Shown here: one piece after another, positions 1 through 64,000 of the stretch
Layout: each line of letters opens with the position of its first letter
How positions within the stretch are numbered: position 1 is the first letter of the stretch
DNA from: Asanoa sp. WMMD1127
Lineage (GTDB): Bacteria > Actinomycetota > Actinomycetes > Mycobacteriales > Micromonosporaceae
DNA length: 64,000 nt
Assembly (NCBI RefSeq): GCF_029626225.1
Contig: NZ_JARUBP010000001.1
Location: 434,001 to 498,000 of the forward strand
Direction of reading: 5' to 3'
Program-made: the position numbers and the translations under genes
The notes under the pieces: generated by a model
Database searches by the model: none
What the model was told of the DNA's origin: nothing
Seen by the model: the letters and a program-made list of their open reading frames with translations, nothing else

Positions 1-158
1 GCCGCGAGCGTGGCGAACGCGATCTGCGGCGTGGCCTCGCCCAGCAGTCCGGCCAGCGGCGAGCCCGGCGGCGCCAAAGCCTCGAACAGTGCGGCCCGGC
101 CCGTGCCGAACAGCGCGGCGACGGAGAACCAGCCCGGAGCCCGCTCAGCGACCGCCAT
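1..158 (-). CDS. Partial unknown protein (N-terminal 52 codons)
   Basis: The reading frame runs leftwards from an ATG at 158-156 off the window edge, so only the first 52 codons are visible. The peptide begins MAVAERAPGWFSVAALFGTG and continues with an alanine/leucine-rich stretch without stops. I do not recognise a family from this fragment. It has no clear signal peptide and is only mildly hydrophobic. It lies upstream of the end of the TrmH-type gene on the same strand with an 18-base gap, so the two could share a transcript. Third-position GC is high, as expected for a real gene here, but the 5' position of the start is not backed by a strong Shine-Dalgarno. Confidence 0.5.
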   Translation of the reverse strand, partial: MAVAERAPGWFSVAALFGTGRAALFEALAPPGSPLAGLLGEATPQIAFATLA

Positions 159-176
159 GGCCCGCAGGGTAGCGGG

Positions 177-977
177 CTAGGGCTCGCGACGGGTGCGCTG
201 GCGGGCGGCCTCGTAGAGCACGATCGTGGCCGCCGCCGCCGCGTTGAGGGACGAGGCGGCGCCGCCGATCGGGATGCGGACCATCTCGTCGGCGGCCTGC
301 CGCAGGGCGCTGCTCAGGCCGACGGTCTCGTTGCCGACCAGCAGCAGCGTCGGCCCGCGCAGGTCCGCGTCCGCGACGTCGACCGTGGCCCGCTCGTCGG
401 TGCCGACCAGCCGCAGCGGCGCCGCCCACTCCAGGACCTCGGCGGTCGCCGACGTCCGGACCACCGGCAGCGCGAAGATCGACCCGGTGCTGGCCCGCAC
501 CGCGCGGGGGTCGTAGGGGTCGGCGGCGTGCCCGCACACCACCAGGCCCTCGGCCCCGAACGCGTCCGCGGAGCGGATCAGGGTGCCCAGGTTGCCGGGC
601 GAGGTCGGCCGGTCGAAGAGCACGTAGAGCGGCGCCCCGGCCCGGTCGGGCACGTGGTGACCGAGCCGGTCCAGCCGGTCCGGCGGCAGGCCGACGACCG
701 CGACCAGCTCCGCGTCGGACTTCTCCCCCAGCTCTGCGTGCAGCTCAGGAGCCATCTCGACCGGCTCGACCACCTTGTCGAGCAGGGTGGCCGCCCACTC
801 GGACAGCCGCCGGCCGGCCGGAAAGATCAACTGTCGGATCTCCCAGCCGTGCTCGACCGCCAGGCTGATCGGGCGTACGCCCTGCACCAGGAACTCGCCC
901 GCCCGCTGGCGCTTGTTGCGGTTGGTCAGCAGCGCCTGCCACTGCTGGAACGCCGCGTTCCGCGTCGTGATCTTCAC
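177..977 (-). CDS. TrmH/SpoU-family RNA 2'-O-ribose methyltransferase
   Basis: The 266-residue protein carries the three SpoU signatures in order: PGNLGTLIRSADAFG around residues 128-142 (catalytic Arg and Asn region), LLLVGNETVGLS near 213, and IPIGGAASSLNAAAAA near 236, which together form the trefoil-knot SAM site. The N-terminal 100 residues resemble the substrate-binding extension of rRNA 2'-O-methyltransferases. The family transfers a methyl group from SAM to a ribose 2'-OH of rRNA or tRNA; the target cannot be read here. The start is GTG at 977-975, supported by GAGGTGG at 982-988. It is divergent from the flavoprotein at 1039 with a 61-base spacer. Length fits the family. Confidence 0.9.
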   Translation of the reverse strand: MKITTRNAAFQQWQALLTNRNKRQRAGEFLVQGVRPISLAVEHGWEIRQLIFPAGRRLSEWAATLLDKVVEPVEMAPELHAELGEKSDAELVAVVGLPPDRLDRLGHHVPDRAGAPLYVLFDRPTSPGNLGTLIRSADAFGAEGLVVCGHAADPYDPRAVRASTGSIFALPVVRTSATAEVLEWAAPLRLVGTDERATVDVADADLRGPTLLLVGNETVGLSSALRQAADEMVRIPIGGAASSLNAAAAATIVLYEAARQRTRREP

Positions 978-1038
978 CGGTCCACCTCATTCCGCACGGC
1001 GCTGTGTTTACCATCGTCGGACTCGGAAGGGGTGTGAA

Positions 1039-3492
1039 GTGGGTATTCCGCAGCGGGCGCGCGTCGTGGTGATCGGCGGTGGGGTGATCGGCACGTCGGT
1101 CGCCTACCACCTGGCGGCCGCCGGGTGGACCGACGTCGTGCTCCTCGAACGCGACAAGCTGACCTCCGGCACCACCTGGCACGCGGCGGGGCTCATGGTC
1201 ACCTTCGGCTCGCTCTCCGAGACCTCGACCGAGATGCGGAAGTACACCCGCGACCTCTACGCCCGGCTGGAGGCCGAGACCGGCCAGTCCACCGGCCTCA
1301 AGCAGGTCGGGTTCATCGAGGTGGCGGCCGACGAGGACCGGCTCGAGGAATACCGCCGGGTGTCGGCGTTCAACCGCTACTGCGGCATCGACGTGCAGGA
1401 GATCGGCCCCGGCGAGATCAAGGAACTGTTCCCGCTCGCCCGCACCGACGACCTGCTGGCCGGCTTCTACGTCGCCGACGACGGGCGGGCCAACCCCGTC
1501 GACGTGACGATGGCCCTGGCCAAGGGCGCTCGGCTACGCGGCGCCACGATCGTCGAGGGCGTGCCGGTGACCGGCGTGCTGCGCTGCGGCGGCACCGTGA
1601 CCGGCGTGCGCACCCCGCAGGGCGACATCGAGGCCGAGTACGTCGTCAACTGCGCCGGCATGTGGGCCCGGCAGCTGGGCGAGCAGGCCGGGGTGAGCAT
1701 CCCGCTGCAGGCCGCCGAGCACTACTACCTGATCACCGAGCCGATCGACGGCGTGACCGGCGACCTGCCGGTGCTGGAGGACCCGTCCTCCTACGGCTAC
1801 TACCGCGAGGAGGGCGCCGGCCTGATGGTCGGCCTCTTCGAGGCGGAGTGCGCCCCCTGGCACGTCGACCGGGTCCCCGAGTCCTTCTCGTTCGGCACGA
1901 TCCCGCCCGACTGGGACCGGATGGCGCCCTACCTGGAGAAGGCGATGGCCCGCGTCCCGATCACCGGCGAGGTCGGCGTGCGCACGTTCTTCTGCGGCCC
2001 GGAGTCGTTCACGCCCGACCTGTCGCCGGTCTTCGGCGAGGCGCCGGAGCTGCGCAACTATTTCGTCGCCGCCGGGCTCAACTCGATCGGCATCCTGACC
2101 GGCGGCGGCATCGGCCGCGCGTTGGCCCAGTGGATCGTCGACGGGCGGCCCGACGTCGACGTGACGGGGATGAACATCGACCGGCTGGAGCGCTACCAGT
2201 CCACACCGGACTACCGCGCGACGCGTACGGTCGAGTCGCTCGGCAAGGTCTATGCCACCCACTTCCCCGGCCTGTCGATGAAGACCGCGCGCGGCGCGAA
2301 GCTGTCGCCGGTGCACTCGCGGCTGGTCGAGCAGCGCGCCTACTTCCGCGACGTCAGCGGCTGGGAGGGCGCCGACTGGTACGCGCCGGAAGGCGCGCAG
2401 CCCCACGTGGAGAAGCTCTCCTGGGGTCGCCAGAACTGGTTCCCCTACTGGGAAGCCGAGCACCGCGCCTGCCGCGAGGGCGTGATCCTGATGGACATGT
2501 CGTTCATGTCCAAATACCTGGTACGCGGCGACGACGCGGGCACCGCCCTCGACCACCTGTCGGCCGGGGCGGTCAACGGCGAGGCCGGCCGGATCACCTA
2601 CACCCAGTGGCTCAACGAGGCCGGCACGCTGGAGGCCGACCTCACCGTCACCAAGCTCGCCGACGACGCGTTCTGGGTGGTCGCCTCCGACACGGCGCAC
2701 CGGCACGCGCTGTCCATGATGGAGCGCGCGTTCGCCGGCCGGCACGCGTTCGTCACCGACGTCACCGGCGGCTGGGCCCAGCTCAACGTGCAGGGCCCGC
2801 GGTCCCGCGCGCTGCTCCAGTCGGTGACCAGCGCCGACCTGTCCGACGAGGCGTTCCCGTTCCGCACCGCCGGCGAGATCGACCTCGGCTTCGCGCGCGT
2901 GCTCTGCGTCCGCATCACCTACCTCGGCGAGCTGGGCTACGAGCTCTACATCCCGGCGGAGCAGGCGATCCACGTCTACGACCGGCTGACCGCGGCCGGA
3001 GCGGCGTTCGGCCTGCGGCACGCGGGCCTCAAGGCGCTGTCCAGCCTGCGGATGGAGAAGGGCTACCGCGACTACGGGCACGACATCGACAACACCGACT
3101 CGGTGCTGGAGGCCGGCCTCGGCTTCGCGGTGGCGCTGGACAAGCCGGGCGGCTTCGTCGGCCGCGACGCCGTGCTGGCCCGCAAGGCCGCCGGACCGCT
3201 GCACCGCCGCCTGGTCCAGGTGCTGCTGACCGACCCCGAACCGCTGATGTTCCACGGCGAGGTGGTCCGCCGCGACGGCGTTGCCGTGGGCTACGTGCGG
3301 GCCGCGTCCTACGGCTTCACCCTCGGCGGCGCGGTCGGTCTGGCCATGCTGAGCCGGGACGACGGCGCCGGGCTCGACCAGGCCTGGTTGGACGGTGGCG
3401 AGTGGACGGTCGAGGTGGCCGGCCGGACCGTGCCTGCCCGGTGCTCGCTGCGGCCCCTCTATGACCCGGCCAACACCCGCATCCGCGGATAG
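1039..3492 (+). CDS. FAD-dependent dehydrogenase with GcvT domains (dimethylglycine/sarcosine dehydrogenase family)
   Basis: The 817-residue protein starts with a Rossmann FAD motif (VVVIGGGVIG, residues 9-18) and has GTTWHAAGL with His48, the position that carries covalent FAD in dimethylglycine dehydrogenases. A DAO domain fills about residues 8-370, an FAO-type middle follows to about 430, and a folate-binding GcvT domain plus its C-terminal barrel fill about 435-810. Family members oxidatively demethylate dimethylglycine, sarcosine or related N-methyl amines and pass the one-carbon unit to tetrahydrofolate. I chose GTG at 1039 because GGAAGGGG at 1025-1032 precedes it and the FAD motif follows at once; the open frame extends upstream to 775 but lies antisense to the methyltransferase. 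The exact substrate is not known. Confidence 0.88.
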   Translation: MGIPQRARVVVIGGGVIGTSVAYHLAAAGWTDVVLLERDKLTSGTTWHAAGLMVTFGSLSETSTEMRKYTRDLYARLEAETGQSTGLKQVGFIEVAADEDRLEEYRRVSAFNRYCGIDVQEIGPGEIKELFPLARTDDLLAGFYVADDGRANPVDVTMALAKGARLRGATIVEGVPVTGVLRCGGTVTGVRTPQGDIEAEYVVNCAGMWARQLGEQAGVSIPLQAAEHYYLITEPIDGVTGDLPVLEDPSSYGYYREEGAGLMVGLFEAECAPWHVDRVPESFSFGTIPPDWDRMAPYLEKAMARVPITGEVGVRTFFCGPESFTPDLSPVFGEAPELRNYFVAAGLNSIGILTGGGIGRALAQWIVDGRPDVDVTGMNIDRLERYQSTPDYRATRTVESLGKVYATHFPGLSMKTARGAKLSPVHSRLVEQRAYFRDVSGWEGADWYAPEGAQPHVEKLSWGRQNWFPYWEAEHRACREGVILMDMSFMSKYLVRGDDAGTALDHLSAGAVNGEAGRITYTQWLNEAGTLEADLTVTKLADDAFWVVASDTAHRHALSMMERAFAGRHAFVTDVTGGWAQLNVQGPRSRALLQSVTSADLSDEAFPFRTAGEIDLGFARVLCVRITYLGELGYELYIPAEQAIHVYDRLTAAGAAFGLRHAGLKALSSLRMEKGYRDYGHDIDNTDSVLEAGLGFAVALDKPGGFVGRDAVLARKAAGPLHRRLVQVLLTDPEPLMFHGEVVRRDGVAVGYVRAASYGFTLGGAVGLAMLSRDDGAGLDQAWLDGGEWTVEVAGRTVPARCSLRPLYDPANTRIRG

Positions 3493-3560
3493 GTTCCCGA
3501 TAGGCGCACCAGGGATGCTCCGGCACGTCAACGACGCCCTCCAGCTTGAGGAGGTCGCGG

Positions 3561-6500
3561 ATGTGTCGTCGATCCTGGCTGCGAGCCGTGCCGCTCGCCG
3601 TCCTGACCGCGCTCGCCATCCTCGTCCCCGCGGCCGCCTGGGCCGCGCCCCAGCCACCACCTGAGCCGACCTCGACGACGCCGGCGGCCGCCCTGCCACC
3701 CGGCGCGGTGCCGCCGGCCGACCGCGCCCGCGTGCTGCCACCGGACTGGCGCACGTCGGCCGACCTCGCCTGGACGACCACCGGCGACGCCAGCGGCTTC
3801 CATGTGCTGGTCGCCCGGGCCACCACCGGCTACCAGTGGCGCACCGTCGCCACCCTGGTCGAGCGCGGCTTCGACGCGGACCGGTGGATCGGCAACGCCT
3901 GCCTGACCGCCTCCGGCAACCGCCTGGTGGTGGTCTACGCGCCGCGTACCTTCACCAACAAGGTCGACCTGTTCGACCGCGGCGGCTTCACCGCGGTCGT
4001 CGACCTCGCCACCGGGCGGGTCACCAAGCTGCCCATCCAGTCCACACTGGCCTATTTCAACCCGGGCTGCGGCGCGGGCGAGCGAGCCGTCGTCACCCAG
4101 CTGGGCGGCGAGCAGGACGAGCGCACCTCACGCAACCGGTCCCGGGTCACCGAGGTCGACGCGAGCGCGGCGAAGCTCGGCCGGCCGATCGAGGTCGCCG
4201 CCGAGGTGACCTCGGCCGTGCCGACCACGGCCGGCATCGTGGCCGCGGGCGGCGCCGGTCTGCTGCGGGTGGCACCGGACGGCCGGCTCACCCGGCTGGC
4301 CGACACCGAAGGGACCGCCTTCCACGTGCGGGCCGACGGGGGCGACGGCGTGGTCTTCCTGGACCGCACGGGCCAGCAGGCCCGGGCGCGCCGGCTCGCC
4401 CCCGACGGCGGGGTGCGGACCCTGGCCACCGGCGCCGTCGGCCAGCTCGGCCTGGCGCCCGGCACCCGCGGCAGGGTGTTCTTGACCGGCAGGCCCAGCA
4501 GCGTCGCCAGCCTGCCGGCCGAGGTGACCCGGATCGCGGCCGACGCCCGCGCCGAGGTCTCCACGCTGGGCCGGGTCGCGATCAACCGGCTGTCGGCGAT
4601 CAAAGCCGGCGACGGGGGCGACCCGGCCGCGGCGCGGCCCGTGCGGATCGAGGCGACGATGGTCGGCACCGGCGAGGCGGTCGCCTTCGGCGTGCAGCCC
4701 TCGACCGGCGACCAGCCGACGGGCTTCGCGGCGGGCACCACGAACAGTGGCGAGGCCGTGCACCCCGCGCTGGCCCAGCGGTCGACCCGGCCCGGCTGGT
4801 CGCCCGGCTCGCCGACCAACCCGGTCGACACCGACGCGTGGTGCTCGGTGCGCCGCAACGAGCCCAACAACCAGGCCATGCAGCCCAAGCCCCGACAGGT
4901 CGAGTGGGCCGTCGACCAGGCGATCACCAACACGCCGTACGCGGCCCGCGAAGCGAACTGGAAGAACCTCGGCATGCCGGCGTACTCGCCGCTGGACTAC
5001 TTCCCGCGGATCGTCCTGCTCGGCGGCGGCCGCGTGCCGGCCCAGATCATGCTCGGCATCCTGGCCCAGGAGTCCAACCTGTGGCAGGCGTCGGGGATCG
5101 CGGTGCCGGGCGTGACGGCCAACCCGCTGATCGGCAACTTCTATGGGCGACCGATCTACGACGGCACCGAGACCAACGACTGGGACATCCACTGGGACAA
5201 GGCCGACTGCGGTTACGGCGTCGCCCAGGTGACCGACGGGATGCGGGCCGAGGGCTTCGAGAAGCCCAACGAGCGGGCGCTCGACTACGACCAGCAGCGG
5301 GCGGTGGCGCTCGACTTCGCGGCCAACGTCGCGGCCGGCGTGCGGATCCTGCAGAGCAAGTGGAACCAGACGCGCGGCGGTGGGCTAGTCATCGGCAACG
5401 GCGACCCGGCCCGGCTGGAGAACTGGTTCTTCGCCATCTGGGCGTACAACTCGGGCTTCTATCCGGACACCGGCGGCGGGCAGCCGTGGGGCGTGGGGTG
5501 GGCCAACAACCCCGTCAACCCGAAGTACCCGGCCGACCGCGACCCGTTCCTGGAGTTCACCTACGACGACGCGCGCCACCCGCAGGACTGGCCGTACCCG
5601 GAGAAGGTCCTGGGCTTCGCGGGCAACCCGCCGGACCTGCTGGAGGCGCCCGACACCTACGTCTCCGCCTACCGGCCGGCCTGGTGGACCTCGGATGCGA
5701 ACAAGGCCGCCGTCAAGCCGCCGACGGACCTGTTCTGCAAGGCCAGCAACCAGTGCGACACCAATCTGAGGATCAAGCCGAACGCGCCCGACGTGGCCAA
5801 CGAGCCGGCCGGACCGTGCGCACACCAGAACCTGGCCGGCCAGTACGACCTGCGGTGCTGGTGGAACCAACCGACGACCTGGAAGAACCCGGACCAGATG
5901 GGGTACGAGCTGCTCCGGTTCGATCCCGGGTACGCCTATCAGGCCGACGCCACGTCGTACGCGCCGCGGTGCTCGCCGAACCTCGGGCTGCCGGCCAACA
6001 CGCTGGTCATCGACGACGTCGCCGACAACGTGCCGTCGGTGCGGCCCAACTGCCCGCGCGGCTTCACCAACTCGGGCTCGCTGACCTGGCAGTTCGGGGC
6101 CGACAACAACACCTATCCGGCGAAGGTGGACTTCCATCAGATCGGCGGCGGGTTGGCCGGGCACTTCTGGTTCGCGCACACCCGGCTGGACACGTCGGCC
6201 AACGCGAAGATGCACGTGACCGGCACGTGGCGGCTCAACCAGAGCCTGGTCAACACCTGGGCCCGGGTCCTGGTGCACATGCCCGACCAGGGCGCGCACA
6301 CCCGGCAGGCGCTCTACAAGATCAACCTTGGCAGCAACGACATCAAGGAGCGCTACCTGCCACAACGCACGAGGGAACACCGCTGGGTGTCGCTCGGCGC
6401 GTTCAAGTTCACGGGCACGCCGTCGGTCGAGCTGTCGACGAAGACGCGCGACGGCACCGGCGAGGAGGACGTCGCCTGGGACGCGATCGCCTTCCAGAAG

Positions 6501-7529
6501 CTGCCGGGCAAGCCGCGCCACCAGGTCGTCGCGCTCGGCGACTCCTACACGTCGGGCGAGGGCGCGTCGAGCACCGACGGGGCGGACTACTACCGCGAGT
6601 CCGACTACAAGGTGCTCGAGTTCACGCCCGACGGCGACGTGACCAAGGCCAAGAACGTCTGCCACCGGTCGCGCAACGCCTGGCCCCGCCAGGGCAAGCT
6701 GTCCGACGACTCGAAGACGATCGGTCAGCGGGCCGACGAGTTCGACTTCAAGCTCGACTTCCACTTCGGCGCCTGCGCCTGGGCCGAGACCGAGTGGATG
6801 CTGCCCTACCATTCGGTGCCGGGCACGCCGGTCAACGCGTTCGGCGAACACGGCCGCGACAACTGGGGTGAGGTGCCGCAGCTCGACTCGGGCTTCCTCG
6901 ACGACAACACGACCCTGGTCGTCTTCTCGATCGGCGGCAACGACGCGCGCTTCAGCCCGGTGTTCGAGCAGTGCATCTACGGCACGGTCCGGGTCTGTCA
7001 GAACTCCACGTTAGATGGTGACACGAAGAACATGGCCGACGCGGAGCACGAGCTGATCCAGGGCAAGGTCAAGGACTCGATCAAGATAGTCATCGACGAG
7101 GTGCACAAGAAGGCGCCGAACGCCAAGATCCTGCTGATGGGCTATCCGCGCCTGCTCGAGGCCCTGGGTTCGTGCATCCTCGGCATCGGCACCGAGGAGG
7201 CGCCGTGGCTCAACCAGATGGCTGACGAGATCGCCGGCATGATGGACGCGGCGGTCAACGAGATGCGGGCCGCGCCGAAGAACATCCCGGTCTGGTTCGC
7301 CAACCCGATCAGCGCGTTCGCCGGCAAGGCCATCTGCGGCAACCCGGAGTCGGTGCACGGCATCGTCACGCAGGCGGCCAAGGGCGAAGGCGGCTACTGG
7401 CCCGACTGGCTGCCGGTCGATTGGAACAGCTTCGGCGTGTCGCAACAGTCGTTCCACCCGAAGACCAGTGGGGCGGCCATCTACGGCCAGGTCTTCACCA
7501 ACGCCGCGCAGTCGCAGCTGGGACTGTAG
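3561..7529 (+). CDS. Large secreted SGNH/GDSL hydrolase with transglycosylase-like and golvesin-like domains
   Basis: This 1322-residue protein starts at ATG 3561 behind GAGGAGG (3548-3554) and has a Sec signal peptide (hydrophobic run ending AAAWAA near residue 29). Residues 40-400 look like a beta-rich, propeller-like region with LAPDG-type turns. Residues 480-690 contain QIMLGILAQESNLWQ and DCGYGVAQVTDGMR, like the Glu and substrate-loop motifs of lysozyme-like transglycosylase domains. Residues 860-985 resemble a golvesin-type beta domain. The C-terminal 330 residues form an SGNH hydrolase with GDSYTSGEG (Ser995), SIGGND (Asn1127) and SFHP (His1299). The esterase/lipase class is clear; the substrate (wall, capsule or lipid ester) is not. 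It likely acts outside the cell. Middle domain calls are inference. Confidence 0.8.
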   Translation: MCRRSWLRAVPLAVLTALAILVPAAAWAAPQPPPEPTSTTPAAALPPGAVPPADRARVLPPDWRTSADLAWTTTGDASGFHVLVARATTGYQWRTVATLVERGFDADRWIGNACLTASGNRLVVVYAPRTFTNKVDLFDRGGFTAVVDLATGRVTKLPIQSTLAYFNPGCGAGERAVVTQLGGEQDERTSRNRSRVTEVDASAAKLGRPIEVAAEVTSAVPTTAGIVAAGGAGLLRVAPDGRLTRLADTEGTAFHVRADGGDGVVFLDRTGQQARARRLAPDGGVRTLATGAVGQLGLAPGTRGRVFLTGRPSSVASLPAEVTRIAADARAEVSTLGRVAINRLSAIKAGDGGDPAAARPVRIEATMVGTGEAVAFGVQPSTGDQPTGFAAGTTNSGEAVHPALAQRSTRPGWSPGSPTNPVDTDAWCSVRRNEPNNQAMQPKPRQVEWAVDQAITNTPYAAREANWKNLGMPAYSPLDYFPRIVLLGGGRVPAQIMLGILAQESNLWQASGIAVPGVTANPLIGNFYGRPIYDGTETNDWDIHWDKADCGYGVAQVTDGMRAEGFEKPNERALDYDQQRAVALDFAANVAAGVRILQSKWNQTRGGGLVIGNGDPARLENWFFAIWAYNSGFYPDTGGGQPWGVGWANNPVNPKYPADRDPFLEFTYDDARHPQDWPYPEKVLGFAGNPPDLLEAPDTYVSAYRPAWWTSDANKAAVKPPTDLFCKASNQCDTNLRIKPNAPDVANEPAGPCAHQNLAGQYDLRCWWNQPTTWKNPDQMGYELLRFDPGYAYQADATSYAPRCSPNLGLPANTLVIDDVADNVPSVRPNCPRGFTNSGSLTWQFGADNNTYPAKVDFHQIGGGLAGHFWFAHTRLDTSANAKMHVTGTWRLNQSLVNTWARVLVHMPDQGAHTRQALYKINLGSNDIKERYLPQRTREHRWVSLGAFKFTGTPSVELSTKTRDGTGEEDVAWDAIAFQKLPGKPRHQVVALGDSYTSGEGASSTDGADYYRESDYKVLEFTPDGDVTKAKNVCHRSRNAWPRQGKLSDDSKTIGQRADEFDFKLDFHFGACAWAETEWMLPYHSVPGTPVNAFGEHGRDNWGEVPQLDSGFLDDNTTLVVFSIGGNDARFSPVFEQCIYGTVRVCQNSTLDGDTKNMADAEHELIQGKVKDSIKIVIDEVHKKAPNAKILLMGYPRLLEALGSCILGIGTEEAPWLNQMADEIAGMMDAAVNEMRAAPKNIPVWFANPISAFAGKAICGNPESVHGIVTQAAKGEGGYWPDWLPVDWNSFGVSQQSFHPKTSGAAIYGQVFTNAAQSQLGL

Positions 7530-7535
7530 AGCGAA

Positions 7536-7575
7536 CCGCGCCGCGAGGAGGCGCCGACACCTCCTCGCGGCGCGG
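7536..7575. terminator. Bidirectional hairpin terminator between convergent genes
   Basis: A perfect 16-bp inverted repeat with an 8-nt loop has arms CCGCGCCGCGAGGAGG at 7536-7551 and its complement at 7560-7575. It sits between the stop of the SGNH gene (7529) and the stop of the opposing kinase gene (7592), so it can terminate both. There is no long T tract, as is common in actinobacteria. Confidence 0.75.
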
Positions 7576-7591
7576 CTGGCCACAGGTCGAC

Positions 7592-8503
7592 TTAGGCCCG
7601 AAGGTCGAGCACCGCGAGCCTCGCGGCGGCCTCGGCGGCGTCGCCCGCGAGCAGGGCGTCGCGGCCGAGGGTCGCCCGCAACCGCGTCCGGACCGCCTCG
7701 CGCAGCTCGGGCACCGCGGTCAGCAGCCCGCCGGCCAGCACGATCGGGCCGGGGCCGGGACGCAGCGCCGACAGCGTCGCCAGCAGGCGGTCGGCGCCGT
7801 CGGCGACGATCGCCTCGGCGGCGGGATCGCCGGCGCGGGCCGCCTCGAAGACCAGCGGGGCCAGGCCGGCCATCTTGTCGCGGGCCAGCGCGTAGAAGGC
7901 ACTGACGAAGCCCTCGGGGCCGACGCCGCCGACGGCCGCGTGCACGGCCGAGGTCAGCGCACCGGACGCACCGGCGTGCAGGGCGTGCGCGGTGTGCCGG
8001 GCCGCGGCCACCCCGAACCAGAACCCGGAGCCCTCGTCGCCGAGCAGCCAGCCGATGCCGTCGACCCGCCGGCCGACCGACCAGTCGACGATCTCGCAGG
8101 CGATGGCGCCAGTACCAGCTATCAGCACCGACCCGTTCGGCTCGTCGTGGCCGCCGGCCGCGTAGGCCACCACCGCGTCGCCGACCGTGCGCAACGCGAC
8201 GGGCACGCCCGACCCGGCCCACGCCGACGCGTAGGCGGCCGCGCCGTCCGGGGTGGCCAGCCGGCTGTAGCCCGCCACGCCGACCACCGCGCCCGCTACC
8301 CGCGCCGGGTCGAGGTCGCCGAGCGCCTCGCGGACCGCGCCGACCAGCGTCGCGGCCGTCTCGGCCGGCGGGCGGGCCACCGGGTTGCCCGGGCCGCCGC
8401 GACCACGGCCGACCACGGCGCCGTCGAGTGTGGTCACGACGACGCGGGTGCTGGTGCCACCGCAGTCGCCACCGATCACGAGGGGCTCGCTCACGAGACA
8501 CAT
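7592..8503 (-). CDS. N-acetylglucosamine kinase-like ATPase (BadF/BadG family)
   Basis: The 303-residue protein has the ASKHA fold signatures: phosphate-1 motif GGDCGGTSTRV near residues 11-21, GTGAIACE near 130, and a GWLLGDEGSGFWFG stretch near 154-167, all typical of BadF-type GlcNAc kinases. It is expected to phosphorylate GlcNAc to GlcNAc-6-phosphate in the cytoplasm. It is divergent from the MurR/RpiR-type regulator, the SIS gene and the ngc transporter genes, which supports an amino-sugar role. ATG 8503 is taken; GTG at 8494 (giving a protein starting SEPLVIGG after Met) is an equally possible start because neither has a clear Shine-Dalgarno. Substrate is inferred from family and context. 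Confidence 0.8.
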   Translation of the reverse strand: MCLVSEPLVIGGDCGGTSTRVVVTTLDGAVVGRGRGGPGNPVARPPAETAATLVGAVREALGDLDPARVAGAVVGVAGYSRLATPDGAAAYASAWAGSGVPVALRTVGDAVVAYAAGGHDEPNGSVLIAGTGAIACEIVDWSVGRRVDGIGWLLGDEGSGFWFGVAAARHTAHALHAGASGALTSAVHAAVGGVGPEGFVSAFYALARDKMAGLAPLVFEAARAGDPAAEAIVADGADRLLATLSALRPGPGPIVLAGGLLTAVPELREAVRTRLRATLGRDALLAGDAAEAAARLAVLDLRA

Positions 8504-8549
8504 GCTGCGGCGACGACCGGCGTCCGCGCAAGAGTTCGCGAGCTTCTAT

Positions 8550-8587
8550 GTCAAACATCTTGACGGCGAGGCCATCGCAACAATAAT
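8550..8587 (+). promoter_or_regulatory. Promoter with overlapping palindromic operator for the murR-type gene
   Basis: A TTGACG box at 8560-8565 is followed after 16 bases by AATAAT at 8582-8587, a good sigma-70-type promoter 38 bases ahead of the regulator's ATG. The palindrome GTCAA-ACATC-TTGAC (8550-8564) overlaps the -35 box, a position expected for autorepression. The complementary strand of the same palindrome offers a TTTGAC for the divergent kinase gene, but its -10 is weak. Regulator binding is inferred. Confidence 0.6.
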
Positions 8588-8625
8588 TTTGTTCACCACC
8601 ACGCAAGAGCGAAAGGAATGCCCTA

Positions 8626-9522
8626 ATGGCCGAGACCGGGCTGCTGGGCCGGGTGCGCACGGAGCTGCCGACGCTGCCCGACGCCCTCCAGCGGGTCGCC
8701 GAGCAGATCCTCGGCGAACCCGAGGAGACCGCGCGGACGACGATCGTCGACCTCGCCGAGCGCGCCGGCACGTCGACCGCGACCATCACCCGGTTCTGCC
8801 GCTTCTTCGGCTACCGCGGCTATGCCGAGCTGCGCGTCGCGGTCGCCACCGAGACCGGTCGCGCCGCCCAGGCCCGCTGGGACACCGACATCGACCACGA
8901 CATCACCCCGGACGCGCCGCTCGACCGGGTGCTCGACGTGGTGGCCAGCGCCGACGCCCGGGCCATCCAGGACACCGCCGGCCGGGTCGACCTCGCCGCG
9001 GTCGAGCGGGTCGCGGCGGCGGTCGCCACCGCCCAGCGGGTCGAGCTGTTCGGCCTGGGCAGCTCCGGCAACGCGGCCCGGGAGATGGCGTTCCGGCTCG
9101 AGCGCATCCGGGTGCCCTGCTGGCACCGCTCCGACCCGCACACCGCGCTGACCAACGCCGCCCTGCTGATGCCGGGCGACGTGGCGATCGGCCTGTCGCA
9201 CAGCGGCCGCACGCGGGAGGTGATCGAAGTGCTCAGCGAGGCCGCCGACCACGGCGCGCTGACCGTGGCGATCACCTCGTTCCCGCGCTCGCCGCTGGCC
9301 GAGGTCGCCGACATCGTGATGACCACCGCCGTGCAGGAGACCACGTTCCGGCTCGCGGCGCTCTCCGCGTTGCACAGCCAGCTCCTGGTGCTCGACCTGA
9401 TCTACGTCGCCGTCGCCCAGCGCACCTACGAACGCACCACCGAGGCGTTCGAGGTGACCGCCCGCGCGGTCGACGCCCACCGCCTGCCCCGCAAGCGCAC
9501 CCGAACCACGGAGGGATCATGA
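8626..9522 (+). CDS. MurR/RpiR-family transcriptional regulator (HTH + SIS)
   Basis: The 298-residue protein has an N-terminal RpiR helix-turn-helix (about residues 1-80, with TIVDLAERAGTSTATITRFC as the recognition region) and a sugar-isomerase SIS domain (about 120-255, with LFGLGSSGNAAREMAF and GLSHSGRTREVIE). RpiR regulators sense phosphosugars through the SIS domain and usually repress amino-sugar genes. GAAAGGAA at 8610-8617 precedes the ATG. The stop overlaps the next ATG (ATGA), so it is coupled to the SIS protein and probably co-transcribed with the ngc genes. The palindrome at 8550-8564 is a candidate autoregulatory site. Confidence 0.85.
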   Translation: MAETGLLGRVRTELPTLPDALQRVAEQILGEPEETARTTIVDLAERAGTSTATITRFCRFFGYRGYAELRVAVATETGRAAQARWDTDIDHDITPDAPLDRVLDVVASADARAIQDTAGRVDLAAVERVAAAVATAQRVELFGLGSSGNAAREMAFRLERIRVPCWHRSDPHTALTNAALLMPGDVAIGLSHSGRTREVIEVLSEAADHGALTVAITSFPRSPLAEVADIVMTTAVQETTFRLAALSALHSQLLVLDLIYVAVAQRTYERTTEAFEVTARAVDAHRLPRKRTRTTEGS

Positions 9523-10277
9523 CAATCGGCGCCGAGAGCTACCTCGCGGCCGTCAGGGCCGCGATCGACCAGGTCGAGCGAACCCAGGGCGAAGCGGTAC
9601 GCCGCGCCGCCGACCTGGTCACCGCGGCGCTGCGCGCCGGTGGCGTGGTGCAGGCGTTCGGCGCCGGCCATTCCGAGGCCCTGGCCATGGAGATCGCCGG
9701 CCGGGCCGGTGGTCTGGTTCCCAGCAACAAGATCGCACTGCGCGACCTGGTGCTGTTCGGCGGCGCCGACCGGTCGGTGCTCGACGATCCGTTCCTGGAG
9801 CGCGATCCGTCGGTGGCCCGCCGCCTGTTCGAGCTCGCCCCGGTCAAGCCCGACGACGTGTTCGTGATCGCGTCCAACTCCGGCGTCAACGGCGTCGTGG
9901 TCGAGCTCGCCCGGCTCGTCAAGGAGCAGGGGCACGGCCTGATCGCGGTCACCTCGCTCGCCCACAGCCTGGCGGTGCCGCCCAAGCACCCGTCCGGCGC
10001 GCGGCTGGCCGACCTCGCCGACGTCGTGCTCGACAACGGCGCGCCCTATGGCGACGCGGCGCTTCCGCTGGGCGACAGCGGCGCCGCGGTGGGCGCGATC
10101 TCCTCGGTCACCGGCGCCCTGCTGGCCCAGCAGATGGTGTGCGAGGTGGTGGCGCAGCTGGTCGCGGCCGGCGAGACGCCGCCCGTCTACATCTCCTACA
10201 ACGTGCCCGGTGGTGACGACCACAACCGACAGCTTGAAGCGCGGTACGCCGGGCGCATCCGGCGTACCGCCTCCTAA
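9519..10277 (+). CDS. SIS-domain sugar phosphate protein (UPF0309-like)
   Basis: The 252-residue protein starts at the ATG overlapping the previous stop, with GGAGGG just upstream. It contains a single SIS domain: AFGAGHSEALAMEIAGRAGG at about residues 45-64 and VIASNSGVNGVVVE near 118. Such proteins bind phosphosugars and are found beside amino-sugar kinases and transporters; the UPF0309 group has no fixed reaction, but an isomerase or etherase-like step on GlcNAc-6-phosphate or a related sugar would fit. It sits between the MurR-type regulator and the transporter genes, all in one direction. The function beyond phosphosugar binding is inferred. Confidence 0.78.
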   Translation: MTIGAESYLAAVRAAIDQVERTQGEAVRRAADLVTAALRAGGVVQAFGAGHSEALAMEIAGRAGGLVPSNKIALRDLVLFGGADRSVLDDPFLERDPSVARRLFELAPVKPDDVFVIASNSGVNGVVVELARLVKEQGHGLIAVTSLAHSLAVPPKHPSGARLADLADVVLDNGAPYGDAALPLGDSGAAVGAISSVTGALLAQQMVCEVVAQLVAAGETPPVYISYNVPGGDDHNRQLEARYAGRIRRTAS

Positions 10278-10299
10278 CCAAGAAGGCGAGGCCACGCGA

Positions 10300-11715
10300 A
10301 TGAACCCCTCTTCCCAGCTCAGACGTTACCCGACCAGGCGTGCGGTGCTCGGCGCGGCGGTGGCCGGCGCGGCCCTGCCGGTGCTCGGCGGCTGCGTCAC
10401 GGGCGGCGACGCCGACGAGACCAAGGCGGAGACCGGCGCGACCACGGCGCAGAACCCGCTCGGCGTGCCCGACAAGACGCCCCTCGAGGTCGTCATCTTC
10501 AAGGGCGGCTACGGCGTCGAGTACGCGACCAACGCCGAGGCGCTCTACAAGCAGCGCTTCCCGGGCGCGACGGTCGACCACAAGGGCATCCAGAAGGTCG
10601 GTGAGGCGCTGCAGCCGCGGTTCGTCGCCGACACCCCGCCCGACGTCGTCGACAACACCGGCGCCGGCCGGCTCGACCTGGCCACGCTGGTCGGCGCCGG
10701 CAAGCTGACGGACCTGGCCGACCTGCTCGGCGCGCCGTCGCTCGACGACCCGGCCAAGACGGTCCGCGACACCCTGCTGCCGGGCGTCGTCGAGGACGGC
10801 ACCTTCGAAGGCAAGGTGCAGACGCTCAACTTCACGTACACGGTCTGGGGGCTCTGGTATTCGAAGCCGCTGTTCGCCAAGCACGGCTGGACGTTCCCGA
10901 CCACCTGGGACGCGATGCTGGCGTTGTGCGACCAGATCAAGAAGGCCGGCGTCGCGCCCTGGACCTACCAGGGGAAGTACCCGGAATACCTCAACGACCC
11001 GCTGCTGGCGATGGCCGCCAAGGCCGGCGGCGCCGACCTGGTCAAGGCCGTCGACAACCTCGAACCCAACGCGTGGAAGCAGCAGCCGCTCGTCGACGCG
11101 GCCACCGCGATCGCCGAGCTGGCCGGCAAGGGCTACCTCCTCTCCGGCAGCGAGGCCCTCTCGCACACCGAGGCGCAGGCCGCCTGGTCGCAGAGCCAGG
11201 TCGCGATCATCCCTTGTGGATCGTGGCTGGAGGCGGAGCAGAAGGGCGTGACGCCGGACGGCTTCGACATGGTGATGGCCCCGGCCCCGGCGCTGTCGGC
11301 GAGTGACAAGCTGCCGCAGACCGCGTTGCAGGCGGCCAGCAGCGAGTCGTTCATCGTGCCGGCCAAGGCCAAGAACCCGCGCGGCGGCCTGGAGTTCCTG
11401 CGCATCCTCTTCTCCACCACCGCGGCGAAGCGGTTCGCGGAGCTCAACAGCACGATGCCCAGCGTCGCCGGCGCCCTCGACGGCCTCACGTTGAGCAGCG
11501 GGCTCGGCTCGGTGAAGGCGGCGGTCGACGCGGCCGGCGCCAACACCTTCACCTACCGGTTCCGGACCTGGTATGCGCCGCTGGCCAAGGCCGTCGACGA
11601 CGCCACCGGTGAGCTCGCCACCAAGCGGATCACGCCGGCCGAATGGTCCACGCGGGTGCAGAAGGCGGCCGACGCGGTCGCCGCCGACAGCGCCGTGAAG
11701 AAATACCAGCGGTAG
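10300..11715 (+). CDS. ngcE: N-acetylglucosamine/diacetylchitobiose ABC transporter, solute-binding lipoprotein
   Basis: The 471-residue protein has a twin-arginine-like start (RRYPTRRAVLGAAVAG), a hydrophobic stretch and a lipobox ending LGGC near residue 32, so it is a lipoprotein anchored outside the membrane. The rest is a class-1 carbohydrate-binding protein; features such as VVIFKGGYGVEYA, WGLWYSKPLFAKHGW and the C-terminal RFRTWY region match NgcE-type binders of GlcNAc and chitobiose. It lies 22 bases after the SIS gene and 2 bases before the first permease. No ATPase gene is present; NgcEFG systems commonly borrow a shared MsiK ATPase encoded elsewhere. The GlcNAc assignment rests on family resemblance plus the adjacent kinase and regulator. 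Confidence 0.82.
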   Translation: MNPSSQLRRYPTRRAVLGAAVAGAALPVLGGCVTGGDADETKAETGATTAQNPLGVPDKTPLEVVIFKGGYGVEYATNAEALYKQRFPGATVDHKGIQKVGEALQPRFVADTPPDVVDNTGAGRLDLATLVGAGKLTDLADLLGAPSLDDPAKTVRDTLLPGVVEDGTFEGKVQTLNFTYTVWGLWYSKPLFAKHGWTFPTTWDAMLALCDQIKKAGVAPWTYQGKYPEYLNDPLLAMAAKAGGADLVKAVDNLEPNAWKQQPLVDAATAIAELAGKGYLLSGSEALSHTEAQAAWSQSQVAIIPCGSWLEAEQKGVTPDGFDMVMAPAPALSASDKLPQTALQAASSESFIVPAKAKNPRGGLEFLRILFSTTAAKRFAELNSTMPSVAGALDGLTLSSGLGSVKAAVDAAGANTFTYRFRTWYAPLAKAVDDATGELATKRITPAEWSTRVQKAADAVAADSAVKKYQR

Positions 11716-11717
11716 CG

Positions 11718-12632
11718 ATGGCACCCGACCGGCACGGCCGATACCGCTTCCTCGCCGGCGCGATCCTGCCCGCGCTGGCCCTGTACGCGGTGTTCGTGCT
11801 CTCCCCGTACGCCCAGGCGTTCTATCTGTCGCTGACCGACTGGACCGGCGTGTCCGGCCAGGTGCACTTCGTCGGTCTCGACAACTTCACCCGGCTCGTG
11901 GGCGACCCGCTGTTCCTGGCGGCCCTGCGCAACAACGGGTTGATGCTTGTGGTCGTGCCGGCCGCCACCATCGCGCTCGGACTGCTGCTCGCGGTGCTGG
12001 TCACGTTCGGGGGGCGCCGCGGCTCGGCAATCCGTGGCGCCTCGTCCTACCAGACCGCGTACTTCTTCCCGCAGCTGTTGTCGCTGCCGATCATCGCGCT
12101 GCTCTGGCAGTTCGTCTACCACCCCAACGACGGGCTGCTCAACGGCCTGTTGCGGGCGGTCGGGCTGGACGGCCTCGCCCGCACCTGGCTCGGCGACCCG
12201 CACCTCGCCCTGTGGGCCGTCATGGCGGTGCTGGTCTGGTCGTCGGTCGGCTTCTACATGGTGCTGTTCGCGGCGGCGATGGCGGCGATACCGACCGAGA
12301 TCATCGAGGCCGCGACGCTCGACGGCGCCGGCCGGCTGGCCACGCTGTGGCGGATCGTGTTGCCGCTGCTGCGTGACACGGTGCAGGTCGCCTTCGTCTA
12401 CCTGGGCGTGCTGGCCCTCGACGGGTTCGCGGTCGTGCAGGTGATGACCGTCGGACCGGGCGGGCCGGACGACGCCACCGAGGTGATCGGGCTCGGGCTC
12501 TACCGCAACGCGTTCACGTTCAGCAAGTTCGGCTACGCGGCGGCAATGGGCGTGGCGCTGTTCTTCCTCACGCTCACGCTGGCGGTGCTGGCGCTGCGGG
12601 CGGGCCGCCGGGAAAGGGTGGAGCTGGCATGA
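11718..12632 (+). CDS. ngcF: Sugar ABC transporter permease (GlcNAc/chitobiose)
   Basis: The 304-residue membrane protein has six predicted transmembrane segments, the first at ILPALALYAVFVLSPYAQAF near residues 15-34, and the permease EAA loop EAATLDGAGRLATLWRIVLP near 196-215. It resembles MalF-type permeases and begins two bases after the binding-protein stop at ATG 11718. It forms the membrane channel with the next gene product, contacting the cytoplasmic ATPase through the EAA loop. Substrate is inferred from the operon. The open frame extends upstream to 11643 but overlaps the binding protein. Confidence 0.83.
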   Translation: MAPDRHGRYRFLAGAILPALALYAVFVLSPYAQAFYLSLTDWTGVSGQVHFVGLDNFTRLVGDPLFLAALRNNGLMLVVVPAATIALGLLLAVLVTFGGRRGSAIRGASSYQTAYFFPQLLSLPIIALLWQFVYHPNDGLLNGLLRAVGLDGLARTWLGDPHLALWAVMAVLVWSSVGFYMVLFAAAMAAIPTEIIEAATLDGAGRLATLWRIVLPLLRDTVQVAFVYLGVLALDGFAVVQVMTVGPGGPDDATEVIGLGLYRNAFTFSKFGYAAAMGVALFFLTLTLAVLALRAGRRERVELA

Positions 12633-13438
12633 GGCGGGCACACGCGTTCCTCGTCGCTTGGGCCGCCGTGGTCACCCTGCCCCTGCTCTGGGCGGTGGTC
12701 AGCTCGCTCAAGACCGACCGCGAGATCCTCACCTCGCCCTGGTCGCTGCCGTCGACGCCGCGATTCGACAACTGGTCGCGCGCCTGGAACCAGGCGGACA
12801 TCGGCCGCTACTTCGGCAACAGCGCGCTCGTGGTCGGCTGCGCGCTGCTGCTGACGATGCTGCTGGGCGCCACCACGGCGTACGCCCTGGCCCGCTATCC
12901 GTTCCGCGGCAACCGCGTCCTCTATTTCGGCTTCGTGGCCGGCATGCTGTTCCCGGTGTTCCTGGCCCTCGTGCCACTGTTCTTCGTGGTCAAGCAGCTC
13001 GGCCTGCTCGGCACCTATCCCGGGCTGATCCTGGTCTACACCGCCTACGCGCTGCCGTTCACCATCTTCTTCCTGCACGCGTTCTTCCGGACGCTGCCGA
13101 CCGCGCTGGCCGAGGCGGCGTTCCTGGACGGCTGCTCGCACTGGGGCGTGTTCTTCCGCGTCATGCTCCCGCTGGCCCGCCCCGGCCTCGTCACCGTCGG
13201 CATCTTCAACTTCCTGGGCCTGTGGAACCAGTACCTGCTGCCGCTGGTGCTCAACCCCGACCCGGACCGCTACGTCCTGGCCCAGGGGCTCGCCGCGCTG
13301 TCGGTGAGCCAGGGCTACCGCTCCGACTGGAGCGGCCTGTTCGCCGGCCTCACGATCGCGATGCTGCCAGTGCTGGCCGCCTACGTCATCTTCCAACGGC
13401 AAATCCGTTCCGGCCTGACCGCGGGGGCGGTCAGGTAG
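12629..13438 (+). CDS. ngcG: Sugar ABC transporter permease (GlcNAc/chitobiose)
   Basis: The 269-residue permease starts at an ATG overlapping the previous stop (ATGA). It has a MalG-like plan with about six transmembrane segments and the EAA loop EAAFLDGCSHWGVFFRVMLP. It pairs with the preceding permease to form the import channel for GlcNAc or chitobiose. A hairpin follows ten bases after the stop, marking the probable end of the operon. As with the other transporter genes, no dedicated ATPase is encoded nearby. Confidence 0.83.
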   Translation: MRRAHAFLVAWAAVVTLPLLWAVVSSLKTDREILTSPWSLPSTPRFDNWSRAWNQADIGRYFGNSALVVGCALLLTMLLGATTAYALARYPFRGNRVLYFGFVAGMLFPVFLALVPLFFVVKQLGLLGTYPGLILVYTAYALPFTIFFLHAFFRTLPTALAEAAFLDGCSHWGVFFRVMLPLARPGLVTVGIFNFLGLWNQYLLPLVLNPDPDRYVLAQGLAALSVSQGYRSDWSGLFAGLTIAMLPVLAAYVIFQRQIRSGLTAGAVR

Positions 13439-13447
13439 AGCTATCGG

Positions 13448-13467
13448 CCCGACCGCAAGCGGTCGGG
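13448..13467 (+). terminator. Hairpin terminator after the ngc operon
   Basis: A perfect 8-bp stem CCCGACCG / CGGTCGGG closes on the loop CAAG, ten bases after the last permease stop. It has no T tract. It separates the transporter operon from the secreted GH16-like gene, which has its own GAGGAGGAAG ribosome-binding site. Confidence 0.65.
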
Positions 13468-13550
13468 GCAGCCCCGGCTCCACCCACGCCGCGCGAAGAG
13501 GCGCGCGCGTGCACCCCCATATCCGCTTCTGTCCTTTGAGGAGGAAGCTC

Positions 13551-14723
13551 ATGTCCCGCATCCCCCGTTTAGTGGGCGGCGCGGCGGCGGCGCTGCTTGC
13601 CGCCACCGCCGGCGTCGTCGCGGTGACCGCCGGCGCCGGCCCGGCCGCCGCGGCGCCCTGCGGCGCGCTGTTCGACGACTTCTCGTACTCGTCGTCGAGC
13701 GACCCGGCCATCGCCACCCGCGGCTGGACCGTCCGCACCAACGCCGGCGGCCCCGGCGTCCCCGGCGCGTCCTGGCCGGCGTCCAATGTGACCTTCCCGA
13801 CCGTCGACGGTCAGAAGTCGCTCCAGCTCACCGCGGCCACGGACGGCACGGCCGGTGGCACGTCCCACGCCGAGCTGTTCCACCAGCGCAAGTTCTTCGA
13901 GGGCACGTACGCCGCCCGCGTGAAGTTCGCCGACGCGCCGGTCTCGGGCACCGACGGCGACCACCTCGTGGAGACGTTCTTCACCATCACGCCGCTGGAC
14001 CGCCCGCTGGACCCCAACTACGGCGAGATCGACTTCGAGTACCTGCCCAACGGCGGGTGGGGCGAACAGGGCCCGATCTTCTACCAGACGACCTGGGAGA
14101 CCTACCAGAACGAGCCCTGGCAGGCCGTCAACACCCACACGGCGCAGCGGCAGAGCTTCAACGGCTGGCACGACCTGCAGTTCACCGTCTCGGCCGGGCG
14201 GGTCAAGTACTACGTGGACGGTCAGCAGGTGGCCGACCACGGCGACCAGTACTACCCCGAGACCAACATGTCGATCAACTTCAACCTCTGGTTCATCGAC
14301 ACGGCCGCGCACGCCGGTGGCCGCAGCGTCTACAACCAGGCGGTCGACTACCTCTACTACGCCGGCAGTGAGGTACTGACCCCGGCGCAGGTCGCGACGC
14401 GCGTGTCCGGGCTGCGCTCGGCCGGCACCGCGCACACCGACACGGTCGGCAGCGGCAACTGCCCCACCAACCCGCCGACCCAGAACCCGACCAACCCGCC
14501 CACGCAGAACCCGACGAACCCGCCGACGCAGAACCCCACCAACCCGCCGACGCAGAACTGCGCGAACGCGCCGGCCTGGAACTGGGGCACGGTCTATCTC
14601 GCGGGCCAGCGGGTCAAGCACAACGACCGCCAGGGCCGCCTGCATCTGTGGCAGGCCAACTGGTGGACGCAGGGCTCGGAACCGGGCTGGACCGCCCAGT
14701 GGCGGGACCTCGGCCCCTGCTGA
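13551..14723 (+). CDS. Secreted GH16-like hydrolase with C-terminal CBM5/12-type chitin-binding module
   Basis: The 390-residue protein starts at ATG 13551 behind GAGGAGGAAG and has a Sec signal peptide (ends near residue 35, GPAAAA). Residues 40-275 form a beta-jelly-roll domain with YGEIDFEYLPNGG, the GH16 nucleophile/acid pair spaced ExDxE (Glu159, Asp161, Glu163). A linker of four PTNPPTQN repeats leads to a 50-residue module with WNWGTVYLAGQRV, LWQANWWTQG and W..LGPC, as in CBM5/12 chitin/cellulose binders. It is predicted to cleave or transglycosylate a beta-glucan. The chitin-type module and its place directly after the GlcNAc transporter suggest fungal wall or chitin-glucan material as a target. 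Catalytic specificity is inferred. Confidence 0.8.
   Translation: MSRIPRLVGGAAAALLAATAGVVAVTAGAGPAAAAPCGALFDDFSYSSSSDPAIATRGWTVRTNAGGPGVPGASWPASNVTFPTVDGQKSLQLTAATDGTAGGTSHAELFHQRKFFEGTYAARVKFADAPVSGTDGDHLVETFFTITPLDRPLDPNYGEIDFEYLPNGGWGEQGPIFYQTTWETYQNEPWQAVNTHTAQRQSFNGWHDLQFTVSAGRVKYYVDGQQVADHGDQYYPETNMSINFNLWFIDTAAHAGGRSVYNQAVDYLYYAGSEVLTPAQVATRVSGLRSAGTAHTDTVGSGNCPTNPPTQNPTNPPTQNPTNPPTQNPTNPPTQNCANAPAWNWGTVYLAGQRVKHNDRQGRLHLWQANWWTQGSEPGWTAQWRDLGPC
14463..14558 (+). repeat. Four 24-bp in-frame repeats encoding a PTNPPTQN linker
   Basis: Four consecutive 24-base units encode PTNPPTQN. Third-position differences between copies (acc/acg, ccg/ccc) show some divergence. They form a flexible Pro/Thr linker between the GH16-like and carbohydrate-binding domains, so copy number may vary between strains. 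Confidence 0.9.
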
Positions 14724-14733
14724 TTGCGAGATC

Positions 14734-15699
14734 ATGGCGGTCATGACGACTGCCACGGTGTACGCGGAATTCGCGGCGGGTGAGGCGCACGGCGTCTCAC
14801 CCGCCTACGAACGGCTGGCGGACGCGGTCTCCCGCGACGACGAGCTGCTCGCCTTGCTCGACCGGCTTCCCGAGCCCAAGCGCCAGCCCAACCTGCTGTT
14901 CGGCGTCGTGCGCTGGCTCGGCGGCCCCGTCGACGACCCCGACACCTTCCGGGCGTACGCCGTCGCGAACTGGCCGACGATCGAGGCGGCGATGCGGTCC
15001 CGGGCGACGCAGACCAACGAGGCCGGCCGGTGCGCCGTGCTGCTGCCTGTGCTGGCCGCCCTGCCCCAGCCGCTGGCGCTGCTCGAGGTCGGCGCCTCGG
15101 CCGGGCTGTGCCTCTATCCCGACCGCTACGCGTACCGCTACGGCGACGTCACGGTCGGCGCCGGCGAGCCGGTCCTGGAGTGCGCCGCGGACGGGCTCAC
15201 CCCGCCGACCGCCCGTCCGGAGGTGGTCTGGCGGGCCGGCATCGACCTCAACCCCCTCGACGTCACCGAACCGGCCGACGCGGGCTGGCTCGAGGCACTG
15301 ATCTGGCCCGAGCACCAGCACCGGCGCGACCGGCTGCGGGCCGCGGCCGCCGTGGCCGCCGCCGACCCGCCGCGACTCGTCCGCGGCGACCTCGTCGACG
15401 ACCTGCCGGCACTGGCGGCGCAGGCCCCGGCCGACGCGACGCTGGTCGTGTTCCACCACTCGGTGCTCTACCAGGTGCCCCAGCCCCGCCGGGACGCGTT
15501 CGTGGACCTGGTCGGCACGCTGCCCGGGCACTGGATCGCCGTCGAGGCGCCCGACGTGCTCGGCCTGACCGACCTGCCGGCCCCGCCCGCGCCCGGCTTC
15601 CACAACGTGCTCACCCTCGACGGCACGCCGCTGGCCTACGCGCGCGGCCACGGCCAGTCCATGACCTGGTTCGCGAAGCAAGCAACGGCCCGTTCCTAA
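14734..15699 (+). CDS. DUF2332-family protein
   Basis: The 321-residue protein matches the DUF2332 pattern common in actinobacteria: an acidic helical N-terminus, LLEVGASAGLCLYPDRY near residues 113-129 resembling a Rossmann SAM-binding loop, RAGIDLNPLDV, and VVFHHSVLYQVP near 241. A methyltransferase-like fold is suspected, but no activity is established. ATG 14734 is used; ATG 14743 is an alternative and neither has a strong Shine-Dalgarno. The final codons and the TAA stop lie inside the first arm of the repeat cluster at 15684-15758, so the C-terminal ATARS is partly repeat-encoded. It converges on the membrane protein at 15762. Confidence 0.7.
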   Translation: MAVMTTATVYAEFAAGEAHGVSPAYERLADAVSRDDELLALLDRLPEPKRQPNLLFGVVRWLGGPVDDPDTFRAYAVANWPTIEAAMRSRATQTNEAGRCAVLLPVLAALPQPLALLEVGASAGLCLYPDRYAYRYGDVTVGAGEPVLECAADGLTPPTARPEVVWRAGIDLNPLDVTEPADAGWLEALIWPEHQHRRDRLRAAAAVAAADPPRLVRGDLVDDLPALAAQAPADATLVVFHHSVLYQVPQPRRDAFVDLVGTLPGHWIAVEAPDVLGLTDLPAPPAPGFHNVLTLDGTPLAYARGHGQSMTWFAKQATARS

Positions 15700-15758
15700 C
15701 GCCAGGCGTTGACAACGGGCCGTTCCTCTGCGGAAAGCGTGAGGAACGGGCCGTTCCT
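15684..15758. repeat. Palindromic repeat cluster, locus 1 (AACGG-N-CCGTT family)
   Basis: Three copies of an AACGGSCCGTTCCT motif lie at 15684-15697, 15714-15727 and 15744-15758. The first two form arms of a hairpin (AACGGCCCGTT at 15684-15694 against 15714-15724) enclosing the inner palindrome AACGCC-A-GGCGTT (15698-15710). The third copy is the self-complementary AGGAACGG-G-CCGTTCCT at 15742-15758. The cluster fills the space between convergent genes and contains the TAA stop of the DUF2332 gene. The same motifs recur at 34010-34089 and 51352-51404. A bidirectional terminator role is likely. Confidence 0.8.
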
Positions 15759-15761
15759 TGC

Positions 15762-16853
15762 TCACAGGTTGACCCGGGTGCCGGCGGCGAAGGCGCCGCT
15801 GTGCAGTTCGAGCTGGTCCGGCGCGGCGCCGGCCGGCACCGACCAGACGAGTTGGGCGAGCAGCCGGTGCCCCGGCACGACGGGCGCGGCGAACACGTCG
15901 CGGCCGCCGTTGGCCACCCGGGTCGCGATCACGTCCGTCGACAGGGGCGGGCTGCCGGCCACCGCGAGGCGTTGCAGGTGCGGATGCCAGTGCTCGGGCG
16001 CCGGGCGGTGGTTGGTCAGGCCGACGACGGCGGTGCAGCGCTGCCCGCCGCCCGCGGGTTCGCAGGCGAACCGGTACGCGGTGAACTCGAACGCGTCGTC
16101 CCGCAACGGTGTGCCGAGCGGGCCGGTCGTCGTCGGGCCGAGCCAGCCGTCGGCCGGGGTGCGCGCGGCCGTCCCGGTGGCCGAGGCCAGCCGGGGCAGG
16201 GCGAGCGCCACCGCCACCACACCGAGTCCGGTCAGCAGCACCAGCGCCGTCAGCACCGCCACGCCGGCCCGGCCCCGGTCGGTGAGCGCCGCGAACCGGC
16301 GTGCCGCGCGCGGGCCCGCGTAGCGGGCGAGCAGAACGGCGGCGACCACCACAAGTCCGGCCGCGAACGGCAGCCACCAGTGCCGCCACCACGGCGCCGG
16401 CCCGGTGTCGACCTCGGTCGGTCCGGCGGGTGTCCACGTCGTCGCCGAACAGTCGACCGGCGAGCCGGCCAGGCCGACGTAGGCGCACGCCGCCGTCGAC
16501 AACGGCAGCGGGCGCTCCGGCGTGAACGTGGCCGTCAGCGTCGTGCTCTCCAACGGACCCAGCCGGACGGGCCAGGCGAGCTCGTGCGGCGACCCCGGGC
16601 CGGGCGAACCGCCCGGCCCGGGTGCCGGGCTCGTGGCCGTGACGCGGGCACCCTCGGGCACGCTCTGCCGCACGGTCAGCTCGGTTGGCGCCAGCGTGCG
16701 GTTGCGCACCACGACCTGGTATCTCGCGTCCCGGCTGCCGTCACTGGTCACCGCCACGTCCACCTGGCTGGCGTCGGGCTTGGCGGCCACACCGGGCGCG
16801 AGCGTCACGGGCGACACACCGAGGAGCGCGAGGGACAAGGCAGTACGAAGCAT
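15762..16853 (-). CDS. Exported membrane protein with DUF11-like extracytoplasmic domain
   Basis: The 363-residue protein starts at ATG 16853, with GGGGGGAG at 16861-16868 as a strong Shine-Dalgarno. It has a signal peptide (LRTALSLALLGVSPVTLAPG), then a beta-sandwich region around residues 25-125 with YQVVVRNRTLAPTELTVRQS, like DUF11-type repeats. Two transmembrane segments follow near 165-185 (LPFAAGLVVVAAVLLARYAG) and 205-230, then a soluble C-terminal domain of about 130 residues. The N-terminal part and tail therefore lie outside the cell with a short internal loop. No enzymatic motif is seen. The function is unknown. Confidence 0.65.
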   Translation of the reverse strand: MLRTALSLALLGVSPVTLAPGVAAKPDASQVDVAVTSDGSRDARYQVVVRNRTLAPTELTVRQSVPEGARVTATSPAPGPGGSPGPGSPHELAWPVRLGPLESTTLTATFTPERPLPLSTAACAYVGLAGSPVDCSATTWTPAGPTEVDTGPAPWWRHWWLPFAAGLVVVAAVLLARYAGPRAARRFAALTDRGRAGVAVLTALVLLTGLGVVAVALALPRLASATGTAARTPADGWLGPTTTGPLGTPLRDDAFEFTAYRFACEPAGGGQRCTAVVGLTNHRPAPEHWHPHLQRLAVAGSPPLSTDVIATRVANGGRDVFAAPVVPGHRLLAQLVWSVPAGAAPDQLELHSGAFAAGTRVNL

Positions 16854-16960
16854 GGCCGATCTCCCCCCGCTTTCCACGGTAGGAAGATCAGCAGCGCGAC
16901 CCGGGGCGAACCGTGGATCCGGCGCGCGATCGGCCGGTCCCGGCTACCCTCCGGCGCTGG

Positions 16961-17869
16961 TCAGAGCGTCTTCACGCAGGAACGCTCGGCACCGATCGCG
17001 CGGTAGCCGAGCCACTCGTTGATCGCCAGCATCGGCTTGTTGACCTCGTCGTTGCCCGTGTAGCCCTCGGTGAAGCCGGCGTCGCGCGCGGCCCGGAAGG
17101 CGACAGACTTGGCGATCTTGGCGAGCCCGCGCCCGCGGTAGGCGCGCCGGGTGCCCGTGCCGGTCGACATGAAGCGCCCGGACTCGCGATCGGTGTAGAG
17201 GTAGGTCATCGTGGCGGGCACGCCGTCGACCGACACGACCAGGCTCAGGTCCTTGTCGACGTTGGGGTCGCTCCAGATGTCCTCGAACCAGTCGTCGTAT
17301 TCGACCTTGTCCCAGGGAGTGTCCCCCGGCTCGTCGAGCATCGCCTCGGTGTCGACGGCGTAGACCGCCTCGGGACCGATCTCGGTGAGCGTGCTGATCG
17401 TCACGCCGGCCGGGATCGGCGGCGCCGGCGGCAGGTCGGCCAGCAGCAGCCGCTGGTAGCGGGCCTCGTGCGTGAGGGTGTAGCCGTGCTTCTGCACGAA
17501 CCGCAGCGTGTCGGGCTCGTCGACCGCGTAGCCGACCACCCTGCGGCCGCCGACCGCGCGCAGGTGCGCCTCGGCCTCGGCCAGCAGCGCGCTGCCGATG
17601 CCCTGGCCGCGCACGTCGGGCCGGACCGTCACGACGCAGCCGGCCGCGCCCTCCTCCGACGTCCAGATGTTGAGGTCGGCCCGGGCGAAACCGGCCAGCC
17701 CCTGCTCGTCGTCGACCGCGAACAGCGCGCCCTTGGCGTTGCGGGCCGAGAGCTCCCAGCCGTGCCGGAGCCCGGCGACAGTGTTGACCTGCCAGGGGAA
17801 GGCCTGGCGGCGGATCGCGAGGAGCGGGCCCGCGTCGTCGAGGGTGCCCGGCCGGACGGTCGTCGTCAT
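16961..17869 (-). CDS. Tandem GNAT-family N-acetyltransferase
   Basis: The 302-residue protein holds two GNAT domains. The first (about residues 5-140) has VTVRPDVRGQGIGSALLAEA, the acetyl-CoA pyrophosphate loop. The second (about 155-300) has TGTRRAYRGRGLAKIAKSVA and ends with a GYTGNDEVNKPMLAINEWLG motif seen in two-domain GNATs distantly related to mycothiol synthase. It would transfer an acyl group from acyl-CoA to an amine; the acceptor is unknown. ATG 17869 is divergent from the next GNAT gene with a 54-base spacer. Confidence 0.82.
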   Translation of the reverse strand: MTTTVRPGTLDDAGPLLAIRRQAFPWQVNTVAGLRHGWELSARNAKGALFAVDDEQGLAGFARADLNIWTSEEGAAGCVVTVRPDVRGQGIGSALLAEAEAHLRAVGGRRVVGYAVDEPDTLRFVQKHGYTLTHEARYQRLLLADLPPAPPIPAGVTISTLTEIGPEAVYAVDTEAMLDEPGDTPWDKVEYDDWFEDIWSDPNVDKDLSLVVSVDGVPATMTYLYTDRESGRFMSTGTGTRRAYRGRGLAKIAKSVAFRAARDAGFTEGYTGNDEVNKPMLAINEWLGYRAIGAERSCVKTL

Positions 17870-17923
17870 GAGACCTGTCTAACAGTCGGCGCAAACGGAT
17901 TTACGCCTGGCACTATCGCCGCC

Positions 17924-18364
17924 ATGGACACCACCGTCACCCTCCGGCCCGTCGACGCCGACAACTGGCGCGCCGTCGCCGCCCTGTCGGTCAAACAGTC
18001 GCAGCAGGAGTGGGTCGCCCAGCCGGCCTACTACCTCGCGCTCTGCCACTACAGCCCGGTCGGCTGGCGCCCGCTCGCCGTCACCGACGGCGCCGGCACG
18101 GTCGTCGGCTTCCTGATGTGGGCGATCGACCCGGCCGACGGCGCCGCCTGGCTCGGCGGGATCCTGATCGACGAGACCCAGCAGGGCCAGGGGTACGGGC
18201 GGGCGGCGGTCAGCGCGGCCCTGGCCGAGATCGACGCGCCCAGCTTCGCCCTCTCCTACCGGCCCGACAACACCGTCGCCCGCGCGCTCTATGCCAGCCT
18301 GGGCTTTGTCGAGACCGGCGAGCGCGAGGACGACGAGGTCGTCGCCCGCTTGGGGCCTGTCTAG
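17924..18364 (+). CDS. GNAT-family N-acetyltransferase
   Basis: The 146-residue protein is a single GNAT domain with GGILIDETQQGQGYGRAAV near residues 80-98 (acetyl-CoA loop Q/GxGxG/A) and a C-terminal NTVARALYASLGFVETGERE, typical of spermidine/aminoglycoside-type GNATs. The acceptor is unknown. The start is ATG 17924. Its TAG stop overlaps the opposing regulator's TAG in the sequence CTAG (18361-18364), so the two genes converge with a 4-base overlap and no terminator between them. Confidence 0.8.
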   Translation: MDTTVTLRPVDADNWRAVAALSVKQSQQEWVAQPAYYLALCHYSPVGWRPLAVTDGAGTVVGFLMWAIDPADGAAWLGGILIDETQQGQGYGRAAVSAALAEIDAPSFALSYRPDNTVARALYASLGFVETGEREDDEVVARLGPV

Positions 18365-19023
18365 TCGTCGCGGGCGTCGTGGGCCAGTAGCGCGAGCTGG
18401 ATCCGGTTGGTCAGGTCGAGCTTGGTCAGCGCGCTCGAGATGTGGGCCTTGACCGAGCCGACCGACATGAACATCCGCTCCGCTATGTCGCCATTGGACA
18501 GACCCTCGGCGACCGCCGCGGCCACCGCCCGTTCGCGTTCGGAGAGCGACGCCAGCCGCTCCCGTGCCTTGTCCCGGCGGCCCTGGCCCGCCCGGTCGCC
18601 GGCGGCCGCGACATGCTCGATCAGCGTCCGGGCGACGCTCGGCGAGAGCACCGGCTCGCCCGCCGCCGCGCGGCGCACCGCGTCGACGATCTGCTCGGGC
18701 GGCGTGTGCTTGAGCAGGAAGCCCGCGGCGCCGGCCCGCATCGCCTCGACCACCGTCGCGTCGGCGTCGAAGGTGGTGAGCACGATGACCGCGGGCCGCG
18801 TGCCGGCGAGGGCCCGGGTCGCCGCGATCCCGTCGACCACCGGCATCCGCACGTCCATCAGCACCACGTCGGGCCGGGTCCGGTTCACCTGGTCGGCCAC
18901 CGCCGCGCCGTCGACCGCCTCGCCGACCACCTCGATGTCGGGCGCGCCGCCGAGCATCAGCCGCAGGCCCGCCCGCACCAGGGCGTCGTCGTCGACGAGC
19001 AGCACCCGGACCGGCTCCGTCAT
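18361..19023 (-). CDS. NarL/LuxR-type response regulator
   Basis: The 220-residue protein has a receiver domain (acidic pocket VDDD near residue 10-13, phospho-acceptor Asp57 in VVLMDVRMP) and a C-terminal LuxR helix-turn-helix (SERERAVAAAVAEGLSNGDI, then VKAHISSALTKL). It is the partner of the kinase directly upstream: ATG 19023 overlaps the kinase stop (ATGA), so translation is coupled. GTG at 19032 would add three residues. Such pairs respond to membrane or envelope signals; the target genes are unknown. Confidence 0.88.
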   Translation of the reverse strand: MTEPVRVLLVDDDALVRAGLRLMLGGAPDIEVVGEAVDGAAVADQVNRTRPDVVLMDVRMPVVDGIAATRALAGTRPAVIVLTTFDADATVVEAMRAGAAGFLLKHTPPEQIVDAVRRAAAGEPVLSPSVARTLIEHVAAAGDRAGQGRRDKARERLASLSERERAVAAAVAEGLSNGDIAERMFMSVGSVKAHISSALTKLDLTNRIQLALLAHDARDD

Positions 19024-20288
19024 GCCGGCCACGGTAGCCGGGTGACCAGCCGGAAGCTGCCCCGGTCGGCACCGTGTTCGAGCGTGCCGCCGTCGAGGGC
19101 GACCCGCTCCGCGAGACCGGCCAGGCCCACGCCGGCGCCCGGGATGGCGCTGACGGCCGCGCCGGGGGCGAGCGGGTTGCTGACCGTGGCCACCACGCCC
19201 TCGCCCGGCGCGCCGGTGACCCGCACCTCCACCTTCGCTCCCGGCGCGTGCTTGCGGGCGTTCGTCAGTCCTTCTTGGACGGTGCGGTAGACGGTGCGCT
19301 GCACGGCGGCCCGCAGGGACTCGGTGGGTGCGCAGTCGACGGCGACCGTCACCCGCTGGCCGACGGCCTCCGCGTCGGCGACCAACCGGGTGATGTCGGC
19401 GATCTGCGGCTGCGGCGGCCCGGCGTCGCCCGGCGCCGGCTCGTCGTCGCCGGTGCGCAGCACCTCCAGCACGTCACCGAGCTCGACCAGCGCCCGCCGC
19501 GCGTTGCCGTGGATGACCTCGATGGCCGCGCCGACGTCGGCCGCGTCCAGCGGGCGGCCCGCGCCGGCCTCGGCCTGCGTGGTGCGGTAGGCCAGCGCCC
19601 CGGCGTGCACCGAGATCAGCGAGATCCGGTGGGCGAGGGTGTCGTGCATCTCCCGGGCGATCCGCTCGCGCTCGGCCCGGCGGGCGTCGGCGAGCCGGCG
19701 CTCGTGGTCGCGCGCCACCCACTCCGCGTCGCGGCGCAGGCCGACCACCACCTGCCGCCGGGACCGCACCGCCATGCCCCAGACCAACGGCACGACGAAC
19801 ATCAGCAGGACGGTGACCGCCATCACCTGCCAGGGCACGTCGGGCGGCGGGTGGGCGAAGCTGAACCAGAGCGACGGCACCAGGAACGCGTCGGTCACCA
19901 GCACGGCGGTGAACCACCCGCGGTGCACCGCCACCGTCAGGACCACGACCAGCGCCGCGCCGACGGCGCTGTCGCCGACCATGTAGGCCACGAACACGAA
20001 GCCGGCGACCGCGATGGGGAACCGGCGCCGCCACCACAGCGCGAGGCAGGCCGCGAGGGTCACGAACGGGTCGACGGAGTGGAACCACTGCGGCACGACA
20101 CCGGCGTAGTAGGGCTGCCCGTCCGACGCGATCACCAACGGGCTGAGCGCCAACAGGAACAGCAGCGCGTCGGCCGCCCAGTCGCGCACGGTGCGGCGTC
20201 GACGTGGCTCGTCGACGGAGAGACCCGCCAGCTCGGCGGGCAGCAGCCAGCGCGGCGCGTGGAACGGATCGGGCCGGGGCGGGCTCAT
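19020..20288 (-). CDS. Sensor histidine kinase, NarL-type (HisKA_3)
   Basis: The 422-residue kinase has four or more transmembrane segments in residues 40-165 (for example ADALLFLLALSPLVIAS and VMAVTVLLMFVVPLVWGMAV), a dimerisation motif ERERIAREMHDTLAHRIS with His215, and a HATPase domain (QEGLTNARKHAPGA N-box; GAGVGLAGLAERV). It phosphorylates the overlapping downstream regulator. ATG 20288 is preferred; a GTG at 20315 would lengthen it by nine residues and neither has a clear Shine-Dalgarno. It is divergent from the PH-domain gene at 20405. Confidence 0.85.
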   Translation of the reverse strand: MSPPRPDPFHAPRWLLPAELAGLSVDEPRRRRTVRDWAADALLFLLALSPLVIASDGQPYYAGVVPQWFHSVDPFVTLAACLALWWRRRFPIAVAGFVFVAYMVGDSAVGAALVVVLTVAVHRGWFTAVLVTDAFLVPSLWFSFAHPPPDVPWQVMAVTVLLMFVVPLVWGMAVRSRRQVVVGLRRDAEWVARDHERRLADARRAERERIAREMHDTLAHRISLISVHAGALAYRTTQAEAGAGRPLDAADVGAAIEVIHGNARRALVELGDVLEVLRTGDDEPAPGDAGPPQPQIADITRLVADAEAVGQRVTVAVDCAPTESLRAAVQRTVYRTVQEGLTNARKHAPGAKVEVRVTGAPGEGVVATVSNPLAPGAAVSAIPGAGVGLAGLAERVALDGGTLEHGADRGSFRLVTRLPWPA

Positions 20289-20404
20289 GTCGCGAGGGTA
20301 CGACGCCCGTCGCACGCCGCTCGACCACTAATCCTGGTCGACCGGCCACCCCGGATAGCCGTTGGATAGTGGCGCGGCCCACTCCTGGCCGGCACCCTGT
20401 GTCG

Positions 20405-20896
20405 ATGGGGGAACTCGGACTGCATCCACCACGTCACCGGGTCGCGCCACGGGCGGTCGCCTGGTGGACGTTGCGCGGGGTGATCGGCGGCGCCGCACCG
20501 ATCGCCGCGGGCCTGATCGTCTTCACCTTCGTCGAGTCGTGGCGCGCGTGGCTCGGCCCGCTGCTCGTCGCGCTGGCGGTAATCATCGTGGCGCACGCGG
20601 CCGTGGTGCCGACCTGGCGCTACCGGGTGCACCGCTGGGAGGCGACCGACGACGCCGTCTACGCGCTGTCGGGCTGGTTCGTCCGGGAGTGGCGGGTCGC
20701 GCCGCTGTCCCGGGTCCAGACCGTCGACGCCACCCGCGGCCCGCTGCAACGGCTGCTCGGGCTGGCGACCGTCACGGTGACCACCGCGTCCGCCAGCGGG
20801 CCGGTGCAGCTCGTCGCCCTGCCCGACGCGGAGGCGACGGAGGTCGCGGCCGCGCTCACCGCCACCGTCAACCGCACGGCCGGCGACGCGACATGA
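20405..20896 (+). CDS. Bacterial PH-domain membrane protein (YdbS-like)
   Basis: The 163-residue protein has two hydrophobic segments near residues 20-60 (GGAAPIAAGLIVFTF; WLGPLLVALAVIIVAH) followed by a bacterial PH domain with WEATDDAVYALSGWFVREWR and PLSRVQTVDATRGPLQRLLG, the hallmark of the YdbS/YdbT family. ATG 20405 is used; GTG 20399 is a possible start. It overlaps the second PH-domain gene (ATGA), and the two proteins are normally paired. The role is unknown; homologues have been linked to membrane stress. Function is not established from sequence. Confidence 0.75.
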   Translation: MGELGLHPPRHRVAPRAVAWWTLRGVIGGAAPIAAGLIVFTFVESWRAWLGPLLVALAVIIVAHAAVVPTWRYRVHRWEATDDAVYALSGWFVREWRVAPLSRVQTVDATRGPLQRLLGLATVTVTTASASGPVQLVALPDAEATEVAAALTATVNRTAGDAT

Positions 20897-22587
20897 CCGA
20901 CTCGGCGGAAGCGACCTGGCTGCGACTCGATCGCAAGGTCATCGCGGTCGACCTGGTGCGGGCGGCGATCTCGCTGGTGCCCACCGCGGTCGCGGCCGGC
21001 CTGCTGGGCCTCGCGCCGGGCGACGCGTGGCCGGCGATCGTGGTGGCGGTGCTCGGCGTGACCCGCGCGGCGGCCGACCTGGCCCGTTGGGCCACCACCC
21101 GCTACCGGATCACGCCCGACCGGGTCGAGGTGCGCGGCGGCCTGTTCGTCCGCAAGGAGCGCTGGATCGCCCGCGACCGGATCCGCAGCGTCGGCAGCGA
21201 CGCCCGGCTCACCCACCGGCTGTTCGGGCTGCGGGTCGTGACGGTCGGCGCCGGGCTGACCGGGGTGGCCGGCGCCACCGCCGCCCTGCGCATCGACGCC
21301 GTCTCGACCGCCACCGCGCGGCGGCTGCACCAGCTCCTCGACGCGGACAGCACGGCCGACAAGGACAGCGCGGCCGACGCGGACAGCGCGGCCGACGCCG
21401 AAGCGCCGCCGCCGGGCGAGGTGCTGGCCCGGTTCCAGCCATCCTGGATCCTCTACAACCTGCTCAGCGTCTGGGGCATCCTGTCCGGCGCCGGCCTGCT
21501 CTGGGGCGCCTACTGGCTCGGCCGGCTGTTCGGCTACGACGCCCTCGACCACGCCCGCTCGCTGGCCGACGGTGTGCCGGTGGGTTGGGTCGTGCTGGTC
21601 GCGGCGGTCGGCTTCGCCGTCGTCGGCAGCGCCGGCCTCGCGGGCGGTTTCGTCACGTCGCACTGGGACTTCCGGCTGACCAGCCACGCGGGCACCCTGC
21701 GGACCACGCAGGGCCTGCTGCGTACGCACTCCGTCGACCGCGAGGAGCACCGGATCCGCGGCTTCCAGATCCGCGAACCGCAGGCCTGGCGCTGGCTGGG
21801 CGTCGCCGAGTCCAGCCTGATCACCACGGGCATCAGCCTGTGGAGCCCCACCGCGGGCGCCACGATCCTGCCGCGCGGCCCTGTAAGCGTGGCGCGGGCC
21901 GTGGCGACGACGATTCTGCGCAACGACGTGCTGGATCGTCCGTTGCGGCCCGCGCCGCCCGCCGCGCTGCGCCGCCGGCTGGTCAAGGCGTTCCTCTGGG
22001 CCTCCGTCGGCACCACCGCCGTGCTGCTGCTCGACGCCCGGTTCACCGACCGGCTCGGGGCCACGTCCGCCGCCTGGCTGTTCCCAGCGCTGCTGGCGGT
22101 CACCACGGCCGGTGCCGTCATCGCGTACCGCAGCCTGGGTCATGCTCTGCACGACGGCTACCTGGTCGTCCGGTCGGGCCTGGTCACCCGCACGACCGCG
22201 GCCCTGCGCCACCAGGCGGTGATCGGCTGGCGGGTCAAGCAGTCGTTCTTCCAGCGCCGGCTCGGTCTGGCCACGGTGATCGCGACGACGGCGGCCGGCC
22301 AGGGCGCCTACACCGCGCTCGACATCGCCGCCGCCGACGTGGCCGCGCTGGTGTCACAGGGCGGCGGCGAGCAGGCCCAGCCCTTCGTCGATGGCGGGCG
22401 GGTCGAGGGTCGCGTAGCCGAAGATGAGCCCGGGCGGCCCGGGCGCCAGGCGGTACGGGCCGACGCCGTGCACGCCGACACCGCTGCGCAGCCCGGCGGC
22501 GACGACGGTGTCCTCGTCGAGACCCGGCGGGAGCCACGCGACCAGGTGCAGGCCGGCGGCCACGCCGGCGGGCCGGAACTCGGGTAG
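20893..22587 (+). CDS. Bacterial PH-domain membrane protein (YdbT-like) with run-on C-terminus
   Basis: The 564-residue protein starts at the ATG overlapping the previous stop. It has multiple transmembrane segments and repeated PH domains (RVEVRGGLFVRKERWIARDR; TLRTTQGLLRTHSVDREEHR; GYLVVRSGLVTRTTAALRHQ), as in YdbT. The last recognisable family sequence ends near VAALVSQ at about residue 488, close to the normal family length. After that, the frame runs on for about 76 residues with a composition (GGEQAQPFVDGGRVEGR) that is simply antisense of the converging MocR gene. This gives a 234-base convergent overlap. Either the stop codon was lost or a real stop is hidden by a sequence error near 22354. 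Confidence 0.75.
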   Translation: MTDSAEATWLRLDRKVIAVDLVRAAISLVPTAVAAGLLGLAPGDAWPAIVVAVLGVTRAAADLARWATTRYRITPDRVEVRGGLFVRKERWIARDRIRSVGSDARLTHRLFGLRVVTVGAGLTGVAGATAALRIDAVSTATARRLHQLLDADSTADKDSAADADSAADAEAPPPGEVLARFQPSWILYNLLSVWGILSGAGLLWGAYWLGRLFGYDALDHARSLADGVPVGWVVLVAAVGFAVVGSAGLAGGFVTSHWDFRLTSHAGTLRTTQGLLRTHSVDREEHRIRGFQIREPQAWRWLGVAESSLITTGISLWSPTAGATILPRGPVSVARAVATTILRNDVLDRPLRPAPPAALRRRLVKAFLWASVGTTAVLLLDARFTDRLGATSAAWLFPALLAVTTAGAVIAYRSLGHALHDGYLVVRSGLVTRTTAALRHQAVIGWRVKQSFFQRRLGLATVIATTAAGQGAYTALDIAAADVAALVSQGGGEQAQPFVDGGRVEGRVAEDEPGRPGRQAVRADAVHADTAAQPGGDDGVLVETRREPRDQVQAGGHAGGPELG

Positions 22588-23748
22588 GTGCGCGGCCAGG
22601 GCGGCCAGCAGCGCGTCCCGGCGGCGCCGGTAGACCGGCCGCATCCGGCGCAGGTGCCGGTCGAACTCGCCGTGCGCGAGGAAGTCGGCGAAGGCGAGCT
22701 GGTCGAGCGCGGACGAGCCGCGGTCGGCCGCCTGCTTCGCCGCGGCGAGGTCGTCGACCAGGGCCGGCGGGGCCACCAGCCAGCCGAGGCGCAGGCCCGG
22801 CGCGAGCGTCTTGCTGGTGGTGCCGGCATAGATGACGCGCTCCGGACCGAGCCCCTGCAGCGCGCCGACGGGAGCGCGGTCGTAGCGGTACTCCGCGTCG
22901 TAGTCGTCCTCGACCACGACCGCGTCGTTGGCGTGGGCCCAGCCCAGCACCGCCGCCCGGGCCGCGGCCGGCAGCACGCCACCGGTCGGCCACTGGTGCG
23001 ACGGGGTCACCACCAGCGCGTCGGCGGAGGCGGCGGCCAGCGCGGTCACGTCGACGCCGTCCGCGCCGACCGGCACCCCGACCACCTCGAGGCCGGCGGC
23101 GTGGGCGTGGGCCCGGGCGTCGTCGTCGGGTGACGGGTCCTCGACGGCGATCCGGCGTGCCCCGCGCGCGGCCAGCACCTGGATGACCAGCGCGATGCCC
23201 TGCGCGAAGCCGTTGGTGACGACCGTCGTGGCCGGAGTGGCGGCGGCGCCGCGCACCCGGTTGAGATAGTCGGGCAGCGCGAGCAGCAGCTCGGGGACAC
23301 CCCGGCCGCTGGAGTAGCCGAACCGGTCGTTGGGCGCCACGGTCAGCACCCGCCGCAGCGACCGCAACCAGGCGGCACGGGGGAAATGCGCCACGTCGGC
23401 GCGCCCGTACCCGAAGTCGATCCTGACGGGCGGCGACGATTCGACCGGCGGCGCCGACCGGGGCGCGGCCGGGCCGGCGGCCACCCGGGTGTAGCCGCCG
23501 GGGCGGCTGCTCAGGTAGCCCTCGGCGACCAGCTGCTGGTAGGCCTCGACGACGATGCCGCGGGACACCCCGAGGTCCGTGGCCAGCGTCCGGGTGGGCG
23601 GCAGCGAGGCGCCCAGCGGCAGGCGGCCGGTGCGGATGCCGTCGCGGATGGCCGACTCGATCTGGCGGTGCAGCGCCACCGCGGCCGTCCGGTCCACCGC
23701 CACGAGCAGGTCGGCGGCCGTACTCGAATTGGTCCAGCTTTCCGCCAT
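22354..23748 (-). CDS. MocR/PdxR-type GntR regulator with aminotransferase-like domain
   Basis: The 464-residue protein starts at ATG 23748. It has a GntR winged helix (about residues 20-90, with TRTLATDLGVSRGIVVEAY) joined to a fold-type I aminotransferase domain whose PLP lysine is Lys313 in AGTTSKTLAPG; EDDYDAEYR supplies the PLP-pocket Asp/Tyr. MocR regulators sense PLP or amino compounds and often act on a divergent neighbour, here the flavoenzyme at 23796. The inverted repeat at 23750-23778, directly upstream of its own start, is a likely binding site. The 3' end overlaps the converging PH gene by 234 bases. Confidence 0.85.
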   Translation of the reverse strand: MAESWTNSSTAADLLVAVDRTAAVALHRQIESAIRDGIRTGRLPLGASLPPTRTLATDLGVSRGIVVEAYQQLVAEGYLSSRPGGYTRVAAGPAAPRSAPPVESSPPVRIDFGYGRADVAHFPRAAWLRSLRRVLTVAPNDRFGYSSGRGVPELLLALPDYLNRVRGAAATPATTVVTNGFAQGIALVIQVLAARGARRIAVEDPSPDDDARAHAHAAGLEVVGVPVGADGVDVTALAAASADALVVTPSHQWPTGGVLPAAARAAVLGWAHANDAVVVEDDYDAEYRYDRAPVGALQGLGPERVIYAGTTSKTLAPGLRLGWLVAPPALVDDLAAAKQAADRGSSALDQLAFADFLAHGEFDRHLRRMRPVYRRRRDALLAALAAHLPEFRPAGVAAGLHLVAWLPPGLDEDTVVAAGLRSGVGVHGVGPYRLAPGPPGLIFGYATLDPPAIDEGLGLLAAAL

Positions 23749-23749
23749 G

Positions 23750-23778
23750 GAATCGGAGCTTATTGTCTGTACCGATTC
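23750..23778. promoter_or_regulatory. Candidate MocR operator in divergent intergenic region
   Basis: GAATCGG (23750-23756) and its complement CCGATTC (23772-23778) are separated by 15 bases, so their centres lie 22 bases apart, two helical turns. The site fills the 47-base space between the MocR gene start (23748) and the flavoenzyme start (23796). It would let one dimer control both promoters. Binding is inferred. Confidence 0.5.
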
Positions 23779-23795
23779 TTGGCACGGTAGGTGCC

Positions 23796-25115
23796 ATGAC
23801 GACGACACCCCTCACCGGCCAGGTTCTCTCCCCCACCGACCTCGGTTACGACGACGCCCGCTCCGTCTGGAACGCGATGGTCGACCGGCGGCCCCGGCTG
23901 ATCGTGCGCTGCGGCACGGTCGCCGACGTGGTCAACGCGGTCCGCTACGCCCGCGAGCACGACCTCGAGATCGGCGTGCGGTGCGGTGGCCACAGCGTGC
24001 TCGGCCTCTCGGTTCCGGCCGACGGCCTGATGATCGACCTCACCCCGCTGGGCGGCGTCACCGTCGACCCCGCGGCGCGCACCGCCCGGGTGCAGGGCGG
24101 CGCGCTGCTCGGCGCGCTGGACCGGGCCACCCAGCGCCACGGCCTGGCCACCACGGCCGGCAACGTCTCGCACACCGGCGTCGGCGGCCTCACCCTCGGC
24201 GGCGGCATGGGCTGGCTGGCCCGACAGCACGGGCTGACGTGCGACAACGTCCTGTCGTACGAGGTGGTCACCGCCGACGGCGAGGTGGTCACCGCGAGCC
24301 GCACGGAACACCCGGAGCTGTTCTGGGGCCTGCGCGGCGGTGGCGGCAACTTCGGCATCGTCACCTCGTTCGAGTTCCGGTTGCACGAGGTCGGCACGCG
24401 GGCCCTGCTCGTCAACTACTCGTTCGACCCGGCCGACGCGGTGCCGGTGCTCGAAGGCTGGCGCGACCTCAACGCCACCGCGCCGCGCCAGGCCACCTTC
24501 ACCGCCGGCGTCGGCTCCAGCGGCCTGGTCGACGTCGGCTTCGTCTGGGTCGGCGACCCCGCGGCGGGCCGCCGGCTGACCGCCGACTTCGCCGCGCTCG
24601 GCCGGCCCCGCCAGGAGACCGTCCGCGAACTGTCCTATTTGGAGCTGCAAACGATGGAGGACAGCACCGGCGGCCACCACTTCCGCCGCTACTGGAAGGG
24701 GCTCTACCTCGACCGGTTCCCCGCGGAGGCGGCCGAGGCGTTCGCCGCGCGGGGCGGCGGTGACCCGGCGCTGCGGCCGGCGATGTCGCTGCAGGCCTAC
24801 GGCGGCGCGATCCAGGACGTGCCCGAGAGCGAGGCGGCGTACGCCCAGCGGGGCACGCTGTTCGAGCTCGTCGCCGCGGCCCGGTGGACCGACCCGGCCG
24901 AGGACGCCGACCGGATGGCCGCCGCCCGGGCCGCCGCGGGACCGCTGGACGCGTACTCCTGCGGTGTCTATGTCAACGTGCTCAGCGACGAGGGCGCCGC
25001 CGGTGTCCGCCGGGCTTTCGGCGCCGAGAAGCTGGCCCGGCTGGCCGCGTTGAAGCGGACCTACGACCCGGCCAACGTCTTCCACCTCAACCAGAACATC
25101 GCGCCGGCGAGCTGA
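23796..25115 (+). CDS. FAD-linked oxidoreductase, berberine-bridge-enzyme-like
   Basis: The 439-residue protein has the PCMH-type FAD domain: IGVRCGGHSVLG places His66 where the family forms an 8-alpha-histidyl-FAD bond, and GVGGLTLGGGMGWLARQHGL and GLRGGGGNFGIVTSFEF complete the fold. The position that holds the second (cysteinyl) FAD link in bicovalent members reads GNVSHTG here, so a single covalent link is likely. The C-terminus ends with YDPANVFHLNQNI, the BBE signature. These enzymes oxidise alcohols, amines or sugars using O2. It is divergent from, and probably regulated by, the MocR-type gene. The substrate is unknown. Confidence 0.83.
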   Translation: MTTTPLTGQVLSPTDLGYDDARSVWNAMVDRRPRLIVRCGTVADVVNAVRYAREHDLEIGVRCGGHSVLGLSVPADGLMIDLTPLGGVTVDPAARTARVQGGALLGALDRATQRHGLATTAGNVSHTGVGGLTLGGGMGWLARQHGLTCDNVLSYEVVTADGEVVTASRTEHPELFWGLRGGGGNFGIVTSFEFRLHEVGTRALLVNYSFDPADAVPVLEGWRDLNATAPRQATFTAGVGSSGLVDVGFVWVGDPAAGRRLTADFAALGRPRQETVRELSYLELQTMEDSTGGHHFRRYWKGLYLDRFPAEAAEAFAARGGGDPALRPAMSLQAYGGAIQDVPESEAAYAQRGTLFELVAAARWTDPAEDADRMAAARAAAGPLDAYSCGVYVNVLSDEGAAGVRRAFGAEKLARLAALKRTYDPANVFHLNQNIAPAS

Positions 25116-26633
<1,518 letters not shown>

Positions 26634-26637
26634 CGGT

Positions 26638-26706
26638 TATGATGGCCGGGTGACTGCCGGGTCGGCCCCTCTGACGGGCCTTTCTCAGAACGGTTACCCG
26701 GCCATC
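26638..26706 (+). promoter_or_regulatory. Structured leader: -10 box and 11-bp inverted repeat ahead of the S1 gene
   Basis: TATGAT (26638-26643) is followed by six bases and a GTG, the layout of a leaderless transcript start. From 26641 the sequence GATGGCCGGGT pairs perfectly with ACCCGGCCATC at 26696-26706, enclosing 44 bases with a CTGA...TCAG pair inside. The stem overlaps a short open reading frame (26650-26712), so its folding could depend on ribosome movement. The gene controlled is the S1-domain gene at 26797. The regulatory role is inferred. Confidence 0.45.
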
Positions 26707-26712
26707 TCTTGA
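26650..26712 (+). CDS. Candidate leaderless 20-residue leader peptide
   Basis: GTG 26650 opens a 20-codon frame ending TGA at 26710-26712. It lies six bases after a TATGAT -10 box, the same -10/start spacing seen at the kinase gene at 53844. The encoded peptide begins MTAGSAPLTG and ends NGYPAIS. Its coding sequence is the loop and 3' arm of an 11-bp inverted repeat. It could be a regulatory uORF for the S1 gene 84 bases downstream. It is too short to test by codon use, so it remains a hypothesis. Confidence 0.35.
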   Translation: MTAGSAPLTGLSQNGYPAIS

Positions 26713-26796
26713 CCGCCCCGCGGGCCCGCGGCCCGCCGGCGGCACCTTCTCTCATCGCCCTGCTGGCGCGTCCTCGAGAGGAGGTGAATTCCTGAC

Positions 26797-27033
26797 ATGC
26801 CCGCAACCGACGAAGCCTGGGCCGCGTTCGTCGCGCGCTACCAGGTCGGCGCCGTCGTGCACGGCGACGTGGTGAGCGTCGTGCCGTTCGGCGCGTTCGT
26901 CCGCATCGGCGAGGTCGACGGCTTCGCGCCCGTGCGCGAGTGGCCGACCCCGCTGGAGGAGGGCGCGGTCGTCCCGGTCCGCATCGCCGCCATCGACGCG
27001 GACACCCGGCGATTCGCCGTGCACCCCGCCTGA
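26797..27033 (+). CDS. Small single S1-domain RNA-binding protein
   Basis: The 78-residue protein is one S1/OB fold: YQVGAVVHGDVVSVVPFGAF (residues 15-34) and VRIGEVDGFAPVREW are the classic S1 strands, and the protein ends soon after the last strand. It has a nearly perfect Shine-Dalgarno AGGAGGTGA at 26779-26787, nine bases before the ATG, suggesting high expression. Lone S1 proteins bind RNA or ribosomes, but the partner is unknown. The 163-base upstream region holds the structured leader described separately. A hairpin at 27044-27065 follows. Confidence 0.75.
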   Translation: MPATDEAWAAFVARYQVGAVVHGDVVSVVPFGAFVRIGEVDGFAPVREWPTPLEEGAVVPVRIAAIDADTRRFAVHPA

Positions 27034-27043
27034 CTGATCGTGC

Positions 27044-27065
27044 CCGGGGGTGGCGCCGCCCCCGG
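27044..27065 (+). terminator. Hairpin terminator after the S1 gene
   Basis: CCGGGGG (27044-27050) pairs with CCCCCGG (27059-27065) around the 8-base loop TGGCGCCG, 11 bases after the S1 stop. No T tract follows. Confidence 0.55.
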
Positions 27066-27098
27066 ACACCAACCGGGCCGCCGTTCGTTGACCTCTCC

Positions 27099-27278
27099 GT
27101 GAACAGCCCCACCGCGTCCGCCGACGCACCCATCTACGCCGTCGACCAGAACGGTGACTGGTGTCAGCTCGTCGTCGACGACGGCTCGCGCCGGCGCGTC
27201 ATCGCCGACGGCCTCACCGAGTCGACCGCACACTGGCTGGTCACCGTCCTCGACCGCCGCCCCTACGCGCCCGGATAG
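27099..27278 (+). CDS. Small hypothetical protein (59 aa)
   Basis: A 59-residue frame from GTG 27099 reads MNSPTASADAPIYAVDQNGD then WCQLVVDDGSRRR and ends RRPYAPG. Third codon positions are almost all G or C, which argues that it is a real gene. The start has no strong Shine-Dalgarno and may be leaderless. The 3' end overlaps the converging ADP-ribosylglycohydrolase gene by 16 bases. I do not recognise a family; the compact beta-rich sequence suggests a small soluble domain. Confidence 0.5.
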   Translation: MNSPTASADAPIYAVDQNGDWCQLVVDDGSRRRVIADGLTESTAHWLVTVLDRRPYAPG

Positions 27279-28297
27279 CGGGCCGGTGACCACGGCCGCC
27301 GCCCGTTGGTGAACTCGAGCGCCAGGTCGTCGGCCACCTCGAGGATTGGGTCCCGGCCTTCGACGCGCAGGGCCCAGTCCGTCGGCAGCGCGTCCTCGCC
27401 GTGCCACGCACCGAGCAGGTTGCCGGCGATCGCGGCCGTCGAGTCGCTGTCGCCGGCGTGGTTGGCCGCGGCGAGCAGGGCCCGCCGCACGTCGCCGGGA
27501 AACGCCACCGCGGCGTAGACGGCGATCGCCAGCGCCTCCTCGGCCACCCAGCCGCCGCCGAGCAGTTCGACCCGCTCCGGCGTGACCGCGCGGTCCAGCG
27601 TCAGCGCCCGCTCCAGCGCGCCGGTGACCTCGTCGTGCCGCGGCCGCTGGCGCAGCAGGGTCAGCGCGCCTTCGACGGCCTCGACCAGGCCGCGCTCCTC
27701 GACCGCCAGCGCGTGGACGATCGCCGCGAACGCGCCGGCCGCGAGGTAGCCGGACGGGTGACCGTGCGTCTGCACCGCGCACTCGACGGCCAGGTCGAAC
27801 GCCTGCGCCGCGGACCAGCCCGGATGGAGGCCGAACGGCGCCGACCGCATCACGGCGCCGCACCCCTTGGAGTCGGGGTTGGCCGGGTTGTCGGGTGTGC
27901 CCATGCGCCCGGTCGACAGGCCGGAGAGGCAGGCGTTGCCGGGCGCGCGACGGGCGTAGAGGAACTCGTGGCCCGCCAGCCACCCGTCGACGTCGGCGGG
28001 CGGGCCCGGAAGCCGTTGGGTGTCGAGCCAGCGCAGGTAGGCCCGGTGCACCACCGACGGCGGATGGCAGACGCCCCGGTCCCACCGCACGCTCGCCCGG
28101 ATCAGCCCCTCGGCCGTGAAGAGGGTCATCTGCGTGTCGTCGGTGATCAACGCAGGGTCACCTACCAGGTCGGTCAGGCCCTCCTGACCGAATCGTTCCC
28201 TGATCCGGTGAATCGACAGGAACTCCACCGGATTTCCCAGCGCGTCCCCGATCGCCCCGCCCAACAGACAGCCCCGCACCCGCGCTCGATACGACAT
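27263..28297 (-). CDS. ADP-ribosylglycohydrolase family protein
   Basis: The 344-residue all-helical protein has the dinuclear Mg signatures of the ARH/DraG family: RGCLLGGAIGDALGNPVEF at residues 8-26, ITDDTQMTLF near 51 and HAGDSDSTAAIAGNLLGAWH near 292. It should remove ADP-ribose from proteins, nucleic acids or small molecules. The start is ATG 28297; TAGGAT lies seven bases upstream on the coding strand, compatible with a leaderless transcript. It is divergent from the Rsb operon and convergent with the 59-residue gene. No ADP-ribosyltransferase lies nearby, so the substrate is unknown. Confidence 0.88.
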   Translation of the reverse strand: MSYRARVRGCLLGGAIGDALGNPVEFLSIHRIRERFGQEGLTDLVGDPALITDDTQMTLFTAEGLIRASVRWDRGVCHPPSVVHRAYLRWLDTQRLPGPPADVDGWLAGHEFLYARRAPGNACLSGLSTGRMGTPDNPANPDSKGCGAVMRSAPFGLHPGWSAAQAFDLAVECAVQTHGHPSGYLAAGAFAAIVHALAVEERGLVEAVEGALTLLRQRPRHDEVTGALERALTLDRAVTPERVELLGGGWVAEEALAIAVYAAVAFPGDVRRALLAAANHAGDSDSTAAIAGNLLGAWHGEDALPTDWALRVEGRDPILEVADDLALEFTNGRRPWSPARYPGA

Positions 28298-28414
28298 CCC
28301 GGTGATCCTAGGTACCCAGGTAGTTGCCGCCAGGCATGAATTCGACGCACGGTGGTACGGTCTGCCGGCTGGCCGCGTCCGACCGGCCGGCTCGGGCTCT
28401 CGGGGAGGGTATGG

Positions 28415-29269
28415 ATGGGACTGACCGCGGAGGAGAGCGGCCGCCTGGCGACGCTGCTCGACGCCCACGCCGACAAGCTGAACGCGAGCTGGACCGACAC
28501 GCTCGCCGCGCCGCTGCGCGGCCGGTTGACGCGGGCCGAGCTGCAGAAGCAGGTGCAGGATCTGCACCGGGCGTTCGTGGAGGCGTTGGGCGCCGGAAAC
28601 GGGTTCGACCTGACCGCCGACGGTTCGGCCGGGCTGCGCGCCACGCTGGTCGACCTGTCCAGGAGCCGGGCCCGGCAGGGCTTCAGCGCCTCCGAGACGG
28701 CGGTCACCGTGTTCGGGCTCAAGCGCGCCCTGTTCGACGTGGTCGACGTGCGCAGCGCCGAGCCGCAGGTGCTCGCCGACCTGATCGCCGTCGGCCTGGT
28801 CGTCGACGACCTCGGCCTGTTCACCTTCGAGACCTACGCCAAGACCCGCGAGGAGCTGATCGCCGACCAGGCCGAGCAGCTGCTCGAGCTGGCCACGCCG
28901 GTGGTCAAGCTCTGGGAGGGCGTGGTCGCGATCCCGCTGGTCGGCACGCTCGACTCGGCCCGCGCCCAGGTCGTCATGGAACGGCTGCTGGAGACGCTGG
29001 TCGACACCGGCTCGCCGTACGCCATCATCGACATCACCGGCGTCGGCGCCGTCGACACCCAGGTCGCACAGCACATCCTCAAGACCGTGGTGGCGGCCCG
29101 GCTGATGGGCGCGGAGTGCATCATCTCCGGCATCCGCCCGCAGATCGCGCAGACGATCGTCGCGCTCGGCATCGAGTTCGGCGACATCGCCACCAAGGCG
29201 ACGCTGGCCGACGCGCTGCGACACGCGTTGCGAATGATCGAGCTGGCCCGCCGGGCTCGGAGCAACTGA
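28415..29269 (+). CDS. RsbR-like stressosome scaffold protein (globin-like + STAS)
   Basis: The 284-residue protein has a helical N-terminus (about residues 1-150, with HADKLNASWTDTLAAPL) as in RsbRD/RsbR sensors, and a C-terminal STAS domain (about 160-280) with IIDITGVGAVDTQVAQHILK, where the Thr after VD is the usual RsbT phosphorylation site. It starts at ATG 28415 behind GGGGAGG (28403-28409). The next gene overlaps by one base (TGATG). In stressosomes RsbR and RsbS form the scaffold that traps the RsbT kinase until a stress signal arrives. The signal sensed by the N-terminus is unknown. Confidence 0.85.
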   Translation: MGLTAEESGRLATLLDAHADKLNASWTDTLAAPLRGRLTRAELQKQVQDLHRAFVEALGAGNGFDLTADGSAGLRATLVDLSRSRARQGFSASETAVTVFGLKRALFDVVDVRSAEPQVLADLIAVGLVVDDLGLFTFETYAKTREELIADQAEQLLELATPVVKLWEGVVAIPLVGTLDSARAQVVMERLLETLVDTGSPYAIIDITGVGAVDTQVAQHILKTVVAARLMGAECIISGIRPQIAQTIVALGIEFGDIATKATLADALRHALRMIELARRARSN

Positions 29270-29703
29270 TGGAACGCGTCCCGGTCCTCAAGATCGGCGA
29301 CCTCCTGCTCGTCTCGATCCAGGTCGACATGCAGGACCAGACCGCCCTCGCGCTCCAGGAGGACCTGGCCGAGCGGATCGTCGCGACCGGATGCCACGGG
29401 GTGATCATCGACATCACCGGGCTCGACATCGTCGACTCCTTCGTCGGCCGGATGCTCTCCTCGATCGCCTCGATCTCACGCGTGCTCGACGCCGAGACGG
29501 TGGTCGTCGGCATGCGCCCCGCCGTCGCGATCACGCTGGTCGAGCTCGGTCTGTCGCTCGACGGCATCCGCACCGCGCTCAACGTCGAGCGGGGCATGGA
29601 GCTGCTGGCGCAGTCCCGGCCCGCCGCGCCCTCCGACGTCGAGTCCTTCGACGACCTCGGCCTCGACCTGGATCTCGACCGCGGCCCCACGGCGACATCG
29701 TGA
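29269..29703 (+). CDS. RsbS-like STAS stressosome core protein
   Basis: The 144-residue protein is a single STAS domain followed by an acidic tail (DVESFDDLGLDLDLDRG). It begins VPVLKIGDLLLVSIQVDMQD and has IIDITGLDIVDSFVGRMLSS, with Ser after VD as the phosphorylation site, as in RsbS. It overlaps RsbR by one base and RsbT by four. It completes the scaffold with the RsbR-like protein and holds RsbT. The acidic tail is longer than in Bacillus RsbS. Confidence 0.87.
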   Translation: MERVPVLKIGDLLLVSIQVDMQDQTALALQEDLAERIVATGCHGVIIDITGLDIVDSFVGRMLSSIASISRVLDAETVVVGMRPAVAITLVELGLSLDGIRTALNVERGMELLAQSRPAAPSDVESFDDLGLDLDLDRGPTATS

Positions 29704-30119
29704 CCACCGGCGTCGGCCTCAGCGAGCCACAGGTCGTGACCATCGCGGCCGACGAAGACGTGGTCCGGGTGCGGCAGCTGGTGCGCACGGTCGCGGTCGC
29801 GGCCAAACTGTCGCTGGTCGACCAGACCAAGCTGGTCACCGCGGCCAGCGAACTGGCCCGCAACACGTTGGTCTACGGCGGCGGCGGCGACGCCGAGGTG
29901 AGCGTGCTCGATGCCGGTCGGCGCAAGGGGGTCCGGATCGTGTTCGCCGACGACGGGCCCGGCATCGTCGACCTCGACCTGGCTCTGACCGACGGCTACA
30001 CCACCGGCGGCGGGCTCGGCCTCGGGCTCAGCGGCGCCCGCCGGCTGGTCGACGAGTTCGACATCGACACCGCGGCGGGCCGGGGCACCCGGGTGACCGT
30101 CACGAAATGGGCGCGGTAG
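29700..30119 (+). CDS. RsbT-like serine/threonine switch kinase
   Basis: The 139-residue protein is a GHKL ATPase: N-box ASELARNTLVYGGG at about residues 50-63, DDGPGI near 84 and GLGLGLSGARRLVDEF near 105-120. RsbT phosphorylates RsbS and RsbR and, when released, activates an RsbU-type phosphatase, presumably the receiver-PP2C protein at 32453. The GTG start overlaps the RsbS stop (GTGA). Family and order match rsbR-rsbS-rsbT operons. Confidence 0.87.
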   Translation: MTTGVGLSEPQVVTIAADEDVVRVRQLVRTVAVAAKLSLVDQTKLVTAASELARNTLVYGGGGDAEVSVLDAGRRKGVRIVFADDGPGIVDLDLALTDGYTTGGGLGLGLSGARRLVDEFDIDTAAGRGTRVTVTKWAR

Positions 30120-31123
30120 CGGTGAGCCGCGCGAGCGGGCTCGTCGACGGTGGACTGTGGTTCCGGCTCGAGGAGTCCAGCGCCGTCAGCGCCGTCCGCC
30201 GGGCCGCCCAGGAGCTGGGTGCCGAGGTCGGCCTCGACGAAGCCCGGGTGGGCACGCTCGCGATCGTCGCCACGGAGCTGGCCAGCAACCTGGTCAAGCA
30301 CGCCGACGAGGGCCGCCTGCTGGTCCGGCCGGCGCGGACCGGCGACGTCGCCGGGGTCGAGCTGATCGCGGTCGACTCCGGGCCGGGCATGAGCGACCTG
30401 ACCCGGTCGGCCCGCGACGGGCACTCCACCGCCGGGACGCTCGGCATCGGCCTCGGCGCGATCGCCCGGCAGGCCGGTTTTCTCGACATGAGCTCGGTCG
30501 AGGGCCGCGGCACGGTCGCCGTCGCCCAGGTCTGGCCGGGTCCGGCGCCCACGGCCGCCTCCGTCGCGGCGGTGAGTCGCGCGATGAGCGGCGAAGAGGT
30601 CTGCGGCGACGGCTACGCGACGCGGGTGGTCGACGGTGGGCTGCAGGTCCTGGTCTGCGACGGCCTGGGGCACGGGCCCCTGGCGGCCGTGGCCACCGCG
30701 GCCGCCGTCCAGGCGTTCCGGACGGCGCCCGCCGGGCCGCCGGCCGCGGTCGTCGAGCACCTGCACCGCGGCATCGCGTACACGCGGGGCGCCGCGGTCG
30801 CGGTCGCCCAGGTCGACGACGGCCAGATCCGCTACGCCGGGCTCGGCAACATCGCCGGCTTCCTGCTCGACGACACCAGCCGCCGCGGCCTCGTCTCGCT
30901 GCCCGGCATCGCCGGACACCAGCGCCGGACGGTACGCGAGTTCAGCTATCCGGCGTCGCCCGGCGCGCTGCTGGTGATGCACTCCGACGGCGTGGTCGAC
31001 CGCTGGAGCCTCGACGGCTACCCCGGCCTGCGCGGGCGTTCGCCGCAGGTGGTCGCCGCGACGGTGCTGCGGGACGCCGGCACCCGGCGCGACGACGCGT
31101 GCGTCCTGGTGGCGCGGGCATGA
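30107..31123 (+). CDS. RsbX-like protein: GHKL ATPase domain fused to PP2C phosphatase
   Basis: The 338-residue protein has an RsbT/RsbW-like ATPase half (about residues 15-135, with VATELASNLVKHADEG, DSGPGMSDL and GTLGIGLGAIARQAGF) and a SpoIIE/PP2C half (about 150-338) with CGDGYATRV, VCDGLGHGP and DDACVLVARA, whose aspartates bind the two metal ions. RsbX-type phosphatases reset the stressosome by dephosphorylating RsbR and RsbS; the fused kinase-like domain is an actinobacterial variant. It overlaps RsbT by 13 bases if ATG 30107 is used; GTG 30122 is an alternative start. Confidence 0.8.
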   Translation: MGAVAVSRASGLVDGGLWFRLEESSAVSAVRRAAQELGAEVGLDEARVGTLAIVATELASNLVKHADEGRLLVRPARTGDVAGVELIAVDSGPGMSDLTRSARDGHSTAGTLGIGLGAIARQAGFLDMSSVEGRGTVAVAQVWPGPAPTAASVAAVSRAMSGEEVCGDGYATRVVDGGLQVLVCDGLGHGPLAAVATAAAVQAFRTAPAGPPAAVVEHLHRGIAYTRGAAVAVAQVDDGQIRYAGLGNIAGFLLDDTSRRGLVSLPGIAGHQRRTVREFSYPASPGALLVMHSDGVVDRWSLDGYPGLRGRSPQVVAATVLRDAGTRRDDACVLVARA

Positions 31124-32466
31124 CGGACCGGCTGCTGCACCTGCTGTTGCGCACCGAGGCGGACGTGTTCGTCGTCCGGCAGCGGGCCCGCGAGGTCGCC
31201 GCCGCGGTCGGCCTGGAACGGCAGGACCAGGTGCGGCTGGCCACCGCGCTCAGCGAGGTCGGCCGCACGCTGTTCAGCGACCGCGGCGGCCCGCCGGCGA
31301 CCGGCGCCGAAGTGTGGTTCGGCCTCGGGAGTGAGAAACTTCAGGTCGAGGTCATCGCCATCGGCCCGAGCCGGATGGACCAACTGCCCAGCCTCGGCCG
31401 GCTGGTCGACGACCTCACGATCGACGACGGACCGACGACGACGGTGGTGCGGATGAGCCGGCGGATACCGGTCGGGGCGGGCGTCGATCCCGACCGCCTC
31501 GAGCGCGTCCGCGCCGAGCTCGCGGCCTCCGCGCCCCGCACCCCGCTCGACGAGATGGCCGAGCAGAATGAGCAGCTGCTCGCCGCGCTCGAGGAGACCC
31601 GCGCCCACCGCGACCGACTGGCCCGGCTCAACGCCGAGCTGGAGGAGACCAACCGCGGCGTGATGGCGCTCTACAACCAGCTCTCCGGCGAGCTGGAGGA
31701 GACCAACCGCGGCGTGGTCGCGCTCTACGCCGAGCTCGACGAGCGGTCCGCGCAGTTGCGGGCGGCCAGCGAGGCGAAGACCCGGTTCCTGGCCAACGTG
31801 AGCCACGAGCTGCGCGCCCCGGTCACCGCCGTGATCGGGCTCGCCCGGCTCCTCGACGACCCCGCCTCGGACCCGCTGACCGAGGACCAGTCCCGCCAGG
31901 TCGAGCTTATCCGCGGCTCGGCCAACGACCTGCTGCGCCTGGTCAACGACCTGCTCGACCTGGCCAAGGCCGAGTCCGGCACGATCCAGCCGGACTGGTC
32001 CGAGGTCGACCTGCGGGTGCTGTTCAGCCAGCTGCGCGGCACGGTGCGCGCGATGGCCACGGGCGACGTCGACCTCGTGGTGGTCGACCCGCCCGGCGAG
32101 GCCACCATCCGCTCCGACGAGGTCCTGCTCGCCCAGGTGCTGCGCAACCTGCTGCACAACGGGCTCAAGTTCACCGCGGCCGGCGAGGTGCGGATGTCCG
32201 CCACCCGCGACGGCGACGACTGGCTGATCCAGGTCGTCGACACCGGCGTCGGTATCCCGCCCGAGCTGCACGAGCGGATCTTCGAAGAGTTCTACCAGGT
32301 ACCCGGTCACTCCCCCACCGGCGCGACCGGCACGGGCCTCGGCCTGCCGTACGCCCGCCGCCTGGTCACCCTGCTCGGTGGCGCGCTGACCGTGGCCAGC
32401 GAGCCCGGCGCAGGCAGCACGTTCACCGTCCGGTTGCCGGTGGCGGGTGACGATGGAGCATCCTGA
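31120..32466 (+). CDS. Histidine kinase with RsbT-like N-terminal domain and coiled coil
   Basis: The 448-residue cytoplasmic kinase has a degenerate GHKL-like N-terminal region (residues 1-115; no clear ATP motif), a coiled coil (about 140-215) with two tandem 18-residue units (ELEETNRGVMALYNQLSG and a close copy), then a classic HisKA domain (ANVSHELRAPVTAVIG, His229) and HATPase (LRNLLHNGLKFTAAGE, DTGVGIP, GTGLGLPYA). It has no transmembrane segment, so it senses through the N-terminal region or partners in the Rsb complex. The start overlaps the previous stop (ATGA), and the next gene encodes a receiver protein that is its likely target. Confidence 0.85.
   Translation: MTDRLLHLLLRTEADVFVVRQRAREVAAAVGLERQDQVRLATALSEVGRTLFSDRGGPPATGAEVWFGLGSEKLQVEVIAIGPSRMDQLPSLGRLVDDLTIDDGPTTTVVRMSRRIPVGAGVDPDRLERVRAELAASAPRTPLDEMAEQNEQLLAALEETRAHRDRLARLNAELEETNRGVMALYNQLSGELEETNRGVVALYAELDERSAQLRAASEAKTRFLANVSHELRAPVTAVIGLARLLDDPASDPLTEDQSRQVELIRGSANDLLRLVNDLLDLAKAESGTIQPDWSEVDLRVLFSQLRGTVRAMATGDVDLVVVDPPGEATIRSDEVLLAQVLRNLLHNGLKFTAAGEVRMSATRDGDDWLIQVVDTGVGIPPELHERIFEEFYQVPGHSPTGATGTGLGLPYARRLVTLLGGALTVASEPGAGSTFTVRLPVAGDDGAS
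31636..31743 (+). repeat. Tandem 54-bp repeat encoding coiled-coil units
   Basis: Two adjacent 54-base units encode residues 173-190 and 191-208 of the kinase. Their first 27 bases (31636-31662 and 31690-31716) are identical at every position. The perfect identity over the 27-mer suggests recent duplication or gene conversion. Each unit adds 18 residues of coiled coil. Confidence 0.85.
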
Positions 32467-34009
32467 GTCCGCCACGGTGCTGGTCGTCGACGACAGCGAC
32501 GCCAAGCGCTACCTGCTGGTCCGCTGGCTGACCCGGGCCGGCCTGCGGGTCTACGAGGCCGACAGCGGCACGGCCGCCCTCGAACGCGTCACCGCCGGCG
32601 ACATCGACCTCGTCGTGCTCGACGTGCGGCTCGGCGACATGAGCGGCTTCGAGGTGGCCGAGCGGATCAAGGCCCACCCGACGCTGGCCGCGACGCCGGT
32701 CATCCACGTCTCGGCGCACGCGGTCGACGTCGCCGACCGGGCCCAGGGCCTGACCCGGGGCGCCGACGCCTACCTGGCCGAGCCGATCGAGCCCGACGAG
32801 CTGGTCGCGACCGCGCACGCGGTGCTGCGCTACTACCGGGCCCGGCGGCACGCGGAAACCCTGGCACTCGGCCTGACCCGGCTCGCCGAGACGACGGTGG
32901 CGGTCAACTCCGCGCGCACGCTCACCGAACTGCTGACCGCGGCCGCAGCCGGGGCCGCCGCCATCTTCGGCAGCGGAGCGGTGGTGGCCGCCGACACGAT
33001 CACGGCGGGCAGCTCGGCCGGCGACCGGCTGGTGGCCGCGGTGACCGACGCGGCGAGCCCGGCGGTCGTCCGCGAGTGGCCCGCCGCGGCGGCGGTCGTG
33101 CCGGTCGGCGCGCTGATCCGCACCGACGGCGCGGTGCAGTGGCCCCAACTGGAGTGGCCGACGGACGAGGTGGCGGTCGGCACCGCCCGACTGCGCGAGG
33201 ACCGGCCGCCGGTGCACGTGGCCGTGCCCACGACCGCGCTACGCGAACAGGCCGACGTGCTGCGGCTGCTGGTCCAGGCGGTCGCGTCGGCGGTCGAGGC
33301 GCAGCGGACCTACGACGAGGAACACCGGATCGCGCTGACCCTGCAGCGCAGCCTGCTGCCCCAGCGGATCCCGGAGTTGGCCGGCTACGACCTGGCGGTG
33401 CGCTACGTGCCGGCGAGCGCCCAGACCGAGGTCGGCGGCGACTTCTACGAGCTGACGATGCTCGACGGGCACATGCTGGCCGCGATCGGCGACGTCACCG
33501 GCCACTCCCTCTACGCCGCCACGGTCATGGCCGAGCTGCGGCACGCCGTTCGGGCGTACGCCGTGGAAGGTCATCCGCCCGGAGCGGTGCTGGCCTTGAC
33601 CAACCAACTGCTGCGCCGGCTGCTCCCCGGCGAGCTGGCCACCATCTGCCTGCTCATCCTCGACCCGGTCACGGGCCAGGTGCGCTTCGCCAACGCCGGC
33701 CACCCGCCACCGGTCCTGGTCGTCGACGGCCGGGCGAGCTTCGTCGAACACCGCGCGCCGCTGCTCGGCATCGACGCGCCGCGGCCGGGCGACTTGGACC
33801 TGGTGCTCCCACCCGGCGGCACGCTGGTCCTCTACACCGACGGCCTGGTCGAACGCCGCACCAGCGACATCGACCACGGCCTGGCCCAACTGGCCGCGGC
33901 CGCGGCCAGCCCGGACCCCGACCTGGAGCGCTACGCCGACCACCTGCTGGCCCTGGCCACTCCCCCGGTCGGCGACGACATCGCCGTGGTCGCCCTCCGC
34001 CGCAGCTGA
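32453..34009 (+). CDS. Response regulator with C-terminal PP2C phosphatase (RsbU-like output)
   Basis: The 518-residue protein has a receiver domain (VVDDSD acidic pocket, Asp57 in VVLDVRLGD, residues 8-125), a GAF-like linker (about 150-280) and a SpoIIE/PP2C domain (about 300-515) with QTEVGGDFYEL, AIGDVTGHSLYAATVMAE, ANAGHPPPV and VGDDIAVVAL. It is the probable output of the operon: phosphorylation by the upstream kinase, and possibly RsbT contact, would activate the phosphatase to dephosphorylate an anti-sigma antagonist encoded elsewhere. ATG 32453 overlaps the kinase stop by 14 bases; GTG 32447 would add two residues. Confidence 0.86.
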   Translation: MEHPESATVLVVDDSDAKRYLLVRWLTRAGLRVYEADSGTAALERVTAGDIDLVVLDVRLGDMSGFEVAERIKAHPTLAATPVIHVSAHAVDVADRAQGLTRGADAYLAEPIEPDELVATAHAVLRYYRARRHAETLALGLTRLAETTVAVNSARTLTELLTAAAAGAAAIFGSGAVVAADTITAGSSAGDRLVAAVTDAASPAVVREWPAAAAVVPVGALIRTDGAVQWPQLEWPTDEVAVGTARLREDRPPVHVAVPTTALREQADVLRLLVQAVASAVEAQRTYDEEHRIALTLQRSLLPQRIPELAGYDLAVRYVPASAQTEVGGDFYELTMLDGHMLAAIGDVTGHSLYAATVMAELRHAVRAYAVEGHPPGAVLALTNQLLRRLLPGELATICLLILDPVTGQVRFANAGHPPPVLVVDGRASFVEHRAPLLGIDAPRPGDLDLVLPPGGTLVLYTDGLVERRTSDIDHGLAQLAAAAASPDPDLERYADHLLALATPPVGDDIAVVALRRS

Positions 34010-34089
34010 AGGAACGGTCCGTTCCTAACGCTTTTCGCATAGGAACGGTCCGTTGTTAACGCCTGGCGTTAATAACGGACCGTTCCTTT
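34010..34089. repeat. Palindromic repeat cluster, locus 2
   Basis: Between convergent stops (34009 and 34096), AGGAACGG-T-CCGTTCCT (34010-34026) is followed by a large hairpin at 34041-34087. Its 14-base arms (AGGAACGGTCCGTT and its complement) enclose TTAACGCC-T-GGCGTTAA (34056-34072); the only mismatch, G34055 opposite T34073, would be a G.U pair in RNA. The inner AACGCC-N-GGCGTT and outer GGAACGG-N-CCGTTCC motifs are the same as at 15684-15758. It is a strong candidate bidirectional terminator. Confidence 0.85.
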
Positions 34090-34095
34090 CGCGCG

Positions 34096-36150
34096 TCAGC
34101 GCAGGCCGTTGCGGATCGCGACCTCGATCAGCAGGTTCGGGTTGTCGGTGATGATGCCGTCGACGCCGAGGTCGATCACGCGCTGCATGATGGCCGGGTC
34201 GTCCACGGTGTACGGCACCACCTTGAGGTGGTCGCGGCGCTGCAGCACCTCGACGTCCGGGCCGTGGTAGTAGGTCGGGTCCTGGCGCAGGTACCAGTCC
34301 GCGTTGACGACCGTGGGCTGGTTCGGGTCGTGCACCTGCCAGTTGGCCGAGACCGTCCCGGCGCCGGCCGCGCGGACCAGCTTGCCCAGGTCGCGGTACT
34401 TCCACCAGTCCAGGCCGCCGGTCCACGGGCTCTTGACCGACCTGTCGCCGTAGACCGCCTGCAGCGAGCACTCGTCGGCGAGCGTGGCGCACTCGGCCGG
34501 GCCGTACTGCCAGACCAGGGCGACCGTCTCGATCTTCCTGTTCAGCTCGCGAGCCCGGGTGATCGTGCGCCAGTCGAACGACTGGATCGTGACCCGGTCC
34601 TCGAAGCGCGCCTTCTCGATCGCCTTGACCAGCTTGGCCGCGAACGGGCCGAACGCCTCGGTGTCGTTCGCGGTCGGGCTGATCTTGGTCTCGATGTTCA
34701 TCCGGACGTCGGGGCGGTCACTTCCCTTGACCAGGTTGAACACCTCGTCGAGGGTCGGGATCCGGGCGCCCGGCGCCGGCACCTGGTCGGGGAGCTCCGG
34801 CAGCGTCTTCGTGCCGCAGTCGATGGTCTTGATCTGCGCCAGCGTCAGGTCGTGCACGAGCTTCCCGACGTACGGGAACATCGGGTCCTTCGGCCGCACC
34901 GGCGCCGTGTCGACGCAGTGCGAGCCGTTGATCGCCCGGTCGTGCAACACGACCAGCTTGCCGTCCTTGGTCACGCCCGTGTCGAGCTCCAGCGTGGAGA
35001 TGGCCTTGTTGGACAGCGCCCGGGCGAATGCCGGCAGCGTGTTCTCCGGCAGGTCGGCCCGGCCGCCGCGGTGGGCCTGCACGTCGAACGGCGACGCGTA
35101 CGCCTTGGGCAGCTTGAACCGCAGCTGGCCGAGCAGGGTGCGCAGCCGGTCAGGGTAGTCCGTGATCATGCCGTCGACGCCGTCGTCGATGAGCTTGGTC
35201 ATCGTCGGCACGTCGTCGACCGTCCACGGCACGACCTTCATGCCGTTGCGGTGCGCGTGGTCGACCATCGCCTTCGTCACGTACGGCACGTAGTTGGCGT
35301 CGTTCACCGTGCCGTTCTGCGGCGTGCCGTGCACCGGCGAGAAGGTCTTCACGCCGAAGCTCTTGATCGCCTTGATCGGGTCGCCACCGAAGTCGTCGAT
35401 GTCGATCCCGCCCAGCCACGGCGACGCACCCGGCTTACCGGTCTGCAGGAAGTCGATGTTGGTCAGCGCGACGATCGGCAGGCGCGGCTCGACCTGGCGC
35501 ATGCGCATCAACGCGCCCCAGTCGAAGCTCTGGATGGTGACCTGCTCGAGCAGGCCGGCGTTGCGCACCTCACGGGCGGTCACCTGCACGAACTGCTCGC
35601 GCGGCGCGGTCTCGGTCGGCGCGCCGGCCTCGACCTTGGTCTCCACGTTGAGCGTGACGTCGCGGGCCTGGTAGCGGTTGACCAGCGCGAACACCTCGCT
35701 CAGCAGCGGCATTTTCGCGCCGGGCACGGCGACCTGGCCCGGCTTGTCGGCCAGGGTGAGGCTGCCGCAGTCGAGCGTGCGCACCTGCGCCAGCGACAGC
35801 GTGTTGATGTACTTCCCGATGTACGGGAACTCCGGGTCGCCGGGGACGGCGGGCGCCGTGTCCTTGCACTTCGAGCCGGTGGTGCGGCGGTCGTGGGTGA
35901 CGACGGCCTGCCCGTCCTCGGTGATCTGGACGTCGAGCTCCAACGTGGAGACGCCGAGCCGCAGCGCGTTGCCGAACGACGCGAGGGTGTTCTCCACCCG
36001 CAGCCCGAGGCCGCCGCGGTGGGCCTGCAGGTCGAACGTCTTGGCGGGCTTGGCGGCGGCGGGCGTGACGCCGGCGGTCAGGCCGGCCACTCCGCTGAGG
36101 GCCACGGCGGCGGCGAGTGCCGTCGCGGCACGTCGTTGCCAGCGGGACAT
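34096..36150 (-). CDS. Secreted tandem-domain glycerophosphodiester phosphodiesterase
   Basis: The 684-residue protein has a Sec signal peptide (about residues 1-33) and two GDPD domains, about 38-345 and 354-680. Each has the metal and catalytic motifs: AHRGG (His44 and His360), a nearby ENT, ELDVQ or ELDTG, and a THDR or LHDR histidine. The two halves share motifs such as FPYIGKYINTLSLAQVRTLDCG and the corresponding FPYVGKLVHDL segment, so the gene arose by internal duplication. It should release glycerol-3-phosphate from glycerophosphodiesters outside the cell. AGGAGG precedes ATG 36150. It is divergent from the amidohydrolase gene. Confidence 0.9.
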   Translation of the reverse strand: MSRWQRRAATALAAAVALSGVAGLTAGVTPAAAKPAKTFDLQAHRGGLGLRVENTLASFGNALRLGVSTLELDVQITEDGQAVVTHDRRTTGSKCKDTAPAVPGDPEFPYIGKYINTLSLAQVRTLDCGSLTLADKPGQVAVPGAKMPLLSEVFALVNRYQARDVTLNVETKVEAGAPTETAPREQFVQVTAREVRNAGLLEQVTIQSFDWGALMRMRQVEPRLPIVALTNIDFLQTGKPGASPWLGGIDIDDFGGDPIKAIKSFGVKTFSPVHGTPQNGTVNDANYVPYVTKAMVDHAHRNGMKVVPWTVDDVPTMTKLIDDGVDGMITDYPDRLRTLLGQLRFKLPKAYASPFDVQAHRGGRADLPENTLPAFARALSNKAISTLELDTGVTKDGKLVVLHDRAINGSHCVDTAPVRPKDPMFPYVGKLVHDLTLAQIKTIDCGTKTLPELPDQVPAPGARIPTLDEVFNLVKGSDRPDVRMNIETKISPTANDTEAFGPFAAKLVKAIEKARFEDRVTIQSFDWRTITRARELNRKIETVALVWQYGPAECATLADECSLQAVYGDRSVKSPWTGGLDWWKYRDLGKLVRAAGAGTVSANWQVHDPNQPTVVNADWYLRQDPTYYHGPDVEVLQRRDHLKVVPYTVDDPAIMQRVIDLGVDGIITDNPNLLIEVAIRNGLR

Positions 36151-36260
36151 GGTGAGTTCCTCCTGGGATCGGTGGTCGAGCCGATCCTGTAGACCCGTTA
36201 CGGCCCGGGCGCGTGCACGAGGTGAACAGCGGGCTACCAGGTGAGGATTTCCCTACCATC

Positions 36261-36276
36261 TATACGCCTGTATACT
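36261..36276. promoter_or_regulatory. Inverted repeat and possible -10 box in a divergent region
   Basis: TATAC-GCCT-GTATA (36261-36274) is a perfect inverted repeat in the 190-base space between the GDPD start (36150) and the amidohydrolase start (36341). TATACT (36271-36276) at its right arm could be a -10 box for the amidohydrolase gene, so a regulator bound here could block it. No good -35 is seen. Nothing else stands out in the spacer. Confidence 0.35.
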
Positions 36277-36340
36277 TCAATGACCGGGCCGGTCCGACGC
36301 GAGATGGTGAGTGCACCATACGAAGCCGAAAGGGACCGCC

Positions 36341-37867
36341 ATGCAGCACAGCCACATTTCCCGCCGTTCCGTTCTCGCCGGCGCCGCCGGGCTGGCCGCG
36401 GGCGCGGCCGGGCTCGGCGTCGGCCGGGCCAGCGCGACGCCCCGCGTCGCGACCGCTGCCGACCGGTTCACCGCCATCACCCACGTCACCGTCATCGACG
36501 CGACCGGCGCACCGGCCCAGCGCGACATGACCGTGCTGCTGCGCGGCGACCGGATCCTCGCCGTCGAGCCGAGCCGGCGCGTCGGCGTGCCACCCGGCGC
36601 TCAGGTCGTCGACGGGCGCGGCAAGTTCCTCATCCCCGGTCTGGCCAACATGCACAACCACACGTTCGACGGCGAGCTGATCGAGCCGCCGCTGAACATC
36701 GCCAACGGCATCACCACGGTCCGCGAGATGAGCGCCAACGCCGACGTCACCCAATGGCGGCGCGAGATCGCGGCCGGCACCCGGCTCGGTCCGCGCTACA
36801 CCATCGGCAGCCCGATCGTCGACGGCTCGCCGTCGCTGTGGGAGGGGCTCGGTGCGCCGTACATCGCCGTCGCCACGCCGGCCGAGGGTCGGGCCACCGT
36901 CCGCGCGCAGAAGGACGCCGGTGCCGACTTCGTGAAGGTCTACACGCGACTGTCGCGGGCGAGCTTCTTCGCGATCGCCGACGAGGCGCGGCGGCAGCGC
37001 ATCCCGTTCCTCGGCCACGTCTCCGACTTCGTGCAGCTGACGGAGGCCAGCGACGCCGGCCTGGCCAGCGTCGAACACCTCTTCCAGGTCTTCTACGACC
37101 TCTCCAGCCGCGAGGACGAGCTGCGCCGGGCCATCACCTCCGTGCCGATCGCCGGCGGGGAATACAACGGCTGGCTAAACAAGATGCACCCCTACGAGTA
37201 CGCCGCCGCCCGCAGCGTCGACCGGCACAAGGCGGCCGGCGTCTTCGCCCGGCTCGCCCGCAACCGCACGCGGGTCACCCCGACGCTCGTGCTGCACACG
37301 TTCACCGACCTGCCGGGCGACACCCCGTTGACCGACCCGCGGTACGCCTATGTCCCGGCCGCCACCCAGGGGTTCTGGCAGTTCGCCCTGGAGCTGATCT
37401 ACCTCAACGGGCGTACGCCGGAGCAGGACGCCCGCGGCCGCGAGATCTACGAGCGTCGGCTGCGCCTGGTGTACGACCTCGACCGCGCCGGCGTGCCGCT
37501 GCTGGCGGGCACCGACAACGGCACCGCCTACCTGGTGCCCGGCTTCAGCCTGCACGACGAGCTGGCCAGGCTCGCGCAGGCCGGCCTGACAAACATGCGC
37601 GTGCTGCAGACCGCGACGCTCGAACCCGCCCGTTACCTCGGCGCCCGCGACCGCGGCACGATCGAGCGGGGCAACGTCGCCGATCTCGTGCTGCTCGACG
37701 CCGACCCGCTGCGCGACATCCGCAACACCACCCGGATCAACTCGGTCGTCGTCCGCGGCGAGGTGATCGACCCGGCCGCCCGCCAGCGGATGCTCGACGA
37801 CGTCCGGCAGGCCGCCGCCGCGCAGCCTCCGGCGCCCGCTCCGGTGGCCGCACGCTGCCCCTGTTGA
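36341..37867 (+). CDS. Tat-exported amidohydrolase (imidazolonepropionase-like)
   Basis: The 508-residue protein starts at ATG 36341 after GAAAGGG, with a twin-arginine signal (SRRSVLAGAAGLAAGAAGLG). It is an amidohydrolase-superfamily barrel: FLIPGLANMHNHTFDG gives the HxH metal pair near residue 108, a FVKVYTRLSR segment contains the likely metal-bridging lysine, GHVSDF gives another histidine and LLAGTDNGT the final Asp. A C-terminal GTIERGNVADLVLLDADPL ends the barrel, as in imidazolonepropionase/adenosine-type members. It acts outside the membrane; the C-N substrate is unknown. A perfect hairpin follows its stop. Confidence 0.83.
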   Translation: MQHSHISRRSVLAGAAGLAAGAAGLGVGRASATPRVATAADRFTAITHVTVIDATGAPAQRDMTVLLRGDRILAVEPSRRVGVPPGAQVVDGRGKFLIPGLANMHNHTFDGELIEPPLNIANGITTVREMSANADVTQWRREIAAGTRLGPRYTIGSPIVDGSPSLWEGLGAPYIAVATPAEGRATVRAQKDAGADFVKVYTRLSRASFFAIADEARRQRIPFLGHVSDFVQLTEASDAGLASVEHLFQVFYDLSSREDELRRAITSVPIAGGEYNGWLNKMHPYEYAAARSVDRHKAAGVFARLARNRTRVTPTLVLHTFTDLPGDTPLTDPRYAYVPAATQGFWQFALELIYLNGRTPEQDARGREIYERRLRLVYDLDRAGVPLLAGTDNGTAYLVPGFSLHDELARLAQAGLTNMRVLQTATLEPARYLGARDRGTIERGNVADLVLLDADPLRDIRNTTRINSVVVRGEVIDPAARQRMLDDVRQAAAAQPPAPAPVAARCPC

Positions 37868-37876
37868 CCATTTCCG

Positions 37877-37911
37877 GCATGGGGTCATCCGACGATCGGA
37901 TGACCCCATGC
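37877..37911 (+). terminator. Strong hairpin terminator after the amidohydrolase gene
   Basis: A perfect 15-bp stem, GCATGGGGTCATCCG (37877-37891) with its complement (37897-37911), encloses the 5-base loop ACGAT. It begins nine bases after the amidohydrolase stop and isolates the NfeD-flotillin-ATPase operon. Confidence 0.75.
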
Positions 37912-37964
37912 TTGTGCGCCCGTGCCATCATCCTGAGGAACATTCATGGGGGTGGTTTCGAGAC

Positions 37965-38555
37965 GTGGGCGACTTCATCGACACGGCGCTGGGCTTCCCG
38001 TCCGTCATCTTCACCGTCCTGCTCGCCGTGGTCGTCTGCTACTGGATCGTGGTGCTGGCCGGCGGGCTCGACACCGACACCGACGGCGGGCTCGACGGCC
38101 TGCTCGACCGGCTGGGCCTCGGCGGCGCGCCGGCCACCGTCGCGCTGTCCATTGTGGTGGCTCTCGCCTGGTTCGCCAGCCTCGTCGGCTCGGTGCTGCT
38201 GCCCGACAACGCCGCCCTCGACATCGTGGTGCTGCTGGCCAGCCTGGCCATCGGCTGGGCGATCGTCAGCCTGCTCCGCCGCCCGCTGAGCCGGCTCTTC
38301 CCCCACACCTCCGGGGCGTCCCGGCACGACTTCGTCGGCCGCGAGTGCGTCATCCGCACGGGCCGCGTCGCGATCGACTTCGGCCAGGCCGAGGTGCACG
38401 CCGCCGACGGGTCCTCGGCCATCGTCCAGGTCCGCCAGACCGGCGCCGACTCGTTCGGCGCGGGCACCCGGGCGGTCATCTACGACTACGACTCCGCCGG
38501 TGAGTTCTTCTGGGTCGTGCCGGCCGACCTCTCGGATCAATCGAAGGGCCGTTGA
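37965..38555 (+). CDS. NfeD/YqiJ-like membrane protein (OB-fold, flotillin partner)
   Basis: The 196-residue protein is read from GTG 37965 because it then starts MGDFIDTALGFPSVIFTVLL, as expected for the YqiJ/DUF1449 family. It has three transmembrane segments (about residues 12-32, 56-78, 85-105) and a C-terminal OB-like domain (FVGRECVIRTGRVAIDFGQA, then EFFWVVPADL). Family members are encoded beside flotillins and are thought to scaffold membrane microdomains. Its stop overlaps the flotillin start (TGATG), so the two are coupled. It heads a three-gene operon with the flotillin and the giant ATPase. Confidence 0.8.
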   Translation: MGDFIDTALGFPSVIFTVLLAVVVCYWIVVLAGGLDTDTDGGLDGLLDRLGLGGAPATVALSIVVALAWFASLVGSVLLPDNAALDIVVLLASLAIGWAIVSLLRRPLSRLFPHTSGASRHDFVGRECVIRTGRVAIDFGQAEVHAADGSSAIVQVRQTGADSFGAGTRAVIYDYDSAGEFFWVVPADLSDQSKGR

Positions 38556-40576
38556 TGGACGTCATTTCCCTTGGGTTCCTCGTGCTCGTGCTGGTGCTCG
38601 TGCTCGTGCTGCTGGGCGTGGTGCTGCTCGTCAGCCGCCTGTTCAAGAAGGTCGAGCAGGGCAAGGCGCTGATCATCTCGAAGACCCGCAAGGTCGACGT
38701 CACGTTCACCGGCGCCGTGGTGCTGCCCGTGTTCCACAAGGCCGAGGTCATGGACATCTCGGTGAAGACGATCGACGTCGAGCGGTCCGGCACCGACGGG
38801 CTGATCTGCCGCGACAACATCCGGGCCGACATCAAAATCGCCTTCTTCGTGCGCGTCAACAAGACCGCCGAGGACGTCGTCAAGGTGGCCCAGGCGATCG
38901 GCACCGCGCGCGCCAGCGACCAGTCGACGCTCCAGGAGCTGTTCAGCGCCAAGTTCTCCGAGGCGCTGAAGACCGTCGGCAAGCAACTCGACTTCGTCGA
39001 CCTCTACACCAAGCGCGACGAGTTCCGCGACCGCATCATCGCCGTCATCGGCACCGACCTCAATGGATACTCGCTCGAGGACGCCGCGATCGACGTGCTC
39101 GAGCAGACCCCGATGGACCAGCTCGACCCGCGCAACATCCTCGACGCGCAGGGCATCCGGAAGATCACCGAGCTGACCGCCGCGGAACACGTGCGCACCA
39201 ACGAGTTCCGGCGCAACGAGGAGAAGGAGATCACGCGGCAGAACGTCGACGCCCGTGAGGCCATCCTCGAGCTGGAGCGCCGCCAGGCCGACGCGGAGAT
39301 CAAGCAGAAGCGCGAGATCGACACCATCCGCGCCCGCGAGGAGGCCGAGACCGAGCTGGTCCGGGCCGAGCAGCGGCTGCGCTACAACGCGGCCAACCTG
39401 CGCACCGACGAGCAGCTCGGCGTGCAGCGGGAGAACCAGGCGCGCGAGATCGCGGTCGCGGAGAAGAACCGCGAGCGGGTCATCGCCATCGAGACCGAGC
39501 GGATCGAGAAGGACCGCATGCTCGAGGTGATCGGCCGCCAGCGGGAGACCGAGCTGTCCACGATCGCCAAGGACAAAGAGGTCGAGGCCGAGAAGCGGGC
39601 GATCGCCGAGGTGGTCCGCGAGCGGATCGCGGTCGAGAAGACGGTCGCCGAGCAGGAGGAGCACATCAAGCGCCTCCGGGTGGTCGAGGAGGCCGAGCGG
39701 CTGCGTCAGTCGACGGTGATCCAGGCCGAGGCCCAGGCCCAGGAGAACCTCGTCAAGGACATCAAGGCCGCCGAGGCGGCCGAGGCGGCGGCCAAGCACC
39801 GCGCCCGCGAGCAGCTCGTGCTGGCCGAGGCCCGGCAGCAGGCCGCCGAGCTCGACACCCGGGCGAAGATCCGGCTGGCCGAGGGCGCCCAGGCCGAGGC
39901 GGCCGCGGCGGGGCTGGCCGAGGTGCAGGTGCGCGAGCGCGACGCCGAGGCGATCGAGAAGGTCGGCCGGGCCGAGGCCGCGGTCGAGCGCGAGAAGGCG
40001 ATCGCGGCGGCCGAGGGGATGCGCGAGAAGCTCAAGGGCGAGGCCGAGGGTCTCACCGAGAAGGCGGCCGCGATGGCCGCGCTCGACGACGCGACCCGCG
40101 AGCACGAGGAATACCGGCTGCGCCTGGAGGCCGAGAAGGAGATCCGGCTCGCCGGCATCGACGTGCAGCGGCAGGTGGCCGAGGCCCAGGCGACGATCGT
40201 CGGCAAGGGTCTGGAAAAGGCCGACATCGACATCGTCGGCGGCGACAGCATCTTCTTCGACCGGCTGCTCGGCGCGATCTCGGTCGGCAAGAGCGTCGAC
40301 GGCTTCGTGCAGAACTCGACGGTCGCCACCTCGCTGGCCGGCCCGTGGCTCAACGGCGACAACAGCTTCGCCGACGACCTCGGCAAGCTGCTGGGCAAGG
40401 CGAGCACGTCCGACATCACCAACCTGACGCTGAGCGCCTTCCTGCTGCAGCAGATCAAGGCCGGTGGCGCCGACGCGGGCCGGTTGCGCGAGCTGCTGAC
40501 CGCGGCCGAGAAGCTGGGCGTCGCCGACGCGCCGCTGGCCGCGCTCGACGCCAAGCAGCCGGCCGCCCGTGGCTGA
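38555..40576 (+). CDS. Flotillin (YqiK-like, SPFH domain, long coiled coil)
   Basis: The 673-residue protein has an N-terminal membrane segment (FLVLVLVLVLVLLGVVLLV), an SPFH/band-7 domain (about 30-220, with LPVFHKAEVMDISVKTIDVE and DNIRADIKIAFFV) and a coiled coil of about 300 residues rich in EAE/REKA repeats (about 230-540). The C-terminus continues with DIDIVGGDSIFFDRLLGAIS and a helical tail. Flotillins oligomerise into membrane domains. It begins at the ATG overlapping the NfeD-like stop and overlaps the ATPase start by 8 bases, so all three proteins are likely made in fixed ratio. Confidence 0.88.
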   Translation: MDVISLGFLVLVLVLVLVLLGVVLLVSRLFKKVEQGKALIISKTRKVDVTFTGAVVLPVFHKAEVMDISVKTIDVERSGTDGLICRDNIRADIKIAFFVRVNKTAEDVVKVAQAIGTARASDQSTLQELFSAKFSEALKTVGKQLDFVDLYTKRDEFRDRIIAVIGTDLNGYSLEDAAIDVLEQTPMDQLDPRNILDAQGIRKITELTAAEHVRTNEFRRNEEKEITRQNVDAREAILELERRQADAEIKQKREIDTIRAREEAETELVRAEQRLRYNAANLRTDEQLGVQRENQAREIAVAEKNRERVIAIETERIEKDRMLEVIGRQRETELSTIAKDKEVEAEKRAIAEVVRERIAVEKTVAEQEEHIKRLRVVEEAERLRQSTVIQAEAQAQENLVKDIKAAEAAEAAAKHRAREQLVLAEARQQAAELDTRAKIRLAEGAQAEAAAAGLAEVQVRERDAEAIEKVGRAEAAVEREKAIAAAEGMREKLKGEAEGLTEKAAAMAALDDATREHEEYRLRLEAEKEIRLAGIDVQRQVAEAQATIVGKGLEKADIDIVGGDSIFFDRLLGAISVGKSVDGFVQNSTVATSLAGPWLNGDNSFADDLGKLLGKASTSDITNLTLSAFLLQQIKAGGADAGRLRELLTAAEKLGVADAPLAALDAKQPAARG

Positions 40577-43500
40577 GACGGCCACCGCGCCGACGGCGTT
40601 GGACGCCGGCACCTACGAGGTGCTGCGCGACCGGCTGGCGGCGCGGTCGGCCGAGCTGGCCCGCCGGGCGGAGGAGCTCAACGCCCGGCGGCTCGCCGAG
40701 TTCGGCAGCACCGAGCTGCGGCTGGTCGGCACCGACCGGGTCCGCACCGAGCACAACTGCGTGCCGCGCGACATCGTGCCGGCCGGCGGCGTGATGCTGT
40801 TCGGCTACAACGTGTTCCTCGGCCTCAAGCCGGAGACCACGGTCGGCGACGTGTTCTCGCTGCACCGGTTCCTGCGCGACGGCGACGCGTTCCGGTTCGA
40901 CGACGTGCCGCCGGCCGAGGTGCCCGGTCTGCTCGACGACGAGACATTCCAGCGCGACTTCGCCGAGCTCTACCGCTACTACAAGGAGACCCGGCTCGCC
41001 ACGCTGCGCGAGGTCGACGGCAAGCTGCTCGCGGTCTTCCAGACGGGCCCGCGCACCGAGGACATCCGGGTGCTGCGCTGGACGCTGACGCCGACCGGCG
41101 CGGTGTCCTATGTCGACAACCGTGGCGAGCGCGACCACGTCTTCCCGCCCAGCCACGACTTCGAATGGGTCGAGACGAGCCGCGACGACCACGTGCTCGG
41201 CCGCCACCCGCACATCTCGATCGCCGGCGAGGTGTTCGTCGAGACCGTCGGTGGCGACCTCACGCTCAAGGTCGAGGACAACACGGAGTCCGGCGAGGGC
41301 ATCTATTCCGAGCCGGTCGAGCAGCCGCTGCAGAGCCTGGCCGACGCCGACGTGCACTGGGCCCGGGTCGGCCCGCTGATCCTGCTGCGCATCCGGCCCT
41401 ACAAGGAGAGCGACTGGCGGCACCTGGTCTTCAACACGCGCACCAAGGGCGTGGTGCGGCTCGACGGCATCGGCCAGGCGTGCCAGCGGCTGCCGGAGGA
41501 CCACGGCATCATCTTCCCGGGCGGCTTCTATCTGACCACCGGCGCGGTGAAGACGTTCGACACCGACACCAGCGATCTGGTCTTCGAGCGGGCCATCCGG
41601 TCACCCAACGGCGAGGACGTGCTCTTCGTCTTCCACGCGCAGGTGGAGGGGCGCAGCCTGCTGCTGCCGTACAACGTGATCCGGAAAGAGGTCTCGACCC
41701 CGCTCTCCTGTCACGGCTATTCGCTGTTCGACGACGGCACGCTGGTCGTCTTCCGGGCCACCTCGGACGAGCCGACCCGGGTGCACCCCATGCAGGTGTG
41801 GCAGACCGCGTTCGTCTCCGACGCGTACGCCGCCCGGCAACCCGCCGGCGCCGGGCCCCTGCACCGCGTAGGCAACGCCGACCTCGTCCGCGGCATCTCC
41901 GACGCGCTGTCGATCGCCCGGATGGTCGGCGAGTCGACGCCGTCCGTGCCGGTCTTCGAGGCGCTGATCGCGGCCTGCGTGCGGGTCTTCGACCACTACC
42001 ACTGGCTCGGCGAGGCGGAGCTGGGCGACCTGCGCACCCCGCTGGCCGAGGTTCGGGCGACCGCCGAGCAGGTACTCGACGAGTACGAGAAGGTCCAGGC
42101 CCTCACCGCCGCCGCGACGACCGCGCTGGAGACGGCCGCGGCCGACATCGCCTCGCTGGTCCGCCGGGTCAACGGCGAGCTGCCGGCGACCACCGACGGA
42201 TGGGTCAACCAGCTCGCCGAGCTGCGCCGGGCCCAGGGCCACCTGGAGACGCTGCGCGAGCTGCGCTACGTCGACCTGGCCCGGATCGACGCCCTCGCCG
42301 CCCGGCTGACCGGGGAACTCGACGGCGCCGCCCGCCGGGCGGTCGAGTTCCTCAAGCGCGACGACGCGTTCGCCGGCTACCAGGCCGAGGTCGCCCGCCT
42401 GACCGCCACGGGCGCCGAGGTGCCCACGGTCGCGGCGGCCGGGCCGGTCGCCGAGCAGCTCACCGCCCAGGCCGACGCGCTGCGGTTGGTCACCGACGTC
42501 GTGGGCACCCTCGACATCGCCGACGCCACGGTGCGCACCGCGATCCTGGAACGCATCGGCGAGGTGCTCGGCGCCGTCAACCGGGCCCGGGCCGTGCTCG
42601 ACGCGCGCCGCCGCGAGCTCGCCGCGGTCGAAGGGCGGGCGGGCTTCGCGGCCGAGTTCGCGTTGCTCAACCAGGCGGTCACCGGAGCGCTGGCGGCCGC
42701 GGACACGCCCGAGGCGTGCGACGACCAGCTCGGCCGGTTGCTGCTCCAGGTGGAGAACCTCGAGTCCCGCTACGGCGAGTTCGACGACTTCCTGACCGAG
42801 CTGTCCACCAAACGCACGGACGTCTACGAGGCGTTCGCGGCCCGCAAGCAGGCGCTGGTCGACGACCGTTCGCGGCGGGCCGACCGGCTCGTCGAGTCGG
42901 CCGAGCGCATCCTCGCCAGCGTGCGCCGCCGTGCGTCCACGATGGACACGCTCGACGACGTCAACACGTACTTCGCCGCCGACCCGATGGTGGCCAAGCT
43001 CCGCTCGGTCGCCGACGAGCTGCGCGCGCTCGGCGACGCCGTCCGCGGCGAGGAGCTCGACGGCCGGGTCAAGGCGGCCCGCCAGGAGGCCGGGCGGGCG
43101 CTGCGCGACCGGGTCGACCTGTTCCGCGACGGCGGCGAGACGATCCAGCTCGGCCGGCACCGGTTCGCCGTCAACACCCAGGCGATCGAGCTGGCGCTGG
43201 TGCCGCACGACGGCCGGCTCGCGGTCGCGGTCACGGCCACCGACTTCCGCGCGCCGGTCGACGACCCGGAGTTCGACAGCACCCGCGAGTTCTGGGACCA
43301 GCCGCTGGTCTCGGAGTCGCCGGCGGTCAGCCGCGCCGAGTTCCTGGCCACGTCCATGCTGGCCACCGCCGACCTCGACGCCCTGCACGCGGCCGCCGCC
43401 GGCGGGACGCTGGCCGACCTCGTGCGGCGGGCGGCCGAGGAGCGGATCGACGAGGGCTACGAGCGCGGCATCCACGACGCCGACGCGACCGCGATCCTCG

Positions 43501-45431
43501 ACGCCCTGCTGCGCCTGCACGCGGGCGCCGGACTGCTGCGCTACCCACCGGCGGCGCGGGCGGCGGCCCAGCTGTTCTGGGCGTTCGGCGCGCCGGACCC
43601 GGCGTGGCAGCGCCGCTCGACCTCGCTGGCCCGGGCCCGCGCGGTGTTCGGGGGGTCGCCGGCCATCGACGAGCTGCAGGCCTCGTTGGGAGCGGCGGTG
43701 ACCGCGTTCGCCGCCGGGCATGGGCTGCCCGATCACCCCCTGACCGGCGAATACCTGTTCGAGGAGCTGGCCGCCAACGCCGGCGGCTTCGTGACGAGCG
43801 CCGGCGCGCGGGCGCTGATGGCCGACTTCCGCAAGCGGCTCGGCCGCCCGAAGGCCCGCGAGTTCGACGAGGACCTGCGGGCGCTGGGCACCGACCTGGC
43901 GGCCCGGCACCAGCTCGCCGAGGCGTGGCTGACCGCGTTCGCGGGCGCGCACGACGACCTCGCCGAGGCGGTCACGCTCACGCTGTGCGACCTGCCCCGC
44001 TACGACTCTTCGGCCGAGCTGTCCGCCACCGTCGACGGGTTGCTGGCGACGCATCCGCGGATCGCCGAGCGGCGGTTGACGGTGCGGTTGGACGAAGCGC
44101 TGGCCCGTACGCGGGAGTTCCGGGAGCAGCGGGTGCCGAGGTATCGGGCCTATCAGCGCCTGCGGGCGGCGGTCGCGGCCCGGGCCGGCGAGCGGCTGCG
44201 GCTCGACGAGCACAAGCCGCGGGTGATGTCGGGCTTCGTACGCAACCGGTTGTTGGACGAGGTCTATCTGCCCTTGATCGCTGACAATCTCGCCCGGCAG
44301 GTGGGCGCCGCGGGTGAGGGCAAGCGGGTCGACCAGTCCGGATTGTTGCTCTTGATCTCCCCGCCCGGCTACGGCAAGACCACCCTCATGGAATACGTGG
44401 CGAGCCGGCTCGGGCTGGTGTTCGTCAAGGTGAACGGGCCCGCGCTCGGCGCCGACGTGACATCGGTGGACCCGTCGTCGGCGCCCAACGCGACGGCGCG
44501 GCAGGAGGTCGAGAAGATCTCGTTCGCGCTGGAGATGGGCAGCAACGTGTTGCTCTACCTCGACGACATCCAGCACACGTCGCCGGAGCTGCTGCAGAAG
44601 TTCATCTCGCTGTGCGACGCGCAGCGCCGGATGGAGGGCGTCTGGAACGGCCGGACCCGGACGTACGACCTGCGGGGCAAGCGGTTCGCGGTGTGCATGG
44701 CCGGCAACCCCTACACGGAGTCGGGCAAGCGCTTCCGGGTGCCGGACATGCTCGCGAACCGCGCCGACGTGTGGAACCTGGGCGACGTGCTGTCGGGCCG
44801 GGAGGACCTGTTCGCGCTGAGCTACGTCGAGAACGCGCTGACCGCCAACCCGGTGCTGGCCCCACTGTCCACACGGGAGCGCGGCGACGTGGAGCTGCTC
44901 GTCCGCATGGCCCGCGGCGACAGCTCGGTGCTGCCGGACCAGCTCGCCCACCCGTACCCGCCGGTCGAGCTCAACCAGATCCGCTCGGTCCTGACCAAGC
45001 TGCTGCGGGTGCAGGACGTGGTGCTCGCGGTCAACCGGGCCTACATCGCCTCGGCGGGCCAGGACGACGCGGCCCGCACGGAGCCGCCGTTCCTGCTGCA
45101 GGGCTCCTACCGCAACATGAACAAACTCGCCGAACGCATCCTGCCGGTGATGAACGACGAGGAACTGGAGTCGGTCCTCGACGACCACTACCTGGGCGAA
45201 GCACAGACCTTGGCCGCGGCGGCGGAGGCCAACCTGCTGAAACTGGCGGAGCTCCGCGGCCGCCTGACCTCCGAGCAGGCCGCCCGCTGGTCCGACGTGA
45301 AGGCGGCCTACCTGCGCCAGCGGGCCCTGGGCGGCGCCGACGACGACCCGATGACCCGCGCCGTCGGCGCCGTCGGCCTGGTGGCCGACCGCATCGCCGC
45401 CGTCGAAGCCGCCCTCCGCCAGCGGGACTAG
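40569..45431 (+). CDS. Giant AAA+ ATPase (DUF3686, 'DNA repair ATPase' type)
   Basis: The 1620-residue protein is read from GTG 40569, overlapping the flotillin stop. Residues 1-450 are beta-rich (DUF3686-like, with VFLGLKPETTVGDVFSLHRF), 450-880 are long helical segments, and 880-1230 a further helical module. The AAA+ domain (about 1240-1480) has Walker A SPPGYGKTT (Lys1270) and Walker B LLYLDDIQ (Asp1332, Asp1333), followed by a MAGNPYTESG sensor-like stretch. A C-terminal helical region ends at 1620. Databases label the family 'DNA repair ATPase', but no repair role is evident here. The linkage to flotillin and NfeD suggests a membrane-associated remodelling machine. It stops flush against the opposing PD-(D/E)XK gene. 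Confidence 0.85.
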   Translation: MAETATAPTALDAGTYEVLRDRLAARSAELARRAEELNARRLAEFGSTELRLVGTDRVRTEHNCVPRDIVPAGGVMLFGYNVFLGLKPETTVGDVFSLHRFLRDGDAFRFDDVPPAEVPGLLDDETFQRDFAELYRYYKETRLATLREVDGKLLAVFQTGPRTEDIRVLRWTLTPTGAVSYVDNRGERDHVFPPSHDFEWVETSRDDHVLGRHPHISIAGEVFVETVGGDLTLKVEDNTESGEGIYSEPVEQPLQSLADADVHWARVGPLILLRIRPYKESDWRHLVFNTRTKGVVRLDGIGQACQRLPEDHGIIFPGGFYLTTGAVKTFDTDTSDLVFERAIRSPNGEDVLFVFHAQVEGRSLLLPYNVIRKEVSTPLSCHGYSLFDDGTLVVFRATSDEPTRVHPMQVWQTAFVSDAYAARQPAGAGPLHRVGNADLVRGISDALSIARMVGESTPSVPVFEALIAACVRVFDHYHWLGEAELGDLRTPLAEVRATAEQVLDEYEKVQALTAAATTALETAAADIASLVRRVNGELPATTDGWVNQLAELRRAQGHLETLRELRYVDLARIDALAARLTGELDGAARRAVEFLKRDDAFAGYQAEVARLTATGAEVPTVAAAGPVAEQLTAQADALRLVTDVVGTLDIADATVRTAILERIGEVLGAVNRARAVLDARRRELAAVEGRAGFAAEFALLNQAVTGALAAADTPEACDDQLGRLLLQVENLESRYGEFDDFLTELSTKRTDVYEAFAARKQALVDDRSRRADRLVESAERILASVRRRASTMDTLDDVNTYFAADPMVAKLRSVADELRALGDAVRGEELDGRVKAARQEAGRALRDRVDLFRDGGETIQLGRHRFAVNTQAIELALVPHDGRLAVAVTATDFRAPVDDPEFDSTREFWDQPLVSESPAVSRAEFLATSMLATADLDALHAAAAGGTLADLVRRAAEERIDEGYERGIHDADATAILDALLRLHAGAGLLRYPPAARAAAQLFWAFGAPDPAWQRRSTSLARARAVFGGSPAIDELQASLGAAVTAFAAGHGLPDHPLTGEYLFEELAANAGGFVTSAGARALMADFRKRLGRPKAREFDEDLRALGTDLAARHQLAEAWLTAFAGAHDDLAEAVTLTLCDLPRYDSSAELSATVDGLLATHPRIAERRLTVRLDEALARTREFREQRVPRYRAYQRLRAAVAARAGERLRLDEHKPRVMSGFVRNRLLDEVYLPLIADNLARQVGAAGEGKRVDQSGLLLLISPPGYGKTTLMEYVASRLGLVFVKVNGPALGADVTSVDPSSAPNATARQEVEKISFALEMGSNVLLYLDDIQHTSPELLQKFISLCDAQRRMEGVWNGRTRTYDLRGKRFAVCMAGNPYTESGKRFRVPDMLANRADVWNLGDVLSGREDLFALSYVENALTANPVLAPLSTRERGDVELLVRMARGDSSVLPDQLAHPYPPVELNQIRSVLTKLLRVQDVVLAVNRAYIASAGQDDAARTEPPFLLQGSYRNMNKLAERILPVMNDEELESVLDDHYLGEAQTLAAAAEANLLKLAELRGRLTSEQAARWSDVKAAYLRQRALGGADDDPMTRAVGAVGLVADRIAAVEAALRQRD

Positions 45432-46811
45432 CTAGTCGTCGGCGCCCTTGCTGGGCTGCGGCACCTTGATGGGCTCTGGTCCGTCCTGCGACGAGATCGC
45501 GCTGGCGATCAGGCTCGACGCCACCGGCTCGCCGGAGGCGGGTTCGTCCGTGGAGCGCAGCCGTGGCGGCGACGGCAGCCAGGGTTTGAGCGACTGCAGC
45601 ACCTGCTCGTAGAAGTCGTCGACCGCCGACAGCACCGAGTCGATGAAGGAACCCCTGCCGACCCCGCGTTTGGTCCCGGCCGAGGTCACCTGTGCGACAC
45701 GGAAGGCGCGAAGCTCCTTCGCCGGGTCGGCGATGAGACGGGTGGGGTCGTCACGGACGACACGCAGCGGATCGACCCGACCGGGGCCACGAGCATGCAT
45801 CGCGAACGACTCGACGGTAACGGTCTCAGGAGCGTTCTTGAGCTGTCGGACGAGCCAGTTGACGCGCGTCGTCGGCCGGCCCTCGCGCGGTGCGTCGATC
45901 TCGACCGAGCAACTCACCTTGGCGGCCCGCAAATCGGCCATGACCTGGAGCGTCCCTGCGGCGCCAGGGATTCGCAACGCGGCGGTCATCGTGCCGGTCG
46001 ATGCCAGTTGCGCCGCGAGCGCTTGCGTCCGCCCCGCCGGTTCCGCCAACTCACGACGGCTGAGTGCTGGTACGACTTCGGCGCCCAGTCGTCGGCCCAG
46101 CCGGAGGCCCGCGTAGCGGACCAAGGCGTCGAAGCGGCTGGCAACTTCAGGAACGGCTGGATCGCTGGGGCGAAGAGTTCCGGAAGCGACAGCTTCCCGC
46201 ACCGAGACCCAACCCTGGCCCATGTCCGCGAACTCCATGGCACCTGACCGGGGGTGTTCGAGGTAGCGGATCAGCTCTCCCAGAATCCAGGCTTGATCCG
46301 GGTCAGCGACGCCGCGGTACTCCTTCTGCATGACCGCGGCGGTCAGGATCTCCGTCCACGGAATGTGGTGCAACAGCACTTTCCGAAGCTTGCGCTTGTC
46401 GATCGGAGTCGGATGCTGACCAGGCACGGGCGGCATTTGGTTAGAGATCGTGATCAGGGCGTCGAAGCCCGCTTCCCGCGCGATGTCGAGGTAGGCCTCG
46501 AGCTGTTCCTGCCGCAGGTCGTTGGTGCCGGTCTTGACTTCGAGCAGGGCGGTCCACTGGCGCTGTCCACGAGTTACGCGGATCAGCCCGTCCGGAAAGA
46601 ACCTCTTGCCGCCGACGTCGAACGGCACTTCGATGAAGGTCTGCACGGCACCGGCCGGCGCGCCGAGCGGCGCGGTCAACGCCCGCCCGAACTCCCGCAC
46701 GGCACTCATCACCGCCAACAGCGCCGACGTCGCACGTCTTTCCTGTTCCTCCGGTCCGTTGATGCCGGACGTCGGAATCAGTCGAGCTTCCTGCCACGCT
46801 TCCTCGGACAT
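45432..46811 (-). CDS. PD-(D/E)XK-like nuclease-fold protein ('stress response' type)
   Basis: The 459-residue protein has a PD-(D/E)XK core: RFFPDGLIRV (Pro73-Asp74) and TALLEVKTGTNDLRQEQLEA (Glu91-Val92-Lys93), then an AREAGFDALITISNQ strand-helix. The rest is a long predicted alpha/beta tail with SSQDGPEPIKVPQP at the end. Close actinobacterial relatives are labelled 'stress response protein', which says little about activity. GGAAGGTGA (46815-46823) precedes ATG 46811. Codons are less GC-extreme than in its neighbours, hinting at different ancestry. Its stop is directly adjacent to that of the ATPase (TAG|CTA). Confidence 0.7.
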   Translation of the reverse strand: MSEEAWQEARLIPTSGINGPEEQERRATSALLAVMSAVREFGRALTAPLGAPAGAVQTFIEVPFDVGGKRFFPDGLIRVTRGQRQWTALLEVKTGTNDLRQEQLEAYLDIAREAGFDALITISNQMPPVPGQHPTPIDKRKLRKVLLHHIPWTEILTAAVMQKEYRGVADPDQAWILGELIRYLEHPRSGAMEFADMGQGWVSVREAVASGTLRPSDPAVPEVASRFDALVRYAGLRLGRRLGAEVVPALSRRELAEPAGRTQALAAQLASTGTMTAALRIPGAAGTLQVMADLRAAKVSCSVEIDAPREGRPTTRVNWLVRQLKNAPETVTVESFAMHARGPGRVDPLRVVRDDPTRLIADPAKELRAFRVAQVTSAGTKRGVGRGSFIDSVLSAVDDFYEQVLQSLKPWLPSPPRLRSTDEPASGEPVASSLIASAISSQDGPEPIKVPQPSKGADD

Positions 46812-46956
46812 CAGTCACCTTCCGCCTTTGGTTGTCGGAAAGTTACACCCGCGTTAAGGCAGAAAGTCGATGGAATGCGCTGCCGACCGAACAGTTCCCG
46901 TCAGCCATTCAGAGTGTCGAGATAGGATCTGCCGCTCGCCCGATCAGGGAGCGCTC

Positions 46957-46988
46957 AATTGCCCGTTCGGTCATCCGACCGGACAATT
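46957..46988 (-). terminator. Nested hairpin downstream of the dipeptidase gene
   Basis: AATTG (46957-46961) pairs with CAATT (46984-46988) around an inner CGGTC/GACCG stem (46968-46981). It lies six bases past the dipeptidase stop on the transcribed strand and probably terminates it. The rest of the 183-base gap should hold the promoter of the PD-(D/E)XK gene, but I see no clear boxes. Confidence 0.4.
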
Positions 46989-46994
46989 CTCGGA

Positions 46995-47951
46995 TCATCG
47001 CCAGACCTGTTCCGCGACGCGGCGGAAGTTGCCGCCCAGGATGCCCGTGATGGCTTCCGGTGGGTAGCCCTGGTCGCTGAGGGCCTGTTCGAGGCGGAGC
47101 AGGTCCTCCGGCGGCATGATGGTGATCGGGCCCCAGCGGCGGTACATCTCCGGGAACAGGTCCGGGTTCTCGGCCATCTCGCGGTTGAGGTCGGCCAGGT
47201 CGAACGAGTAGTCGGTGGCCACGCCCACGTGCGACGGGCCGACCAGGTTCACCGCGTAGTCGATGTGGCGGACCATCGCCTCGACGCTCGCGTCGTTCGG
47301 GCCCAGGAAGATGCCCACCCCGGCGATGCCGATGACGCCGCCCGTGTCCGCGCAGGCGCGGGCCTGGTCGTCGGTGATGTTGCGTTCGTGGTCCCACAGC
47401 GCCCGCATGCACGAGTGGCTGTAGACCATCGGCCGCTGGGTGACCGCCGCCAGGTCCAGGCCCGTGCGGATGCTGCAGTGCGAGCCGTCGACCACCATGC
47501 CGACCGCGTTCATCTCGCGGACCAGGTCCCGCCCGTACGCCGTGAGCCCTTCGTCGATCGCGTCCGCGCAACCGGAACCAGCCGCGTTGCGCACGTTGTA
47601 GGTCGGCAGCAGTGTGCGTACGCCCAGGTCGTAGAACTCCTTCACCCGCTCCAGCCGGCCACCGAGCGGACCCGAGTCCTCCAGGTCGAACGCCACGCCG
47701 ATCAGGCCGGACGCCGCCGCGGCGTCGATGTCGGCCACCCCGTCCACCAGAGCCAGCCGCTCGTCGGCCTCGACCCCCCGCCGCCACGTGTGCAGCAGGG
47801 AGAAGACCAACTCGGTCGAGTGCGGCGAGAAACCGACATTGACCGAGACGTACGCGCCACCCGGGCGCGCGTACCGGGCCAGCTCGCCGATGTCGGCGTC
47901 GGGAACGAGCGGGAGGCAGCAGTGCTGCTCCCAGAGGAGCCGGTGATCCAT
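46995..47951 (-). CDS. M19-family membrane dipeptidase homologue
   Basis: The 318-residue protein is a metallo-dependent hydrolase of the renal dipeptidase family: VAFDLEDSG near residue 105, VREMNAVGMVVDGSHC (His metal ligand), MVYSHSCMRALWDHERNITD (second histidine) and GVATDYSFDLADLN. The usual N-terminal DxHxD motif is replaced by EQHCCLPL, so the metal site may differ. It would cleave dipeptides, possibly D-amino-acid-containing, using zinc. The start is ATG 47951; upstream frame sequence is shadow of the DUF1918 gene. No signal peptide is visible. Confidence 0.78.
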   Translation of the reverse strand: MDHRLLWEQHCCLPLVPDADIGELARYARPGGAYVSVNVGFSPHSTELVFSLLHTWRRGVEADERLALVDGVADIDAAAASGLIGVAFDLEDSGPLGGRLERVKEFYDLGVRTLLPTYNVRNAAGSGCADAIDEGLTAYGRDLVREMNAVGMVVDGSHCSIRTGLDLAAVTQRPMVYSHSCMRALWDHERNITDDQARACADTGGVIGIAGVGIFLGPNDASVEAMVRHIDYAVNLVGPSHVGVATDYSFDLADLNREMAENPDLFPEMYRRWGPITIMPPEDLLRLEQALSDQGYPPEAITGILGGNFRRVAEQVWR

Positions 47952-48044
47952 TACCGCATCATGCCCCAGCCGCCGGTATTCGGGAGGTGTGCGCCGGGGT
48001 TGAGGGGGAATGAGCAGGTTTGGCCGCGCGGGAGGAGGCACGTC

Positions 48045-48233
48045 ATGCAAGCCGAGGTCGGAGACAAGCTGGTCGTCGAAGGCATCCACGTCGGTGATCC
48101 GCGGCGATCCGGAGAGATCGTCGAGGTGCGCCACCCGGACGGCAGCCCGCCGTACCTGGTCCGCTGGCCGGACGGCACGGAAGGGCTGATCTTCCCGGGC
48201 ACCGAGGCCCACGTGGAGCGCCTCGAAAGGTGA
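48045..48233 (+). CDS. DUF1918 small protein
   Basis: The 62-residue protein is a complete DUF1918 domain: MQAEVGDKLVVEGIHVGD, then RSGEIVEVRHPDGSPPYLVR and WPDGTEGLIFPGTEAHVE, an SH3-like barrel found across actinobacteria. Its role is unknown. GGAGGAGG at 48031-48038 precedes ATG 48045 at good spacing. Its TGA abuts the opposing MFS stop (TGATCA), leaving no room for a terminator. Confidence 0.82.
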   Translation: MQAEVGDKLVVEGIHVGDPRRSGEIVEVRHPDGSPPYLVRWPDGTEGLIFPGTEAHVERLER

Positions 48234-49469
48234 TCAAGTCACCGCGACCGGGACCGGCGAGGGCCGGTCGAGCCCGCGCCAGGTGCGCCGGAACAGCAGC
48301 GGCGACAGGGTGACCACGAGATAGATCGACGCCGAGAGCACCAGCCCCGGCGTACGCCCGAGCGTGTCCACCGCCAGCCCGCCCAGCAGGCCACCGAGCG
48401 GGATGCCGGCCCAGGCCAACGAGCCGGTGAAGCCGAACACCCGGGCCTGGAGGTCGGCGGGCACCCGTTCGAACAGGGCGCTCGTGATGATGGGGTTGAT
48501 CGACGCCGACATCGCGCCCACCCACACGCAGATGCCGAGCACGATCGGCAGGCTGGTGGTCAGCGCGAGCCCGAACAGCAGCGGCGAGCCGGCCAGCAGC
48601 AGGCACACCGCGAAGGTCCGGTGGCGCGGCAGCCGCGGGCCCAGCCACGCGAACAGCGCGGAGCCGCCCACGGCGCCGAGTCCGTACGCGCCCGCGATCG
48701 TGCCCAGCACCCGCGGGTCGCCGACGACCTGCTTGATCCACGTCGGCACGTACACCGCCATCGTGGCCTGGTCGATCAGGTTCGTGAACAGCAGCAGCGC
48801 GGAGATCGCCAGCAGGAGCCGGTCGGTGCGGACGTAGCGCAGGCCCACGCGCAGCGACTCCAGATAGCCGTGGCCGCTGTCCGCCGGGCGCGCACCGGCT
48901 GGCACCCCGAGCCAGATCAGCAGTGCGGCGAAGAGGGCAGCGGCGGCGTCCAGCAGCAGCACGTCGACGGCGCCGAACGCGGCGATCAGCAGGCCGGCGG
49001 CCGGGGTGCCCAGCAGGAACGAGAGCCGCTCGACGGCGGCATGGAGCGAGGTGACCCGTTCCAGCGGCGCCCCGCTGGCGTCGACCAGGTCCGGCACCAT
49101 CAGCCGCTTGGCCGCGTCGGTGAGGCTCTGCACCGCGCCGAGTGCCCCGACGATCGCGAGCAGCGCGGCGAACGGCAGCCCGGCCGAGTGGCTCAGCACG
49201 GGTGCCGCGACGAGGACCGCGGCGCTCGCGATCCCGCCGCCGACGGCGCACCGCCGTCGGCCCAGCCGGTCGATCCACGGCGCGCCGGCGATCTTGACGA
49301 GCACGTAGCAACCGGTCTGCGCGAACGCGACCAGCCCGACCTTCGTCGGTGAGCCGGTGGTGGTCAGCACCAGCCAGGGCAGGGCCAGCATGGTCATCTT
49401 GTTGCCCGCCAGCGACGCCGCTTCGGCGCTCAGGAACGCCACCAACGGCCGCCGCCGCACCTGCCCCAT
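48234..49469 (-). CDS. MFS transporter
   Basis: The 411-residue membrane protein has about twelve transmembrane segments in two halves and the MFS motif-A-like loop WIDRLGRRRCAVGGG near residues 62-76. ATG 49469 is used because the protein then begins MGQVRRRPLVAFLSAEAASL; a GTG at 49523 would add 18 unlikely residues across the promoter region. It lies divergent from the PadR gene and could export a compound that PadR senses. The substrate is unknown. Confidence 0.8.
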   Translation of the reverse strand: MGQVRRRPLVAFLSAEAASLAGNKMTMLALPWLVLTTTGSPTKVGLVAFAQTGCYVLVKIAGAPWIDRLGRRRCAVGGGIASAAVLVAAPVLSHSAGLPFAALLAIVGALGAVQSLTDAAKRLMVPDLVDASGAPLERVTSLHAAVERLSFLLGTPAAGLLIAAFGAVDVLLLDAAAALFAALLIWLGVPAGARPADSGHGYLESLRVGLRYVRTDRLLLAISALLLFTNLIDQATMAVYVPTWIKQVVGDPRVLGTIAGAYGLGAVGGSALFAWLGPRLPRHRTFAVCLLLAGSPLLFGLALTTSLPIVLGICVWVGAMSASINPIITSALFERVPADLQARVFGFTGSLAWAGIPLGGLLGGLAVDTLGRTPGLVLSASIYLVVTLSPLLFRRTWRGLDRPSPVPVAVT

Positions 49470-49516
49470 GCGTAACGAGCAAACAGCGACCCGGCCCGAT
49501 CCGCAACCAGAATTAG

Positions 49517-49545
49517 TTGACACTGACTATTCGGCCCTGGATAGT
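49517..49545 (+). promoter_or_regulatory. Promoter and inverted repeat ahead of the PadR gene
   Basis: TTGACA (49517-49522), a perfect -35, is followed after 17 bases by GATAGT (49540-49545). ACTAT (49526-49530) and ATAGT (49541-49545) form an inverted repeat spanning the promoter, a plausible PadR operator. The expected start of transcription is about 20 bases ahead of the ATG at 49573. The same region lies upstream of the divergent MFS gene. Confidence 0.6.
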
Positions 49546-49572
49546 TGGAGTCGACTGAAGGAGGCGCGGCGG

Positions 49573-50193
49573 ATGGCGGCGAAGCGGAAGGTCGGCAACC
49601 TGCTCGGATTGGCGGTGCTGTCCTACCTGACGATGGGGCCGAAGCACCCCTACGAGCTGTCGCGGATGCTGCGCGACAACGGCGACGACCGGAGCATCCG
49701 GTTCAACCACGGCTCGCTCTACATGGTGATCCAGCAGCTGGCCAGGGCCGGATTCGTCGCCGAACTGGAGACCACCCGCGAAGGGCAGCGGCCCGAGCGC
49801 ACGGTCTACGCGATCACCGACGCGGGGCGGGCCGAGCTGCGCGACTGGCTGCGCGAGCTGGTCGGCGAGCCCGACCACGAATACCCGCAGTTCGTCGCCG
49901 CCCTCTCGCTGATCGCGGCGCTCCCGCCCGACGAGGTGGTGACGCTGCTCCGCCAGCGGCTGCTGCGCCTGCGCGAGCGGCGGGAGCAGACCCGCGAGCT
50001 GGTCGACGGCGCGCTCGCCGGCGGCCTGCACCCGCTGTTCCTCGTCGAGGAGGAATACCGGGTCACGTTGCTCGACGCCGAGATCGCGTTCGTCGAGCGG
50101 TTCATCGGCCAGATCACCGATCCGGAGCAGGGTTGGGGCCCGCAGTGGGCGGCCTTCCACTCAGGACAGACACCGCAGGGGGACGAGTCATGA
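49573..50193 (+). CDS. PadR-family transcriptional regulator
   Basis: The 206-residue protein has a PadR winged helix (residues 5-85; LLGLAVLSYLTMGPKHPYEL, FNHGSLYMVIQQLARAGF) and a C-terminal dimerisation helix bundle (Vir_act_alpha_C-like, about 100-190). GAAGGAGG (49557-49564) precedes ATG 49573. PadR proteins usually repress their own operon and adjacent exporters or detoxifying enzymes until a small aromatic or antibiotic binds. It overlaps the FAD monooxygenase gene (ATGA) and is divergent from the MFS gene, a typical resistance layout. Confidence 0.85.
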   Translation: MAAKRKVGNLLGLAVLSYLTMGPKHPYELSRMLRDNGDDRSIRFNHGSLYMVIQQLARAGFVAELETTREGQRPERTVYAITDAGRAELRDWLRELVGEPDHEYPQFVAALSLIAALPPDEVVTLLRQRLLRLRERREQTRELVDGALAGGLHPLFLVEEEYRVTLLDAEIAFVERFIGQITDPEQGWGPQWAAFHSGQTPQGDES

Positions 50194-51356
50194 TCCGCAC
50201 CGCACTGGTCGTCGGCGGCGGCATCGCCGGGCCGGCCACCGCCATGGCACTGCGCAAGGCCGGCATCGACGCCACCGTCTACGAGGCCGACACCGCACCT
50301 AGAGACGGGGCCTTCCTGACCCTGGCGCCCAACGGGATCGACGCGCTGCGGGTGCTCGAGGCCGACGACGCCGCGCTGGCCGACGCCTTTCCCACGCCGG
50401 GCATCACGCTGCGCAGCACGACCGGCAAGGTGCTGGGCGACGTCACCGTCAGCGGCATGAAGAGCTACACGCTGCGCCGGTCCGACCTCTACCGGGCGCT
50501 GCACGACGAGGCGGTCGCGCGCGACATCCCCGTGCTGACCGGCAAGCGGTTCGTGGGCCTGACCCAGACCGCGACCGGCGTACGCGCGGAGTTCGCCGAC
50601 GGCAGCACCGCGGCGGGCGACGTGCTGATCGGCGCCGACGGCATCTACTCGGCCGTCCGCCGCGCGATCGACCCGACCGCGCCGCCGCCCGTCTATGCCG
50701 GCCTCGTCGGCAACGGCGGCTTCGCGCCACCGATCGCCGCCGTCGACGCGACGCCGGGCCACTACGAGATGATCTTCGGGCGCAGAGCCTTCTTCGGGTA
50801 CGTGGTCGCGCCCGACCGTGCGGTGTGGTGGTTCGCCAACGTCCCGCGCCGCACGGAGCCCGCCCGCGGCGAGCTGGCGACAATCGACTGGCGGACCCGC
50901 CTGACCGAGCTGTTCGCCGACGACGCCGGGCCCGCGCTCGCGGTGATCGCCGCGACGCCCGCGCTCCTGCCGATGGACCCGATCCAGTCCATACGCGGCC
51001 TGCGCGCCTGGCACGCCGGCCGGGTCGCGCTGGTCGGCGACGCCGCGCACGCCCCCACGCCGACCTCCGGTCAAGGCGCCTCGCTGTCCATCGAGGACGG
51101 TCTCATGCTCGCCAAGTGCCTGCGTGACCACGCCGACCCGGCCGACGCGTTCACCCGCTTCGAAGCGGCCCGCCGGCCCCGGGTCGAACAGATCGTCAAG
51201 GCCGCCGCGCGCAACAACAGCAGCAAGGCCGCCGGCCCGGTCGGCCGCGTCATCCGCGACGCGATGATGCCCGCGATCCTCCGCCTGCCCGCCACGAGCA
51301 ACGCCCAACGCAAGATCTACGACTACCACGTCGACTGGTCCGCAGCTGCCCGTTAG
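50190..51356 (+). CDS. FAD-dependent monooxygenase (PHBH/TetX-like)
   Basis: The 388-residue protein has the group A flavoprotein motifs: GGGIAGPATAMALRKAGIDA (GxGxxG, residues 9-28), VLIGADGIYSAVRR (DG motif near 149) and GRVALVGDAAHAPTPTSGQG (GD motif near 276). It should hydroxylate or otherwise modify a small ring compound with NAD(P)H and O2. It is coupled to PadR and faces an MFS gene, so inactivation of a toxic aromatic or antibiotic is plausible. The TAG stop lies inside the palindrome at 51352-51404. Confidence 0.82.
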   Translation: MIRTALVVGGGIAGPATAMALRKAGIDATVYEADTAPRDGAFLTLAPNGIDALRVLEADDAALADAFPTPGITLRSTTGKVLGDVTVSGMKSYTLRRSDLYRALHDEAVARDIPVLTGKRFVGLTQTATGVRAEFADGSTAAGDVLIGADGIYSAVRRAIDPTAPPPVYAGLVGNGGFAPPIAAVDATPGHYEMIFGRRAFFGYVVAPDRAVWWFANVPRRTEPARGELATIDWRTRLTELFADDAGPALAVIAATPALLPMDPIQSIRGLRAWHAGRVALVGDAAHAPTPTSGQGASLSIEDGLMLAKCLRDHADPADAFTRFEAARRPRVEQIVKAAARNNSSKAAGPVGRVIRDAMMPAILRLPATSNAQRKIYDYHVDWSAAAR

Positions 51357-51404
51357 GAACGGTCCGTTCCAATCGGATTCCGATTGGAACGGACCGTTCC
51401 TAAC
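51352..51404. repeat. Perfect 53-nt palindrome, locus 3, containing both stop codons
   Basis: 26-base arms (51352-51377 and 51379-51404) are perfectly complementary around a single central T. Each arm starts GTTAGGAACGGTCCGTTCC and continues AATCGGA. The TAG stop of the monooxygenase (51354-51356) and the TAG stop of the opposing copper-protein gene (51402-51400) are at mirror positions in the arms. The outer GGAACGG-T-CCGTTCC motif matches the clusters at 15.7 and 34.0 kb; the inner AATCGGATTCCGATT does not. It can fold in RNA from either strand. Confidence 0.9.
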
Positions 51405-51810
51405 CACTCATCGCGGCGAGCAGGTCGCGGCAGGCCTGCTCGCAGGCGCGGCACGCCTCGGCGCAGATGCCGCAGTGCTCGTGCATCTCGGCGTGCCGGC
51501 CGCACTCGTCCGCGCACGTCGCGCAGGCGGTCGCGCAGGCCTCGAGCATCGCGCGGCTGATCGACGCGTCGTAGCCGGTGTGCCGCGACAGCACCCGTGC
51601 CGTGGTGTGGCAGATGTCGGCGCAGTCGAGGTTGGTGCGGATGCACTTGGTCAGCTCGGCCACGTCGGGCTCGCTCAGGCAGGCATCGGCGCAGGCGGTG
51701 CAGGCCTCCGCGCAGTCGTCGAGGATGTCGATCGTCGCGGCGAGCTGCACGCGGTCGAGACTGATCGGCTGCGGGTAGGTCTCCAGCATCGGCAACGTTA
51801 ACGTGGTCAT
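51400..51810 (-). CDS. Cys-rich four-helix copper-storage-like protein (DUF326/Csp)
   Basis: The 136-residue protein has 16 cysteines in helical CxxxC patterns (DDCAEACTACADAC, LDCADIC, EACATACATCADEC, EHCGICAEACRACEQAC), the signature of Csp-type four-helix bundles that line their core with thiols and store Cu(I). No signal peptide is present, so it is cytosolic (Csp3-like). GGGAGGCG precedes ATG 51810. Its stop lies inside the 53-nt palindrome. No copper regulator gene adjoins it. Copper binding is known for the family, inferred here. Confidence 0.85.
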   Translation of the reverse strand: MTTLTLPMLETYPQPISLDRVQLAATIDILDDCAEACTACADACLSEPDVAELTKCIRTNLDCADICHTTARVLSRHTGYDASISRAMLEACATACATCADECGRHAEMHEHCGICAEACRACEQACRDLLAAMSG

Positions 51811-51918
51811 GATCGCCTCCCAGGGTCCGGTTCGACCCCCGCATTCCCGCTCACGGCGGCGTCATGCCGCCGGCGGAGCGCACGTTTGAGCCACCCCACA
51901 CCGGGCACCGTGCTCACC

Positions 51919-52101
51919 ATGAGTGACTTCACCGACAAGGCGAAGGACTTCGCCGACAAGCATGACGAGCAGGTCGACCAGGGTCTGGAGAAGGCCGGCG
52001 AGCAGGTCGACAAGCGGACCGACGACAAGTACGACGCCCAGATCGACAAGGGCGTCGACCAGGCACAGCAGCGCACCGGCTCCGGCGACCAGGCGCCCTG
52101 A
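51919..52101 (+). CDS. MT0933-type small antitoxin-family protein
   Basis: The 60-residue charged protein reads MSDFTDKAKDFADKHDEQVD, then GLEKAGEQVDKRTDDKYDAQ, matching the MT0933/Rv0909-type antitoxin family (PF14013). The family name comes from a proposed toxin-antitoxin link, but here no partner toxin lies beside it: the neighbours are a Csp-like gene and a sigma factor. It may be an orphan stress protein with a CsbD-like helical fold. The start at ATG 51919 has no clear Shine-Dalgarno. It converges on the ECF gene two bases later. Confidence 0.75.
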   Translation: MSDFTDKAKDFADKHDEQVDQGLEKAGEQVDKRTDDKYDAQIDKGVDQAQQRTGSGDQAP

Positions 52102-52103
52102 GG

Positions 52104-53306
52104 TCAGGTCGCCCCGGCCGCCCGCTCCATCAGCAGGGAGCGCTCGTGCCGGGTGGGTGCGAGCGCCGCGGCGCGTTCCAGTTCCTCGGCGGCCTCCGCG
52201 CGCCGGCCCAGCCGGAGCAGGAGGTCGCCGCGGACCGCACCCAGCAGGTGGTAGCGGGCGAGCCGCGGATCGTCGCGCAGCGCGTCGACGGCGTCGAGGG
52301 CCGCCTCCGGACCATCCACATGCGACAAGGCGACGGCGCGGTTGAGCCGGACCACCGGTGACGGCGCGAGCTCGGCCAGCGCGTCGTAGAGCGCCAGAAT
52401 CGCGGCCCAGTCGGTGTCGGCGAAGCGGGCCGCGCGGGAGTGGCAGGCGGCGATCGCGGCCTGCACGGTGTAGGGCCCGAGCGGCTTGCGCAGCGCCCGC
52501 GCACGCGCCAGGGCCCGCAGGCCGTGCGCGATCAACGTGCGGTCCCAGCGCGACCGGTCCTGGTCCGCCAACAGCACCGGTCGCCCAGCCGGCCCGGTCC
52601 GGGCGGCGAACCGCGATGCCTGCAGCTCCATGAGCGCGACCAGGCCGTACACCTCGGGCTCCGCCGGCATCAGCGCGGCCAGCATGCGGCCCAGGCGCAT
52701 GGCCTGCTCCGCGAGGTCGCGCCGGATCCACCGGTCGCCGGAGGTGGCCGAGTGGCCCTCGGTGAAGATCAGATAGATGACCTCCAGGACCGCGTTGAGC
52801 CGCGGCGGGAGCTCGTCCGGGTCGGGCAGACCGAACGGCACCTGGGCCTCGGCGAGCGTGCGCTTGGCCCGCGAAATCCGCTGCCCTACGGTGGCCGGCG
52901 GCACGAGGAACGCGCGGGCGATCTCGTCGGTGCTCAGGCCGCCGACCAGCCGCAGGGTCAACGCCGCCCGTGCCTCCTGGGCCAGCACGGGGTGGCAGGC
53001 GACGAACACCAGCGAGAGCAGGTCCGTGTCGGTGCCGGTCGCCTCGTTGGCCAGCAGGGCGTACTTCTCCCCGCGTACCCCCTCCCGGCGGATCATGTCG
53101 ATCGCCCGGCGGCGCGCCGTCGTGAGCAGCCAACCGGCCGGCTCGGCGGGGACGCCGTCGCGCGGCCACTGCTCGAGCGCCGCGAGGTAGGCGTCCTGGG
53201 CGAAGTCCTCGGCCAGTCCGACGTCGTTGACCAGCCTGGTGAGGGAGGCGACGAGCCGCCCGGAATGCATCCGCCACACCGCCTCGACGGTCCGCCGCGC
53301 GTCCAT
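52104..53306 (-). CDS. ECF sigma factor with C-terminal TPR-like domain (ECF42-like)
   Basis: The 400-residue protein has sigma-2 (residues 10-75, LVNDVGLAEDFAQDAYLAAL and the -10 recognition WLLTTARRRAIDMIRRE), sigma-4 (about 110-165, LRLVGGLSTDEIARAFLVPP, VGQRISRAKRTL) and a C-terminal DUF6596/TPR-like region to residue 400, the plan of ECF42. Such factors lack an anti-sigma and sit beside a YCII/DGPF protein, as here (53311). The C-terminal domain is thought to regulate activity. The YCII stop is four bases upstream of the sigma start, indicating an operon. Confidence 0.87.
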   Translation of the reverse strand: MDARRTVEAVWRMHSGRLVASLTRLVNDVGLAEDFAQDAYLAALEQWPRDGVPAEPAGWLLTTARRRAIDMIRREGVRGEKYALLANEATGTDTDLLSLVFVACHPVLAQEARAALTLRLVGGLSTDEIARAFLVPPATVGQRISRAKRTLAEAQVPFGLPDPDELPPRLNAVLEVIYLIFTEGHSATSGDRWIRRDLAEQAMRLGRMLAALMPAEPEVYGLVALMELQASRFAARTGPAGRPVLLADQDRSRWDRTLIAHGLRALARARALRKPLGPYTVQAAIAACHSRAARFADTDWAAILALYDALAELAPSPVVRLNRAVALSHVDGPEAALDAVDALRDDPRLARYHLLGAVRGDLLLRLGRRAEAAEELERAAALAPTRHERSLLMERAAGAT

Positions 53307-53310
53307 GGCG

Positions 53311-53694
53311 CTAGGACAGGTTCTCCAGGACGGCCTCGTCCCAGTAGGGCCGGATCTCGAGCACCTCGCGCAGCCCCAGCTTCGGGTCGCTCGGGCACTG
53401 CCGGGCCCACTCGACCGCTTCCTCGATCGAGTTGACCTGCCACACCCAGTAGCCGGCGATGATCTCCTTGGCCTCGGTGAACGGTCCGTCGACGACCGAC
53501 GTGGTGCCGCCCTCGAAGACCACCTGCCGACCCTCGCGGCTCGGCTGCAGCCCGCCGCTGTCGAGCAGGATCCCGGCCTTCGCCAGCTTGTCGTTGTATT
53601 CGCCCATCGCCGCCAGCATCGCCGCGTTCTCCTCGGTCGGGGCGATCTTGTCCTCGTCGGCGGCGAGACCCTTGATCAGAACCATGACCTTCAC
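53311..53694 (-). CDS. YCII/DGPF-domain protein (ECF42 partner)
   Basis: The 127-residue protein contains the DGPF motif VVDGPFTEAKEIIAGYW near residues 71-87 and a ferredoxin-like beta-alpha-beta plan. GTG 53694 is chosen because AAGGAGGA lies six bases upstream; the frame extends further to 53721. YCII proteins accompany ECF42 sigma factors, and the promoter of this gene is a likely target of the sigma factor encoded next to it. The biochemical role is unknown. Confidence 0.83.
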   Translation of the reverse strand: MKVMVLIKGLAADEDKIAPTEENAAMLAAMGEYNDKLAKAGILLDSGGLQPSREGRQVVFEGGTTSVVDGPFTEAKEIIAGYWVWQVNSIEEAVEWARQCPSDPKLGLREVLEIRPYWDEAVLENLS

Positions 53695-53831
53695 GATGTC
53701 TCCTCCTTCATGCCGGGCCACCGCGCGGTGGCCGCTCTCGCCCTGGGGTCGAACGGGGCGACGCCGATTTCGACAGACCGCCGAAATTTCTCTCGCTCCT
53801 GAGAGGGAGGCGCCGGCGGCGGGCCGCGGCG

Positions 53832-53837
53832 GATACT
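53832..53837 (+). promoter_or_regulatory. Leaderless -10 box for the sensor kinase gene
   Basis: GATACT (53832-53837) is followed by exactly six bases and the GTG start at 53844, the spacing expected of a leaderless transcript. No good -35 is visible. Confidence 0.5.
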
Positions 53838-53843
53838 GCCAGC

Positions 53844-55019
53844 GTGCGGAGACTGGTCGAGCAGTTGCGCCGGGCCGCCCGGCGGGCCACGGGCACGGTG
53901 CAGGATCTCCCGCCGCTGGTCATCGACTCCATCATCGCGCTGCTCTGCTACCTCGCCACCATCGCCTCCCCCGTGGTCGACGGCGAGGACACCACGATGA
54001 TGTACGCGCTCGCCGCGCTCAGCTCCCTCCCCCTGGCCTGGCGACGCCGCTGGCCGGTCCCGGTCACCTTCCTCACCGGCCTCGCCACCGCCGCGCTCGC
54101 GGTCAACGACCTGATCAAAGAGGTCCCGTTCGGTCAGCTCGTGGCCACCTACACGTTCGCGTCGCTGGCGAGCCCGGTCTGGCGGGCCGTCGGCATCGCC
54201 GGCACGATCGCCGGGCTGACCGTCTCACTGACCCCGAAGAGCAGCATCCTGCCCGTGAGCGCCACGGTGATCCTGTTCGGCGGCGCGTACGCCCTCGGCG
54301 CCATCGCCCGCTCCCGGCGCGGCCTGATCGCCGACCTGGAGGCCCGGGCCGAGCAGCTGGCCGCCGACTACACCCAGGCGGCGGCCCGGGAACGCCAGCG
54401 GATCGCCCGCGACATGCACGACATCCTGGCCCACTCGGTCAGCCTGATCGTCGTGCAGGCGGAGGCCGGCCCGGTCGTGGTGCGCCGCGACCCGGCGCGA
54501 GCGGAGCAGGCGTTCGACGCCATCGCCGACGCGGGCCGGGACGCGCTGACCCAGCTGCGCCGCACGCTCGGCGTCCTGCGCTCGGAGCCGGCGTCACGGG
54601 CCCCGCAACCCGGTCTGGACGGCATCCCGCCGCTCGTCGAGCAGGCCCGGGTGGCCGGGCTGGCCGTCACCTACGCCGAGCTCGGGACGCGGCGGCCCGT
54701 CCCCGCGGACACGGCCGTGGCGGCCTACCGGGTGGTGCAGGAGGCACTCACCAATGTGGTCAGACACGCCCGGGCCGGCCGGGCCGAGGTCGGCCTGCGC
54801 TGGGCGGCGGACGCGCTCGAGATCGAGGTGCGCGACGACGGCCGGGGCCCGGCGCGCCGGACCGCACCGGGCGGGCACGGGCTGATCGGCATGCGCGAGC
54901 GGGTCGACGCGTGCGGTGGCACGCTGCGCGCCGGCGCGGCCGACGATGGCCCCGGGTTCCGGGTGCACGCTACGCTGCCCGTCGTGGCATCGGTGGTCCC
55001 CGCGCAACCACATGGCTGA
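53844..55019 (+). CDS. Sensor histidine kinase, NarL-type (HisKA_3)
   Basis: The 391-residue kinase has membrane segments in residues 25-155 (VIDSIIALLCYLATIAS; AVGIAGTIAGLTVSL; ATVILFGGAYALGAIA), the dimerisation motif ERQRIARDMHDILAHSVS with His192, and a HATPase domain (VQEALTNVVRHARAG, DDGRGPA, GLIGMRERV). It phosphorylates the regulator overlapping its 3' end by 8 bases. The MMPL gene follows the regulator by 59 bases, so all three may form a functional unit. The start is GTG 53844. Confidence 0.87.
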   Translation: MRRLVEQLRRAARRATGTVQDLPPLVIDSIIALLCYLATIASPVVDGEDTTMMYALAALSSLPLAWRRRWPVPVTFLTGLATAALAVNDLIKEVPFGQLVATYTFASLASPVWRAVGIAGTIAGLTVSLTPKSSILPVSATVILFGGAYALGAIARSRRGLIADLEARAEQLAADYTQAAARERQRIARDMHDILAHSVSLIVVQAEAGPVVVRRDPARAEQAFDAIADAGRDALTQLRRTLGVLRSEPASRAPQPGLDGIPPLVEQARVAGLAVTYAELGTRRPVPADTAVAAYRVVQEALTNVVRHARAGRAEVGLRWAADALEIEVRDDGRGPARRTAPGGHGLIGMRERVDACGGTLRAGAADDGPGFRVHATLPVVASVVPAQPHG

Positions 55020-55677
55020 GCCCATCCGCGTGCTCGTCGCCGACGACCAGGAGCTCGTCCGCGGCGGGTTCGCGCTCATCCTCGACGCTCAGCCCGACAT
55101 CACCGTGGTCGGCGAGGCGGCCGACGGCGCCGAGGCCATCGCCGCCGCCGAGCGCCTGCGGCCCGACGTGGTGCTGATGGACGTCCGGATGCCCCACGTC
55201 GACGGCATCGCCGCCACCGCCGCCATCTGCGCCGCGTCCGACACCCGGGTGCTCGTGCTGACCACCTTCGACCTCGACGAGTACGTCTACGACGCCCTGC
55301 GCGCCGGCGCCAGCGGCTTCCTGCTCAAGGACATGCGCCGCGACGACCTGGTCAGCGCCGTGCGGGTGGTGGCCGGCGGCGAGGCGCTGCTGGCGCCGAC
55401 CGTGACCCGGCGGCTGATCGCCGACGTGGTGTCCCGCGCCGCGCCGCCCCGCGCCGACGGCCGGCTGGCCGCGCTCACCGGCCGGGAGACCGAGACGCTC
55501 AAGGCGGTCGCCCGCGGGCTGTCCAACGCCGAGATCGCCGGCGAGCTCTACGTCACCGAGCACACGGTCAAGACGCACGTCAGCAACCTGCTCACCAAGC
55601 TCGGCCTGCGCGACCGGGTGCAGGCGGTCGTCCTTGCGTACGAGACGGGACTGGTCGTTCCTCGCTCCGGCGAGTGA
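55012..55677 (+). CDS. NarL/LuxR-type response regulator
   Basis: The 221-residue protein has a receiver domain (VADDQ pocket, Asp57 in VVLMDVRMP) and a LuxR helix-turn-helix (LTGRETETLKAVARGLSNAE, VKTHVSNLLTKLGLRDR). The start overlaps the kinase stop. It probably controls the downstream MMPL exporter gene or envelope genes. The 59-base gap to the MMPL ATG has no clear terminator. Confidence 0.88.
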   Translation: MAEPIRVLVADDQELVRGGFALILDAQPDITVVGEAADGAEAIAAAERLRPDVVLMDVRMPHVDGIAATAAICAASDTRVLVLTTFDLDEYVYDALRAGASGFLLKDMRRDDLVSAVRVVAGGEALLAPTVTRRLIADVVSRAAPPRADGRLAALTGRETETLKAVARGLSNAEIAGELYVTEHTVKTHVSNLLTKLGLRDRVQAVVLAYETGLVVPRSGE

Positions 55678-55736
55678 GGGAGAGTCCACTCCGGACGGCG
55701 ATCCGTCGAGAGCGGCGTGCGCGTTGGATTCTGGGC

Positions 55737-57815
55737 ATGACAACCTCGCTCGCACGTTTCTCCGTACGCCGCCCGGTCATCGTGCTGGTGATCTGGCTGG
55801 CCGTCGTCGGCGCCGGCTTCACCGTCGGCATCGGCGTCTTCGAACGTCTCGTCGGCGACGTCGGTGTGGTGCCCGGCAGCGAGTCGAGCCGGGCCGCCGA
55901 CGTGCGCGACGAGCTGGCGCCCGAGCCTGAGGAGATCACCGCGGTCGTCACCGGCGTCGACGCGGCCGATCCGGCCGTCACCGCCGCCGTCGACCGGGTC
56001 GGCGCGCAGGTGCGAGCGATGCCCGGCGTGGCCGAGGTGAGCCCACCGCTGCCGTCCACCGCGACCGGGCAGGCGGTGTTGTTCACGGTCACGATGGCGC
56101 ACGGCGACGACGCGGCGGACGTCGCGGCCCAGGCGGCGGAGCGGATCCGGGCCGGTCTCGACCAGGGCACCGTCACCGTCACCGGCGGCACGCTCAGCGA
56201 GGACGAGTTCAGCGAACAGGCGGCCAGCGACGTCGCCCGGGCCGAGCTGTTCAGCACCCCGGTGATGCTGCTGCTCCTGCTGATCGTCTTCGGCGGGCTG
56301 CTCGCCGCCGGGCTGCCGCTGCTGATCGCCGTCGTGGGCGTGGGTGGCACCTTCGGCGTGCTGTACGCGTTCAGCCAGGTCACCGACGTGTCCGTCTACT
56401 CGATCCAGATCGTCACGATGCTCGCGGTCGGGCTCGCCGTCGACTACGCCCTGCTGGTGGTCTACCGGTTCCGCGAGGAGCGGGCGACCGACCCCGAGGT
56501 GGGTCCCGCCGTGCTGCGGACCGCGCGCACCGCCGGGCGTACCGTGCTGTTCTCCGGTCTGACCGTCGCCGTCGCCCTGGCGGGCCTGACCGTCTTCCCG
56601 GACCCGTTCCTGCGCTCCATGGGCATCGCCGGCACGGCCGTCGTGGTGCTCGACCTGCTCGCCGCGCTCACCCTGCTGCCGGCCCTGCTGACGCTCTTCG
56701 GCAAGCGGATCAAGCCGCGGGCGCCGCGACCGGCCGGCGTCGGCGTGTTCGCCCGGCTCGCCCGGCTCGTGCAACGCCGGCCCGCGGTGACCGCGCTGAC
56801 CGTGCTGGCGGCCATGCTGTTCATCGCGATCCCGGTGTTCGACATGCGGCTCTCGGCCGGCGACCCGCGGCTGCTGCCGACCAGCACGCAGACCCGGGCC
56901 CTCTGGGACGAGCTGAGTGTCCACTACCCCGACGAGATCCGGCCCGACGAGGTCTCCGCCGTGGTGGCGGCCGCGCCGGACAGCCCCGCCGTCACCGCGC
57001 TGCGCGACCAGATCCAGACCCTGCCGGGCGTACGCCAGGTCGAGGTGTTTCCGATCGGCGACCGCTCGTTGGTCGAGGCGGACGTCGACGAGGCGCACCA
57101 GGACGCGGTGGCCAACGCCGTGCGGGCCCTGCCGGCGCCCGTCGAGACGCTGGTCGGCGGCGACACCGCCCGGCTGATCGACTATCGGGGCATGCTGGCC
57201 GACCGGTTGCCGTGGGCGGCCGCACTGGTCGCGCTCGGGACGCTGGTGCTGCTGTTCCTGTTCACCGGCTCGATCCTGCTGCCGATCAAGGCGGTGCTGA
57301 CCAACCTGCTCAGCATCGGGGCCGCGCTGGGCGCCGTGGTCTGGGTCTTCCAGCAGGGCAACCTCGGCCAAGCGGCGCTGGACGGCACCAACCTGACGGT
57401 CCCGGTGCTGGTGGCGGCGATCGCGTTCGGGCTGTCGGTCGACTACGAGGTGTTCCTGCTGTCCCGCATGCGGGAGCGCTGGCTGGCCGGTGTCAAGCCG
57501 GAGGTCGCCGTGGCCGAGGGCCTCCAGCTCACCGGCCGGATCGTCACGGCGGCGGCCCTGCTGCTCGCGATCGTCTTCGCGGGCTTCGTGGCCGGCGGCT
57601 TCGCGCCGATCCGCGCGATCGGCCTGGGCCTGGTCCTCGCCGTGCTCCTCGACGCGACGATCGTCCGCATGCTCCTCGTCCCGGCGACGATGACGCTGCT
57701 GGGCCGCTGGAACTGGTGGGCGCCGGCCTGGCTGGCCCGCCTGCACGCCCGGATCGGCCTCACCGAGGCGACGCCCGACCCGGCCCCGGCGCCGGCGCTC
57801 GCATTGACCCGCTGA
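55737..57815 (+). CDS. MMPL/RND-family exporter
   Basis: The 692-residue membrane protein has about twelve transmembrane helices in two halves, each with a large external loop after the first helix. VSVYSIQIVTMLAVGLAVDY (first half) and FGLSVDYEVFLLSRMRERW (second half) are the central RND helices with the proton-relay Asp. Family members export lipids or antibiotics; the cargo is unknown. ATG 55737 begins MTTSLARFSVRRPVIVLVIW; the Shine-Dalgarno is weak. Its position after a two-component pair suggests envelope-stress or drug induction. Tandem hairpins follow the stop. Confidence 0.85.
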   Translation: MTTSLARFSVRRPVIVLVIWLAVVGAGFTVGIGVFERLVGDVGVVPGSESSRAADVRDELAPEPEEITAVVTGVDAADPAVTAAVDRVGAQVRAMPGVAEVSPPLPSTATGQAVLFTVTMAHGDDAADVAAQAAERIRAGLDQGTVTVTGGTLSEDEFSEQAASDVARAELFSTPVMLLLLLIVFGGLLAAGLPLLIAVVGVGGTFGVLYAFSQVTDVSVYSIQIVTMLAVGLAVDYALLVVYRFREERATDPEVGPAVLRTARTAGRTVLFSGLTVAVALAGLTVFPDPFLRSMGIAGTAVVVLDLLAALTLLPALLTLFGKRIKPRAPRPAGVGVFARLARLVQRRPAVTALTVLAAMLFIAIPVFDMRLSAGDPRLLPTSTQTRALWDELSVHYPDEIRPDEVSAVVAAAPDSPAVTALRDQIQTLPGVRQVEVFPIGDRSLVEADVDEAHQDAVANAVRALPAPVETLVGGDTARLIDYRGMLADRLPWAAALVALGTLVLLFLFTGSILLPIKAVLTNLLSIGAALGAVVWVFQQGNLGQAALDGTNLTVPVLVAAIAFGLSVDYEVFLLSRMRERWLAGVKPEVAVAEGLQLTGRIVTAAALLLAIVFAGFVAGGFAPIRAIGLGLVLAVLLDATIVRMLLVPATMTLLGRWNWWAPAWLARLHARIGLTEATPDPAPAPALALTR

Positions 57816-57823
57816 TCACGATC

Positions 57824-57883
57824 GGGGTGCCCGCGCACGGGGGCGGGCACCCCCCAGCGGCACCGCCCGTGGGCGGTGCCGCT
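57824..57883 (+). terminator. Two tandem hairpin terminators
   Basis: The first hairpin has 11-bp arms, GGGGTGCCCGC (57824-57834) and its complement (57843-57853), with an 8-base loop. The second has 13-bp arms, AGCGGCACCGCCC (57856-57868) and its complement (57871-57883), with a 2-base loop. They begin nine bases after the MMPL stop and insulate the AfsR-type gene. Confidence 0.75.
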
Positions 57884-57977
57884 CCCCCGTTGCTGACAGC
57901 GTGGCGCGGCGCGCATACCGGATCGCTTACCGTCCGGGGTTTCCTCTGGTCGGGGGGCTTCTATAAGGTCGGTCGGC

Positions 57978-60900
57978 GTGGAGTTCCGCCTGCTCGGTCC
58001 GGTCGAGGTCAGCGCCGACGACGGTCGCGTCGGTGTCGGCCGCCGGCAGGAGCGGTGCGTGCTGGCGATCCTGTTGCTCGAGGCCGGCCAGAGCGTGCCG
58101 GTCGGGCGGCTGGTCGAGCTCGTCTGGGCCGGTGAGCCGCCCCGCGGCGCCCGGGGCGTGCTGCAGACCTACATCTCCCGGCTGCGGTCCCTCCTCGGTG
58201 ACGCCGGCCGGATCGAGCTCCGCAACGGCGCCTACCGGCTCGACGTCGACCCGGCTTCCGTCGACGCGCACCGGTTCACCGCCCTGGTGGCCGAGGCGCG
58301 CGAGTGTGACGACCCGCACCGCCGCGGCGAGCTGCTCCGGGCCGCGCTCGGGCTGTGGCGGGGCCCGGCCCTCGACGACATCGGCCCGGGGCGGGAGCGG
58401 CTCGGCGCCCGGCTCGAGGAGGCCCGCCGGGCCGCCCTCGACCTGCGGATCGAGGCCGACCTCGAGGCCGGCCGGCAGGCCGAGCTGATCGGTGAGCTGA
58501 CCGAGCGCCGAGCGGGCGCCCCGCTCGACGAACGGCTCGCCGGCCAGCTGATGACCGCGCTGCACCGCGACGGCCGGCGGACGGAGGCGCTCGCCGTCTA
58601 CGGCGACGTCCGCGACCGGATCCGCGATCAGCTGGGCCTCGACCCCGGTGACGAGCTGCGCCGGCTGCACACCGCGTTGCTCCGCGACGAACCCGGTCTC
58701 CGCCCGGCGCCGGCCGGCCGCGCCCCCGCCCAGCTGCCCGCCAACGTGCCGGACTTCGTCGGCCGGGCGGAGCTGCTCGACCAGCTCGACGGGATCGTCG
58801 CCGACGGCCGGACCACCGTCGTGGTGTCCGCGATCGACGGGGCCGGCGGGGTCGGCAAGACCGCGCTGGCCGTGCGCTGGGCGCACCGCGTCGCCGACCG
58901 CTTCCCCGACGGCCAGCTCTTCGTCAACCTGCGCGGCTACGAGGCGGCGCCGGCCGTGCGGCCCGTCGACGCGCTGGCCCGGTTCCTGCGCGCCCTCGGC
59001 GTGCCGGGCGACCGGGTCCCGACCGACGCCGACGAGGCCGCCGCGCTGTTCCGCAGCGAGATAGCCGGCCGCAAGATGCTGGTCGTGCTCGACAACGCCG
59101 CCACCGCCGACCAGGTGCGCCCCCTGCTCCCGGGCACTCCGACCTGCGTGGTCGTGGTGACCAGCCGCGGCCAGCTCGGCGGACTGACCGCCAGCCACGG
59201 CGCCCGCCGGCTCACCGTCGACCGGCTCAGCGAGGCCGAGGCCGTGCTCCTGCTGCGCACCATCATCGGCGCGGCGCGGGTCGACGCCTCACCCGCGGCC
59301 GCACGCGACCTCGTGCGCGCCTGCGGCCACCTGCCGCTGGCGGTGCGGATCGCCGCGGCCCGGCTCGACGCCGAACCGTCCACATCGCTCGCCGACTACA
59401 CCCGCGCGCTCGACCTCGACCAGCTGACGATCGCCGGTGACGAGCTGGCCGGCGTGCGGGCGACGTTCCGGGCCTCGTACGAGCGCCTGGAACCCCTCGA
59501 ACAGCGGCTGTTCCGGCTGCTCGGCGCGCTGCCCGGCACCGACGTCGACGCCACCGGGGCCGGCGCCCTCGCCGCGCTGTCCGCTGCCGCCGCCGGCGCC
59601 GCGCTCGACGGCCTCGTCGCCGCCCACCTGGTCACCACGCCCCGGCCGGGCCGGTTCGGCCTGCACGACCTGCTTCGCGCGTACGCCCGGGAACTGTCCG
59701 ACGAGACCGAAGCCGAGGCGGCGGTCGGCCGCCTGCACGCCCACTACCTGGCGCACGCCGACGCGGCCGGCCGGCGCCTCTACCCGCACATGATCCGGCT
59801 GCCGCTCGGCGACCTGCCCGCCGCCGGCTTCCCCACCAACCCGGCCGCGCTGGCCTGGCTCGACGCGGAGCACCGCAACCTGCTCGCGGCGATCGGCCAC
59901 GCCGCCACGGCCGGCCCGCGCCCGGGGGCGGGGCAGCTCACCGACGCGCTGCGCGGCTACTTCTGGCAGGGCAGCCACACCGTCGACTGGCTCACCGCGG
60001 TGCAGGCCAGCCTCGCGGCGGCCGAGGCCGAGGGTGACCAGCGGGCCCAGGCGGCGATGCGCACCAGCATCGCGCTGGCCCGGCAGAGTCAGGGCGACCT
60101 GGCGGGCGCGGCGGCCGAGTTCGAGGCCGCCGCGGACCTGTCCGCGCGGGCGGGCTGGGCCCACGGCCAGGCCGCCGCCGCCGGCAACCTCGGCGTCGTG
60201 CTGAAGAACATGGGCGACTTCGCCGGCTCGGCCCGCAGCAGCGAGCGGGCGCTGGAACTGCACCGGGCCAACGGCTACCGGCCCGGCGAGGCCAGCACGC
60301 TGATCACGCTCGGCGGTCTCTACCACGACCTGGGCGAGCTGCGCCGGGCCGCGGACTACTGCGTGACGGCCCTGCTCATGCACGAGGAGATCGGCTCGCC
60401 GGTCGGGCAGATGATCGCCCTGAACAACCTCGCCGCGGTCGAGCACCTGCTCGGCGAACAGACCGCCGCCGACCGGTTCCGGGCCGCGATGGAGCTGCAG
60501 TCGGAGGTCGCCAAGGCCTACTCGGCGGCGCACCTGCTGGCCGGCCTCGCGACCGTGCAGCGTGACCGGGGTGAGCTGACCGAGGCGCTGGCCAACGCGG
60601 AAGCGGCACTGGGCAAGGCGCGTGAGGCGGCCGACCCGGCCATCGAGGGCGACATCCTGTCGCTGGTCGGCACCGTGCACCACTGGCTCGGCGACCCGGT
60701 CCGCGCGATCGGCGAACACCGCAAGGCACTGGCGCTGCTGGGCGCCGGCAACGAATGGGTACGCACCCGCAGCACCATCAGCCTGGCCGCCGCCCTGCGG
60801 GAAACCGGCGAGCTGGCAGAGGCGGCCGAGCTCGTCTCGACGGCGCTGGCCGACGCGCAACGGTCGGGCCACCGCATCCTCGCCGGCAACGCCTATCTGG

Positions 60901-61145
60901 TGCTCGGCAGCATCCAGCTCCGCACCGGCGACATCGACCGGGCCGTCGAGAGTGGACAGCGGGCGCTCATCACCCACCGGGAGACCGGCCACCGCCTGGG
61001 CGAGGCCCGCGCGTTGCGCCTCCTCGGCGACATCGCCCGCGCCAACGGCCTGGGCACGATCGCCCGTGAGCAGTGGCACGCCTCGCTGTCGCTCCTGTCC
61101 GAAGTGGGCAGCGGCGAGGTGGCCAGCGTGCTGAGCCGCAACTAG
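57978..61145 (+). CDS. AfsR/SARP-type regulator: BTAD, NB-ARC and TPR
   Basis: The 1055-residue protein has an OmpR-like winged helix (residues 1-90, FRLLGPVEVSADDGRVGVG, YISRLRSLLGDAGRIEL), a bacterial transcriptional activation domain (about 95-240), an NB-ARC ATPase (about 270-560; P-loop GAGGVGKTA with Lys294, MLVVLDNAA Walker B) and about nine TPR units (residues 650-1050). This is the plan of AfsR, a pleiotropic activator of secondary metabolism and development. GTG 57978 lies 10 bases after TATAAG (57962-57967), so the transcript is nearly leaderless. No biosynthetic cluster is evident beside it. Its TAG stop is in the left terminus of the element at 61143. Confidence 0.88.
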   Translation: MEFRLLGPVEVSADDGRVGVGRRQERCVLAILLLEAGQSVPVGRLVELVWAGEPPRGARGVLQTYISRLRSLLGDAGRIELRNGAYRLDVDPASVDAHRFTALVAEARECDDPHRRGELLRAALGLWRGPALDDIGPGRERLGARLEEARRAALDLRIEADLEAGRQAELIGELTERRAGAPLDERLAGQLMTALHRDGRRTEALAVYGDVRDRIRDQLGLDPGDELRRLHTALLRDEPGLRPAPAGRAPAQLPANVPDFVGRAELLDQLDGIVADGRTTVVVSAIDGAGGVGKTALAVRWAHRVADRFPDGQLFVNLRGYEAAPAVRPVDALARFLRALGVPGDRVPTDADEAAALFRSEIAGRKMLVVLDNAATADQVRPLLPGTPTCVVVVTSRGQLGGLTASHGARRLTVDRLSEAEAVLLLRTIIGAARVDASPAAARDLVRACGHLPLAVRIAAARLDAEPSTSLADYTRALDLDQLTIAGDELAGVRATFRASYERLEPLEQRLFRLLGALPGTDVDATGAGALAALSAAAAGAALDGLVAAHLVTTPRPGRFGLHDLLRAYARELSDETEAEAAVGRLHAHYLAHADAAGRRLYPHMIRLPLGDLPAAGFPTNPAALAWLDAEHRNLLAAIGHAATAGPRPGAGQLTDALRGYFWQGSHTVDWLTAVQASLAAAEAEGDQRAQAAMRTSIALARQSQGDLAGAAAEFEAAADLSARAGWAHGQAAAAGNLGVVLKNMGDFAGSARSSERALELHRANGYRPGEASTLITLGGLYHDLGELRRAADYCVTALLMHEEIGSPVGQMIALNNLAAVEHLLGEQTAADRFRAAMELQSEVAKAYSAAHLLAGLATVQRDRGELTEALANAEAALGKAREAADPAIEGDILSLVGTVHHWLGDPVRAIGEHRKALALLGAGNEWVRTRSTISLAAALRETGELAEAAELVSTALADAQRSGHRILAGNAYLVLGSIQLRTGDIDRAVESGQRALITHRETGHRLGEARALRLLGDIARANGLGTIAREQWHASLSLLSEVGSGEVASVLSRN

Positions 61146-61308
61146 GGTCTGTCCTGCCGATCAACGTGAGCCGAGACGGAGTCCAGGTGTCGTCTGGTGG
61201 TGGCCCGGAATTGGCCGGATACCGGTGTTGTATCCGGGTGATTCCGGGACGCCGCCAGGCGGCGGCTGGGCCCGTCGCAGGCCGCGTTGATCGGCAGGAC
61301 AGACCCTA
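61143..61308. mobile_element. MITE-like 166-bp element with 24-bp perfect inverted termini
   Basis: The element begins TAGGGTCTGTCCTGCCG and continues to 61166; its exact complement ends it at 61285-61308. Both ends carry TA, consistent with a TA target duplication. Inside, CCCGGAAT (61204-61211) pairs with ATTCCGGG (61241-61248), and within that CCGGATAC (61215-61222) pairs with GTATCCGG (61230-61237). The TAG stops of the AfsR-type gene (61143-61145) and the dehydratase gene (61308-61306) are the first bases of each terminus. There is no open frame for a transposase. An IS5-like origin is a guess from TA and terminal pattern. Confidence 0.75.
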
Positions 61309-62286
61309 AGCCCAGGCGGTTTCGTCGACCGCTGAGCGGTCGAGCAGTGGTTCCCACCAGGCGCGGTTCTCGGCGTACCAGGTGATGGTCTGGTCCAGGC
61401 CCGTGGTGAAGTCGATGGTCGGCGTCCAGCCGAGCTCGGCGCGGATCAGGGACGAGTCGAGCAGGTAGCGGCGGTCGTGGCCCGGGCGGTCCGGGACCGA
61501 CTCGATCAGGGTGTGTGGCAGGCCGAGGCGGTCCAGGATCGTCGTCGCCAGGTCGGCGACGCTGACCTCGTGCGCCGATCCTATGTGGTAGGTCGCGCCG
61601 ACCCGGCCGTCGTGCAGGACGCGGTCGATGGCCGCGCAGTGGTCGTCGACGTGGAGCCACTCGCGGCGGTTGGCGCTGGAGCGGTAGACCGGCAGCGGCA
61701 GGCCGCGCAGCGCCCGCGTGACGAACAGCGGGATCACCTTCTCCGGGAACTGGCGCGGCCCGTAGTTGTTGGCGCAGACCGTGATGGTGACCGGCAGCCC
61801 GAAGGTCTCGTGGTAGGCGCGCACCGCGTGGTCGGCGCCGGCCTTGCTGGCGTTGTAGGGGGTGCGCGGCCGGTACGGCGACTCCTCCGTGAACGCGCCG
61901 GGGTCGTCGAGGGCGAGGTCCCCGTACACCTCGCAGGTCGAGATGTGGTGGAAGCGCGCGACGCCCGCCCGCCGGCTCGCCTCCAGCAGGCGTTGGGTGC
62001 CCAGCACGTTGGTGGCGAAGAAGGCGCCTGGGTCCTGCACGGCGCGGCTGTTGTGGGACTCGGCGGCGAAGTTGACCACGACGTCGATCCGGTGGTCGGT
62101 CAGCACGGCGGCGGCGCCGGCGATGTCGGCGTGCACGAACGGCACGTCGGCCGGCACGTTGGCGCGGATCCCCGCGTAGGTCAGCGCGTCGAGCGCGACG
62201 ACGGTGTCGGCCGGATGGCGCCGGCGCCAGTAGCGCACGAAGTTGCTGCCGATGAACCCGGCCGCGCCGGTGACCAGCAGGTGCAC
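61306..62286 (-). CDS. dTDP-glucose 4,6-dehydratase-like enzyme (RmlB family) with Cys in the catalytic triad region
   Basis: The 326-residue SDR protein has MHLLVTGAAGFIG (NAD loop), YNASKAG (Tyr144, Lys148) and ISTCEVYGDL near 115-124. In RmlB the usual reading is TDEVYG, with Asp-Glu acting on C4/C5 dehydration; here Cys118 replaces the Asp and Glu119 is kept. Such TCEVYG variants occur in actinobacterial nucleotide-sugar dehydratases, so the substrate may differ from dTDP-glucose. No other rml gene is nearby. GTG 62286 is chosen because AGGAGG lies six bases ahead; the ATG at 62292 is too close. The TAG stop lies in the right terminus of the inverted-repeat element. Confidence 0.8.
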   Translation of the reverse strand: MHLLVTGAAGFIGSNFVRYWRRRHPADTVVALDALTYAGIRANVPADVPFVHADIAGAAAVLTDHRIDVVVNFAAESHNSRAVQDPGAFFATNVLGTQRLLEASRRAGVARFHHISTCEVYGDLALDDPGAFTEESPYRPRTPYNASKAGADHAVRAYHETFGLPVTITVCANNYGPRQFPEKVIPLFVTRALRGLPLPVYRSSANRREWLHVDDHCAAIDRVLHDGRVGATYHIGSAHEVSVADLATTILDRLGLPHTLIESVPDRPGHDRRYLLDSSLIRAELGWTPTIDFTTGLDQTITWYAENRAWWEPLLDRSAVDETAWA

Positions 62287-62297
62287 GAGCATCCTCC

Positions 62298-63047
62298 TCA
62301 GGAGACGGGGGTGACGCCGGGCGGTTCGGCGCCGGGGCCGCCGCGGAACTCCACCTCGAGGCGGAACCGGTGGCCCAGATAGCGGTGCTCCGACAGGGCG
62401 AGCGGCGTGCCGTCGGCGCGCACCGCCAGCCGGCGGACCAGCAGGACGGGCGTGCCGGTGGTGGTGTCGAGCCGGCGGGCCACCGAGTCGGTCGCGGCCG
62501 TCGCGGCGATGCTCTGCCGGACCACGTCGATGTCGTGGCCCTGGCGGCGCAACGTCTCCCAGACGCCGGGTGCCTCCGCGTCGGCCCGGCTGACCGGGCT
62601 GGCGAAGGCCAGCGGCACCCACTCGGTGACCGCGTCCAGCGGGTTGCCGCCCGCGAACCGGACGCTGCGCACCCGCAACGCCTCGCCCTCGGCACCGAGC
62701 AGCGTCGCGACGTCGGGCGGCGCGGGCCGGTATTCGTAGCCGGTCACCGAACGGGTCAGGGCGAGGCCGGCGTCGGCCACCGCGGACCGGGCGTGCTGGA
62801 AGCTGCCGAGCGCCAGGGTCTGGCCGAACGAGGTGCCGGACCGCACGTACCACCCCGCGCCGCGGCGCGCCGCCACGAGGCCCTCGTCGCGCAGCCGCTC
62901 CAGCGCCTTGCGCACGGTGACCCGGCTGACCTCGTAGCGCCGGCCGAGCTCGGCCTCGCTCTCCAGCGCGCCGGAGGCGGCGAAGTCGCCGAGCGCGATG
63001 CGCTCGCGCAACTCCGCCGCGACCGCTTCGAACCGCGGACCTGTCAT
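62298..63047 (-). CDS. GntR-family regulator with UTRA domain
   Basis: The 249-residue protein has a GntR winged helix (residues 4-70, RYEVSRVTVRKALERLRDEG) and a UTRA ligand domain (about 90-240, with VRFAGGNPLDAVTEWVPLAF and LSEHRYLGHRFRLEVEF). HutC/UTRA regulators bind small phosphosugars, amino acids or sugars. The start ATG 63047 is directly next to the operator at 63052-63064, so it probably controls its own promoter and perhaps the dehydratase gene 11 bases downstream. There is no Shine-Dalgarno, pointing to a leaderless transcript. Confidence 0.85.
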   Translation of the reverse strand: MTGPRFEAVAAELRERIALGDFAASGALESEAELGRRYEVSRVTVRKALERLRDEGLVAARRGAGWYVRSGTSFGQTLALGSFQHARSAVADAGLALTRSVTGYEYRPAPPDVATLLGAEGEALRVRSVRFAGGNPLDAVTEWVPLAFASPVSRADAEAPGVWETLRRQGHDIDVVRQSIAATAATDSVARRLDTTTGTPVLLVRRLAVRADGTPLALSEHRYLGHRFRLEVEFRGGPGAEPPGVTPVS

Positions 63048-63051
63048 AGAT

Positions 63052-63064
63052 TTGTATGTTACAA
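63052..63064 (-). promoter_or_regulatory. Inverted-repeat operator at the GntR promoter
   Basis: TTGTA-TGT-TACAA (63052-63064) is a perfect 5-bp inverted repeat starting five bases upstream of the GntR start codon. It overlaps the AT-rich -10 region of a likely leaderless promoter, the usual position for autorepression by GntR proteins. Confidence 0.5.
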
Positions 63065-63235
63065 GCGCAGCAGCCGCGACGCCAGCAGGATCGCTGTCGC
63101 GGTCAGCGTGATGGCGCCACCGGCCGACCGCGCCGACAGGAACAACCCGATCAGACCGCTGGCCACCCCGAGCAGGGTGATGACCGGGAGCCGGCGCGAC
63201 CACTGCGCCGCCGCGCTGCCGGCGCCACCACCAGG
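63059..63235 (-). pseudogene. Remnant of a membrane protein C-terminus
   Basis: Reading leftwards, a frame without a start ends at TAA (63061-63059) and encodes LPVITLLGVASGLIGLFL and AITLTATAILLASRLL, two hydrophobic stretches like the end of a membrane protein. It has no start codon or Shine-Dalgarno in context and adjoins the truncated PhoD-like gene in the opposite direction. It is probably a decayed fragment at a recombination junction, but a short gene cannot be excluded. Confidence 0.3.
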
Positions 63236-63795
63236 CGAGGTGGAAGCTGGTCGGTAACCCGGTGATGATCGCCCGCCTCGACGTCGGCGCGCTGCCGGCC
63301 TGGCTCCTCGGGCCGTTGGGCGCGCTGCTCGGCGTACCGTCGAACGGGCTGGCCCTCAACGTCGACCACTGGGACGGCTACAACGCGGACCGCAGCGCCC
63401 TGGTGGGCACCCTCCGCCGGCGGGCACCCGCGACGTGGTCTTCCTGACGGCGACATTCACGTCGTGGGCCAACGAGCTGGCCACCCGGGCGACGGGAGTC
63501 GACAACCCGATCGCCGCGGAGTACGTGGTCCCGTCGGTCACGAGCGACAACGTCAACGACTTCCTGGGCACGCCGGCGGGCGGCTTCCTGAGCCAGGTCG
63601 GCGCGTCGGCGGTCAGGGCGACCAACTCCCACGTGAAGTGGCTGGAGCTGGACGGCCACGGCTGCGGCGTCGTCGACCTGACGGCGGCACTGGTACCACG
63701 TCGCGGACCGCACCCGCAGCGACACCGCGGCCCGGTGGGTCCAGGGCTGGTCGGTCGCGACCGGCCCGCCTCCGCCGGGGGTCCACGCAGCCTTA
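63236..63795 (+). pseudogene. 5'-truncated, frameshifted PhoD-like phosphatase
   Basis: From 63240 the plus strand reads WKLVGNPVMIARLDVG, then NVDHWDGYNADRSALVGTLR in the same frame, the hallmark of the second half of PhoD-type alkaline phosphatases. Near 63440 the frame shifts; VVFLT then SWANELATRATGVDNPI and IAAEYVVPSVTSDNVNDFLG follow in the second frame, where a GDIH metal motif should sit but is broken. Near 63690 the frame returns with WYHVADRTRSDTAARWVQGW. No start or N-terminal half exists. At least two frameshifts and 5' loss mark it as a pseudogene, unless the shifts are sequencing errors. Confidence 0.7.
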
Positions 63796-63910
63796 GACCG
63801 TGGGGAAAGTCCTTATCGGACGGACGACTCGACGCCGGACCCACGCCCGTTTATGCTTCCGCCGTCGATGGCCGGGTGCGCCATCGCCGTAACGGGGAGG
63901 TGTGCAACGC

Positions 63911-64000
63911 GTGCGCACAAAAAGGGCGCTGAGCGCGTTCGTCGGAGCCCTGCTGGGGGCGGCCGTACTGGCCGTACCAGCGGGGCCGGCGCAGGCATAC
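63911..64000 (+). CDS. Partial secreted protein (signal peptide only)
   Basis: GTG 63911, ten bases after GGGGAGG (63894-63900), opens a frame of 30 codons to the window edge. It reads MRTKRALSAFVGALLGAAVL and then AVPAGPAQAY, a textbook Sec signal peptide with a probable AQA cleavage site. GTG 63902 would add three residues but lies too close to the Shine-Dalgarno. The mature domain is outside the window, so the function is unknown. Confidence 0.65.
   Translation, partial: MRTKRALSAFVGALLGAAVLAVPAGPAQAY

What the first reader, a model, noticed from the sequence alone, without database searches (positions are those of the whole stretch)
37965..45431. NfeD-flotillin-giant AAA+ ATPase: a tightly coupled membrane machine of unknown purpose
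Three genes overlap or abut by 1 and 8 bases: a YqiJ/NfeD-like OB-fold membrane protein, a flotillin, and a 1620-residue AAA+ protein of the DUF3686 type. Fixed coupling suggests a stoichiometric complex in which an ATPase is tethered to flotillin microdomains. The databases call the ATPase 'DNA repair', for which I see no motif. The ATPase has an intact Walker A (Lys1270) and Walker B (Asp1332/1333). This is the best candidate here for an undescribed system.
Basis: partly seen in the sequence, partly recalled or inferred. Interest (0 to 1): 0.65.

Follow-up and report, generated by a model that had tools for sequence, protein, structure and literature searches.

The report
Flotillin-tethered AAA+ remodelling machine
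Three neighbouring genes encode a membrane scaffold (flotillin), a small membrane helper and a very large ATP-driven remodelling protein; the set has been described before as a gene neighbourhood linked to envelope stress, and what it acts on is still unknown.

Summary
[quoted passage not shown] this locus looks like one of those. NfeD is looser (not detected in 12 of 74 named loci, all Streptomyces), and the tight overlaps are not conserved. DUF3686 models as a WD40-like propeller. The AAA+ module is structurally nearest to MoxR-type CbbQ/NorQ, but its model lacks the MoxR helix-2 hairpin, and Walker B has Asp for the catalytic Glu in 44 of 44 sequences. Best reading: a flotillin-docked AAA+ remodeller of envelope proteins; substrate unknown.

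The parts
37965..38555 (+). NfeD/YqiJ-like membrane protein, 196 aa; membrane helices and a C-terminal part taken to be OB-like by alignment (inferred, not modelled)
   Evidence: start agrees with homologues in alignment A5; weak link to E. coli YqiJ
38555..40576 (+). YqiK-type flotillin (SPFH) protein, 673 aa
   Evidence: YqiK E 9e-38; Band_7 in 9 of 28 aligned family members but not in the window's own
40569..45431 (+). DUF3686 propeller-coiled-coil-AAA+ protein, 1620 aa
   Evidence: PF12458 E 6.5e-220, PF25472, AAA; models
40707..41810 (+). WD40-like beta-propeller, residues 47-414 (most of DUF3686)
   Evidence: model mean pLDDT 89.2; VIA rows, by name mostly WD40 propellers, Z 7.2-9.1
42363..42617 (+). 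DUF7902 helical segment, residues 599-683
44193..45263 (+). AAA+ module, residues about 1209-1565
   Evidence: VIA range 370-726 of the C-terminal model, best AfCbbQ2 Z 17.3
44358..44384 (+). Walker A SPPGYGKTT, residues 1264-1272
   Evidence: 44 of 44 identical
44436..44489 (+). conserved stretch where MoxR proteins have the helix-2 hairpin (residues 1290-1307); modelled without strands
   Evidence: secondary structure; conserved columns
44550..44576 (+). Walker B LLYLDDIQH, residues 1328-1336; Asp in place of the catalytic Glu
   Evidence: D1332 and D1333 44 of 44
44628..44669 (+). pre-sensor-1 beta-hairpin, residues 1354-1367
   Evidence: two strands in the model
37877..37911 (.). perfect 16-bp inverted repeat with 3-nt loop just upstream of nfeD, likely terminator or regulatory hairpin (inference)

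Best explanation
A membrane-docked AAA+ remodelling machine for envelope proteins. Shown: the flotillin and the ATPase are a near-obligate gene pair. Inferred: the flotillin, helped where present by the YqiJ/NfeD-like protein, assembles a cage or clamp on the cytoplasmic face of the membrane; the DUF3686 ATPase forms a ring beside it, its WD40-like propeller and coiled coil bind flotillin and client, and its AAA+ pore, closest in shape to the MoxR-type remodellers CbbQ and NorQ, disassembles or refolds the client during envelope stress. It would be to this flotillin what FtsH is to HflK/HflC, but with no protease domain found. In some bacteria PspA and a CesT/Tir-type chaperone are encoded in the same run of genes, so PspA-type filaments are one plausible client.
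For: The same 45 of 296 class genomes hold both genes (four flotillin candidates scored per genome; Fisher 2.5e-54, not corrected for relatedness). Same-strand flotillin upstream in 46 of 46 class loci (two of them, both in genome G101, have a broken flotillin frame), 78 of 78 evaluable named loci, 34 of 36 in a second phylum, 9 of 9 plasmid-collection records opened of 12 found. Where split (2 of 36), flotillin with an NfeD-like neighbour lies on another contig. PspA in the same run of genes in pQBR103 and a Hymenobacter plasmid. AAA+ nearest CbbQ/NorQ: ten best rows, Z 14.7-17.3 over 224-253 residues, rmsd 3.4-4.0. NorQD is a target-remodelling complex (PMC13036017, passages). FloA of S. aureus holds unfolded proteins (PMC11222466, abstract).
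Against: No protein interaction, localisation or phenotype was found in the searches made. Walker B lacks the catalytic Glu in 44 of 44, so ATP hydrolysis is not assured. No PspA, Tir or YjfI relative was found by tblastn at 1e-4 in the DNA held around 46 class, 80 named and 38 second-phylum loci. A LexA-family regulator stands divergently next to the Hymenobacter operon, which could hint at DNA-damage control. Linkage shows partnership, not mechanism.
Confidence: 0.5

Rival explanations
1. A bacterial counterpart of Vps4: the ATPase specifically disassembles PspA (ESCRT-III-like) filaments at flotillin domains.
For: PspA and CesT/Tir-type genes share the run of genes in pQBR103 and Hymenobacter; PspA is in 45 of 45 trio genomes against 190 of 251 others (trio genomes matched by eye; Fisher 1.5e-5); the idea follows PMC11237479.
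Against: The genome's only PspA match is far away (C1:3710006 against the window's C1:434001-498000), and none was found around 164 loci from genome assemblies (distant forms could be missed and some flanks are short). The AAA+ fold is nearest MoxR types; classical AAA rows in the list reach 12.6 at most; Vps4 itself is not listed, which excludes nothing.
Confidence: 0.2
2. A nucleotide-switched scaffold: the AAA+ module binds ATP and oligomerises but hydrolyses slowly or not at all, setting the assembly state of the flotillin platform.
For: Asp replaces the Walker B Glu in 44 of 44, and also in the pQBR103 protein; in NorQ changing that Glu to Gln leaves about 2% of the activity (PMC9976466, passages). 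DnaA also has Asp-Asp there (recalled).
Against: Walker A is invariant in 44 of 44; DnaA still hydrolyses ATP (recalled).
Confidence: 0.15
3. A cofactor-insertion or activation chaperone for a membrane enzyme, as NorQ is for nitric oxide reductase.
For: Structural nearness to NorQ and CbbQ.
Against: No conserved enzyme or VWA partner seen nearby: among flanking frames of 47 sequences (46 of the 80 named loci and the window; frames of 90 aa or more with G+C-rich third positions) no family recurs in more than 6 of 23 labels, and the widest looks like generic ABC ATPases. The MoxR-defining helix-2 hairpin is absent in the model.
Confidence: 0.08
4. A DNA-repair ATPase, as databases name it.
For: Pfam description 'ATPase involved in DNA repair'; weak RuvB_N match of 18 bits, cut-off 27; RuvB heads the Foldseek list by E-value; a LexA-family regulator is divergent from the Hymenobacter operon.
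Against: Near-obligate pairing with a membrane protein; no gene named for repair, other than the ATPase itself, in the annotated neighbourhoods read (three further records had no annotation there); the RuvB sequence match covers only residues 1244-1294.
Confidence: 0.05
5. An anti-phage defence system.
For: Patchy distribution (45 of 296) and presence on plasmids (12 records, some chromosome-sized).
Against: Best PADLOC match E 0.002 over the P-loop only; no match in 50,697 phage records at 1e-5.
Confidence: 0.03

Closest known systems
band-7/flotillin - YqiJ/YuaF - propeller AAA+ neighbourhood of PMC11237479
   Same: The same three kinds of protein; that paper says shortened operons without PspA, in some cases with the ATPase, are more widespread.
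   Different: Here without PspA or CesT/Tir beside it. Added here: exact co-occurrence counts, persistence of the pair when unlinked, NfeD loss in Streptomyces, MoxR-like shape of the AAA+ module, Asp-Asp Walker B. Its supplements were not readable, so some of this may be there.
E. coli YqiJ-YqiK
   Same: Flotillin homologous (28% over 464 residues, E 9e-38), same gene order.
   Different: E. coli K-12 has no DUF3686 gene next to yqiK; the NfeD link is weak.
HflK/HflC-FtsH
   Same: An SPFH assembly with an AAA+ ATPase (PMC13220708, start of abstract in a search listing).
   Different: FtsH carries a protease; no protease domain was found here.
MoxR ATPases CbbQ/NorQ
   Same: Nearest solved fold of the AAA+ module; pre-sensor-1 hairpin.
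   Different: No helix-2 hairpin in the model, Asp-Asp Walker B, no VWA partner seen; fused to propeller and coiled coil.

Membership tests
Flotillin/band-7 - YqiJ/YuaF - propeller AAA+ neighbourhood (PMC11237479) | band-7/flotillin protein beside the AAA+ gene | tested here: met
Flotillin/band-7 - YqiJ/YuaF - propeller AAA+ neighbourhood (PMC11237479) | AAA+ ATPase with N-terminal propeller and coiled coil | tested here: met
   propeller residues 47-414, long helices after 430, AAA+ at the C-terminus; identity with that paper's protein rests on its wording, its accession was not fetched
Flotillin/band-7 - YqiJ/YuaF - propeller AAA+ neighbourhood (PMC11237479) | YqiJ/YuaF-type 3TM protein | tested here: inconclusive
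   profile match to YqiJ E 8.6e-6, probability 83%; no Pfam match for the window's protein
Flotillin/band-7 - YqiJ/YuaF - propeller AAA+ neighbourhood (PMC11237479) | CesT/Tir-PspA dyad (full operon only) | tested here: not met
   the genome's one PspA match lies far away; the paper allows shortened operons without the dyad
MoxR AAA+ (clade with helix-2 insert) | beta-hairpin insert in helix 2 | tested here: not met
   no strand between model residues 451 and 484; definition from PMC13036017. A model, not a solved structure
MoxR AAA+ (clade with helix-2 insert) | pre-sensor-1 beta-hairpin | tested here: met
   strands 515-520 and 523-528 of the model
MoxR AAA+ (clade with helix-2 insert) | Walker B Asp followed by catalytic Glu | tested here: not met
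   Asp-Asp in 44 of 44; definition from PMC9976466
MoxR AAA+ (clade with helix-2 insert) | VWA-domain partner | tested here: inconclusive
   no widely recurrent extra neighbour among 47 sequences; no VWA model was searched for
Vps4-like classical AAA | N-terminal MIT domain | tested here: inconclusive
   no MIT match listed by Pfam; definition from PMC11237479
DNA-repair ATPase | role in repair | not testable with these tools
   -
SPFH/flotillin family | SPFH (Band_7) domain | tested here: met
   homology to YqiK; Band_7 in 9 of 28 aligned family members, not in the window's own protein at E 0.01

The most novel reading that the evidence does not exclude
A second, protease-free kind of SPFH-AAA+ machine: a flotillin cage with its own dedicated ring ATPase, of a sub-class between MoxR and other pre-sensor-1-hairpin AAA+ proteins, using a WD40-like propeller instead of a VWA protein as client adaptor, spread over at least Actinomycetota, Pseudomonadota, Deinococcota, Bacteroidota and Myxococcus relatives.
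Probability: 0.33. Interest if true: 0.62.

Novelty: new member of a known kind. Interest (0 to 1): 0.33.

Why it matters
What bacterial flotillins do is still debated. A flotillin type that, in the genomes sampled here, never occurs without its own ATPase gives a clean handle: the ATPase's clients would say what the flotillin platform is for. It also argues that the database name 'DNA repair ATPase' is unsupported for this family.

Tried and rejected
DNA repair: set aside for lack of any repair domain; the only hints for it are the Pfam label, weak RuvB similarity and a LexA-family regulator beside one operon. Defence: PADLOC and phage searches gave nothing beyond the P-loop. Extra operon members: all-against-all of flanking frames of 46 of the 80 named loci and the window gave at most 6 of 23 labels per family; the top 15 families were shown. 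Solved relatives by sequence: only P-loop-level matches for the ATPase, none for the flotillin. Foldseek superpositions of the propeller were poor (TM 0.18 by query length), so I rely on VIA, whose Z of 7-9 is itself modest. In the VIA list for the AAA+ part Vps4 did not appear; absence there is not evidence. Adjacency counts from the class sample and the named scan overlap (for example G249 and L107, G243 and L125, G275 and L091 are the same contigs by length) and must not be summed.

Literature: searches for DUF3686, 'DNA repair ATPase' with flotillin, NfeD-flotillin-AAA, YqiJ/YqiK, MoxR with flotillin, 'DNA repair ATPase' alone, MoxR-CbbQ. PMC11237479 was the only paper seen that describes the trio. 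Seen: section 19 and passages of PMC11237479; passages of PMC9239133, PMC2636767, PMC13086221, PMC13036017, PMC9976466; abstract and outline of PMC11222466; PMC13220708 in a listing only.

Rows dropped: named loci L088 and L150 have 10 and 250 nt upstream, so flotillin could not be judged; for NfeD also L096, L099, L132 and L137. L119, counted as lacking NfeD, has a two-helix frame before the flotillin that the NfeD profile does not match. In the second phylum L223 and L240 have under 1500 nt upstream (L240 has flotillin all the same); six loci have under 3200 nt and were left out of the NfeD count. Two of its 38 carriers, G298 and G300, were known carriers beforehand. One search measured 96 of 124 loci; its extremes (-4824 and 1495) are probably false motif hits. 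The PspA, Tir and YjfI queries came from the two plasmid loci that they hit and from this genome.
Full report
OBSERVATION. The window lies in a 7.97-Mb genome in three contigs (G000) whose closest named matches for this protein are actinomycetes. Three plus-strand genes follow one another: an NfeD/YqiJ-like membrane protein (37965-38555), a flotillin (38555-40576) and a 1620-residue DUF3686 protein (40569-45431), overlapping by 1 and 8 nt. DUF3686 covers residues 29-478 (E 6.5e-220), DUF7902 599-683, and an AAA+ module starts near 1260. Walker A SPPGYGKTT (K1270) is invariant in 44 of 44 aligned sequences. Walker B is LDD: the position of the catalytic Glu is Asp in 44 of 44, so 'intact Walker B' is an overstatement.

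WHAT THE PARTS ARE. The flotillin matches E. coli YqiK over 464 residues (28%, E 9e-38), although the window's own copy misses the Pfam Band_7 model at E 0.01; 9 of 28 aligned relatives, YqiK included in the set, match it. The small protein is only weakly tied to YqiJ (E 0.003 pairwise; profile E 8.6e-6, probability 83%). AlphaFold2 models of residues 1-700 (mean pLDDT 89.2) and 840-1620 (90.3) show a many-stranded domain followed by long helices, and a C-terminal AAA+ module. VIA matches residues 47-414 to proteins that by name are mostly WD40 propellers (best Z 9.1, 223 residues, rmsd 6.4; Foldseek superpositions were poor), which agrees with the published description as a beta-propeller. 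The AAA+ module's ten best rows are CbbQ and NorQ chains: AfCbbQ2 Z 17.3 (253 residues, 3.8 A), NorQ up to 16.7, csoCbbQ 15.6; dynein and Rea1 follow at 13.2-13.9, ClpA at 13.0 and classical AAA rows at 12.6 or less. By Foldseek E-value RuvB comes first. The model has the pre-sensor-1 hairpin but no strands in the helix-2 region, where the defining MoxR hairpin should be (definition: PMC13036017, passages). It is therefore MoxR-like in shape but not filed as MoxR.

In an even sample of 296 class genomes, 45 encode DUF3686 and exactly the same 45 encode this flotillin at E 1e-30 or better (four candidates scored per genome); Fisher 2.5e-54, not corrected for shared ancestry. All 46 class loci outside the window have a same-strand flotillin upstream; in both loci of genome G101 (L061, L064) its frame looks broken. 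Of 80 named loci (best 80 of 525 relatives in a capped scan), 78 have it and the other two have almost no DNA upstream. In the phylum of genome G300 (unnamed; the record behind it is titled 'uncultured proteobacterium'), 38 of 235 genomes have DUF3686, two of them known carriers beforehand; 34 of 36 evaluable loci have flotillin upstream, and the two exceptions carry it, with an NfeD-like neighbour, on another contig. Of 12 plasmid-collection records (some chromosome-sized) nine were opened: nine of nine have flotillin upstream and eight an NfeD-like gene. They come from Streptomyces, Deinococcus, Pseudomonas, Hymenobacter, Proteus, Vibrio and Halomonas. No phage record matched.

WHAT IS NOT FIXED. 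An NfeD-like gene is found in 42 of 46 class loci (40 by tblastn, two more by profile, one of them weak), 62 of 74 evaluable named loci (the 12 lacking it are all Streptomyces) and 28 of 32 second-phylum loci with at least 3200 nt upstream. In a Streptomyces plasmid it is cut down to 144 residues of membrane part. The overlap is not conserved either: in the 96 of 124 loci that could be measured the conserved ATPase N-terminus lies a median 105.5 nt after the flotillin stop, within 60 nt in 21, against 22 nt here by the same measure (worked out by hand). So the invariant unit is flotillin plus ATPase; the 1- and 8-nt overlaps say little.

KNOWN OR NEW. [quoted passage not shown] The full form is visible in pQBR103 (YjfI, PspA, rhomboid, DUF2491, DUF350, DUF1190, glutathionylspermidine synthase, then small protein, SPFH, ATPase) and a Hymenobacter plasmid (Tir chaperone, PspA, DUF1449, flotillin, ATPase, with a divergent LexA-family regulator). 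In this genome the one PspA match is far away, and no PspA, Tir or YjfI relative was found in the DNA held around 46 class, 80 named and 38 second-phylum loci (distant forms could be missed and some flanks are short). All 45 trio genomes have PspA somewhere, against 190 of 251 others (matched by eye; p 1.5e-5), which ancestry and genome size may explain.

MECHANISM. Shown: near-obligate partnership in the genomes sampled, and the domain make-up. Inferred: flotillin, with or without the small membrane protein, makes a platform at the membrane; the ATPase docks on it by propeller and coiled coil and uses a MoxR-like ring to remodel clients in envelope stress. S. aureus flotillin holds unfolded proteins without ATP (PMC11222466, abstract); an added ATPase would supply release or refolding. 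The Asp-Asp Walker B leaves open a slow ATPase or a nucleotide switch. A Vps4-like action on PspA is possible, but the AAA+ shape and the rarity of linkage (none of 164 loci from genome assemblies, two of nine plasmid loci) speak against it as the general function.

VERDICT. A real, well-conserved partnership that is already in print as a gene neighbourhood. The structural class of the ATPase, the exact co-occurrence and the dispensability of NfeD are additions made here; the supplements of PMC11237479 could not be checked for them.

Noticed in passing
37877-37911: Perfect 16-bp inverted repeat with a 3-nt loop between the upstream amidohydrolase gene and nfeD; terminator or operator not distinguished.
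   Followed up: partly
45432-46811: A convergent 459-aa gene on the minus strand ends directly against the ATPase stop with no gap; no Pfam or NCBIfam match at E 0.01.
   Followed up: no
L051: Genome G057 carries two trio copies; one ATPase frame is interrupted by a stop after 622 residues.
   Followed up: no
L061 and L064: Genome G101 carries two ATPase copies, and the flotillin frame beside each looks broken.
   Followed up: no
L201:3343-3777: NfeD-like partner reduced to its membrane part, without the OB-like domain, in a Streptomyces plasmid.
   Followed up: partly
36311-37867: Upstream amidohydrolase with a TAT-signal match below the curated cut-off.
   Followed up: no
L197:34-13238: Plasmid pQBR103 joins the polyamine-type PspA operon and the flotillin-ATPase trio in one run of genes, two groups treated separately in PMC11237479.
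   Followed up: partly
L199:2583-3368: A LexA-family regulator stands divergently next to the Tir-PspA-DUF1449-flotillin-ATPase genes of a Hymenobacter plasmid.
   Followed up: no
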